Assembly (NCBI GenBank): GCA_947467315.1
Contig: CANIID010000005.1
Coordinates: forward strand, 1 to 46,680
From: Betaproteobacteria bacterium
GTDB taxonomy: Bacteria > Pseudomonadota > Gammaproteobacteria > Burkholderiales > SG8-41
Length of the DNA: 46,680 nt
Reading direction: 5' to 3'
Shown here: piece by piece, positions 1 to 46,680 of the stretch
How the letters are laid out: every line of letters begins with the position of its first letter
How positions within the stretch are numbered: position 1 is the first letter of the stretch
Program-made: the position numbers and the translations under genes
The notes under the pieces: model-generated
What the model saw: only the letters and a program-made list of their open reading frames with translations
Databases searched by the model: none
Told to the model about the DNA's origin: nothing

Positions 1-24
1 CCGGAAATCATTGAGGCGTTTCTG

Positions 25-2145
25 TTGCAGGAAGACCGCTGGTTTTACCGTCATCCTGGCGTGAATCCGTTGGCGCTGGCGCGCGGCGGCTGGCGCACGT
101 ACATCACGGGTGAACCGCGGCAGGGTGGATCAACCATCACCATGCAACTGGCGCGCATGATCGACCGCAACCAGTCGCGCAGTATTCGGGGCAAGGTCAA
201 GCAAATCGCGCGCGCGCTGCAACTGGAGGCGATGTATTCCAAGCGTGAAATCCTCGAGGCCTATCTCAATCTGGTGTCTTATGGTTCCAACGTCGAAGGT
301 GTCGGCGCAGCGAGCCTGATTCATTTCGGCAAATCCACCAAGGCATTGTCGCTGCCCGAAACACTGACGCTGGCGGTGATCCCGCAGGCGCCCACCAAGC
401 GTACGCTCATCCGCGCGCAGGAGCAGGCCGACGGCGCATCGCTCACCGGCGCGCGGCTGCGGCTGTTTGACCGCTGGCTGGCGCGCTATCCTGCGGCGGC
501 GTCACAAGCGGGATTGATGAAGCTGGCGTTGAACCTGCGCACGGCGAGCCAGTTGCCCTTTTACGCACCGCACACGGTGAACCAACTGGTGGCCCGCCAC
601 GGCAACGAAGGGGGTATGTCGCCCGAGATTCATGCCACGCTCGATCTGCGTTTGCAAAAAACGTTGGAGCGGCAAGTTCATCGCTACGTCGAACGCCAGC
701 GCCGCATCGGCATCGAAAACGCCACCGCGATGTTGATTGACTATCGCGCCATGGAAGTCAAAGCGGTGGTCGGTTCCGCCGCGTTTCACAACACGGCGAT
801 CAATGGGCAAGTCAATGGCACGCTGGCCAAGCGTTCGCCGGGTTCGACGCTGAAACCGTTTATTTATGCGTTGGCGATGGATCAGGGCTTGATTCATCCG
901 CTGTCGGTGCTGAAAGACGCGCCCACGGCATTCGGCCCGTTCAGTCCGGAAAATTTTGACGGCACCTTCATCGGACCGGTCACCGCACGTGACGCGCTGA
1001 TCCGCAGCCGCAACGTGCCGGCGGTGGGGCTGGCGGCGAAACTATCACAACCGTCGCTCTACGATTTTTTGAAGCGTGCAGGCGTGTCGCGCATGGCAAG
1101 CGAGAAACACTACGGGCTGGCGCTGGCGCTGGGCGGCGGCGATGTGACGATGGAAGAGCTTGTCACAATGTATGGTGTGCTCGCCAATCGCGGCGTATTG
1201 CAGCCGCTGCAATACCGCAAGAGCGCGATTGAACGGGCGGCGGCGAATGTCGGCGTGCGTCTGATCTCCGAAGAAGCGAGCTTCATGACACTGGACATCC
1301 TGCGCAACAACCCGCGTCCCGAAGGCACGATCGCTGGCACACGCGCGTCGATCCCGGTGGCTTGGAAGACCGGCACCTCGTGGGGATTTCGCGATGCGTG
1401 GTCGGCGGGCATCTTTGGCCCCTATGTGCTGGCTGTGTGGATAGGCCGCTTCGACGGCGAAGGCAATCCGGCGTATGTGGGCGTGCAGGCGGCAGCGCCG
1501 CTGTTCTTTCAGATTGTCGATGCGATGGCTGCGGAAGATCGCGGGCTGATCGAGCCGGTGTTCCGCAATCCGCCGAACCTCACCCGCGTTGAAGTGTGCG
1601 CGGCGTCGGGTGATCTGCCCAATGTGCATTGTCCGATGACGGCGACGACGTGGTTCGTGCCCGGCAAATCGCCTATCCGCGTCAGTGATGTGCATCGCGC
1701 GGTGATGATCGACACGCGCACGGGGCGCATGGCCTGCCCGCCGTATGATCAAGGCCGCGTGCAGCAGGTGGTATACGAATACTGGCCCTCCGACCTGATG
1801 CGCCTTTATGCGCAAGCCGGCGTGCCGCGCCGCGCGCCGCCCACGGGCGACTGCGGCAATGCCAGCATGGGGGGCACGCCGCCCGCGATCAGCGCGCCGG
1901 TGCGCGGCGCGGCGTACGTGATGCGCGCGTCACAGCCCGACCGTAACGTCGTGCCGCTGACGGCGACCGCCGAGGGCGGCGTCAACACGCTCTACTGGTT
2001 TGCTAATGACAGCTTCGTTACCGCAGGGCGGCCCGGCGTCGCGCTGCCGTGGAAGCCCGCGCAGCCGGGGCGCTATTTGCTGCGCGTGGTGGATGAACAC
2101 GGGCGAGCGGATTCGCGGGAAGTGGTGGTGACGGCTGCGCCATAA
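25..2145 (+). CDS. pbpC: Penicillin-binding protein 1C (transglycosylase/transpeptidase), probably truncated at the 5' end by the window edge
   Basis: EDRWFYRHPGVNPLALARG, GGSTITMQLARM, KRSPGSTLKPFIYALAMD, WKTGTSWGFRDAW and a C-terminal PBP1C-like domain; sequence upstream of the first Met also looks coding (PEIIEAFLLQEDRWFYRHPG). Confidence 0.93.
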   Translation: MQEDRWFYRHPGVNPLALARGGWRTYITGEPRQGGSTITMQLARMIDRNQSRSIRGKVKQIARALQLEAMYSKREILEAYLNLVSYGSNVEGVGAASLIHFGKSTKALSLPETLTLAVIPQAPTKRTLIRAQEQADGASLTGARLRLFDRWLARYPAAASQAGLMKLALNLRTASQLPFYAPHTVNQLVARHGNEGGMSPEIHATLDLRLQKTLERQVHRYVERQRRIGIENATAMLIDYRAMEVKAVVGSAAFHNTAINGQVNGTLAKRSPGSTLKPFIYALAMDQGLIHPLSVLKDAPTAFGPFSPENFDGTFIGPVTARDALIRSRNVPAVGLAAKLSQPSLYDFLKRAGVSRMASEKHYGLALALGGGDVTMEELVTMYGVLANRGVLQPLQYRKSAIERAAANVGVRLISEEASFMTLDILRNNPRPEGTIAGTRASIPVAWKTGTSWGFRDAWSAGIFGPYVLAVWIGRFDGEGNPAYVGVQAAAPLFFQIVDAMAAEDRGLIEPVFRNPPNLTRVEVCAASGDLPNVHCPMTATTWFVPGKSPIRVSDVHRAVMIDTRTGRMACPPYDQGRVQQVVYEYWPSDLMRLYAQAGVPRRAPPTGDCGNASMGGTPPAISAPVRGAAYVMRASQPDRNVVPLTATAEGGVNTLYWFANDSFVTAGRPGVALPWKPAQPGRYLLRVVDEHGRADSREVVVTAAP

Positions 2146-2147
2146 AT

Positions 2148-2170
2148 AACAATAAAAACAATTAGTTAGG
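2148..2170. repeat. AT-rich dispersed motif, copy
   Basis: AACAATAAAAACAATTAGTTAGG, reverse orientation of the motif; starts 2 bp after the pbpC stop. Confidence 0.45.
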
Positions 2171-2260
2171 TTAATTTAGCCCTGCGCGGTATGCTAGTGC
2201 ATGCGCTTATTACTTGACGCCTCCGCGCGTGGCAATGGCGCCGTTACCCTGTGAAAAGTC

Positions 2261-2821
2261 ATGTGGCAATACAAACGTCTTATTGCGGTAATCCTGTTCC
2301 TCGCCCTGCTGTGGGCGGTGTTTGAATTTTCCGGCCTGCGTGGTCACTTCAACCTCGCCTTCCTGCAGCAGCAGATTGAACAAAACCGTATTACTGGCTT
2401 GTTGATTTTTGCCGCACTGTTTTGTCTGGCCAATCTGATTCAGATTCCCGGCTGGATTTTTCTTATTGCGGCCGTGCTGACGATGGGAAACCTGTGGGGC
2501 GGGCTGGCTACCTACGTGGCCGCGAGTATGTCGTGCGTGGTGACGTTTTTGCTGATCCGTCTCGCGGGCGGCGATGCGCTTCGGCAGTTGAAGAGCAAAA
2601 TCGCAATACGCCTGTTCGATCAACTTGATGCGCATCCGGTCAAAAGCGTTTTTCTGCTGCGGGTATTGTTTCAAACCATGCCTGCGTTGAACTACGCGCT
2701 GGCAATGTCGGGCATCCAGTTCCGGAAGTATCTGACCGGTACGCTGCTGGGTCTGCCATTGCCGATTGCTGTGTATTGCGTGTTTTTTGACTATCTCGCC
2801 AAGGCGTTGAATATTTTGTAG
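2261..2821 (+). CDS. TVP38/TMEM64 (VTT-domain) family membrane protein
   Basis: Multiple TM segments with IPGWIFLIAAVLTMGNLWGGLATYVAASMSCVVTFLLIRLAGGDALR. Confidence 0.75.
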   Translation: MWQYKRLIAVILFLALLWAVFEFSGLRGHFNLAFLQQQIEQNRITGLLIFAALFCLANLIQIPGWIFLIAAVLTMGNLWGGLATYVAASMSCVVTFLLIRLAGGDALRQLKSKIAIRLFDQLDAHPVKSVFLLRVLFQTMPALNYALAMSGIQFRKYLTGTLLGLPLPIAVYCVFFDYLAKALNIL

Positions 2822-2919
2822 GTGGCTTGCTGTTTGCGGGTACGACGGGCGACGGCCCTTGCATCGGTGGCGAGGCGGGGTATCATGAAGCTGAATAAAT
2901 TCAGCCTCGGAGAACTCTC

Positions 2920-3852
2920 ATGAAAATCGCCAACAACGTCACCGATCTGATCGGCAACACCCCGCTGGTGCGCATCAATCGCCTTACGCAGGGCTGCGCG
3001 GGCGAGGTGCTGGCCAAGCTGGAGTTTCAGAATCCGGCGCATAGCGTGAAGGATCGCATCGGCTTGTCGATGGTCGAGGCGGCGGAGAAAGCCGGGCTGG
3101 TGAAGCCCGATACGATTTTTCTGGAGCCGACCAGCGGCAACACTGGTATTGGCCTTGCGATGGTGTGCGCGGCGCGCGGCTATAAATGCACGATCATCAT
3201 GCCCGACACCATGAGTCGCGAGCGGCGCATGTTGCTGCGCGCGTATGGCGCGGAGCTGGTGTTGACGCCGGGCGCCGAGCGCATGCCGGGCGCGATCAAA
3301 AAAGCGGAAGAGATGGCCGCCGCCGACCTGCGTTATCTGATACCGCAGCAGTTTGAGAACCCGGCGAATCCCGCCGTTCATCGCGCGACCACCGCCGAGG
3401 AAATCTGGCGTGATACCGATGGCAAGGCCGATATTCTGATTTCAGGCATCGGTACCGGCGGCACGATTACCGGGGTTGGCGAGGTGTTGAAGGCGCGCAA
3501 GCCATCGTTTCAGTGCGTGGCGGTGGAGCCGGATGCGTCGGCGGTGTTGTCGGGCGGGCAGGCGGGGCCGCATCCGATACAGGGCATCGGCGCAGGCTTC
3601 ATTCCCAAAGTGCTCAACACCAAAATTTACGATGAAATCGTGCGGGTGAAAAACGACGACGCGATGACCATGGCGCGCCGCATGGCCAAGGAAGAAGGCA
3701 TCCTTGTGGGCATTTCGTCGGGCGCGGCGATGTGGGCGGCGATTGAAGTCGCCAAGCGCGAATCGAGCAAGGGCAAAATGTTGGTGGTGATTATCCCGTC
3801 GTTCGGCGAACGTTACTTGAGCACGCCGTTGTTTGCGGGGTTGGCGGACTGA
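2920..3852 (+). CDS. cysK: Cysteine synthase A (O-acetylserine sulfhydrylase)
   Basis: [56 protein letters not shown]-like ggag upstream. Confidence 0.93.
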
Positions 3853-3858
3853 GCAGAT

Positions 3859-3886
3859 TCTCCTCGCCTGCTTGCAGGCGAGGAGA
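3859..3886. terminator. Perfect 13-bp stem hairpin between convergent cysK and FKBP genes (terminator-like, no clear U-tract)
   Basis: TCTCCTCGCCTGC-TT-GCAGGCGAGGAGA. Confidence 0.5.
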
Positions 3887-3909
3887 GCACGGGATGAGAA
3901 AGCAGCCGC

Positions 3910-4260
3910 CTATTCCGTCGCCAGCAACTCCACCTCAAACACCAGCGTCGCGTTGGGCGGAATCACGCCGCCCGCGCCGCGCGCGCCGTAGCCGAGATCG
4001 GGCGGAATCGTGAGTTTGCGCGTGCCGCCGACTTTCATGCCTTGCACACCTTCGTCCCAGCCGCGTATGACACGTCCGCCGCCGAGCGGAAATACAAACG
4101 GGTCGTCGCGGTCTTTGCTGGAATCAAACTTTTCGCCGCTGGTGAGCCAGCCGGTGTAGTGTACGGTGACTTCCTGGCCAGCGCTGGCTTCGGCGCCGGT
4201 GCCGACAGTCACGTCGTCGATGATGAGTCCGCTGGGGGTTGTGATGGTGGCTGCTGCCAT
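3910..4260 (-). CDS. FKBP-type peptidyl-prolyl cis-trans isomerase
   Basis: [54 protein letters not shown]. Confidence 0.92.
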
Positions 4261-4523
4261 GGCGATTCCTTGGTTATGTTGTAAAGAGGGTGAAAAGAGG
4301 GTGAAGAAAAGGCGGCATTATGCCTTTCTGCGCGGCTCGCGGCCATGACTGTATGGCCGATTATTTGCCGTAATATGGATTTTTGATTGCCGATCCAGTG
4401 GTAAGCCTGTAGTAAGGGTGCTCTGAGACACTTAGTGTTGGCATCAGTGTACTCACTAGATTTACCGGAATTAACAGGTTCGTCGGTCCTTTTTGCTTGC
4501 TATTGTGATTTTTACTAACTTTT

Positions 4524-4739
4524 TTGGAGCTTCTGGTGGCTAAACTTTCTAGCATTTTGTTTTCGTTGTACACGTTTTGCATTATGGGCCTCGCGTTTGC
4601 GGCGGAGATCAAAGATGATCCGATACCGGAACCCAACTACGTGGGCATTATCGTATTTCTTGGGCTCTCGTTAGGGATAGGCGTCTGGTTCATGTGGAAG
4701 GTGATGACCAATAAGGGCGACAAGGACGACAAGAAGTAG
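4524..4739 (+). CDS. Small two-TM hypothetical protein with a Lys/Asp-rich tail
   Basis: 71 aa with two hydrophobic segments and charged C-terminus NKGDKDDKK; followed by a clear terminator. Confidence 0.55.
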   Translation: MELLVAKLSSILFSLYTFCIMGLAFAAEIKDDPIPEPNYVGIIVFLGLSLGIGVWFMWKVMTNKGDKDDKK

Positions 4740-4759
4740 CCGCTCAAGCTGCTGACACG

Positions 4760-4792
4760 AAAAAACGCGCCTTGATGAGGCGCGTTTTTTTT
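4760..4792. terminator. Rho-independent terminator (bidirectional)
   Basis: AAAAAACGCGCCT-TGATG-AGGCGCGTTTTTTTT. Confidence 0.85.
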
Positions 4793-4862
4793 CGGCAATC
4801 CCCGGCGCAATCGCTGCTGGCGCACCGTGTAGAATACCGCGCTCCAATCAGCCAAAAGGGGA

Positions 4863-5255
4863 GTGGCAGTGGGCGTGGTAACGACATTATTAAAGCAGGT
4901 GCCGGCAGCGGCTAAATTCAAAGCGAAGCTGCAGGCGCTGGAGCAGGAGCTGGTTGCGCTGCGCTCGGAAAACGCCCGTTTGCAGGAAGACCTCGCGCAA
5001 TATATTAACCAGTGGGAAACGCTCGACGGTCCGCAGGTGAATACCTTGCAGTATCTTGCGGCGCACACCAGCGGACAGGCGGTGGACATCGCCAAAGCCA
5101 TCGCGGTGAATATTCAGATCGCCGAAACCAGCCTGGTATTTTTGCTCAAGTGCGCCTACGTTACTGAAGTGAAAGCGGCGCGCGGCAAGAGGGCGCAGTT
5201 CTGTTTGTCAGCCAAAGGCACACGCTATCTTCGTGAGCGCAGCCTTCATAAATAA
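4863..5255 (+). CDS. Hypothetical protein, N-terminal coiled coil and C-terminal winged-helix-like region
   Basis: KFKAKLQALEQELVALRSENARLQEDLAQY followed by an HTH-like segment and ARGKRAQFCLSAKGTRYLRE. Confidence 0.5.
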   Translation: MAVGVVTTLLKQVPAAAKFKAKLQALEQELVALRSENARLQEDLAQYINQWETLDGPQVNTLQYLAAHTSGQAVDIAKAIAVNIQIAETSLVFLLKCAYVTEVKAARGKRAQFCLSAKGTRYLRERSLHK

Positions 5256-5260
5256 TTCAG

Positions 5261-5277
5261 TAAAAACATATACTTAC
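5261..5277. repeat. AT-rich dispersed motif, copy
   Basis: TAAAAACATATACTTAC (reverse complement GTAAGTATATGTTTTTA). Confidence 0.6.
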
Positions 5278-5282
5278 GGTTA

Positions 5283-5639
5283 ATGGCGCGCACCGCGACA
5301 CCGTGGCATGTGTACCTCGTGCGCTGCGCCGATGGCACGCTGTATACCGGTGTAGCCCTCAATGTCGCGCAGCGGATCGCCGAACATAATGGCAAGGGCA
5401 CGCGGGGGGCGCGCTACACGCGCTCGCGCCGCCCGGTGAAGCTGGCGTATCAAGAGCCGGCGGCGAATCGATCCGCGGCGTGCAAGCGGGAGTACCGCGT
5501 CAAACAACTGTCACGCGCTGAAAAACTCGCGTTGATCGCTGGCGACTCACGTATGATTTCAGCGGCGAAGAAAAAAACGGGAGCACATCATGGCCAGCAA
5601 AAAAGCAGCAGTAAAAAAAGAAGCAAAAAAAACTGTTAA
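5283..5639 (+). CDS. GIY-YIG nuclease family protein (UPF0213-like) with Lys-rich C-terminal extension
   Basis: WHVYLVRCADGTLYTGVALNVAQRIAEHNGKGTRGARYTRSRRPVKLAYQE. Confidence 0.8.
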   Translation: MARTATPWHVYLVRCADGTLYTGVALNVAQRIAEHNGKGTRGARYTRSRRPVKLAYQEPAANRSAACKREYRVKQLSRAEKLALIAGDSRMISAAKKKTGAHHGQQKSSSKKRSKKNC

Positions 5640-6138
5640 GCCGGTGGCACGCGCCGCCAAAAAAGTTATCAAGCGCGATGGCGATCACACCTTCAGGGCG
5701 ATCTACGACAAGGATATTCCGTGGGAATCCGATGACGTGCGCGGCATACTCACGCTGCCCAAGGGCGTGAAAGTCAAAGTGCTGAACTACGATCCGGTGA
5801 TGAATCGCATCGACATGAAGCAGCGCTTCCCGGCGGGCTATGTTGAGCCTAAACACACGCACAAAAGCTGGCATTCCATACTCGTAACCAAGGGCCGCAT
5901 GTGCGTCGCGGGCAAGGATCTGCGCCCCGGCGATTACGTGTTCGGCTGGGACATCCCGCACGGCCCGTATGAATATCCCGACGGCTGCGAAGTGTTCATC
6001 GTCTACATGGGCGACGCCAAGCACGAGTGGAAGACCGACGATCTGCTCAAGCACACGAACCTCTGGAAGCCCAAAACAGCGGCGGGCAAAAAAGGCGTGA
6101 AGGCGCACCTCCAGAAGCGCAAGGCGGGGCAGACGTAG
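5590..6138 (+). CDS. Cupin-domain protein with Lys/Ala-rich N-terminus
   Basis: MNRIDMKQRFPAGYVEPKHTHKSWHSILVTKGRMCVAGKDLRPGDYVFG is a cupin pattern. Confidence 0.75.
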   Translation: MASKKAAVKKEAKKTVKPVARAAKKVIKRDGDHTFRAIYDKDIPWESDDVRGILTLPKGVKVKVLNYDPVMNRIDMKQRFPAGYVEPKHTHKSWHSILVTKGRMCVAGKDLRPGDYVFGWDIPHGPYEYPDGCEVFIVYMGDAKHEWKTDDLLKHTNLWKPKTAAGKKGVKAHLQKRKAGQT

Positions 6139-6182
6139 GTTTGGATTTCCTTCTGCCGCGCGAGGGAGAAGGGCAGGGTTTC

Positions 6183-7112
6183 CTAAGCCCGCGGAATCAT
6201 CCCAAACACCTCGTCGCCAAAACGCCGGCGCGCCTCGTCGAGCAGCGGTTGCACGGCCTGCCGGAGCGCCGCGCGCGCTTCGGGTGACAGCTCAATGACT
6301 TCTCCGCCTTCGGCCTCGATGGCCTTGCGCGCGAGACCTTCTTCTTCCACGGCGAGATCACGCTGCGCCAGTACCGCACGACGCGCGGCGGCGCGCATGC
6401 CTTCCTGCAAGGTTTTCGGCCACGCATCGAATTGCGCGCGGTTCATGTAAAGGCCGCGCGAGTGATAGCAGTGGCCTGACAGTGTGTGATAGCGATGCAC
6501 CTTGTGCGCACCGTAGTCGGCGGTATTGGCGAGCGGGTTTTCCTGCGCATCTACCGCGCCGGATAGGATTGCTTCAAGGCCGGGTTTCAGGTCCAGCGGG
6601 CACGGCACGGCGCCCAGAAGATCAAAACTGCGGCGATGTATTTCACCGGGCATGATGCGCACTTTCATATCTTTCAGATCGGCGAGCGTGCGCACCGGGC
6701 GCAGCCGGTTGGAGATGTGCCGGTAGCCGTTCTCGAAAAACCCCAACACGCGATAGCCGGGAATCCGCGCCTCGATTTTTTGCGTCATCCATGCCCCGAG
6801 TGCGCCGTCCATCGCGGCACGCGCCTGATTGAGGTTGTCGAACAAAAACAGCAGATCGACGAAATCCAGTTCCGGCACGCGGTCGGCGATATAGCTGGTG
6901 GATTGATAGGTGAGCGAGAGCACACCGGTTTCCGCCATCCACAATAAATCGGCGGCCTTGTAGCCGAAATCCATCACGTTCCACACGGTATGCACCGCGA
7001 TCTCGTTGCCGAACTGCTCGGTTAGGGTATCGCCCAGCACTTTCATGCCGCGGCTGCACGTGGTGTTGGCCGGGCCGTAGCCGCCAAGGGTGATACGGAT
7101 GGGATCAGTCAT
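6183..7112 (-). CDS. TRAP transporter DctP-like solute-binding protein
   Basis: GFFENGYRHISNRLRPVRTLADLKDMKVRIMPGEIHRRSFDLLGAVPCPL, SGAVDAQENPLANTADYGAHKVHRY. Confidence 0.85.
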   Translation of the reverse strand: MTDPIRITLGGYGPANTTCSRGMKVLGDTLTEQFGNEIAVHTVWNVMDFGYKAADLLWMAETGVLSLTYQSTSYIADRVPELDFVDLLFLFDNLNQARAAMDGALGAWMTQKIEARIPGYRVLGFFENGYRHISNRLRPVRTLADLKDMKVRIMPGEIHRRSFDLLGAVPCPLDLKPGLEAILSGAVDAQENPLANTADYGAHKVHRYHTLSGHCYHSRGLYMNRAQFDAWPKTLQEGMRAAARRAVLAQRDLAVEEEGLARKAIEAEGGEVIELSPEARAALRQAVQPLLDEARRRFGDEVFGMIPRA

Positions 7113-7187
7113 ACATTGCCTTGAATGAGTCGGGTCGCAATTCTAACTGACACGCGGCGGGTGTTAACATCGTTGCTGGAGGTGACA

Positions 7188-7883
7188 ATGAATTCTGATT
7201 TGAGTAAACCCGCAGGCGATGTTTTCGAAGCCGCGCGCACACGACGCTCGGTCCGCGCCTACAAACCGGATGCTATTCCGCCGCAAACGCTGCGCGAGAT
7301 TGTTGAACTGGGGCGGTGGGCGCCCAGCGGTTCCAACATTCAGCCGTGGCGTGTGCATGTACTGACGGGCGCGACGTTGCTGCGTGTGGGCAACGCGATC
7401 CAGCAGGCCTTTCTGTCCGGTGAGCCGGGGCACAAGCGCGACTACAATTACTATACCGACCCGATGGAAGAGCCGTATCTCGCGCGCAAGCGGGCCTGCG
7501 GCTGGGGTTTGTATGGCACGTTAGGCATCGGTCGCGGCGATCACGAAAAATCCAAGGCCTATCGCGCCGGCAACTATGTGTTTTTCGGCGCGCCGGTCGG
7601 GCTGGTGCTGACGATTGATCGCACGCTCGAAATCGGCAGTTGGTTTGATTACGGGCTGTTTGCACAGACGCTGATGCTGGCGGCGCGCGCGCGCGGCCTG
7701 CACACCTGCGCCGAAGCCTCTATCGCCAGTTACCCGGACATCGTGCGGCGCGAACTGGGGCTCACGCGCGACTGGACCATCCTGTGCGGCATGGCGATGG
7801 GCTACGCGCAAGTCGATGCCGTGGTGAATACGTTTCAGCCGTCGCGTATTGCGGTGGATGACTATGCGACATTTTATGAGTGA
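7188..7883 (+). CDS. Nitroreductase family protein (ORF opens at 7125; start 7188 preferred, preceded by ggaggtgaca)
   Basis: ARTRRSVRAYKPDAIPPQTLREIVELGRWAPSGSNIQPWRVHVLTG. Confidence 0.85.
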   Translation: MNSDLSKPAGDVFEAARTRRSVRAYKPDAIPPQTLREIVELGRWAPSGSNIQPWRVHVLTGATLLRVGNAIQQAFLSGEPGHKRDYNYYTDPMEEPYLARKRACGWGLYGTLGIGRGDHEKSKAYRAGNYVFFGAPVGLVLTIDRTLEIGSWFDYGLFAQTLMLAARARGLHTCAEASIASYPDIVRRELGLTRDWTILCGMAMGYAQVDAVVNTFQPSRIAVDDYATFYE

Positions 7884-8856
7884 CCGTATGAAGAAGATTG
7901 CGTTGGGGGTGGCGTTGATGGTGGTGTCCGCGCTGGCGGCGGCGCAGGATGGCGCGGCGTTTCCCGCGCGGCCCGTGCGCATGGTGATCCACATCGGGCC
8001 CGGCAGCAGCATGGACATCATCGGCCGCGTGCTGGGGCAGAAGATGGGCGATGCATGGGGGCAAACCGTGATCGTCGATAACCGCGCCGGCGCGGGCGGC
8101 ACCATCGGCATGGATGTGGTGGCGAAAGCGCCGCCCGACGGGCACACGATTTTGTTCGGCTCGGGCAGCATGGCCATCGCGCCGTCGTTTTATAAGAAAC
8201 TGCCGTTTGACGCGCTGCGCGATTTTGAACCGATTACGCAACTGTCCTCGCGTTACAACGTGCTGGTGGTGACGACAGGTTCCACGCTGAATTCGGTGAA
8301 GGATGTGATCGCGTTGGCGAAAGCCAAGCCGGGTTTTGTGAGTTACGGTTCCGGCGGCGGCACCGGCAGTTCGGATCATCTCGCGGGCGAATTGTTTGCG
8401 CTGATGACCGGCACGCAACTGCTGCACGTGCCGTACAAAAGCGGACCGCAGGCGGTGACCGATCTGATTGGCGGACAGTTGGTGATTTACATGGGCGGGG
8501 TGCCGATTAACCTGCCGATGATTAAATCCGGCAAGTTAAAACCGCTGGGCGTAAGCAGCCCGAAGCGCATCGCGCAACTGCCCGATGTGCCGACCATCGC
8601 TGAATCCGGCGTGCCGGGATTCGAGGTCAACGTGTGGTATGGCCTGTTTGCGCCGCGCGGCACGCCGCCGAAAATCGTGGCGAAAATTTCCGCCGATGTG
8701 AGCCGCATCGTCAAAAGCCCTGACACGCGCGAGCGATTCGCCGGGCTGGGCGCGGATTCCGAGGGCACCACGCACGCCGAGTTCAGCAGTTATTTTCGCG
8801 GTGACGTGGCGAAATGGTCGAAAGTGGTGAAGGCGGCGAAGCTGAGCAGTGAATGA
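7876..8856 (+). CDS. Bug/TctC family tripartite tricarboxylate transporter substrate-binding protein
   Basis: FPARPVRMVIHIGPGSSMDIIGR, VIVDNRAGAGGTIGMDVVAKAPPDGHTIL. Confidence 0.88.
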   Translation: MSDRMKKIALGVALMVVSALAAAQDGAAFPARPVRMVIHIGPGSSMDIIGRVLGQKMGDAWGQTVIVDNRAGAGGTIGMDVVAKAPPDGHTILFGSGSMAIAPSFYKKLPFDALRDFEPITQLSSRYNVLVVTTGSTLNSVKDVIALAKAKPGFVSYGSGGGTGSSDHLAGELFALMTGTQLLHVPYKSGPQAVTDLIGGQLVIYMGGVPINLPMIKSGKLKPLGVSSPKRIAQLPDVPTIAESGVPGFEVNVWYGLFAPRGTPPKIVAKISADVSRIVKSPDTRERFAGLGADSEGTTHAEFSSYFRGDVAKWSKVVKAAKLSSE

Positions 8857-9344
8857 AAACGCTGCTGATTGTGTTTCATACGATGACGGATGGCGCGCGG
8901 CAAATGGCCGAGGCGGCAGCGCGCGGCGCGGCTGCCGAACCGAACGTGCAAGTGCGCTTGCTGCCCGCGCGCGAGGCGGGGGCGGAGGACGTGTTGCAGG
9001 CGCAGGGCTATATCTTCGTCACGCCGGAAAATCTCGCTGCCATGTCGGGCATCATGAAAGATTTTTTCGACCGCACGTTTTACGCTGCACTGGATCGTGT
9101 CGTCGGACGCGCGTACGCCACGCTGATCTGCGCCGGCAGCGATGGCGAAAACGCGGTGCGGCAGATTGATCGCATCTGCACCGGCTGGCGACTGCGCAAA
9201 GCGGCGGAGCCGATCATCGTGTGTACCCACGCACAAACGCCGGAGAAAATCCTCGCGCGAAAAATTATTTGCGCGGACGACTTGCAGCGCTGCGAGGAAG
9301 TGGGCGCAGCACTGGCGGCAGGCTTGGCGCTAGGCGTGTTTTGA
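8853..9344 (+). CDS. Flavodoxin/NAD(P)H-dependent reductase-like protein
   Basis: MKTLLIVFHTMTDGARQMAEAAARGA, YIFVTPENLAAMSGIMKDFFDRTFY; 4-bp overlap with the upstream Bug gene. Confidence 0.75.
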   Translation: MKTLLIVFHTMTDGARQMAEAAARGAAAEPNVQVRLLPAREAGAEDVLQAQGYIFVTPENLAAMSGIMKDFFDRTFYAALDRVVGRAYATLICAGSDGENAVRQIDRICTGWRLRKAAEPIIVCTHAQTPEKILARKIICADDLQRCEEVGAALAAGLALGVF

Positions 9345-9346
9345 CG

Positions 9347-9363
9347 GTAACTATATGTTTTTA
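9347..9363. repeat. AT-rich dispersed motif, copy
   Basis: GTAACTATATGTTTTTA. Confidence 0.6.
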
Positions 9364-10119
9364 AAAAATAATTATATGGTCGTCATGGCGTGTGCGCTGC
9401 TTACGCTGGGGGCTTGCACGACGGTGCCGCCGCGCGGAGCTTTACCGCAATACACCACCCTGCCGCTGACCGAACGCGCGTCAGTGAATTTCGGACAGCG
9501 GCGCCCCAACTACGTGATCCTGCATCACACCAGCGACGACACCGCCGAAGAATCGCTGCACACCCTGACGGATCCGGTGCGTGAAGTCAGCTCGCATTAC
9601 CTGATAGGCCGCGATGGCAAACTGTATTACCTGGTGGATGAACTGGCCCGTGCGTGGCACGCGGGTGAGGCGTACTGGGGCGGCTTGAGTGATCTGAATT
9701 CCGCTTCGATCGGCATTGAACTGGATAACAACGGCAGAGAACCGTTCGCCGAGCCGATGATCGAAACCTTGTTGCGATTGCTGGATGATCTGAAAACACG
9801 CTATAAAATTCCCGCAGCGAATTTTCTCGGTCACGGCGATATTATTCCAGGACGCAAGGTCGATCCCAGCCGTTTTTTTCCGTGGAAGCGGCTGGCGACA
9901 CGCGGATTTGGTGTGTGGTGCGAGCCGCCGTTTGCACCACCGCCCGCTGGGGCGAGCGACGCGTTTTTGCTGGCGGCGTTCGGTTACGACGTGTCGAATT
10001 TGAAGGCCGCCCTCGCTGGGTTTAAGCGCCATTTTTTGGGCGTGGACAACGATAGCGCCTTGGCGAATGGTGAACGCGCGCTGCTGCACTGCTTGATACA
10101 ACGCAAGATGGAGCGCTAG
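9355..10119 (+). CDS. N-acetylmuramoyl-L-alanine amidase (AmiD/AmpD-like), putative lipoprotein; start may be 9376
   Basis: LTLGACTT lipobox, NYVILHHTSDDTAEESL, SSHYLIGRDGKLYYLVDELARAWHAG, SIGIELDNNG, FLGHGDIIPGRKVDPSRFFPW. Confidence 0.88.
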   Translation: MFLKNNYMVVMACALLTLGACTTVPPRGALPQYTTLPLTERASVNFGQRRPNYVILHHTSDDTAEESLHTLTDPVREVSSHYLIGRDGKLYYLVDELARAWHAGEAYWGGLSDLNSASIGIELDNNGREPFAEPMIETLLRLLDDLKTRYKIPAANFLGHGDIIPGRKVDPSRFFPWKRLATRGFGVWCEPPFAPPPAGASDAFLLAAFGYDVSNLKAALAGFKRHFLGVDNDSALANGERALLHCLIQRKMER

Positions 10120-10141
10120 TTTATCCTCGCATTGAGGTTTT

Positions 10142-10160
10142 GTAAGTATATGTTTTCATT
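10142..10160. repeat. AT-rich dispersed motif, copy
   Basis: GTAAGTATATGTTTTCATT; overlaps the hupE-like stop codon. Confidence 0.6.
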
Positions 10161-11499
10161 GAATATTTTTGTCTTCCGCATTTTCTTCACTAACGGCCAT
10201 CCAGCGTCGCACCACGCCGTTTAACAGCCACACCAGCACGCCCAGCACAATCACCGCGATCAGACCTCGCATCGCGCTGGCGAGCAACGCCGCATCGAGG
10301 TTGGGTAACGGAAACCTGCGCAACTGCTCGCCGCGTTCGAGCATCCAGTGCCAGCCGGTATGCGCGATCAGCGCCGATAAAATGATAACGCCGGCGCGCT
10401 CGGCGTTGCGCCTTGCCAGTATGTGCTTGAACAACAGCGTGAGCAGCGGCAGCAACACCAACAGCACCGCAAGCTGGCCGAATTCGACGCCGAGGTTAAA
10501 CGCCAGCAGCGACGTGAGCAAATGATCTCCGGCGAATTGCAGCGACTCGCTCAGCGCGAACGAAAATCCAAAACCATGTACCAAGCCGAAGACAAAGGTG
10601 ATGATCCAGCGCCGTGGAAGGTTGCTGCCGATCATGTTTTCCAGCGCCATGTAAATGATGCTGAGCGCGATCATCAATTCGATTAGCGGCGCAAACCATA
10701 ACGCGTCCGGCACGAAACCAAATGCCGCGGCGATCAGCGTGATCGAATGCGCGACGGTGAACGAGGTGACGATCACCACTAATGGCCGCCAGCGCAGGTT
10801 CTTGCCCAGCGGAATCATCAGGCACGCCAGAAACAGCAGATGATCCGTGCCGTCGAGGATGTGGCGGAAACCGCTGACCACAAAACGCCATGCCGCCTGA
10901 TGCCAGCGCGGATCGAGCGCTACCCGTCCGGGATCGCCGTGAAATTCAAACGCGCGTGTCTCCACGCCCGGCGGCAGATAGCGCAGTGCGGTGGCGACAT
11001 TCAGCCCCAAGCGGTCGACCCGCGCGCGCAGGGCAAAATCAGACCGATCCGATTGAATCGGGTATTCGAGCAGCACATCGAGAAACTGCTGATTCCAATA
11101 CAGATCAAGGTGATCGTCGAGCGGCGGCGTGTTTAAATTCGCCATCGCGGATTCGTACGCGGTGAACGAGGTGTCCGATGGCAGCGCCACCCGCACCTGC
11201 ACAATGCGTGGCGCTGGCAGGCGCGCGTCGTTCTCAAAAATGTCGAGGCTGTCGATCAGCCACAGTTTTGCCGCGCTGCGCAGGGCGGCATCGGCCTTCG
11301 ACACTTCCAGATAACCGGGGCCGCGCTTGGGAAAATCCACCTCGCGCAGCGCCGCCATGGGTGCACGTACCAGTACCTCAAGCTTGTTGCCGGCGGGCTT
11401 GAAGAAGATGTTCAGACGCACGTCGGCGGGAATGTCGTGCGCGTGCGCCGCTGTGAGTACGCATGTCGCCAGCACAAACCACAAAACCCGTTTAAACAT
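10156..11499 (-). CDS. HupE/UreJ family membrane protein
   Basis: GFRHILDGTDHLLFLACLMIP, FTVAHSITLIAAAFG, FGLVHGFGFSFAL, FNLGVEFGQLAVLL. Confidence 0.85.
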   Translation of the reverse strand: MFKRVLWFVLATCVLTAAHAHDIPADVRLNIFFKPAGNKLEVLVRAPMAALREVDFPKRGPGYLEVSKADAALRSAAKLWLIDSLDIFENDARLPAPRIVQVRVALPSDTSFTAYESAMANLNTPPLDDHLDLYWNQQFLDVLLEYPIQSDRSDFALRARVDRLGLNVATALRYLPPGVETRAFEFHGDPGRVALDPRWHQAAWRFVVSGFRHILDGTDHLLFLACLMIPLGKNLRWRPLVVIVTSFTVAHSITLIAAAFGFVPDALWFAPLIELMIALSIIYMALENMIGSNLPRRWIITFVFGLVHGFGFSFALSESLQFAGDHLLTSLLAFNLGVEFGQLAVLLVLLPLLTLLFKHILARRNAERAGVIILSALIAHTGWHWMLERGEQLRRFPLPNLDAALLASAMRGLIAVIVLGVLVWLLNGVVRRWMAVSEENAEDKNIQ

Positions 11500-11512
11500 G
11501 GGTGGACAGGAT

Positions 11513-11573
11513 CAACAGGATGAACAGCGATGATTTTAGCGTGTAAATCCGCCTCATCCCTGTCTGATCGTCG
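11513..11573. repeat. Imperfect palindromic REP-like intergenic repeat
   Basis: GATCAACAGGATGAACAGCGATGATTTT ... AAATCCGCCTCATCCCTGTCTGATC (inverted similarity). Confidence 0.4.
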
Positions 11574-11662
11574 TGCTTTTTGGGGCGCTGACACGGTGAA
11601 CGCGCCGTGCGTATAATTTAATCAGCGGCATCCGGGAATGCGGCCATTCAAGGGAGATCATC

Positions 11663-12856
11663 ATGAACTTTCGCGGATTCAAGCGTAACTATGTTGTAGG
11701 TCTGGTGCTCACCTTGAGCGTCGCCGGTTTGGGGCTGGGCCAGGCGATGTTGCAAAACAAAGCCGAGGCGCAGCGCGACACCGTGCAGGCGCCGATGTTT
11801 GAAGTCGATCCGTTGTGGCCCAAGCCCTTGCCGAATCACTGGCTGCTCGGCTGGACCATCGGGCTGTGGGTGGATGAGCAGGATCACGTGTGGGTGATCC
11901 ATCGAGGCGCCGGCGGGCTGCACAACAACGAGCGCGGGCTCGAACTGAATCCGCCAATTGCCGAGTGCTGCCGCACCGCGCCCTATGTGCTGGTGTTCGA
12001 TCCGGCGGGCAATCTGGTGCGTTCATGGGGCGGGCCGGGACAGGGCTACGAGTGGCCGCAGGGCGCGCACGGCGTGCATGTCGATTACAAGGGCAACGTG
12101 TGGCTGGGCGGCAACGGCAAGGGCGATTCGCACCTGCTGAAATTCACCAAGGATGGAAAGTTCCTGATGCAGGTGGGCGCCTACGGCAAGAATGCAGGCA
12201 GCAACAGCCTCGAACATTTCGGCCGCGTGGCAAAAATCTGGGTCGATCCGAAAACCAATGAAGCCTATGTCGCGGATGGTTATCAGAACAAGCGTGTGGC
12301 GGTGCTCGATGCCGACACCGGCAAGATGAAACGCTACTGGGGCGCCTACGGCAACAAGCCCGACGATGCCGAGCAGGGCAACTATGACCCGAAAGCACCG
12401 CCGCCCCAGCAATTCCGCAACCCGGTGCATTGCGTGGAGCGCTCGAACGATGGGTTGGTCTACGTGTGTGATCGCCAGGCCAATCGCGTGCAGGTGTTTC
12501 AGCCGGACGGCAAATTCGTCAAGGAACAAATCTACGCGCGCGACACGCTCGGCTCCGGTTCGGCGTGGGACCTCGCGTTTTCCAAAGACCCGCAGCAGCG
12601 CTTTATGTTCCTCGCCGATGGGCAGAACTCAAAGGTGCGCATCATCCTGCGTGAAACGCTGGAGGAAATTTCAAACTTCGGCGACGGCGGGCGGCAGCCG
12701 GGGCAGTTCTATGGTGTACACAGCATCGCCACCGATTCCAAGGGCAACCTCTACACCACCGAAACGTATGAAGGCAAGCGTGTGCAGAAGTTTGTCTACA
12801 AGGGCGTGGGCAGCGTGCCGCGCGGCAGCCAGGGCGTGTTGTGGCCCAAGCGATAG
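11663..12856 (+). CDS. NHL-repeat/six-bladed beta-propeller exported protein
   Basis: Signal-like N-terminus; repeated WGG/YVADGYQNKRVAVLDADTG, VYVCDRQANRVQVFQPDG, NLYTTETYEGKRVQKF. Confidence 0.75.
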   Translation: MNFRGFKRNYVVGLVLTLSVAGLGLGQAMLQNKAEAQRDTVQAPMFEVDPLWPKPLPNHWLLGWTIGLWVDEQDHVWVIHRGAGGLHNNERGLELNPPIAECCRTAPYVLVFDPAGNLVRSWGGPGQGYEWPQGAHGVHVDYKGNVWLGGNGKGDSHLLKFTKDGKFLMQVGAYGKNAGSNSLEHFGRVAKIWVDPKTNEAYVADGYQNKRVAVLDADTGKMKRYWGAYGNKPDDAEQGNYDPKAPPPQQFRNPVHCVERSNDGLVYVCDRQANRVQVFQPDGKFVKEQIYARDTLGSGSAWDLAFSKDPQQRFMFLADGQNSKVRIILRETLEEISNFGDGGRQPGQFYGVHSIATDSKGNLYTTETYEGKRVQKFVYKGVGSVPRGSQGVLWPKR

Positions 12857-12875
12857 GCTCGACGCGCGCCGGTCA

Positions 12876-13862
12876 TCAGTCGCCCAGCTTTACACCCGAT
12901 GATTTGATAAAGCGATCCCACATCGCTACCTGACGCGCAAAGAAATCGCGGAATTCTTCCGGCGTGTTGGGTGGTGCAGCTTCGGTGGCTTCCAGCGCGA
13001 GTTTTTCTTTCATCTCGGGTGAGTTGATGAACTGCACCACCTCGCGGTTGATCGCGCGCACGATGGCGGGCGGCGTACCTGCGGGCGCGTAGAGGCCGTG
13101 CATATTGTCGAGCTGGAAGCCAGGCAGCGTTTCGGCGACGGTCGGCACGTCCGGGAACCCTTGTAGGCGTTTGAGCGTGGTGATCGCCAGCAGTTTTAAT
13201 TTACCCGTGCGCACATGTGGGATGGCGCCGAGGCCGCTAGCGAACAACAGATGAATCTGTCCGCTCATGGCGTCGACGAAGGCCTGACCGGTGCCTTTGT
13301 AGGGCACGTGCACGATGTCGATGCCGCCGGCCATGAACTTGAGCAGTTCCGTGCCGAGATGCGCGATCGACCCCACCCCAGAAGTGCCGTAGCTCAGCGT
13401 GCCGGGCTTGGCGCGCGCCAGGGCGATGAGTTCCTTGATGTTGTTGGCGGGCAAGGAAGGCGGCACGATCACCATCACCGGCACCGTGGTCATCTGCACA
13501 ATCGGCGCAATGACTTTGCGTGTATCGAAGGCGACTTTTTTCATCGGCGTGGCGGTGACGATGAGACTCGCGCCGCCGAACAGCGTGTAGCCGTCGGCGG
13601 GTGCCTGCACCAGCAGCTCGATACCGACGATGCCGTTGCCGCCGGGGCGGTTGTCGACCACGAAGGATCGTCCGAAGCGTTCGGTCAATCGCTGCGCGGC
13701 GGCGCGCGCCATGATGTCGGCGCCGCCGCCGGGCACGGAGCCCACGATGATGCGCACGGGTCTACTGGGGTAGTTGCCCGGCAGTTCGGCGCGAGTTTGT
13801 GCGTAGCTGGCCTGTGCCGCACATACCAGCGCGATGCGTAAAATGTGTGCGGACAATATCAA
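12876..13862 (-). CDS. Bug/TctC family substrate-binding protein; TTG start overlaps the upstream selenoprotein stop
   Basis: YPSRPVRIIVGSVPGGGADIMARAAAQRL, FVVDNRPGGNGIVGIELLVQAPADGYTL. Confidence 0.87.
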   Translation of the reverse strand: MILSAHILRIALVCAAQASYAQTRAELPGNYPSRPVRIIVGSVPGGGADIMARAAAQRLTERFGRSFVVDNRPGGNGIVGIELLVQAPADGYTLFGGASLIVTATPMKKVAFDTRKVIAPIVQMTTVPVMVIVPPSLPANNIKELIALARAKPGTLSYGTSGVGSIAHLGTELLKFMAGGIDIVHVPYKGTGQAFVDAMSGQIHLLFASGLGAIPHVRTGKLKLLAITTLKRLQGFPDVPTVAETLPGFQLDNMHGLYAPAGTPPAIVRAINREVVQFINSPEMKEKLALEATEAAPPNTPEEFRDFFARQVAMWDRFIKSSGVKLGD

Positions 13863-15463
13863 TGCGTTATTTCCACCGTCGCCGAATGCGAATTGCCCGA
13901 CACCGGCAGATACACTGAATGCGTGCCATCGCCGCCAGCCACGAGTAGATTGATGTCTTCGGGCTTTGTGGTGATCGGCAGCATTGTTTCGGGCGTGAGT
14001 TCGCCCAAGTCATCACGCCGCCCGCTTTGCACACGGCCGAAATCTTTTGCCGCGAGGCGTTGCGCTGAAAGCTTTGAGGTTTCCCACAGACGGCGTTTGA
14101 CATCGAGCTTGGACAGGCCTTCGCGCTTTAACAGATGCGCGTGTTCGGGCGAGAGCATCAACCATGGCGCGCCACCATGCACGTAGTCGCTGCTGCAAGG
14201 GAACGCCATGGTGTCGCCGATCACGCGCAGCAAATCGGCCGCGTCCTTGGCATGGGTGTTCATATTCCACGTGCCCAACACACCGGCCACGGTGACGGTG
14301 CTCGCCTCGCGCGCGAAACCGCGCTCGACATGCAGCGGCTCCCACGGATTTTCTGCTTCGTTTTCGGCGCAGCAGAACTGATACTTGCCGGGCTGGCCGT
14401 GGGTGGCTTTATCGAGTTCACCCGGCAAGCCGCCACCGATATTTTGCAGAATCAAACGCAGCCCGCGGCCCAGCGTGGCGTTGGCCCAGTTGCCGGGGCC
14501 GAGGCAATTGCCCGCGCCGTTGATGCCGAGTTTTTGCGCGATGGGACCATTGACGATCAGCCACACGGCGGCGGGATTGGTGGTCGCTTGCAGGCCGCGC
14601 AGGTTGAAGCTCGGCACGGAGACGGCTTTGGCCGCGGCGATCAGCAGCGGCAGATAATCGGGATGGCAGCCTGCCATCACCGCATTAATAGCAATACGCT
14701 CGACGGTGGCGGCGCGAAACGCCGGTGCGATGGAAGCGACCACCGTATCGCGCGCGAGCGTCGTGCCGTGTAGCATGGCTTCCACGCGCTCGGCGGTGGG
14801 CGGAATGATTGGCAGTCCGTCGCTCCAGTGATTGTTGACGAACAACTGATTGAGTTCCATCAGGTCATCCGGCACTTCAATCAACTCGGCGCGTGCGGAC
14901 TGTGGCGTGCGCGCGGACTTCGCGGTGGACGTTCTCGGCTGACAGAGTAGCGTTGCGATGTTGCCTACGCACTCCGCCGCCAGCGTGCGCACCTCATCGC
15001 GAGTGCGGATACCAAACGGATGCGGAATCACCGCGATGGGCAAATCCGCATAGCCCAGCGCCTTGGCCTGCGCGCGGCCCAGACCCTGAAACGCCGTCGA
15101 GCACACGGTGAGCGCGGCGAGGCCGGCTTTGGCGGCTTCAACACTGTCGTGGATACTCCACGACGTGCAGGAGCCTCAGTCACCCGAGCCGGTGATAACT
15201 GCGTCGCATTCCTCGGCGAATTGTTGGAGCACTTCGGGCTTCACCGGCACTTGCCCCGGCTTGCGGTGCTTGCGCACGGCTTTGACGCCGTAGCGGCCGA
15301 TCAGTTGCGCTTCGAGGTCTTCCACCAGAAACTGAAAATTGGGCTTGGCGTTGTCGATGAAGCCGACGGTTTTGCCGCGCAGGTTGTCGAGCGCGCGGCC
15401 GAGTGATGCGGCTTGGGTGTCGGGTGCGGCGGCAGGGTTGTATACCCGTAGCGGATGGGTCAT
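13859..15463 (-). CDS. UGSC-family selenoprotein (Sec at the in-frame TGA 15176-15178) fused to a C-terminal domain paralogous to the product of 20062..21105; 534 aa with readthrough
   Basis: Frame is continuous through a single TGA: MTHPLRVYNPAAAPDTQ...EECDAVITGSGD-[TGA]-GSCTSWSIHDSVEAAKAGLAALTVCSTAFQGLGRAQAKALGYADLPIAVIPHPFGIRTRDEV... ATG at 15463 preceded by AGGAGA. The track splits it into 15176..15748 and 13859..15106. Confidence 0.9.
15141..15168 (-). promoter_or_regulatory. Candidate bacterial SECIS element of the UGSC selenoprotein mRNA
   Basis: After UGA: GGCUCCUGCAC-GUCGUGG-AGUAU-CCACGAC. Perfect 7-bp stem, loop A-G-U-A-U, 18 nt between UGA and loop; stem extendable by GCAC/GUGU across one bulged A. 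Confidence 0.8.
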
Positions 15464-15596
15464 GAAAATCTCCTGAGTGTTCGCGCATGATAAACCTGCC
15501 ACGCAAGCGTTAGAAAGTGTCGCGCAACGATTGATCCGCATCGTGGGTTGCGTGCTGGCATAATACGCAACGCAGTCAAAAAAATCCGAGGAGAAC

Positions 15597-16571
15597 GTGT
15601 TGAAACTGAAGACGTGGATGGTTGCTGGCAGCCTGTTGTTTTGCGCGGGTAATGGTTCGTTGTTATTTGCGCAGGCGTTTCCGTCCAAGCCGCTGCGCAT
15701 GATTTTGCCGTTTCCCCCCGGTGGCCCCACCGATTTGCTCGGACGCACGTTGGGTCAGAAAATGGCCGAGAACATCGGGCATGCGGTGGTGATCGATAAC
15801 CGTCCCGGCGCGGGCGGTAATCTTGGCGTTGAGCTTGCGGCCAAGTCGCCGCCCGACGGTTACACCATGGTGTTGAGTTCGCCGCTGATATCGATCAGCC
15901 CGTCGTTGTATGCCAAGCTCAATTACGATCCGGCGAAGGATCTTGCGCCGATCTCGCTGGCGGCCGCGGTACAGAACGTGATGATCGTGCATCCGTCGGT
16001 GCCAGCGAAAACTTTGAAGGAATTTATCGCCATGGCCAAGGCAAATCCGGGCAAATTTAATTTTGGTTCCGGCGGTTCGGGCACCACCTCGCACCTGGCG
16101 CCGGAGTTGTTGAAGAGCCTCACCAAAATCAACATGGTGCATGTGCCGTTCAAGGGCACGGGGCTCGGCATGATCGGGTTGATGAGCGGACAGGTGGATA
16201 CGATATTTATCGCCGCACCGATTGCCGCGCCGCAGGTGAAAGCGGGCAAGGTGCGCGCGCTTGCGGTGCTCGCCGAAAAGCGCACCGCCGCGTTGCCGAA
16301 CGTGCCGACCACCAAGGAAGCCGGTGTGGACGATTACGTGGTGCCACTGTGGTACGGCATACTCACATCCACCGGAACCGCGCGCGACAACATCGCGAAG
16401 CTCAACGTCGAAATCGCCAAGGCACTCGGCTCGAAAGACGTTGTCGAGAAATTCGCATCGGCAGGCATAGACCCGATGCCGAGCTCGCCGGAACACTTCG
16501 CCAGCTTCATCCGCAGCGAAACCGTGCGCTACGCGAAGGTGATTAAAGACGCCGGTATCAAGCCGGAATAA
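15597..16571 (+). CDS. Bug/TctC family substrate-binding protein (GTG start)
   Basis: FPSKPLRMILPFPPGGPTDLLGRTLGQKM, VVIDNRPGAGGNLGVELAAKSPPDGYTM. Confidence 0.9.
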   Translation: MLKLKTWMVAGSLLFCAGNGSLLFAQAFPSKPLRMILPFPPGGPTDLLGRTLGQKMAENIGHAVVIDNRPGAGGNLGVELAAKSPPDGYTMVLSSPLISISPSLYAKLNYDPAKDLAPISLAAAVQNVMIVHPSVPAKTLKEFIAMAKANPGKFNFGSGGSGTTSHLAPELLKSLTKINMVHVPFKGTGLGMIGLMSGQVDTIFIAAPIAAPQVKAGKVRALAVLAEKRTAALPNVPTTKEAGVDDYVVPLWYGILTSTGTARDNIAKLNVEIAKALGSKDVVEKFASAGIDPMPSSPEHFASFIRSETVRYAKVIKDAGIKPE

Positions 16572-16604
16572 ACGCGGCAGCCATCGCAGTGCAGAGGAGG
16601 GGTT

Positions 16605-17582
16605 GTGAAAAAATTGTTTAAAAACATAATGTTATGTGTTGTTTGTGGTTGCGGTAGTGTGGGCGCCGGGCACGCTGCGGAGCCTGCGTGGCCCGCGAAA
16701 CCCGTGCGTGTGCTGGTGCCGTTTGCGCCGGGCGGCACCACCGACGTGATCGCGCGCATCATCGCCGCGCGCATGACGGAGATCACCGGCCAGCAATTCA
16801 TCGTCGATAACCGCGCAGGCGCCGGTGGCAACATCGGCACCGGCATCGTGGCAAGCGCCGCGCCAGATGGACACACGATACTGGTGAACAGCTCGGCGTT
16901 CGGTGTGAATCCCGGTTTGTATAAATCGATACCCTACGATCCGTTCAAGAGTTTTATTCCGATCACGAACTTCGCGGAATCACCGAATTTGTTTTCCGCG
17001 CATCCGAGCGTGCCCGCGAAAACCCTGCCCGATGCGTTGAAACTCGCCAACGCCGAGCCGAAGAAATACAGCTTCGCCACGCCGGGCATCGGCACCACGC
17101 CTCATCTGGCGGTGGAGATGTTGAAATTCGCGGTGAAAATGGATCTCGGCAATATTCCCTACAACGGCGCCGGGCCGTCGGTGGTCGCGCATCTGTCGGG
17201 ACAAGTCACGCTGGCGTGTTCGGCCCTGCCCACGCCCGCGCCGCATGTGAAAGCAGGCCGTTTGCGCGGCCTGGCGATGGGCTCGCGCAAACGCCATGCG
17301 TCGTTTCCTGATGTCCCGACCATGGCCGAATCCGGCTACAAGGATCAGGAATCCGAAACCATGCAGGGCCTCTACTTTCCGGCCGGCACGCCGCAGCACA
17401 TCGTGAAGCGTTTTCACAACGAGCTCACGAAAATTTCGCAAATGCCCGAAGTGCGCGAGCGCGTGGAAGGCCTGGGCTTTCAGTTCGTGATGAATACGCC
17501 CGAGGAATTCATGGCGCAGACGCGCAGTGAAGTCGAGAAATGGTCGCGCGTGGTGAAGAATGCTGGTGTGCAGGTGCAGTAG
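16605..17582 (+). CDS. Bug/TctC family substrate-binding protein
   Basis: WPAKPVRVLVPFAPGGTTDVIARI, FIVDNRAGAGGNIGTGIVASAAPDGHTI. Confidence 0.9.
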   Translation: MKKLFKNIMLCVVCGCGSVGAGHAAEPAWPAKPVRVLVPFAPGGTTDVIARIIAARMTEITGQQFIVDNRAGAGGNIGTGIVASAAPDGHTILVNSSAFGVNPGLYKSIPYDPFKSFIPITNFAESPNLFSAHPSVPAKTLPDALKLANAEPKKYSFATPGIGTTPHLAVEMLKFAVKMDLGNIPYNGAGPSVVAHLSGQVTLACSALPTPAPHVKAGRLRGLAMGSRKRHASFPDVPTMAESGYKDQESETMQGLYFPAGTPQHIVKRFHNELTKISQMPEVRERVEGLGFQFVMNTPEEFMAQTRSEVEKWSRVVKNAGVQVQ

Positions 17583-17617
17583 CACGAAGATTAATCCTTG
17601 CAACGTCAAAGAAACCC

Positions 17618-18784
17618 ATGCGCATTGTAGACATCCGTGAAACCGCCATCCCGCTGAAATCCACCCTGCGCAATGCGGTGTTCGACTTCAGCGAAATGAC
17701 AACCTCCGTGGTCGCCGTGATTACTGACGTGATCCGCGACGGCAAGCCGGTGGCGGGTTTCGCCTTTAACTCAACTGGCCGTTACGCTTGCGGTGCGCAG
17801 ATGCGCGACCGGTTTATTCCGCGCATCCTGAAAGCCAAGCCGGAGTCGTTGCTCAACGCGGCGGGTGACAATCTCGAACCGGAAAAAATACTCGCCGCCA
17901 TGATGCAGCGAGAGAAACCCGGCGGTCACACCGAGCGCTCGGTGGCCATCGGCACCATCGAGGTTGCCTGCTGGGACGCGGTAGCGAAAATAGAAGGCAA
18001 GCCGCTGCATCGCGTGCTCGCCGAGCGCTATAACGACGGCAAGGTGATCGACAAAATCCCGTGTTACGTCGGCGGGGGCTGGTACGAGCCGGGCAAGGGC
18101 ATACCCGAACTGCTCGACGAGATACGCGAAAAACTCGATCAGGGTTATAGCGTGATGAAGATTAAGGTCGGTGGGGCGAGCATTCCTGAAGACGTCGCGC
18201 GTGTCGAAGCCTCGCTGAAGCTGATGCCATCCAGCCAGCATCTGGCGGTTGACGCCAACGCCGGCTTTAACCGCGAGCGTGCGCTGGCGTACGCGAAAGC
18301 GTTGTCGCCGTACAAACTCAAATGGTTTGAAGAGCCGAACGATCCGCTGGGTTTTGAACTGAACCGCGAATTCATCGCGCTGTATGGTTCGCCGGTCGGC
18401 ACCGGCGAAAACCTTTTCTCTACGCAGGATGTGGAAAACCTCGTCACCTTTGGCGGCATGCGCGCGGGCGTGGATTTCATTCAGACCGACGTGCCGCAAT
18501 CGTACGGCATTGTGCAGTTTGCACGCACGCTCGCCATGTTGAAGCAGCGCGGCTGGTCACGTGAAAGCGTGTTCCCGCACGGCGGTAATCAAATGACGCT
18601 GCATCTGGTTGGCGGCTTCGGCCTCGGTGGCTGCGAAGCGTATCCGGGCGTGTTCGGTATCTTTGCAGGGTTTGCCGATGATGCCAAAGTCGAGAATGGT
18701 TTTCTCAAACTGCCAGACAGGCCTGGCATCGGCTTTGAGGCGCAGAATCAGTTGTACTCGGCGATGCGCGCATTGGTTTCATAA
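17618..18784 (+). CDS. Mandelate racemase/enolase-superfamily protein (ORF opens at 17540; start 17618 preferred)
   Basis: MRIVDIRETAIPL, MKIKVGGASIPEDVARVEA, LAVDANAGFNRERALAYAKAL, WFEEPNDPLGFE, GTGENLFS. Confidence 0.85.
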   Translation: MRIVDIRETAIPLKSTLRNAVFDFSEMTTSVVAVITDVIRDGKPVAGFAFNSTGRYACGAQMRDRFIPRILKAKPESLLNAAGDNLEPEKILAAMMQREKPGGHTERSVAIGTIEVACWDAVAKIEGKPLHRVLAERYNDGKVIDKIPCYVGGGWYEPGKGIPELLDEIREKLDQGYSVMKIKVGGASIPEDVARVEASLKLMPSSQHLAVDANAGFNRERALAYAKALSPYKLKWFEEPNDPLGFELNREFIALYGSPVGTGENLFSTQDVENLVTFGGMRAGVDFIQTDVPQSYGIVQFARTLAMLKQRGWSRESVFPHGGNQMTLHLVGGFGLGGCEAYPGVFGIFAGFADDAKVENGFLKLPDRPGIGFEAQNQLYSAMRALVS

Positions 18785-18797
18785 GCGCCGGTTTGTC

Positions 18798-18825
18798 GTA
18801 GGTCGGAACGCGCAGCGGTTCCGAC
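18798..18825. repeat. Palindromic REP-like repeat unit between convergent genes
   Basis: GTAGGTCGGAACGCGCAGCGGTTCCGAC; near-identical units at 27675-27702 and (inverted) 27731-27756. Confidence 0.7.
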
Positions 18826-18832
18826 ACACTCG

Positions 18833-20065
18833 CTATAAAATCTTCTTTTCGCGCAACGCCGCAATCTCCGCATCGCTCTTGCCCAGCACCCCACGCAACA
18901 CCACCTCCACATGTTCCCCCACCAGCGGCGGTGGCATGTCATACGCAATCGGTGTGCGTGAAAACTTGATCGGATTCGCCACCAGCGGCACGCTGCCCGC
19001 CTTCGGGTGCGGCACATCGATCTTTATGCCGCGATGCTGCACCTGCGGGTCTGCATACACCTGATCCAAGCGGTTGATCGGGCCGCAGGGCACGCCGACG
19101 GTTTCCAGCAGCGTTACCCATTCGGCGGTAGTCTTCTTTTTTAATTCGGCGGCAACCGACGCGGTGCAGGTGTCGCGGTTTTTGATGCGCAGCGCGTTGC
19201 TGGCGTAGCGCGGGTCGCTGCCTACATCGGGTATGCCCGCTGCCTCGCACAGGCGCTGGAACTGGCCGTCGTTGCCGGTGGCGATGATGATGTCGCCGTC
19301 TTGGGTGCGAAAGGTTTGATACGGCATCACGTTCGGATGCGCATTGCCCATGCGCGTCGGCACCTCGCCGCCGATCAGGTAATTGGCGTTCTGATTGGCG
19401 AGCCAGGCTACGGTGGAATCGAGCAGTGCCATGTCGATGTGCTGGCCTTTGCCGCTGGTATGGCGTTCGTGCAGCGCGGAGACGATGCCCACGGTGGAAT
19501 ACATGCCGGTCATCAAATCCGCAATCGCAACGCCGACTTTCTGCGGGCCGCCGCCCGGCAGATCGTCGCGCTCGCCGGTGATGCTCATTACGCCGGCCAT
19601 GCCCTGAATCATGAAGTCGTATCCCGCACGGTCGCGATAGGGCCCGGTCTGGCCGAAGCCGGTGATCGAGCAATAGACCAAACGAGGATTTAGCACCGAT
19701 AACGAATCGTAATCGAGGCCGTAGCGCTTCAAGTCGCCGACTTTGTAATTCTCCAGCAGCACATCGGATTTTTGCGCCAGCTCGCGGATGATCTGCTGGC
19801 CTTCGGGCTTGGCGATGTCGAGGGTGAGCGATTGTTTGCCGCGATTCGCGCACATGAAATACGCGGCGTCACTGGTGTCGTTGCCGTCGCGATCTTTGAC
19901 GAACGGTGGACCCCAGGCGCGGGTGTCGTCGCCCTTGCCGGGGCGTTCGATCTTGATCACTTCGGCGCCGAGGTCGGCAAGTAACTGGCCGACCCACGGG
20001 CCGGCGAGGATGCGGCTCATGTCGAGGACGCGGATGCCCGCGAGGGGGCCTGAGCGGCTTGTCAT
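18833..20065 (-). CDS. CaiB/BaiF family CoA-transferase
   Basis: GPLAGIRVLDMSRILAGPWVGQLLADLGAEVIKIERPGKGDDTR, ITGFGQTGPYRDRAGYDFMIQGMAG. Confidence 0.93.
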   Translation of the reverse strand: MTSRSGPLAGIRVLDMSRILAGPWVGQLLADLGAEVIKIERPGKGDDTRAWGPPFVKDRDGNDTSDAAYFMCANRGKQSLTLDIAKPEGQQIIRELAQKSDVLLENYKVGDLKRYGLDYDSLSVLNPRLVYCSITGFGQTGPYRDRAGYDFMIQGMAGVMSITGERDDLPGGGPQKVGVAIADLMTGMYSTVGIVSALHERHTSGKGQHIDMALLDSTVAWLANQNANYLIGGEVPTRMGNAHPNVMPYQTFRTQDGDIIIATGNDGQFQRLCEAAGIPDVGSDPRYASNALRIKNRDTCTASVAAELKKKTTAEWVTLLETVGVPCGPINRLDQVYADPQVQHRGIKIDVPHPKAGSVPLVANPIKFSRTPIAYDMPPPLVGEHVEVVLRGVLGKSDAEIAALREKKIL

Positions 20066-21105
20066 TGGCGTATCTTGATTTCGCGGCTAATCGCCTTGGT
20101 GGTTCCGCCCCAAGTCGGCAGGTAAGCGGCCTTACGCCCCACGCCGCCGGCCACCACGATCATCAAATCATCTGCTTTCTCGGCAACACGGATGACTTTC
20201 GCCGAGGGATCGGACGCTGCCGCCATGCGATGTTTGCGCTGCGCAGGCGCGAGCTTCTCGACCGGCAGTACGGCTTGTTCCCAGATCATCTGTTTGGTCT
20301 GTTGCTTGGTAAAACCGTCGCGATGAAACATTGCCGCCCACTCGGGCGGGAACAAACACAGCGGCTCGCCGCCGCCGAGCAATCCCGCGCCGCCGGAGAT
20401 GCCGGCCATCAACATGGATTGCGCGAAGGTCTGTGCAAGGCCCGTCGCGTCCTGACTGTCGGAGTCGTTGACTTCACCGGTTCCGGAGATGCCGACCGCG
20501 GTGACGACACTCGCGTCTTTTGAAAAACCGCGCTCCACGTGCAGTGGCGCCCACGGGCTTTCGTCGATGTTCTCGGCGAAGCAGCACGCGTATTTGGCGG
20601 GCTGGCCGAGTGTCGCCATGTCTGTTTCGCCGGGAATCGCGCCGCCGATGTTTTGCAGAATCAGCGTCATCGCACGGCCGATGGTGGCGTTGGCGCGGTT
20701 GCCCGAGCCCAGCGCGTTGTTTTTTCCGTTAAGCCCGAGTTGTTCAACGATGGGACCGTTGACGATGTACATCGGCGCGGCGGAACCGGTGGTGGTGCCG
20801 ATACCCACCAAATTGAAACTCATGTCGGACAATGCATCAACCGCAGCGATCAGCACCGGCAGGTACTCCGCTTTGCATCCGGCCATCACCGCGCAGATGG
20901 CGATGTCACCGGCGGTGGCTGTCTCGAAGCCCGGCGGCAGCATGCTGATTTCTTCGTCAGCGGCGTAGTTATTCGCCGCCAACATCGCTGCCACGCGCTG
21001 CATCGTTGGCGGCACCAGCGGCAGACCATCGCTTAGATAAGCGGCTGCGAGTTCCGCTTGCACGCGTTCATACGCAGCGTCGTGTGCGCCTTCCCATGGC
21101 TTCAT
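20062..21105 (-). CDS. Uncharacterised protein paralogous to the C-terminal domain of the UGSC selenoprotein; no UGSC module
   Basis: SDGLPLVPPTMQRVAAML, AICAVMAGCKAEYLPVLIAA, IVNGPIVEQLGLNGKNNALGSGNRANATIGRAMTLILQNIGGAIPGETDMATLGQPAKYACCFAENIDESPWAPLHVERGF align closely with 13859..15106. Confidence 0.8.
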   Translation of the reverse strand: MKPWEGAHDAAYERVQAELAAAYLSDGLPLVPPTMQRVAAMLAANNYAADEEISMLPPGFETATAGDIAICAVMAGCKAEYLPVLIAAVDALSDMSFNLVGIGTTTGSAAPMYIVNGPIVEQLGLNGKNNALGSGNRANATIGRAMTLILQNIGGAIPGETDMATLGQPAKYACCFAENIDESPWAPLHVERGFSKDASVVTAVGISGTGEVNDSDSQDATGLAQTFAQSMLMAGISGGAGLLGGGEPLCLFPPEWAAMFHRDGFTKQQTKQMIWEQAVLPVEKLAPAQRKHRMAAASDPSAKVIRVAEKADDLMIVVAGGVGRKAAYLPTWGGTTKAISREIKIRQ

Positions 21106-21131
21106 AACTATTTGTTTTTATTGGTATATTT
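21105..21131. repeat. AT-rich dispersed motif, copy
   Basis: TAACTATTTGTTTTTATTGGTATATTT; encodes the C-terminus and stop of the HIBADH-like gene. Confidence 0.6.
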
Positions 21132-21995
21132 GTGCATCTCGGTATGGTCGGACAAGAAGCCGAGCTTCTTTTCCATGTCATCCCAGATGTCGGCGGTGGG
21201 TTTGGCGAGGGTAGTCGAGGTGCCCATCGCCTGCGCGATTTCCAGCGCGGTGCGCACGTCTTTCGCCATCAAGCCGGTGGAAAAGCCCGCGTTATACGCG
21301 CCGGAAATCATGAACTGTTTGCACTTGCGTTGCGTGGTGCCGTTATAGCCGCTGGAGGTGTTGATGATGTCGATGGCGATGTTCGGATCAATGCCGAATG
21401 CCTCGCCCGCGTGCATGGCTTCGCAAGCGGCGATCATGCCGGCGGCGGACACATAGTTGTTCAGCGCCTTGATCGCGTGGCCCGCGCCCAGCGGACCGGC
21501 GTAATAAATCTGGTTGCCCATTTTTTCGAGCATCGGCTTTACGCGCTCGAATATCGCTTTATCGCCGCCCACCATGATCGACAGTGTCGCGGCGGTTGCG
21601 CCTTTGACGCCATTGGAAACCGGTGCATCGATAAACTGAAAGCCTTTCTTTTCCAGAATCGCGCCGAGTTCGCGCGTGCCCATCGGTGACGATGAACTCA
21701 TGTCGATGATGAGACTGCCGGGCTTCAGCGTTTCGCAGATGCCGCCCGGGCCCAACAAAGCTTTATGCACCAGCTTGCCGTCGGGCAGCATGGTGATGAC
21801 GGTGTTGCTTTTGGTGGCCAAGTCAGCGAGGCTGGTGGCGACTTCGCATTCGTGGGTCGCGGCAACGGCTTGCGCTTTTTTGGCATCAATATCGAACAGC
21901 ACCAGCTTGTGCCCGGCCTTGATGAGATTGGTGGACATGGGCGTGCCCATGGCGCCGATGCCGGCGAAACCGATTTTTCCGAGTGAAGTCGTCAT
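21108..21995 (-). CDS. NAD(P)-dependent oxidoreductase, 3-hydroxyisobutyrate dehydrogenase family
   Basis: KIGFAGIGAMGTPMSTNLIKAGHKLVLFD, GPLGAGHAIKALNNYV, GLMAKDVRTALEIAQ. Confidence 0.9.
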   Translation of the reverse strand: MTTSLGKIGFAGIGAMGTPMSTNLIKAGHKLVLFDIDAKKAQAVAATHECEVATSLADLATKSNTVITMLPDGKLVHKALLGPGGICETLKPGSLIIDMSSSSPMGTRELGAILEKKGFQFIDAPVSNGVKGATAATLSIMVGGDKAIFERVKPMLEKMGNQIYYAGPLGAGHAIKALNNYVSAAGMIAACEAMHAGEAFGIDPNIAIDIINTSSGYNGTTQRKCKQFMISGAYNAGFSTGLMAKDVRTALEIAQAMGTSTTLAKPTADIWDDMEKKLGFLSDHTEMHKYTNKNK

Positions 21996-22004
21996 TTCAA
22001 TTCC

Positions 22005-22964
22005 TTATAGTCCTACGGGTAGTTGAGTGCCGAGGCCTCGAGCCTTGGCCAGTTCCAGCGCTTTCGCCGCACCGTATAAATCCTGGATGCCCATGCCGTG
22101 CGATTCGTACAGCGTGATCTGCTCGCGCGAGGTGCGGCCCTTCGCCTTGCCTGCGAACACGTCACCGATTTCGGTGAGGTATTCCCACTGGATCACGCCT
22201 TTTTCCGCGGATGACACCAGATCGCCGCATTCCTTTTGCGCGGTGCCGCGTGAATCGACCGTAATGAGGTCGCAGCGTTTGACGGTGGCGTCGTCGATCT
22301 CGGCGCGTGACAGCGCGTTGGAGCCGGCGGCGTTGATGTGTACGCCCGGCGTCAGCCATTCGCCGTTGATGGTGGGCTTGGCGGACTTGGTGATGACGTT
22401 GAGGATGTGCGCACCGCGCACGGCCGCTTCGGCGGAGGCCGCGGGCACGACCGGCAGGCCGAGTTTATCCGTCATCTTTTTGCAATACGCTTCGAGCTTG
22501 TCGCGCGTGCGTGAAAAAACACGGGCCTCCTTGATCTTGCGCACCGCGCACACCGCTTCGAGCTGGCCGATGGATTGGTAGCCGCTGCCGATCTGGCCGA
22601 CGATGGAGGCGTCTTCATTGGCCAGATATTTCGTCGCCGCGCCGCTCGCCGCGCCCGTGCGCACCATGCTCATCCAGATCGCCTCGACCATGGCGACCAG
22701 CTTGCCGGTTTCGATGCTGATGAGATTCACATAGAAACTTTTGCCGGTGGGGCGGGTGTAATAAAACTTGAAGCCGGTGTAGCCGATGGCTTTCGACGAT
22801 GCCTGCAACACATGCTGCGTGCCTTCCGGCGTGTAGATGCGTTGACGCGGAATATCGATTGCCTGATGCAGTGCGCGGTCTTTCAGCGAACGCTCGGTGG
22901 TTTGCAGCAAAATTTCCATGTTCAGCACTTGCTGAACATCTTTTTCGGTGAGGTAATGAATCAT
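22005..22964 (-). CDS. Ornithine cyclodeaminase/mu-crystallin family protein
   Basis: RTGAASGAATKYLANEDASIVGQIGSGYQSIGQLEAVCAVRKIKEARVFSR, GVHINAAGSNALSRAEID. Confidence 0.88.
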   Translation of the reverse strand: MIHYLTEKDVQQVLNMEILLQTTERSLKDRALHQAIDIPRQRIYTPEGTQHVLQASSKAIGYTGFKFYYTRPTGKSFYVNLISIETGKLVAMVEAIWMSMVRTGAASGAATKYLANEDASIVGQIGSGYQSIGQLEAVCAVRKIKEARVFSRTRDKLEAYCKKMTDKLGLPVVPAASAEAAVRGAHILNVITKSAKPTINGEWLTPGVHINAAGSNALSRAEIDDATVKRCDLITVDSRGTAQKECGDLVSSAEKGVIQWEYLTEIGDVFAGKAKGRTSREQITLYESHGMGIQDLYGAAKALELAKARGLGTQLPVGL

Positions 22965-24652
22965 TGTTTTTTGGCTTTCAGGGCTTCTTCGGTGATGGAC
23001 GACAGCGACGCGCGGGGCGAGATGGCATCCGGATCAATGCGCACTTCAATCAGCGCCGCAGTCTTGGCGTTCCACGCGCGTTCAAAGGCCGCTTCGAAAT
23101 CCGCTGTGGCTTCGACGATTTCGCCGTGCAGGCCATAGGCGCGCGCCAGCGCCGCGAAGTCCGGATTTTTCAGCATGGTGCCGCTGATGCGTGTTGGGTA
23201 ATGGCGTTCCTGATGCATGCGGATGGTGCCGTACATGCCGTTGTTGACCACGATGAAAATCACTTTTGCATCGTATTGCGCGGCGGTGGCGAGTTCCTGG
23301 CCAGTCATCAGAAAGTCGCCGTCGCCAGCAAACGTCACCACAGGCCGCTTGGGGTACACGATTTTGGCGCCGACGCCCGCAGGCACGCCATAACCCATGG
23401 CACCGCTGGTAGGCGCGAGTTGCGTTCTGAAGCCGCCGTAGCGATAGAAACGATGCACCCACAGCGAAAAATTCCCCGCGCCGTTGGTGATGATGGTTTC
23501 CGGCGGCAGGCGCTTGTTGAGCCAGCCGACGATTTCGCTCATGTTGACCTTGCCCGGCACTTTGACCGGCTTTTGCCAGGCGTCGAGGTCGGCGCGCGCG
23601 CCTTTGGTCCATTCGCTCCATGAGGGTTTCAGCGGCGGCAGCTTGCGCGCTGCCGCGGCGAATTCCGGCATGCCGGCGTTGATCAGCAGATCGGCCTGAT
23701 ACACGCGGCCCAACTCGTCGGCGCCGGGGTAGATGTGCACAAACGGCTGCTTGGGGCGGGGAATGTCGATCAGGCCATAGTTGACGGTCGTCCACTCGCC
23801 GAGCCGCGAGCCGATGGCGATCAACAGGTCGCTTTCACCGATGCGCTTGGCGAGTGCCGGATTGAGGCCCACCGCCACGTCGCCCACGTAGTGCGAGTCG
23901 CGGTTGTCGATCATGTCTTGTGCGCGATACGAGCACGCCACCGGCAGATCAAATGTCGTGGCAAAGGCGAGAAAATCATCGCAGCCTTTTTTGCTCCAGC
24001 CCGCGCCGCCTAGAATGACCAGCGGCTGTTTGGCCTTGGCCAGCATTTCGCGCAGCCGGTGCATGTCGGCTTCGCCGGGGTGCGCGGCGACGCGCTGGTA
24101 ACACGCGAGTTGTTTTTCTTCGACCACGTCGTCTTGCATGTCTTCCGGCAGTGCCAGCACTACCGGGCCGGGGCGACCGGAGGTGGCGATGTGAAACGCG
24201 TGGCTGATCATTTCCTGCACGCGGTCGGCGCGGTCAATGCTGGCCACCCACTTGGCCATCTGGCCGAACATGCGGCGATAATCGACTTCCTGAAACGATT
24301 CGCGCTCCGTGTACTGGCTGTTGATTTGCCCGATGAACAAGATCATCGGCGTGGAATCCTGAAACGCTGTATGCAGGCCCACCGCCGCATTGCTGGCGCC
24401 GGGGCCGCGGGTGACAAAACACAGGCCGGGCTGGCCGGTGAGCTTGCCGTAGGCGTCGGCCATATTCGCAGCACCGCCTTCCTGACGGCAGATGATGAAT
24501 TTGAATTTGTCTTCAACATCGTGCATCGCATCGAGCACGGCGAGATACGATTCTCCGGGCACGCCGAAGCCGGTGTCCGCGCCGTGCGTGATCAGGGCAT
24601 CGACAAGCAATTGCGCGCCGGTGCGGCTGCGGGGTTTTGCGCTGGGGGGCAT
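22961..24652 (-). CDS. Thiamine pyrophosphate-dependent enzyme (acetolactate synthase-like); ORF opens at 24682
   Basis: GVPGESYLAVLDAM, CRQEGGAANMADAYGKLTGQPGLCFVTRGPGASNAAVGLHTA, VVTFAGDGDFLMTGQELATA; ATGA overlap with the downstream gene. Confidence 0.9.
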   Translation of the reverse strand: MPPSAKPRSRTGAQLLVDALITHGADTGFGVPGESYLAVLDAMHDVEDKFKFIICRQEGGAANMADAYGKLTGQPGLCFVTRGPGASNAAVGLHTAFQDSTPMILFIGQINSQYTERESFQEVDYRRMFGQMAKWVASIDRADRVQEMISHAFHIATSGRPGPVVLALPEDMQDDVVEEKQLACYQRVAAHPGEADMHRLREMLAKAKQPLVILGGAGWSKKGCDDFLAFATTFDLPVACSYRAQDMIDNRDSHYVGDVAVGLNPALAKRIGESDLLIAIGSRLGEWTTVNYGLIDIPRPKQPFVHIYPGADELGRVYQADLLINAGMPEFAAAARKLPPLKPSWSEWTKGARADLDAWQKPVKVPGKVNMSEIVGWLNKRLPPETIITNGAGNFSLWVHRFYRYGGFRTQLAPTSGAMGYGVPAGVGAKIVYPKRPVVTFAGDGDFLMTGQELATAAQYDAKVIFIVVNNGMYGTIRMHQERHYPTRISGTMLKNPDFAALARAYGLHGEIVEATADFEAAFERAWNAKTAALIEVRIDPDAISPRASLSSITEEALKAKKQ

Positions 24653-24762
24653 GCTTCCTCCGGGGTGTCTTGCGGAATTCACGAATTGAAACCGTGCAGA
24701 GCTGCACGGGCACGAAAGGTTATCACAAAGCCGCGCGCATTTTGTGCGCGGGACGGTGCCTG

Positions 24763-25323
24763 TTATTTGCCCTTGGCGACGTTGCCCACCAGCGCGGCCA
24801 GTGCGATGCCCTGCACCAGGCGGATGGGTTTTTCGGCGACAAACTCGCGCGCTTGTGGTGTAAAGTCACCGGCGCTGATGCAGATGGCGTTGTGCGCGTC
24901 TTCGCCGGCGATGGCTTTGGCGAGCTCTTCCAGCGGCCCGATGCCGAGTTGTTTGACTTTCCAGCGGCGGCATTGCAACAGCGTCGTGCGGCCTTGTTTG
25001 GTGAGGACGAAATCGAAGGCGGGTTTATTGGCTGGCGCCACGTCATAGGCATTACGGCGGTACGCGGCCGTCACGACGACGCTGAATTGCTCCCAAGACA
25101 TGTCACGCAAGGCTTGCAGCCGTTCATCGACTTTGCCAGGCGACACGGTGCGGAGTTGGCGATAGAACACGTACAGCGCGATGGCAAAAAACGGCAGCGC
25201 CACGAACGGTGCCACCGGCGGAAACGCCAGTTGCGCGATGCCGAATAGACCCACGCCGACCAAGGCGGAAATCCACCACGGTTGTTCGAGCAGGATGGAA
25301 AAGAGCGTGCGGGGTTGTGCCAT
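24763..25323 (-). CDS. Membrane-anchored protein with Mrr-like restriction-endonuclease domain
   Basis: Two N-terminal hydrophobic segments; DMSWEQFSVVVTAAYRRNAYDVAPANKPAFDFVLTKQGRTTLLQCRRWKVKQLG. Confidence 0.7.
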   Translation of the reverse strand: MAQPRTLFSILLEQPWWISALVGVGLFGIAQLAFPPVAPFVALPFFAIALYVFYRQLRTVSPGKVDERLQALRDMSWEQFSVVVTAAYRRNAYDVAPANKPAFDFVLTKQGRTTLLQCRRWKVKQLGIGPLEELAKAIAGEDAHNAICISAGDFTPQAREFVAEKPIRLVQGIALAALVGNVAKGK

Positions 25324-25403
25324 GTGCGTGCCTTGTAGCGAGGAGCGACATTGTAGTGGTTCGCTTCCCATTGTGTAAGCTGTCCCTTACACTGGGTTGC
25401 TGA

Positions 25404-26618
25404 ATGGAGAGAAACGTGACGGAAGTGAACAAAGGCCCGTTGGCCGGTATCAAAGTAATCGAGCTGGGCACGCTGATCGCGGGGCCATTCTGCGCGCGCA
25501 TGCTCGCCGAGTTCGGCGCGGAGGTGATCAAGGTTGAGTCGCCTGACGGCGGCGACCAGTTGCGGCAGTGGCGCAAAATGTATGAGGGCACGTCGCTGTG
25601 GTGGTATGTGCAGGCGCGCAACAAAAAATCGGTGACAGTGAATCTGCGCGAGTCCGAAGGGCAAGAAATCGTGCGCGCCCTCGCGCGCGACGCCGATATC
25701 GTGGTGGAGAATTTCCGCCCTGGGCAACTCGAAAAATGGAACATCGGCTGGGAGCAACTCGCCGCGATCAACCCGAAACTCATCATGGTGCGCTTGTCGG
25801 GCTACGGGCAGGACGGGCCGTACCGCGACCGCCCCGGCTTTGGCGTGGTGGCCGAGGCGATGAGCGGCATGCGTTATGTGACGGGTTACCCGGAGCAGCC
25901 GCCGGTGCGCATGGGGATTTCCATCGGTGACGGCATTGCCGCTTTGCACGGCGTGATCGGCGCGATGATGGCGCTGCATCACCGCACCGCCAACGGCGGC
26001 AAAGGACAGATCGTCGATGTGGCACTGTATGAATCGGTGTTCAATATGATGGAGAGTTTCATTCCGGAGTTTGATGTGCTGGGCTACAAGCGCGAGCGCG
26101 CGGGCAACGCGCTGCCGGGCATCACGCCGTCGAACACCTACGCCACGCGCGACGGCAAGTACGTGATCATCGGCGCGAATAACGACGCCATTTTCAAGCG
26201 CATGATGCTTTGCGCCGGGCGGCCTGACCTTGCCCATGATGCAACACTAGCCACCAACAATGGCCGCGTGCCGCGCACGGCGGAACTCGACCAAGCCATC
26301 GGCGATTGGACCCGTCAACACGATATGGCCGATGTGTTGAGCGCGCTGGAGGCTGCGGAAATTCCCTCGGGACGTGTGTATGACCCGGAAGACATCCTCA
26401 ACGACCCGCACTACAAGGCGCGCAGAATGATCGAGCAGTGGAAGCTGCCCGACGGCAAGCCGATGCGCATTCCGGCGGTAACGCCGAAGTTGACGGAGAC
26501 GCCCGGCGGCACGCGCTGGCTGGGGCCGAAGCTGGGTGAGCATACGGCGGAGGTGTTGTCCGCGCTCGGTTATAGTGAGGCAAGGCAGACGGAACTACGC
26601 AGCAAAGGTGTAATTTAG
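25404..26618 (+). CDS. CaiB/BaiF family CoA-transferase
   Basis: GPLAGIKVIELGTLIAGPFCARMLAEFGAEVIKVESPDGGDQLRQWR, LSGYGQDGPYRDRPGFGVVAEAMSG. Confidence 0.93.
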   Translation: MERNVTEVNKGPLAGIKVIELGTLIAGPFCARMLAEFGAEVIKVESPDGGDQLRQWRKMYEGTSLWWYVQARNKKSVTVNLRESEGQEIVRALARDADIVVENFRPGQLEKWNIGWEQLAAINPKLIMVRLSGYGQDGPYRDRPGFGVVAEAMSGMRYVTGYPEQPPVRMGISIGDGIAALHGVIGAMMALHHRTANGGKGQIVDVALYESVFNMMESFIPEFDVLGYKRERAGNALPGITPSNTYATRDGKYVIIGANNDAIFKRMMLCAGRPDLAHDATLATNNGRVPRTAELDQAIGDWTRQHDMADVLSALEAAEIPSGRVYDPEDILNDPHYKARRMIEQWKLPDGKPMRIPAVTPKLTETPGGTRWLGPKLGEHTAEVLSALGYSEARQTELRSKGVI

Positions 26619-26636
26619 GTGGTGTTGTTTTGGTGG

Positions 26637-26664
26637 TAAGTATATGTTTTTATTTGGTTATTTA
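26637..26664. repeat. AT-rich dispersed motif, copy
   Basis: GTAAGTATATGTTTTTATTTGGTTATTT. Confidence 0.6.
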
Positions 26665-26691
26665 TGTTCCGCCAATTCAGGGGGTTCTGCC

Positions 26692-27672
26692 ATGGGTCAC
26701 GCACGGGTAATCGCGCTTCTGAGCTTCGCTGTGATCGGGATCGTGCAGGCGGTGCCCGCCTGCGCCCAAGCGTATCCGACACGTCCGATACGCATGGTCG
26801 TAGGTTTTCCGCCGGGCGGCTTTACCGACATTCTGGCGCGTCAGGTTAGTGACCGGCTGACCCCGGTGATGGGTCAGCAGATCGTGGTCGATAATCGCGG
26901 CGGGCAGGCCGGCATTATCGGCGCGGACATCGTGGCGAAATCCAAGCCCGATGGCTACACCTTGCTGATGGGGCACAACAACTCCAATGCCGTGGCGCCC
27001 TCGCTGTATGCCAAGCTGCCCTACGATGTACGCAAGGATTTTGTGCCGATTGCGCTGAGCGGTTCGGTGGCGACGGTGCTGGTGGTTCATCCGTCGGTGC
27101 CCGCGAAAACGATGAAAGAATTCATCGCCGTGGTCGCGAGCACCAAAGGGCAATTTCGCGTGGCGTCGGCTGGGGTCGGCAGCACGCAACATCTGGCGAT
27201 TGAGCGTTTTAAACTCGCCACCGGCACGCAGTTGATTCATGTGCCCTACAAAGGCAGCGCGCCGGCGGCGATTGATTTGATCGGTGGCCACGTCGATGCC
27301 AACTTTGACGCGATTGGCGTGGTGTTGCCCTATATTCGCTCCGGCAAGCTGCGCGCGCTCGGCGTGGGCACGATGGAGCGCGTGCCGCAAATGCTGGAAC
27401 TACCTACCATGCACGAACAGGGTCTTGCCAATTTCGAGAGCGGTTCCTGGTTTGGGGTGTTCGCGCCCGCCGGTACGCCCGGCGCGATCATTGAGCGTTG
27501 GTCCACCGCGCTGCGCACGCTGCAGGCTCAACCGGAATTCGCCGAGCGCATCGTGGCGCTGGGCGGTCAACTCGCCAAGCCGAACTCGCCGGCGGAATTT
27601 GTCGCCTATATAGATCGCGAAATCGAACGTTGGGGAAAGATCATTCGCGCCGCGAATGTGCGGCTGGATTGA
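26692..27672 (+). CDS. Bug/TctC family substrate-binding protein (ORF opens at 26644 inside an AT-rich motif; start 26692 preferred)
   Basis: YPTRPIRMVVGFPPGGFTDILARQVSDRL, IVVDNRGGQAGIIGADIVAKSKPDGYTLL. Confidence 0.88.
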   Translation: MGHARVIALLSFAVIGIVQAVPACAQAYPTRPIRMVVGFPPGGFTDILARQVSDRLTPVMGQQIVVDNRGGQAGIIGADIVAKSKPDGYTLLMGHNNSNAVAPSLYAKLPYDVRKDFVPIALSGSVATVLVVHPSVPAKTMKEFIAVVASTKGQFRVASAGVGSTQHLAIERFKLATGTQLIHVPYKGSAPAAIDLIGGHVDANFDAIGVVLPYIRSGKLRALGVGTMERVPQMLELPTMHEQGLANFESGSWFGVFAPAGTPGAIIERWSTALRTLQAQPEFAERIVALGGQLAKPNSPAEFVAYIDREIERWGKIIRAANVRLD

Positions 27673-27674
27673 AC

Positions 27675-27756
27675 GTAGGTCGGAACGCGTAGCGGTTCCG
27701 TCACCCTTGTTGTCACACCGCGACCGCCTGTCGGAATCGCTGCGCGTTCCGACCTA
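27675..27756. repeat. Inverted pair of REP-like units between convergent genes; the right arm contains the stop codon of the AhpD-like selenoprotein gene
   Basis: GTAGGTCGGAACGCGTAGCGGTTCCGTC ... TCGGAATCGCTGCGCGTTCCGACCTAC; TAG stop at complement(27754..27756). Confidence 0.75.
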
Positions 27757-28383
27757 CTGCTGGCAAATGCGGCAGGCGTAATCCACCAGCGCCTGGGCGG
27801 TCACGCCGACGGCCTTGTGCTGCCGGCGGTTGTATTCTTCCGGCTCAAGCTCGGTACGGAAGGAGTCGTTCAGCCGGTTGATCATGTTGAACAGACCGCA
27901 CATCATTGATACTTCCACAATTTCAGCGTCGTTGCAGTGTTTGCGTAGCTCGTTCCATGCGCCATCATCAAACTTGGCGGTGTTGAGTGTCATGGCTTCC
28001 GACCATGCCATCACGGCTTTTTCTTTGTCGGAAAACAGCGGGCTGGCGAGATAATCTTTCGCTTGCAGCGCGTCGAATTCCGCGTCGGTTAATCCCAGTG
28101 CTTGACCAAGCACTCGATTGTGTTGTGTTCAATAATTGCAGTTATTGACGGTGGAGGTTTTCAGGCACGACAGGTTGCGCAGGCGTACGTCGGACACGGC
28201 GCCCGCCGTGGGTTGGCGCACTGCGGCCACCAGCGGCAGAAACCAGCGCGCAACCATGGGACTGTGCGACAAAATGCGTTGCAGATTGGCGGTACGGCCC
28301 AGCATGATGTTGCTGGCGTCGAACAGGTCTTTGGTGGGGCCGGTGGCTTCAGAGTCGGTGATGCCGCGCAGGCGTTGGGTCAT
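27754..28383 (-). CDS. AhpD/carboxymuconolactone decarboxylase-like selenoprotein with CxxU motif (Sec at the in-frame TGA 28129-28131); 209 aa with readthrough
   Basis: Frame is continuous through a single TGA: MTQRLRGITDSEATGPTKDLFDASNIMLGRTANLQRILSHSP...VSDVRLRNLSCLKTSTVNNCNY-[TGA]-TQHNRVLGQALGLTDAEFDALQ... AhpD-like homologues have CxxC followed by H at this site. The track splits it into 28129..28383 and 27754..28113. Confidence 0.9.
28097..28114 (-). promoter_or_regulatory. Candidate bacterial SECIS element of the AhpD-like selenoprotein mRNA
   Basis: After UGA: ACACAACACAAUCG-AGUGCUU-GGUC-AAGCACU. Perfect 7-bp stem, GGUC loop, 21 nt between UGA and loop. Confidence 0.8.
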
Positions 28384-28503
28384 GATGGCTTTCCGGGTGG
28401 ATTGATTGTCGCGGGATTATAGCTTTTTGCCGCTGCTGCTCTTTTCACCGTATGGCGGGTGCGCTAAGATGGCTTAAAGCAAATCGGATGGGGGTGTAAC
28501 TTC

Positions 28504-28962
28504 ATGATTATCCGGGACATACTCAATCTCAAGGGCAACGCCATTTTCAATATTGCACCCGACAGTCGCGTGGCGGATGCGGTGTCGGTGATGGTGCAAA
28601 ACGATATCGGTTCGCTGGTGGTGATGGCGGACGGAAAAATGGCCGGCATGTTGACCTTTCGCGAAGTCTTAAAAGGGCTGGATGCGAAGCGCGGCAATTT
28701 GGGCGAGCTGCCGGTGAGTGAGGTGATGGTGCGTGATCCGGTGACCTGCACGCCCGAAGATACCTCCGAGACGTTGCGCGAAGTGATGACGCAACAACAT
28801 GTGCGCTACGTGCCGGTCATGGATGGCGCCAACCTGCTGGGTGTGATTTCATTTCACGACATCGCCAAAGCCGCCATCAAGGAGGCCAGTTTTGAGAACC
28901 GCCTGCTCAAGCGCTACATCAAAAATTGGCCCGAAGGCGAGGAGCCCGCGGCAGGGCGCTAA
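28504..28962 (+). CDS. CBS-domain pair protein
   Basis: SRVADAVSVMVQNDIGSLVVMADGKMAGMLTFREVL, VSEVMVRDPVTCTPEDTSETLREVMTQQHVRYVPVMDGANLLGVISFHDIAKA. Confidence 0.88.
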   Translation: MIIRDILNLKGNAIFNIAPDSRVADAVSVMVQNDIGSLVVMADGKMAGMLTFREVLKGLDAKRGNLGELPVSEVMVRDPVTCTPEDTSETLREVMTQQHVRYVPVMDGANLLGVISFHDIAKAAIKEASFENRLLKRYIKNWPEGEEPAAGR

Positions 28963-29060
28963 GCGCTATGCGCAGATTCTAATATGGGTGCTGCGCAGCA
29001 CAAAAAATGTCATACTAACAACGGTTTAGCCGTAGACGCGATGAGAAGACTGGCGGCAAA

Positions 29061-30613
29061 GTGGGAGGCGAAATGCTGAGTTGGCTGAAAGGTGACAAGG
29101 TCGATCATCCGCTGGCGGACGCCAAGCAGGCGAAGAAGGTTATTGATGCGTTTCCGGCCAATGATCCCTGGCAAACGCTGGAAGACGCGAATTATTGGCT
29201 GGAGTCCATCAACGAGACCGCAGCGTTCAAACTCGAGCAGCGCTTTGAGCTGATAGACCAACTGGATGTCGCGACGCGTAAGGCGCAGGAAACGCTGCTC
29301 AATACCTACAATGTATTAAGTGAGCAGGACAAAGTTCAGGAACGGCGGATCTGGAAAACGGTGACTGACTTCTGGCGGGTCATCGCCGCCGGTTACCTGG
29401 CCTGCGTGGTGCAGGCGCAGGAAGGCAAGGGGGTTCCCAGCGCCATGAAGCAGCAGTTGCCGGTGATTGCCGCGCGCGGCTTGCGGGCGTTACGGCATCA
29501 GATGAAATGGGTGCTGATGCGTTACGCCATGGTACGTCCGGAGATATGGTCGGAAATTGGGCGTTGTGTTGCGTTCGCCGAAGCGGGGGAGTTTTCAGAC
29601 AAACCGGTGGATATGTATCCTGCGGCGGGCTCCAGCTCGATAGGTTACGAGTTTCTGCGCGTGATGATGTTGTGGGCCTCATCCCCGAGCGGCTTGTCGC
29701 CGGCCGAGCAGGATGTAGCCGAGCGCATTATTGTGTATCTCACGGTAAAGTTTCGCTTCGGCTTGAAGCAGTGGGACGACTGTGATTACTGCTTTGATCT
29801 GGACGGACAGCGGCCGCCGCTGCGTCTGGCGCCCGCCATGCCGGTCAGCCCGGAGACGCGGTTTTTTGATGCCAAGGAAGCGCGCCAGGCGGCGAAGGCC
29901 ATGCTTTCACAGGTGGCGGCCACCGGCTACTGCCTGCGGGTGTGGAACTGGGGGCAGGTGTGGAGGCCGTCAGGGTGGCCAAGGTGTTAAAGCATATGCT
30001 GTTTAACTGGGCGAAAGAGATGCCCCTGCGTGCGTCGCCGCGGCGCAAGACCGCGATTATGCTGCATGTGGTGCATGGGTTTCAAAGCGTGCAGGGGGCG
30101 GTTGCGCCGGAGCTCAGCGAAGGGCTCGATTTTTCCGATGCTTTGGCGTACGACACCTGGGTGGCAGAGGATGTCAGTGCCGGTGGGTACGGCATCATCG
30201 TGCCGGCCGGGAAGGGCGAGTGGTTGAAAGTGGGCGTGCTGGTGGGCGTGCGCTCGGAGACTGAATCGCTGTGGAGCGTAGGCATCGTGCGCCGCGTGAA
30301 AAGCGATGAGCATCGCCAATACCGCATTGGCATTCAACTGCTGTCCCGGTCGGCGATGCTGGTCTATCTGCGTACCCTCGTCGCAATGGAACGCAGCGGC
30401 AAACGTCAAACCGCAATTCTGCTCAGTTCGCAGCCGTCGCCGAACGGCAGCCTGCATGTCATTGCGCGCAAGGAATTGCTGGATGGTCATGATGCACTGG
30501 AAGCCATGTTCGGCAATCCGCCATCCACTATCATGCTGGAACCGCAGGGCGTGGTTGAAACGGGGGATGATTTCGACTGGTTGCGTTACAGGCTTTCTAC
30601 GCCGATAGCGTAG
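29061..30613 (+). pseudogene. PilZ-like domain protein split by a frameshift near 29925-29942 (genuine lesion, sequencing error or programmed event unresolved)
   Basis: ORF 29061..29990 aligns with the N-terminal part and 29942..30613 with the C-terminal part of the intact neighbour 30670..32211; a one-base change restores ...VAATGLLPAGVELGAGVEAVRVAKVLKHMLFNWAKEMPLRASPRRK... Confidence 0.7.
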
Positions 30614-30669
30614 TCTTGCGCGTTGCGGTTGTGCCGGTATGGCGCAAGATGACAAAAGCAGTATCTTGA

Positions 30670-32211
30670 ATGATTGTGCGGCGTCAGTCCGCGATCGGAG
30701 GCGGTGTGTTGAAGCAGCTGGATGGTAACGATAAAGTAGATCACCCCATGGCGGACCCCGCGCGGGCCCAGGAAATTATCGCGTCGTTCTCCGGCGATGA
30801 TGCCACTCAGGCCACGCAAGAGGCAACGCACTGGCTTGCTTCACTCAGCGAGACCGAGGGGTTTGTGCTGGCGTCGCGTTACGCGTTGATCGACAGTGTC
30901 GACGCGCCGCTCAAACGCCATATGCAGCGCCTGCTGGAGCAATACCTGGCGTTGAAGCCGCAGTCCAAGTTCGAGGAAAATAACCTGTGGAAGGCGGCAA
31001 CGGATTTTTGGAGGGGGCTGGGCGATGCGTACGTGGTGTGCGTGGCGCAAGCTGAAGCCGATACGAGCGTTGCCACTGCCTTTCGCCCGTTGCTGCCGGC
31101 ACTGATCGCGCGTGCATTGCGTGCGCACATGCTGCAAATCAAGTGGATACTGATGCGCTACGGTTATGTGAGCGATCGTTGCTGGCACACTATTGCCCGT
31201 CTCTATAATCATGCGGAGCGTGCCGGGTTTCTTGACGAGGTGGTGGATATCTATGGCGGTGCGCATGGCCGCGGCACGGTGCGGCAGGAGTTTCTGCGCG
31301 CGTTAATGCTGGGGGTGTCGTCCACCGGCGGGCTGTCGCCGGTCAAGCAAAATATCGCTGAGCGCGCCATTGCACACTTTTCGGGGGCGTTCGTGTCGGG
31401 CAAGCGTGCCGCCTCGGGACATAATTTTCTGTTCGATCTGAGCGGCGGCGAATCTCCAGCCCGCGCGCTGGTGGCGCCGCCGGAGGGCGCACGGCTGTTT
31501 TATTTTGGCGCCGGTGCCGCGCTGGAGGGCGTGCAAAAAATCATCGATGCCATGAGTGCAAAGGGGGCGTTGATGTCCGATATCGATCTCGGGCCCAGCG
31601 AAAACCGCGATCAAATGGAAGACACGCTGATGCACCTGGCCTTTAATTGGGAGAAGGAGTTGCCGGTGCGCGATTCCGAGCGTCGCAAAGTGGCGTCGGC
31701 CTTGCAAATTACGCAGGGCTTTGATGGCGTGCTGTCGCTGGGCAGTCACGTCGTTCAGGAAACCTGGGTAGTCGAAAACGCCAGCGCCGAAGGCTACGGC
31801 GTGATTGTGCCGGAGCGTCGCAGTGAGTGGCTGCAGGTTGGCGTATTGATCGGCATGCTGCCGGAAGTCCACTTGGCCACGTGGGGTGCCGGCGTGGTGC
31901 GTCGCGTGGAGTCCGACGCGCGCGGGCAGCGTCATGTGGGCATACAAGTCATTAGCCGTGCAGTGGTGCCTGCGACGATGGTCGCGCAGTCCGGCACGGG
32001 CGCGTCCGCCGCGCCGCATAAAGTGGTACTGCTGGACGCCGAGCCCTCGACCAGCGGTTACTTGCTGGCGTTGCTGCGCCCGGAAACCTTTACGTTGCGG
32101 GATGAGCTGGTGGTGACACGCATTGCGGATGGCGTGACGTTTAATGTGATGCCGTCCGGCCTGGTGGAGGCCGGCCCGGATTTCGATCGCGTGCGATTTA
32201 AAGTGGTGTAG
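30670..32211 (+). CDS. PilZ-like domain protein, tandem paralogue of the preceding locus
   Basis: VDHPMADPARAQEII vs VDHPLADAKQAKKVI; RDSER (RxxxR) and NASAEG ([D/N]xSxxG) PilZ-type motifs. Confidence 0.7.
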   Translation: MIVRRQSAIGGGVLKQLDGNDKVDHPMADPARAQEIIASFSGDDATQATQEATHWLASLSETEGFVLASRYALIDSVDAPLKRHMQRLLEQYLALKPQSKFEENNLWKAATDFWRGLGDAYVVCVAQAEADTSVATAFRPLLPALIARALRAHMLQIKWILMRYGYVSDRCWHTIARLYNHAERAGFLDEVVDIYGGAHGRGTVRQEFLRALMLGVSSTGGLSPVKQNIAERAIAHFSGAFVSGKRAASGHNFLFDLSGGESPARALVAPPEGARLFYFGAGAALEGVQKIIDAMSAKGALMSDIDLGPSENRDQMEDTLMHLAFNWEKELPVRDSERRKVASALQITQGFDGVLSLGSHVVQETWVVENASAEGYGVIVPERRSEWLQVGVLIGMLPEVHLATWGAGVVRRVESDARGQRHVGIQVISRAVVPATMVAQSGTGASAAPHKVVLLDAEPSTSGYLLALLRPETFTLRDELVVTRIADGVTFNVMPSGLVEAGPDFDRVRFKVV

Positions 32212-32238
32212 CGCCTGCCGGTTCGCGGCGTGGCGTTG

Positions 32239-32922
32239 CTACGCCTGTGGTACGGAAGTCAGTGCAGACGTAAGCCAGGTGCCGATGTCGCGCACTTCTT
32301 CCAGGCACACTGAGTGCGGCATCGGGTACTCGCGCCACTGAACGGCATAGCCGGCTTTCACCAGCACGTCGTTTGAATTTTTCCCCATCGCGTACGGGAC
32401 CACGGGGTCTTGTGTGCCGTGCGCAATGAGCACCGGTGTCTTCGCATTGGCGGGTGCTGCTTCAGCGGCAAAGCTGTCGGCGCACGGCAGGTAGCACGAC
32501 AGCGCCATCACCCCGGCGAGTTTGTCCGGATAGCGCAATGCGGTTTGCAGGGCGATTGCGCCGCCTTGGGAAAATCCAGCTAATACTATGTTTTTGCTGA
32601 GTATTTTTCTTTCGACCTCGCGCGCGATGAGCTGCCCGATTTCTGCCTGTGATTTGCGCACGCCTTTTTCATCGGCGCGCTTGGTGCCGCTTTCAAGATC
32701 GCCGGGCGACACGTCATACCACGCGCGCATCACATAGCCGTTGTTGATCGTGACGGGGATCGCGGGCGCATGCGGAAAAATAAAGCGGATCGACGGCGCG
32801 CCGCTCAAATCCAGTTCGTTGACGATAGGTACGAAATCATTGCCGTCGGCACCGAGGCCGTGCATCCAGATCACGGCCGCGGTGGGGTTAGGGCCGGTTT
32901 CGAGTTCGATGGTTTCTAGCAT
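32239..32922 (-). CDS. Carboxylesterase/phospholipase family alpha/beta hydrolase
   Basis: VIWMHGLGADGNDFVPIVNEL, FIFPHAPAIPVTINNGYVMRAWYD, VLAGFSQGGAIALQTAL, LIAHGTQDPVVPY. Confidence 0.92.
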   Translation of the reverse strand: MLETIELETGPNPTAAVIWMHGLGADGNDFVPIVNELDLSGAPSIRFIFPHAPAIPVTINNGYVMRAWYDVSPGDLESGTKRADEKGVRKSQAEIGQLIAREVERKILSKNIVLAGFSQGGAIALQTALRYPDKLAGVMALSCYLPCADSFAAEAAPANAKTPVLIAHGTQDPVVPYAMGKNSNDVLVKAGYAVQWREYPMPHSVCLEEVRDIGTWLTSALTSVPQA

Positions 32923-32953
32923 GGTGTGAGGCGTTAGGTGTGAGGGGGGAGGG

Positions 32954-33030
32954 GTGAGGCGTGTGGGATAAGGCGTTCATCGCGAAGCCGCTGGGTTTTT
33001 ACACCGCACGCCTTACGCTTCACGCCTCAC
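32954..33030. repeat. Inverted repeat pair flanking a short spacer; the right arm supplies the mog stop codon
   Basis: GTGAGGCGTGTGGGATAAGGCGT ... ACGCCTTACGCTTCACGCCTCAC. Confidence 0.6.
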
Positions 33031-33623
33031 GATTTCTTTAAGGCCGACTTCGGCCGAAACGCCTTGACCACACTGTCGTTGGTTTCGATGTAGGGTCCGC
33101 CGATCAGATCGAGGCAATACGGCACGGCAGCAAAGATGCCGTTGACGATGGGCTTGCCGGCATCGTCTTTCAGGCCTTCGAGTGTTTCTTTGATGGCTTT
33201 GGGTTGGCCCGGCAGATTGATAATCAGGGCCTGCTTTCTGATCACGGCGACCTGCCGTGACAGGATCGCAGTTGGCACAAACTTCAAACTGACCTGACGC
33301 ATCTGCTCGCCGAAGCCCGGCATTTCGCGATCGCTCACCGCGAGCGTCGCTTCGGGCGTGACATCGCGCAGCGCGGGGCCGGTGCCACCGGTGGTGAGCA
33401 CCAGATGGCAACCTTCTTTGTCGACGAGTTCTGTCAGCGTGGCTTCGATCAACGGCTGTTCATCGGGAATCAGCCGCGTCACCATGCGCCAGGGCGAGGT
33501 CAGCGCCTGCGTGAACCAGTCTTTCAGCGCAGGGATGCCTTGATCTTCGTACACACCTTGCGAGGCGCGGTCGCTGATCGAGACCAGGCCGATCAGCAGT
33601 TCGTCATTGGCGGAAATCGTCAT
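33027..33623 (-). CDS. mog: Molybdopterin adenylyltransferase
   Basis: IGLVSISDRASQGVYEDQGIPAL, LVLTTGGTGPALRDVTPEAT, LPGQPKAIKETL, AAVPYCLDLIGGPYIET. Confidence 0.93.
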   Translation of the reverse strand: MTISANDELLIGLVSISDRASQGVYEDQGIPALKDWFTQALTSPWRMVTRLIPDEQPLIEATLTELVDKEGCHLVLTTGGTGPALRDVTPEATLAVSDREMPGFGEQMRQVSLKFVPTAILSRQVAVIRKQALIINLPGQPKAIKETLEGLKDDAGKPIVNGIFAAVPYCLDLIGGPYIETNDSVVKAFRPKSALKKS

Positions 33624-34147
33624 GGCGAGATTATATCGCGCAGCATTTGAAACATCGCGCGGTAGTTTTTCGGTGGCTTGCTTTGTTCGCGTTCGCGCTG
33701 GGTGTTGCGTATGAGCGTGCGCAGTTGCTGAAAATCCGTGTGCGGAAACTGGGTGGCGAATTCATCGAACGCATCGGGTTCGGCCAGCAGGCGGTCGCGC
33801 CAGCGCTCAATGCGATGCATGTTTGCGATCTGTTCCGCCGATACGGAATTCCATTCGTCGAGCCGCGCCTGGATCGGCGCCGGATCAATGTGGCGCATCA
33901 GTTTGCCGATGAACTGAAGTTGGCGCCGCCGCCCTTCATGCGCGGAGATGCGTTGCGCGGCCATTACCGCGTCGCGCAACGATTCGGGCAGGTCAACCTG
34001 CGCCAGCCGCTCACGATTGAGCGCGACCAGCGCGGCTCCCAGGGTTTGCAGTGCGTGGGCGTCGTTTTTACGCTGGGTCTTGCTGGGGCCGTCGTATTCC
34101 GGCGCATCGTCTTCGCCGGTGAGCCACGCTTTGTTTTCAACGGTCAT
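33620..34147 (-). CDS. yjgA: Ribosome biogenesis-associated protein YjgA/DarP (DUF615)
   Basis: PSKTQRKNDAHALQTLGAALVAL, ISAHEGRRRQLQFIGKLMRHID. Confidence 0.92.
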   Translation of the reverse strand: MTVENKAWLTGEDDAPEYDGPSKTQRKNDAHALQTLGAALVALNRERLAQVDLPESLRDAVMAAQRISAHEGRRRQLQFIGKLMRHIDPAPIQARLDEWNSVSAEQIANMHRIERWRDRLLAEPDAFDEFATQFPHTDFQQLRTLIRNTQREREQSKPPKNYRAMFQMLRDIISP

Positions 34148-34270
34148 TGGGGATCTGTCCAGGCATCTTTCTGAGGAATCAACCTGTTATGATATAGATG
34201 TTTGCGACGATGCACGACCTCACTTCACTACTGGCATGCTGCTCGACGTGCCCCTATTCAGATACCAATC

Positions 34271-35623
34271 ATGCCTAATACCGGGTTTTCCCACGACAGC
34301 GAGCGTTTGAAATCGCTGGCCAGCGATGCGCTCGCCTATGCACGGCAAAAAGGCGCGACCGCCGCCGAAGCGGAGGTCAGCGAGGGGTACGGCCAGACTG
34401 TCACGGTACGCCACGGCGAAGTCGAAACCATTGAATACAATCGCGACAAGGGCATCGGCGTGACGGTGTATCTCGGCAAGCAGCGCGGTCACGCCAGCAC
34501 CTCGGATTTTTCGCCGAAAGCGCTGCGCGATTCGGTGGATGCCGCGTTGTCCATCGCGCGCTTTACCGCGGCGGATGATTGCTCGGGGTTGGCCGATGCA
34601 GATCGGTTGGCGACGGACATTCCCGATTTGCAGTTGTGGCATCCGTGGGGTGTGACGGTTGAATCCGCCATTGAACTGGCGCAGGCGTGCGAGGCCGCTG
34701 GCTTCGCGGTGGACAAGCGCATCAGCAACTCCGAGGGCGCGTCGGTTACCACGCAGGAATCGCAGTTCATTTACGGCAACTCGCATGGATTTCTGGCGGG
34801 CTATCCGGGCTCGCGTCATAGCATCGGTTGTTCGCTGATTGCCGGTCGCAGTGATGACGACAGTGACGGCATGCAGCGCGACGATTGGTACGACGTGGCG
34901 CGCTCGCCGCTCGACCTGGCGACGCCGGAATCGGTGGGCAAGCGTGCCGCCGAGCGTGCGGTGCGCCGGCTGGAGTCGCGCAAGATCGCCACCACGCAGG
35001 CGCCGGTGTTGTTTGAAGCGCCGATTGCGTCGAGTCTGCTCGGGCATTTTGTCTCGGCGGTCAGTGGCGGCAGCCTGTATCGTAAATCCACGTTTTTGCT
35101 CGACAGCCTCGGCAAGCCGGTGTTTGCGCCGTTTGTGCAGATCAGCGATTTGCCGCATGTGCTGAAAGGCTTGGGCAGCAGCCCGTTTGACGGTGAGGGC
35201 GTGGTCACGCAGGCGCGCGAGGTGGTGAAAGACGGCGTGGTGCAGGGCTATTTTCTCGGTAGTTATTCCGCGCGCAAGCTGGGCATGCAATCCACCGGTA
35301 ATGCCGGCGGCAATCACAATCTGATCCTGCGCGACACCGGCGATGATTTCGCGGCCTTGCTGAAAAAAATGAACCGCGGCCTGCTGGTGACGGAGTTGAT
35401 GGGGCAGGGCGTGAACGCGATCACCGGCGATTACTCAAGGGGCGCGGCGGGATACTGGGTGGAGAACGGCGAAATCGCCTATCCGGTGCAGGAGATCACC
35501 ATCGCGGGTAATCTGAAAGAAATGTTCCGCAACATAGTGGCCATCGGCAACGATGTGTTGCGCCACGGTTCGCGCCAGTGCGGCTCGGTGCTGATTGAGC
35601 AGATGACCATCGCGGGCAGCTAG
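34271..35623 (+). CDS. pmbA: Metalloprotease PmbA/TldE (ORF opens at 34202; start 34271 preferred)
   Basis: GYGQTVTVRHGEVETIEYNRDKGIGVTVYLGKQRGHASTSDFS, GNAGGNHNLIL, LLVTELMGQGVNAITGDYSRGAAGYWVENGEIAYPVQEITIAGNLKEM. Confidence 0.94.
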   Translation: MPNTGFSHDSERLKSLASDALAYARQKGATAAEAEVSEGYGQTVTVRHGEVETIEYNRDKGIGVTVYLGKQRGHASTSDFSPKALRDSVDAALSIARFTAADDCSGLADADRLATDIPDLQLWHPWGVTVESAIELAQACEAAGFAVDKRISNSEGASVTTQESQFIYGNSHGFLAGYPGSRHSIGCSLIAGRSDDDSDGMQRDDWYDVARSPLDLATPESVGKRAAERAVRRLESRKIATTQAPVLFEAPIASSLLGHFVSAVSGGSLYRKSTFLLDSLGKPVFAPFVQISDLPHVLKGLGSSPFDGEGVVTQAREVVKDGVVQGYFLGSYSARKLGMQSTGNAGGNHNLILRDTGDDFAALLKKMNRGLLVTELMGQGVNAITGDYSRGAAGYWVENGEIAYPVQEITIAGNLKEMFRNIVAIGNDVLRHGSRQCGSVLIEQMTIAGS

Positions 35624-35633
35624 GGAAGATTTG

Positions 35634-35661
35634 TTAAGTATTTGTTTTTATTGGTAAATTT
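35634..35661. repeat. AT-rich dispersed motif, copy
   Basis: TTAAGTATTTGTTTTTATTGGTAAATTT. Confidence 0.6.
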
Positions 35662-35664
35662 TAA

Positions 35665-36159
35665 ATGTTTGGCGCGGTTGTCAATGGTTTGTTGTCGCCG
35701 TTGGTGTGGTGGGTGGCACGTTGGGCGCGCTTGCGCGAAGCAACGATTCTGTGTGCCGGCCAACCGCTGATGCCCGATCAACTGGCGCTGGCGCGCGCCG
35801 TCGGTGTTGCCGCGCCGGAATGCGTGCGCGTTCAGCCGGTGGCGTCTGTGCCCATGCCTTTGCCCCAGCCGCTGCGGCGTGCGGCGGAACTTCTGGGCTG
35901 CTTGTCCCCTCATATCGTGGGGATGACTCTGGGTTACGGTATTGTTTTGCGACACGACGTGTGCGGCGATCCCGCTTTGCTGGCACACGAATTGGCGCAT
36001 GTCGCGCAGTACGAGCGGTTGGGACGGTTTCGCGGATTTCTGCGGCAGTATGTGCGGGAGTGTGTGTGGCCGGGCTATCCGCGCGGGCCGCTGGAAATCG
36101 AGGCGCGCGCCGCCGAAAGCCTCGCTGTCCGTGCGCCGCGCAGTGCGCTACGCAGGTGA
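35665..36159 (+). CDS. Hypothetical protein with HExxH motif (DUF4157-like)
   Basis: LLAHELAHVAQYERLGRFRGFLRQYVRECVWPGYPRGPLEIEARAAE. Confidence 0.6.
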   Translation: MFGAVVNGLLSPLVWWVARWARLREATILCAGQPLMPDQLALARAVGVAAPECVRVQPVASVPMPLPQPLRRAAELLGCLSPHIVGMTLGYGIVLRHDVCGDPALLAHELAHVAQYERLGRFRGFLRQYVRECVWPGYPRGPLEIEARAAESLAVRAPRSALRR

Positions 36160-36243
36160 GAGGGAATGTGATACCGTACGTCGCGTCAAGATAAATAGTT
36201 TGCGTTCGTCACACGGCATTTAAGGAATTCGTCAGGTAAATCG

Positions 36244-36756
36244 ATGAAAAAAATGGCTTGGATAGTTGCGCTGCTGTGCGCCGTGTTGCTGAACCCGGCG
36301 GCGGCACAAGAGGTGCGCGTGGGTTACATCGACGGCCCGCGCATTGAGAACGATACCAAGCGCGCTTTTGATGTCGCCGAATCGCTGCGCCGCGAGTTTT
36401 CCGCGCGGGAACAAGATGTGCGTGGCGCGGAAACGCGGGTGAAGGCGCTGCAATCGCAATTGGCCGGCATCAAGGATCCGCGTGAGCGCGAGCTCAAAGA
36501 GCGCGAGTTTCAGTTGCAGGCGCAGCGTTACGAGCAACAGGCGCGCGCATTTGTCGATGATCTTGAGCGTCGCAAAGCGGAAGAGCGCCGCAAGTATTAT
36601 CTGGAAGTGACGCAGATCGTGACGCAGATGGCCGCCACGCAGAAATTCGATCTGGTGGTGCAGGACGCGGTGTTTGCGAGCAAGGCGTTGGACATTACCG
36701 AACAGGTCATCAAGGCGCTGGGCGGGCCTGCGCCGAAGGCGGCCGGCAAGCCCTAG
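36244..36756 (+). CDS. OmpH/Skp family periplasmic chaperone
   Basis: Signal peptide; VRVGYIDGPRIEND, long coiled coil, YYLEVTQIVTQMAATQKFDLVVQDAVFASKALDITEQVIKAL. Confidence 0.88.
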   Translation: MKKMAWIVALLCAVLLNPAAAQEVRVGYIDGPRIENDTKRAFDVAESLRREFSAREQDVRGAETRVKALQSQLAGIKDPRERELKEREFQLQAQRYEQQARAFVDDLERRKAEERRKYYLEVTQIVTQMAATQKFDLVVQDAVFASKALDITEQVIKALGGPAPKAAGKP

Positions 36757-36903
36757 GCACGCGTGGCGGTTTACGCTGCGGCATACGCGCGGCAAGCGCC
36801 GCTGTTGCGCACTGAGTCAGTTACTGAAATCATGGTAAAATCAATGCTTTAGCGCACTCGCTGGAGTCGCGCTTCCTTTGAGCACAAGCGGACACCATCA
36901 ACC

Positions 36904-38157
36904 ATGTTTTCTACCGCCAAAGACACCATCGCTGGCTTTGATCCGGAACTGTGGCAGGCGCTGGAAAGCGAGCGTCAGCGTCAGCAGGACCATATCGAAC
37001 TAATAGCTTCGGAAAACTACGCCAGTCCGCGCGTGCTGGCCGCGCAGGGTTCGGTGCTCACCAATAAATACGCCGAGGGTTATCCCGGCAAGCGCTATTA
37101 CGGCGGTTGTGAGCATGTGGATGTGGCCGAGCAACTGGCGATAGACCGCGCTAAGAAACTGTTTCACGCGGGCTATGCCAACGTGCAGCCGCATTCCGGG
37201 GCGCAGGCGAATTTTGCCGTATTCAAAGCGGTGCTGCATCCGGGCGATGTTATTCTCGGCATGGCGCTCGACAGCGGCGGGCACCTCACGCACGGTTCGC
37301 CGGCCAATGTCAGCGGACGTTACTTCGACGCGGTGAGCTACGGTTTGAATCCCGACACCGAAGAAATCGACTACGACGAAGTGGAAGAGCTCGCGACCGT
37401 GCGCAAGCCCAAGATGATCATCGCCGGCGCATCGGCTTACTCGTTGCGTTTCGACTGGAAACGGTTCCGCGCCATTGCCGATAAATGCGGCGCGCTGCTG
37501 ATGGCCGACGTGGCGCACTACGCCGGTTTGATCGCGGCGGGGCTCTATCCGAGCCCGGTGGGCATCGCCGATTTCGTCACCAGCACCACGCACAAAACCT
37601 TGCGCGGGCCGCGTGGCGGATTGATCCTTGCCGATGCCAAGCATGAAAAAATTCTCAACAGCGCAGTGTTCCCCGGCACCCAGGGCGGGCCGCTGATGCA
37701 CGTGATCGCCGCGAAGGCCGTGGCGTTCCAGGAGGCGATGACCAAGGAGTTCCGCGATTATCAGCAGCAGGTGCTCGACAACGCGCGTGTGATGGCGAAG
37801 GTGCTGCACGAGCGCGGTCTGCGTATTGTGTCGGGCCGCACCGAATGCCATATGTTCCTGGTGGATTTGCGCAGCAAGCATGTCACCGGCGTTGAAGCCG
37901 AGACGGCGCTGGGCAAGGCCTGCATGACTATCAACAAAAACGCAATTCCCAAAGACCCGCAGCGGCCTACCGTCACCAGCGGCATTCGTGTCGGTTCGCC
38001 GGCGATGACCACGCGTGGCTTCCGCGAGTTGGAGGCAGAAAAAGTCGCGCACCTGATCGCCGATGTGCTCGACGGCCACGGGGATGATGCCGTGCTGCGG
38101 CGCGTATCGGCTGAAGTCAAAACGCTGTGCGATAAATTTCCGGTATACGGAGCGTAA
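36904..38157 (+). CDS. glyA: Serine hydroxymethyltransferase
   Basis: [59 protein letters not shown]. Confidence 0.97.
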
Positions 38158-38163
38158 CGCTGA

Positions 38164-38631
38164 ATGAAATGTCCGTTCTGTAAAAACGAATCGACACAGG
38201 TGATTGATTCGCGCGTCAGCGACGCGGGCGATAGCATCCGCCGCCGGCGCCGTTGCGAATCGTGCAGCAAGCGCTTTACCACCTACGAAACCGTGGAGCT
38301 GCGCATGCCGCAGGTAGCCAAGCAGGATGGCAGCCGCACCGAATTTGATCTGGAAAAACTGCGTACCGGCTTTTTGCGCGCGCTGCACAAGCGCCCGGTG
38401 CCGACACCGCTGGTCGATGAGGCGATCGCTACCATCACGCAAAACATCCTCGCGCTGGGTGAACGCGAAGTGCCGGCACAGCGCATTGGCGAAATGGTGA
38501 TGCGCGAGTTGCACCGGCTGGATCATGTCGCGTACATACGATTTGCGTCGGTGTATCGCAGTTTTCAGGGTGTGGATGACTTCCAGGACGCGATCAAGGA
38601 AGTTCAGAAGCCGGGTTCCGGCAAAAAGTAG
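38164..38631 (+). CDS. nrdR: Transcriptional repressor NrdR
   Basis: [45 protein letters not shown]. Confidence 0.97.
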
Positions 38632-38676
38632 CCATTGCGCGGCGTGGTGAGCCGCGCCACGTATCGCGAGAGTCGC

Positions 38677-39777
38677 ATGACACTTCCCTTAGCTGATCAA
38701 AGTCACCGCCAGTTCATGGCGCGCGCGCTGGAACTGGCGCGGCGCGGGCTGTATACCGCTACGCCGAATCCGCGCGTGGGCTGCGTACTGGTACGCGATG
38801 GCGCCGTGGTGGGCGAGGGTTGGCACGAACGCGCGGGCGAACCGCATGCGGAAGTGCATGCGTTGCGCGAAGCGGGCGACCGCGCGCGTGGTGCGACGGT
38901 GTATGTGACGCTGGAACCGTGCGCGCACCAGGGGCGCACGCCACCGTGTTGCGAAGCGCTGATCGCGGCGGGCGTATCGCGCGTGATTGCGGCGATGCAG
39001 GATCCGAATCCGCTGGTCGCCGGCAAAGGGTTGGGTCTGCTGCGCGCGTCGAATGTAGCGGTCGACACGGGTGTTATGGAACCGGCGGCGCGCGAGCTCA
39101 ATATCGGCTTTGTCTCGCGCATGACACGCGGCCGGCCGTGGGTGCGATTGAAAGTGGCGGCAAGCCTGGATGGAAAAACGGCATTGCTGAACGGGCAAAG
39201 CCGGTGGATTACCGGCGCAGAAGCGCGGCGTGATGGTCATGCGTGGCGCGCCCAGGCGTGCGCCATCCTCACCGGCATCGGCACGGTGAAGGATGACAAT
39301 CCGCTGCTCACTGTGCGCGATGTCGAAACTACCCGGCAGCCGCTGCGCGTGGTGGTGGACAGCCGGCTTGAGACGCTGCCGGAGGCTAAGGTCGTGGGTG
39401 CGGGGACTTTGATTGCGGGCGCGGAATATCGTGCCGAACGCGCGCAGGCATTGGAGGCGCGCGGCGCGGAAATCATGGTGCTGCCGAATGTCAAAGGCAA
39501 AGTGGAGTTGGCGGATTTGATGCTGGAACTCGGTCGCCGCGGCATCAATGAATTGCATGTCGAGGCGGGCCACAAATTGAATGGCTCATTGTTGAATGAA
39601 GGCTTGGTGGATGAATTGCTGATTTACCTGGCGCCGAGCGTGATCGGCGATGCGGCGCAGGGCATGTTTCATTTGCCTGAATTAAAAGCATTGCCTGAGC
39701 GGCCCACACTCGATATCGTGGATGTGCGTCAAATCGGGCCGGATATACGCATTATGGCGCGGGTGGCGCCGGTATAA
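38677..39777 (+). CDS. ribD: Bifunctional riboflavin deaminase/reductase (ORF opens at 38635)
   Basis: TPNPRVGCVLVRDGAVVGEGWHERAGEPHAEVHAL, VTLEPCAHQGRTPPCCEALI. Confidence 0.95.
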   Translation: MTLPLADQSHRQFMARALELARRGLYTATPNPRVGCVLVRDGAVVGEGWHERAGEPHAEVHALREAGDRARGATVYVTLEPCAHQGRTPPCCEALIAAGVSRVIAAMQDPNPLVAGKGLGLLRASNVAVDTGVMEPAARELNIGFVSRMTRGRPWVRLKVAASLDGKTALLNGQSRWITGAEARRDGHAWRAQACAILTGIGTVKDDNPLLTVRDVETTRQPLRVVVDSRLETLPEAKVVGAGTLIAGAEYRAERAQALEARGAEIMVLPNVKGKVELADLMLELGRRGINELHVEAGHKLNGSLLNEGLVDELLIYLAPSVIGDAAQGMFHLPELKALPERPTLDIVDVRQIGPDIRIMARVAPV

Positions 39778-40373
39778 TGTTCACGGGCATCATCACGGCG
39801 ATCGGCAACATTGCGGCGGTGCATCCCACCGCAGGGGGGGCGCGCATCCGCGTGGCCGCGCCGGGTTTGGGATTGACGGACGGGCAGGTGGGCGAAAGTA
39901 TCGCGGTCAATGGCGTGTGCCTGACCGCGATTGCGATTTCGGCAGATGGTTTTGACGCCGACGTGTCGCGTGAAACGCTTCGTTGCACAGTAGGATTCGA
40001 GCACGGTGAGCAGGCCAATCTGGAACGCGCGTTACGTTTGTCGGATCGATTGGGCGGCCATCTGGTCAGCGGGCACGTGGATGGCGTGGGCAAGGTAGTG
40101 AGCGCGCAGGCCGCTGGCGATAACACGGTTTTTGTATTTGAAGCGCCGCGTGACGTGGCGCGCTACATCGCGGTCAAAGGATCGATAGCGATTAACGGGG
40201 TGAGCCTTACAGTGAACGAAGTAAACAGCATGAATTTTTCAGTGAATATTATTCCGCACACGCTGGCGGCGACCAACCTCGGTGCGCTGACGGCGGGCGC
40301 GTGTGTCAATCTTGAGGCCGACACGGTGGCGCGTTACGTGGAACGGTTGAATCATTTTGGAGATCGGCCATGA
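39777..40373 (+). CDS. ribE: Riboflavin synthase alpha subunit
   Basis: MFTGIITAIGNIAAV, GESIAVNGVCLTAI, LGGHLVSGHVDGVG, IAINGVSLTVNEV. Confidence 0.95.
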   Translation: MFTGIITAIGNIAAVHPTAGGARIRVAAPGLGLTDGQVGESIAVNGVCLTAIAISADGFDADVSRETLRCTVGFEHGEQANLERALRLSDRLGGHLVSGHVDGVGKVVSAQAAGDNTVFVFEAPRDVARYIAVKGSIAINGVSLTVNEVNSMNFSVNIIPHTLAATNLGALTAGACVNLEADTVARYVERLNHFGDRP

Positions 40374-41491
40374 GCACCGCGATAGCCGGCGCGGTCAGTC
40401 CGCCAGCAGAAATCATCGCGGAAATCCGCGCCGGACGCATGGTGGTGCTGGTCGATGAAGAAGACCGCGAGAACGAAGGCGATTTGTTGATCGCGGCGGA
40501 GCATGCCAATGCCGAAGCGATCAATTTCATGGCGCGCTACGGACGCGGCCTGATTTGCCTGACGCTCACCGAAGAGCGTTGCCGCCAGTTGCATCTGCCG
40601 TTGATGGTGTCGAATAACCGCTCACCGCTGGGCACCAATTTTACGGTCTCCATCGAGGCCGCTGAAGGGGTCACGACGGGCATTTCCGCGGCTGACCGCG
40701 CCACCACCGTGCGCGCGGCGATACGCCCGGATGCGAGCACGCGCGATCTGGTGCAGCCGGGACATATTTTCCCGTTGATGGCGCAGGAAGGCGGCGTGCT
40801 GGTGCGTGCCGGGCACACCGAAGCTGGTTGCGATCTGGCGCGCCTTGCAGGCCTGATGCCGGCAGCGGTGATCTGTGAAATATTGAAGGACGACGGTGAG
40901 ATGGCGCGGCTGCCGGATTTAATTCCGTTCGCGGCGCATCACGGGTTGAAGATTGGTACCATCACGGATCTGATACAACACCGCGGCCGCACTGAATCGC
41001 TGATCGTGCGCGCGTCTGAGCGCATGATCGAAACTGTACATGGCGAATTCCGACTGGTGGCGTACAGCGACCGCATCGGACGTGAAACGCATCTGGCGCT
41101 GGTCAAAGGCACGCCCGACGCAGGCAAAGAGGCACTGGTGCGCGTGCATGAGCCGGTGTCCGTGATCGATTTGCTGGATTCGGGCAGCACCACCCATTCG
41201 TGGAATATCAACGACGCGCTGGCGACCGTGGCCCGTGCGGAGTGCGGCGTGATTGTATTGCTGCATCGGCAGGAAACCGCTGAGGAGTTGCTGGAACGCA
41301 CGCGCCCGCAGCAGCCTGGCGGTCCGACGGCGAAAATTACCTTGAGAAATTACGGCATAGGCGCGCAAATCCTGCGCGACCTGGGTGTGAAAAAGATGCG
41401 CCTGTTATCTCTGCCTCGCCGCATGCCGAGTATGGCGGGATTTGATCTGGAAGTGACCGGCTATTTGCAGCCGCCTGTGCATAAAACTTGA
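40370..41491 (+). CDS. ribBA: 3,4-dihydroxy-2-butanone-4-phosphate synthase/GTP cyclohydrolase II-like
   Basis: [77 protein letters not shown]. Confidence 0.94.
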
Positions 41492-41511
41492 AAGCGTGAG
41501 CCGTTAACGTC

Positions 41512-41982
41512 ATGAGCCGCTACGACAACATAGAAGAAATCGAACCCGATCACCGCGGCGCGGGCCTGCGCATCGGCATCGTGGTGGGGCGCTTTAACCA
41601 GGACATCGGCGACGGGCTGCTGTCCAGTTGCACGGCGGCGCTGCTCAAGCATGGGGTGGGCGCCAAAGATATCCGTATTGCTACCGTACCCGGCGCGCTG
41701 GAAATTCCGCTGGTGTTGCAGACCCTCGCGCGCAGCGGAAAGTTCGATGCGCTGGTCGCGCTGGGTGCGGTGGTTCGCGGCGAAACCTATCACTTTGAAA
41801 TCGTCTCCAACGAATCCTGCGCCGGCATCACGCGTGTGCAACTCGACACCGGCGTACCCATCGCCAACGGTATTTTGACCACGGAAGACGACGATCAAGC
41901 CATCGCGCGCATGGCGCAAAAGGGCGCGGATTGCGCCCTGGCCGTGGTTGAAATGGTGAATCTGTTGAATAAAATAAAATGA
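41512..41982 (+). CDS. ribH: 6,7-dimethyl-8-ribityllumazine synthase
   Basis: [55 protein letters not shown]. Confidence 0.95.
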
Positions 41983-42000
41983 ACAAAAACAATAGCTTAC
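41981..42000. repeat. AT-rich dispersed motif, divergent copy
   Basis: GAACAAAAACAATAGCTTAC (reverse complement GTAAGCTATTGTTTTTGTTC), at the ribH stop. Confidence 0.4.
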
Positions 42001-42028
42001 AATATTATTTCCTCATCGGAAAAGCGTC

Positions 42029-42493
42029 GTGAAATCGGCCCGTTACCGCTCACGTGAATTCGCGCTGCAGGGCGTGTATCAATGGCTGCTGTCGCACAAT
42101 GCTACCCAGGAAATCGCACAGGATATCACCCAGTTTCGCGGCTTCGATAAATGCGACGCGCTGTATTTTCGTGATCTGCTGGATGGCGTGGTACACGACG
42201 CCGAAGTGATCGAGCGCGATCTCGCACCGTGTCTGGATCGTGCGGTAGACCGGCTGTCGCCCATTGAGCGCGCGGTGTTGATGATCGCAGGCTGCGAATT
42301 CCTGCGGCATCCCGAAGTGCCCTATCGCGTGGTGATCAACGAAGCGGTTGAGTTGGCCAAATCATTCGGCGGCACCGACGGCCACAAGTATGTAAACGGC
42401 GTGCTCGACAAACTGGCCGCGATCATGCGCGAGCCCGAGCTGCGCGCGGCGCGCGAGGCGCCTCGGGTGCCTCAGGCGCCTGCGGCAGGATAA
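42029..42493 (+). CDS. nusB: Transcription antitermination protein NusB
   Basis: KSARYRSREFALQGVYQWL, LSPIERAVLMIAGCEFLRHPEVPYRVVINEAVELAKSFGGTDGHKYVNGVLDKLA. Confidence 0.95.
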   Translation: MKSARYRSREFALQGVYQWLLSHNATQEIAQDITQFRGFDKCDALYFRDLLDGVVHDAEVIERDLAPCLDRAVDRLSPIERAVLMIAGCEFLRHPEVPYRVVINEAVELAKSFGGTDGHKYVNGVLDKLAAIMREPELRAAREAPRVPQAPAAG

Positions 42494-42558
42494 TTTTGTG
42501 CGGCGCCCTTAATTGAGGTGAATGTTTGATTGATGTGATGCAAGTGATGGAGCCTGGA

Positions 42559-42819
42559 ATGGACGACAAGACGAAGAAGCGCATCTATATGTTCTACGCG
42601 GCCGGCGTGGTGAATTTGCTGATCGGCGCGTATGTGCTGTTTTTTGGCCGTGGTTTTTTGCCGGAAGATAAGGTCAGCATGCTGATCCTGTTTTTTCTCG
42701 GTTTTGCCGCGCTGGATTTCTGGATGCCGGTGATGATCAAAAAGAAAGCGGCGAAGGATCAGGCCATGCTTGAAGCGCAGCGCAAGGCCCTGTCAGCGCA
42801 GCAGCCACCCAAAAACTGA
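42559..42819 (+). CDS. Small hypothetical membrane protein (ORF opens at 42526)
   Basis: MDDKTKKRIYMFYAAGVVNLLIGAYVLFFG...; two TM segments. Confidence 0.6.
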   Translation: MDDKTKKRIYMFYAAGVVNLLIGAYVLFFGRGFLPEDKVSMLILFFLGFAALDFWMPVMIKKKAAKDQAMLEAQRKALSAQQPPKN

Positions 42820-42845
42820 CGCAGACGTGATGATCACGCGATCAC

Positions 42846-43826
42846 GTGTCCGGTGAATTTGACCTGATCCGCCAGTATTTCACCCATCGCACGCGGCATA
42901 CGCTGCTGGGCGTGGGGGATGATGCGGCGTTGATCCGCGTGCGGCGCGGTCATGTGCTGGCGATCTCGGCGGATATGCTGGTCGAAGGCACGCATTTTTT
43001 TGCTGGTGCCGATCCCGAGGCGCTGGGGCATAAAACGCTGGCGGTCAACTTGTCCGATCTGGCGGCGATGGGTGCGACACCGCGCTGGGCGACGCTGGCG
43101 CTGGCACTGCCGAAAGCGGATGCACGCTGGCTGGCGGCCTTTTCGCGCGGCTTTATGCGACTCGCGCGCGCGCACGGTGTTGATCTTATCGGCGGCGATA
43201 CCACGCGCGGGCCGCTCAATCTGTGCGTGCAGATCATGGGCGAAGTGCCTGCGCACAAAGCGTTGCAGCGCGATGGCGCGCGCGCGGGTGACGAGGTGTG
43301 GGTCTCCGGCACGTTGGGTGATGCGGCGCTGGCAGTGGCGGCGCGCCGCAAAAAGATTCGCCTTACGCCACTACAGCTGGCGGCGGCGTCGCGGCGGCTC
43401 GACCTGCCTACGCCGCGCGTGATGCTGGGGTTGGCGTTGCGCGGCATCGCGCACAGCGCCATCGACATTTCCGACGGCTTGCTTTCCGATCTCGGGCACA
43501 TCTGTGAGCGCTCTCATGTGGCCGCCGCGATTGAACTGGACGCGTTGCCGCGCTCCCGCTTGATGCGCGCGGTGGCCGCTCATATCATGATGCCGGGCGT
43601 GGCGCAGGATGCGTTGTTGTCCGGCGGCGATGATTATGAATTGTGTTTCACCGCGTCGCCGAGGCAGCATACGGCGGTGATGCGCGTCGCCGCGCGGGCG
43701 CGTGTGCCGGTTACGCGCATTGGGCGCATCGTAAAGGCGCCTGCGGGGGCCGTGGGCGTGGCGGTGATGGATCGCGACGGCTTGCCGCTGCGCGTGACGC
43801 AACGCGGCTTTGATCACTTTGGTTGA
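42846..43826 (+). CDS. thiL: Thiamine-monophosphate kinase (GTG start)
   Basis: SGEFDLIRQYF, GVGDDAALI, DMLVEGTHFF, KTLAVNLSDLAAMGATPRWATLALALP, GGDTTRGPL, GGDDYELCFT. Confidence 0.95.
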   Translation: MSGEFDLIRQYFTHRTRHTLLGVGDDAALIRVRRGHVLAISADMLVEGTHFFAGADPEALGHKTLAVNLSDLAAMGATPRWATLALALPKADARWLAAFSRGFMRLARAHGVDLIGGDTTRGPLNLCVQIMGEVPAHKALQRDGARAGDEVWVSGTLGDAALAVAARRKKIRLTPLQLAAASRRLDLPTPRVMLGLALRGIAHSAIDISDGLLSDLGHICERSHVAAAIELDALPRSRLMRAVAAHIMMPGVAQDALLSGGDDYELCFTASPRQHTAVMRVAARARVPVTRIGRIVKAPAGAVGVAVMDRDGLPLRVTQRGFDHFG

Positions 43827-44313
43827 TACGCCGCATCGGCCCAATCTGCGTTTTGTGTATGCGCATCCCGCGCATGGCATTGCGTTCGCGGGCGGCATCG
43901 GCTTAGCACCTTTTGCGCCGGGCACGTTCGGCACGCTGCTGGCGTTTCCGTTGTTTGCATTGCTTGTGGCGACTACGGGTGCCGTAACGCAACTATTTGT
44001 TTTTATGGTGCTTTTTGCAATAGGCGCCTGGGCGTGTCAGGTCACGGGCCGCGCGCTGGGGGTGTCCGACCATCGCGGTATGGTGTGGGACGAAACGGTG
44101 GCGTTTCTGCTGGTGCTGATGTTTACGCCCGCCGGGTGGGCGTGGCAGATCGCGGCGTTCGGGCTGTTCCGGTTTTTTGATATAGCCAAGCCGCAACCGA
44201 TACGCCATTTTGATAGCACGCTGAAAAATGGCTTCGGCGTGATGTTTGATGATCTGCTGGCGGCAGGTTACACCTTGTTGCTACTGGCGTTCGCTAAAAT
44301 TTTGATCGGCTGA
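43810..44313 (+). CDS. pgpA: Phosphatidylglycerophosphatase A (overlaps the thiL end)
   Basis: FAGGIGLAPFAPGTFGTLLAFPLF, DHRGMVWDETVAF, FRFFDIAKPQPIRHFD, GVMFDDLLAAGY. Confidence 0.93.
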   Translation: MITLVDTPHRPNLRFVYAHPAHGIAFAGGIGLAPFAPGTFGTLLAFPLFALLVATTGAVTQLFVFMVLFAIGAWACQVTGRALGVSDHRGMVWDETVAFLLVLMFTPAGWAWQIAAFGLFRFFDIAKPQPIRHFDSTLKNGFGVMFDDLLAAGYTLLLLAFAKILIG

Positions 44314-44317
44314 AATC

Positions 44318-44827
44318 ATGACAGATGAAAAGCTTTACCAACTGGCCGAGCGCGTCGGCAAAGCCCTCAAGGCCAAAGGCATGATGATGGCGACCGCCGA
44401 GTCCTGCACTGGAGGCTGGATAGCGCAGGTGGTCACGGCGGTGCCAGGCAGCTCCGCGTGGTTCGAGCGCGGCTTCGTGGTTTACACGTACATCTCCAAA
44501 CGCGAAATGCTGGGCGTGAAAGCCGAAACGCTGGAAAACTTTGGCGCGGTGTCGGAACAAACCGTGCGCGAAATGACTGCCGGCGCGCTCGAGCGCAGCC
44601 ATGCGCAAGTGGTGGTGTCGGTCAGCGGCACTGCTGGGCCGTCCGGCGGCACGGCGCAAAAACCGGTGGGCACGGTGTGCTTCGGCTGGGGTGCGAAAGG
44701 TGGCGCCGTGCAAACGGTCGTCAAACAATGGGCTGGCGACCGCGAAACCGTGCGGCGGCAGGCGGTGGTATTTGCGCTGGAGCAGGTGCTGGTGTTGGCG
44801 GAGGCGGAGGCGGAGGCGGAGGGGTAA
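44318..44827 (+). CDS. pncC: Nicotinamide-nucleotide amidohydrolase (CinA C-terminal domain)
   Basis: MMMATAESCTGGWIAQVVTAVPGSSAWFERGFVVYT, VSGTAGPSGGTAQKPVGTVCFG. Confidence 0.93.
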   Translation: MTDEKLYQLAERVGKALKAKGMMMATAESCTGGWIAQVVTAVPGSSAWFERGFVVYTYISKREMLGVKAETLENFGAVSEQTVREMTAGALERSHAQVVVSVSGTAGPSGGTAQKPVGTVCFGWGAKGGAVQTVVKQWAGDRETVRRQAVVFALEQVLVLAEAEAEAEG

Positions 44828-44881
44828 CGCTACCGCGCCGCTACCGTACGGCTATCGCTTGTGCGCGATATTGCCCAAATG

Positions 44882-45010
44882 TTAAAGGGATTTTTCGTTC
44901 ACTTTTTCCTGTTCGAGCGACAGGTCTTTGGTGAGGTCGAGCAAGGCTTTCATGTTCTGTGAAATCTCGGCCAGGCTTGCGAGCCTTTGTTGTTCTTCGG
45001 CTGCGTTCAT
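44882..45010 (-). CDS. Small ORF, 42 aa (not in the supplied track)
   Basis: MNAAEEQQRLASLAEISQNMKALLDLTKDLSLEQEKVNEKSL; GGAG upstream; amphipathic helical composition. Confidence 0.4.
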   Translation of the reverse strand: MNAAEEQQRLASLAEISQNMKALLDLTKDLSLEQEKVNEKSL

Positions 45011-45094
45011 GTTTGCTGCTCCGGATTGAGTGACCGGCAGGGCGGGTTGCCCTGTCCGGCCGAGCGCATGCGGCGTATTTCCGCTTGCGATGGT

Positions 45095-45664
45095 TTACTT
45101 CTTCGCGGCTGTGCCGTCACCGATAGACACGCTAAAGTTCGCCGTCTGCATTTTGTACGCCGAAGGGATGTAAGCGAGTTCGAGACGGATTTCCTTCAAC
45201 TTCTTCGCCTTCAACGCTTCGGCGGGGAAATCCACTTCCACCGCTTGTGTGGCGTCCTGACCTGGATCGAGCCGATCCGCGCCGTTGTTATACGACGCTG
45301 TGAACTTGATTGCGGGCTCGGTGCGTGCTTGCTCTATTTTAATCACCTGGCCTTGATCGTCGATGTAGATGAGCTTGCCGCCGAGCATGCGCACGGTCTG
45401 GTCGGTGGAGCTGTTCGTCAGCTTGAGTTTTCCGGTGAGTTTGGCCGGGGAATCCACGCGGCCGGAGCCTTGTTCGACGCGCTCAGTGACTTTCATCTCG
45501 GTAACTTCACCGGTGACGATGCCGGCTTTTACCATGACCTGATCCGGTGACACGGCGTAAATCTTGTCCTCGATTACCGCGGCCGGTGTCGACGGTTTTT
45601 GTGCGCAGCCGAAGCCCGCTGCCGCCACTGCCGCTATTGTTGCCACACTGATTGCTCTACGCAT
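45095..45664 (-). CDS. Hypothetical lipoprotein (ORF opens at 45685)
   Basis: MRRAISVATIAAVAAAGFGCAQKPS lipobox-like N-terminus; KLKLTNSSTDQTVRMLGGKLIYIDDQGQ. Confidence 0.65.
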   Translation of the reverse strand: MRRAISVATIAAVAAAGFGCAQKPSTPAAVIEDKIYAVSPDQVMVKAGIVTGEVTEMKVTERVEQGSGRVDSPAKLTGKLKLTNSSTDQTVRMLGGKLIYIDDQGQVIKIEQARTEPAIKFTASYNNGADRLDPGQDATQAVEVDFPAEALKAKKLKEIRLELAYIPSAYKMQTANFSVSIGDGTAAKK

Positions 45665-45790
45665 CTTATTCCTCTGTAAGAACACACCACGAAAATTTAC
45701 CCGCGGGCATTATTCCCCCTCGGTGGCGGAAGTTCTGTGCGCTAGCGTACGGACGGCGTATGCTGTGCGCACCATTTCCCTCGGACTTCC

Positions 45791-46498
45791 ATGAAACCTG
45801 AACAAAATCAATTGCTTACGTCATTGCCTGCGATGGACCATCAACGCCTGCTGCCGCATTTGGAGGTCGTGGATTTGCCGTTGGGCATGGTGGTGTTTGA
45901 GTCCGGCAGCACGCTGCACCACCTGTATTTCCCCACCAGCGGCATCGTTTCCCTGCTCTACGCCATGGAAAGCGGCGCCTCGACGGAAATTGCGGTTATC
46001 GGCAACGAAGGGGTGGTCGGCATTGCGCTGTTCATGGGGGGCGAAAGCACGCCCAGCCGTGCAGTGGTGCAGAGCGCCGGTCACGGCTACCGGCTCAACG
46101 CAGCGGTGCTGAAAACGGAATTCGAGCGCGGTGGCCGCCTGCAATTTTTGCTGCTGCGCTACACTCAGGCGCTGATCGCGCAAATGACGCAAACGGCGGT
46201 GTGCAACCGCCATCACTCGGTGGATCAGCAATTGTGCCGCTGGCTGCTGTTGAGCCTCGACCGATTGCCGTCAAACCAGCTCAACATGACCCAGGAACTG
46301 ATCGCCAACATGCTCGGCGTGCGCCGCGAAGGGGTCACCGAGGCCGCCGGAAAATTGCAGGAAGCCGGGCTGATCAGCTATCACCGCGGCCACATCGCTG
46401 TGCTGAATCGCCCGAGGCTCGAACAGCGCGTGTGCGAGTGCTACGCCGTGGTAAAAAAGGAAATGGATCGGCTGCTGCCGAATTCGGCGGGGCCGTAA
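45791..46498 (+). CDS. Crp/Fnr family transcriptional regulator
   Basis: LPLGMVVFESGSTLHHLYFPTSGIVSLLY cyclic-nucleotide-binding fold and LNMTQELIANMLGVRREGVTEAAGKLQEAGLI HTH. Confidence 0.9.
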   Translation: MKPEQNQLLTSLPAMDHQRLLPHLEVVDLPLGMVVFESGSTLHHLYFPTSGIVSLLYAMESGASTEIAVIGNEGVVGIALFMGGESTPSRAVVQSAGHGYRLNAAVLKTEFERGGRLQFLLLRYTQALIAQMTQTAVCNRHHSVDQQLCRWLLLSLDRLPSNQLNMTQELIANMLGVRREGVTEAAGKLQEAGLISYHRGHIAVLNRPRLEQRVCECYAVVKKEMDRLLPNSAGP

Positions 46499-46590
46499 GC
46501 GTTTGGTATGGCGAGGAACAACGGGAGGACACCTAAGGCGGCAAGCAAGTATAACTTGTACATCGAGGTCGATGTCGCTATGATGAGGTC

Positions 46591-46680
46591 GTGGATCACG
46601 TAGCGATAATCGAAGCAAAGCATCAAGCGCTGAGCAGGCGCTTGGACGAAGCGACGCTGCGCTTGTGGGCTGCGACCGAG
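46591..46680 (+). mobile_element. N-terminus of a probable transposase (ISAzo13-like), cut by the window end
   Basis: GTG start: (M)DHVAIIEAKHQALSRRLDEATLRLWAATE..., resembling the 'LdErqrRLWAatEA' N-terminus of ISAzo13-family transposases. Confidence 0.45.

Follow-up and report, generated by a model that had tools for sequence, protein, structure and literature searches.

A probable AhpD-like selenoprotein with a CxxU centre and a conserved C-terminal cysteine pair in uncultivated Burkholderiales

Results

Within the window (the whole stretch of 46,680 nucleotides analysed here) lies a minus-strand gene of 209 codons whose frame is interrupted once, by a TGA at codon 85 (Table 1). The preliminary description of this DNA had taken two open reading frames to be a single frame split by that TGA. 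Indeed this is what we found, and the coordinates given were correct; the strand, omitted there, is the minus strand. With the TGA read as selenocysteine (Sec), the 209-residue product carries the redox-centre motif TSTVNNC82NYU85TQH88N89RVLG.

Table 1. Positions of the selenoprotein gene and its features, of UGSC-related genes in the window and of the Sec machinery in the same genome.
Feature	Position	Strand	Basis or remark
AhpD-like selenoprotein gene, 209 codons + TAG	27754..28383 (start ATG 28383, stop TAG 27756..27754)	-	single frame with single TGA, orthologues, fold model
In-frame TGA, codon 85, U of C82-N-Y-U85	28129..28131	-	TGA in 47/47 distinct orthologues
C82, proposed resolving cysteine of CxxU centre	28138..28140	-	Cys in 47/47
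H88-N89; N89 at place of AhpD catalytic His	28117..28122	-	H88 47/47, N89 47/47
C204-R-I-C207 C-terminal tail, proposed second redox pair	27763..27774	-	both Cys 47/47
SECIS-type hairpin GUGCUU-GGUC-AAGCAC	28098..28113	-	conservation, synonymous diversity, covariation
UGSC-family selenoprotein gene	15748..13859	-	
Stand-alone protein resembling UGSC fusion C-terminal domain	21105..20062	-	
selA	C201:6420-7766		directly precedes selB
selB	C201:7839-9728		directly follows selA
tRNA-Sec	C230:973-1063		above cut-off
selD (L109)	G000:C106:8033-8959		one in-frame TGA

Elsewhere in the window, a UGSC-family selenoprotein gene, presumably the first selenoprotein of the preliminary description, has an in-frame TGA within the motif VITGSGD-U-GSCTSW. 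Its UGSC domain, which scores 154 bits against Pfam UGSC (above the cut-off) and 115 against NCBIfam UGSC_fam (cut-off 125), is fused to a C-terminal domain of ~350 residues. The stand-alone protein that resembles this C-terminal domain, as judged from motifs by eye, had no Pfam or NCBIfam match.

We searched 149 related genomes and the GTDB collection for orthologues of the AhpD-like gene. This returned orthologues at 67-94% identity, mostly from the same taxonomic family; upon codon-by-codon extraction, 65 matches yielded 47 distinct coding sequences (67-100% identical). Codon 85 is TGA in every one of these and encodes Cys in none, and 46 of them contain no further stop, the remaining one having an extra TAG. 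Resequencing had been proposed as a check on the TGA; its recurrence in all 47 sequences, which come from independent assemblies, stands in for that. In a second Burkholderiales family, an orthologue (G579, L117) shares TGA, hairpin and tail, and all three are likewise present in L066, from a record titled Rokubacteria. A survey of 369 genomes from across the class yielded no further orthologue, just a more distant Cys protein (L113). Two sequences may represent broken copies or assembly errors: L024, with its extra TAG at codon 129, and L092, which lacks ~60 codons immediately beyond the TGA region. Five further records (L052, L053, L057, L059 and L068) are titled Bordetella parapertussis or Chitinophaga pinensis, titles that do not fit their sequences; they group with uncultivated Betaproteobacteria MAGs and the titles are probably placeholder labels.

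Mean residue identity across the 47 sequences is nearly the same on the two sides of the TGA (0.78 vs 0.77), and for 11 near-group sequences we obtained dN/dS values of 0.125 for the stretch ahead of the TGA and 0.059 for that beyond the SECIS codons, indicating purifying selection on both. Therefore, the downstream half appears to be translated and constrained and, judged from these substitution patterns, selection on it is strongly purifying. The random stops and frameshifts among homologues that would accompany decay, for which the preliminary description had suggested looking, were not seen.

The same genome encodes selA (583 bits), selB (447), selD (423) and tRNA-Sec (74.5), each scoring above its family cut-off, so that the genome search for Sec machinery suggested earlier gave a complete set. 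Given its in-frame TGA, SelD of this genome is probably a selenoprotein itself. Within the taxonomic family, the AhpD-like gene occurs in 44 of the 68 genomes with selA and in one of the six without it (Fisher p 0.03), this lone genome being represented by an assembly that is 84% complete.

Downstream of the UGA we found a hairpin that begins 15 bases past it and places its apical loop 21 bases past it. The loop is small and contains a G, as in bacterial SECIS elements. The stem-loop is identical in 45 of the 47 orthologues and the other two retain every pair, one of them through a double change from U-A to C-G. Synonymous diversity at codons 91-95 (GTG CTT GGT CAA GCA) is 0-0.04, the average for the gene being 0.44, and when 8-codon windows of the gene are ranked by this measure, the bottom twelve all fall at codons 83-101. 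In selenoprotein paralogues of group B (described below), the GGUC loop is mostly kept and the stems are altered; once these sequences are added, three of the six pairs show compensatory changes and 98.7% of cells are paired. This covariation score was matched by none of 500 shuffles, and slid registers of the stem, which pair at 17-49%, were never as good. Folding energy alone did not distinguish the hairpin: of the synonymous recodings, 78% folded equally or more stably, and 3% preserved all six stem pairs. The case for a SECIS therefore rests on synonymous-site freezing and covariation. A search of Rfam with the hairpin matched no family. By its placement after the UGA, as is usual in bacteria, the conserved hairpin is a putative SECIS-type element.

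A structure model built from 25 sequences predicted an all-helical, AhpD-type fold (mean pLDDT 91.6, pTM 0.86). Its best match in the PDB was AhpD of D. radiodurans (6k40, TM 0.74-0.82), and the best solved structures also included 3c1l, Bmp8 (6ohi), 2pfx, 2gmy and PA0269, the last superposing on the model at 1.9 A rmsd. For 6k40, 3c1l, 2gmy and 2o4d, TM values ranged from 0.6 to 0.87, with E values down to 1.7e-6. A sequence-profile search of the PDB recovered the same structures as the fold search. The protein missed the Pfam CMD gathering score (18.2 bits vs 23) as well as the NCBIfam cut-offs of TIGR01926 (peroxidase-related enzyme; 59.2 bits vs 81.8), NF053654 (61.3 vs 310) and NF041238 (37 vs 175); its paralogues, too, score far below the equivalog cut-offs of related NCBIfam (seleno)protein families. 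On the strength of the fold and the PDB profile searches, we nevertheless assign it to the AhpD-like/CMD superfamily despite the sub-threshold Pfam score.

Alignment to AhpD-like proteins confirmed that the TGA replaces the second redox Cys, giving the CxxU pair C82-N-Y-U85 in the place of CxxC. In PA0269 the proton relay consists of Glu36, Cys48, Tyr50, Cys51 and His55, of which Cys48, Cys51 and His55 are invariant in the structures compared (PMC3141380). These five residues align with N70, C82, Y84, U85 and N89, so that two of the five are substituted: Asn stands both at the position of the relay Glu, 12 residues before the first Cys, and at that of the distal His, four after the second. N89 is encoded by AAT in 26 orthologues and AAC in 21. 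The expectation that a His follows the redox centre thus held in part, as the invariant H88 lies at +3, one position ahead of the classical +4 site, where Asn is found instead. With N70 and N89 in these positions, classical AhpD chemistry cannot be assumed.

In the same alignment, the relay Glu and His are retained in the Cys homologues L113, L120, L140 and L143. Asn at the relay-His position also occurs in a Cys family (L137, L142), and the Sec paralogue L139 has Thr. Since this Asn-bearing Cys group exists, there is no strict link between relay loss and Sec, and both observations weaken the idea that Sec caused the loss of the relay His.

The two Cys residues of the C-terminal tail are as invariant as the redox centre. 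The tail is absent both from group A paralogues (a 209-residue class with the motif CxYUIKHN) and from those of group B, which have ~460 residues and combine a CxxU domain with a second AhpD domain lacking either redox residue. An invariant second Cys pair in addition to a CxxU centre suggests an internal redox relay, as far as conservation can indicate; the tail could bind metal instead of carrying electrons. Two-domain proteins of this kind (L082, L083, L090, L098, L101 and L102), in which A/S..M/S/L/T replaces C..U in the second AhpD domain, recall an active/inactive pair. In genome G052, L083 650-6165 has four apparent selenoprotein genes inside ~6 kb, namely a two-domain AhpD fusion, an orthologue of the gene described here, a PrdB/GrdB-like protein with the motif PIUPNCT (by eye) and a group A AhpD.

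Discussion

The CxxU principle in AhpD-like proteins is not new. Descriptions of such selenoproteins date from 2005 and 2008 (PMC1088965, PMC2398784), and a TIGR01926 CxxU entry appears in a 2026 review (PMC13188914), which agrees with the earlier statement that they form a known class. AhpD-like 1 and 2 from marine metagenomes are likewise AhpD-related, with CxxU and a SECIS-type hairpin right after the UGA (PMC1088965, PMC2398784). However, these had 902 and 207 Cys homologues in the same data (PMC2398784), whereas no Cys orthologue was found for the present subfamily, and among the sequences compared here the C-terminal CRxC tail was confined to this subfamily. NF053654 'YciW-related (seleno)protein' and NF041238 'AhpD_rel_CFYUT' are among the best family matches and are described as (seleno)proteins, matching over the same redox-centre region, but the 179-position NF053654 model covers our protein just to residue 176, short of the tail. 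PA0269, Atu0492 and D. radiodurans AhpD (2o4d, 2ijc, 2gmy, 6k40) share the fold and are CxxC peroxidase-related enzymes; in PA0269, C48-x-Y50-C51 occupies the place of C82-x-Y84-U85, with Cys where Sec is found here, and the matches to all three proteins stop ahead of the tail. Bmp8 debrominase (6ohi, 6ohj) also has the AhpD fold, and its redox centre, built from Cys, lies in the corresponding region; this Cys enzyme has brominated pyrroles as substrates and is 17% identical over the fold, and 6ohj is its tribromopyrrole complex. As far as we have checked, what is new is a Sec-only subfamily, mainly from one Burkholderiales family and below every NCBIfam cut-off, in which Asn replaces both the relay Glu and the distal His and whose C-terminus carries an invariant CRxC tail that its relatives lack.

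We consider it highly probable that the gene encodes one AhpD-like selenoprotein, with a catalytic cycle that we propose as follows. At UGA codon 85 the ribosome would insert selenocysteine, directed by the downstream hairpin, which SelB carrying Sec-tRNA(Sec) would recognise. In the folded, all-helical product, the Sec selenolate may attack an electrophile, either a peroxide (organic hydroperoxide or other) or a different reducible group, and C82 would resolve the selenenyl intermediate to a selenylsulfide. This could be reduced through C204-x-x-C207, with a donor of the thioredoxin or dihydrolipoamide type recharging that pair in turn. Most likely, then, the protein would act as a peroxidase or reductase of the selenol/thiol type. 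A search of the gene neighbourhood found no reducing partner adjoining the gene. Within the genus, a CBS-domain protein is kept divergently upstream, with a CoA-transferase and TctC on the opposite side in several genomes; in other genera the neighbours differ, and the pathway therefore cannot be named.

The standard code gives a broken frame, and a true stop followed by a decaying or misread half might explain this, the more so as L024 has a second stop and L092 is shortened. Such a pseudogene or assembly error is, however, hardly conceivable, and we rejected it, given a TGA that no other codon replaces across many independent assemblies, a downstream dN/dS of ~0.06 and a frozen hairpin. It is also very improbable that suppression or reassignment of the TGA leads to another amino acid, such as Trp or Cys, in place of Sec. 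Sequence alone cannot reveal the inserted residue, but other genes in the window stop at TGA normally (table 11) with domain lengths intact, the genome has the full Sec machinery, codon 85 aligns with the AhpD redox Cys and the hairpin is placed as in bacterial SECIS elements.

The alternatives that concern function carry more weight. A selenoenzyme of the same fold could be a selenol-based reductive dehalogenase or another reductase and not a peroxidase. Bmp8 (6ohi, 6ohj) is among the nearest structures (41.7 bits by sequence, fold TM 0.72-0.80), the loss of AhpD relay residues fits a different chemistry, and the genes nearby, both in the window and in relatives, have a catabolic look (CoA-transferases, TctC receptors, dehydrogenases). 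Yet outside the genus this gene set changes, no halogen-specific genes were recognised in it, and 6k40 and other peroxidase-annotated structures match as well or better, so we think this reading rather unlikely. Possible, if still on the doubtful side, is a redox adaptor with no substrate of its own, passing electrons to a peroxiredoxin and using the C-terminal CxxC as its partner contact. M. tuberculosis AhpD, the adaptor of AhpC, offers a precedent (PMC3141380), and a CxxC tail suits a shuttle; against this, the neighbourhood held no peroxiredoxin gene beside the selenoprotein gene, and the presence of Sec suggests that the protein itself carries out a demanding chemical step.

Returning to the selenoenzyme with a CxxU/tail cycle, we tentatively suggest a further idea, which we hold with less than even confidence. 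A selenol needs no deprotonation of the Glu-His type. In a Sec-obligate AhpD branch, selenium might thus have made the Glu-His relay dispensable, with the CxxC arm regenerating the CxxU centre and with a substrate that is possibly not a peroxide. Such an arm would resemble the mobile redox tail that is a feature of thioredoxin reductase.

Conclusion

To conclude, this subfamily, for which no Cys orthologue was found, in which two acid/base residues of the Cys enzymes are gone and which has a second Cys pair at its tail, offers a clean test case for the retention of Sec. Automated gene prediction and curated family models will probably split the gene or overlook it, so that databases may give no sight of a selenoenzyme that is conserved in an uncultivated group of Burkholderiales.
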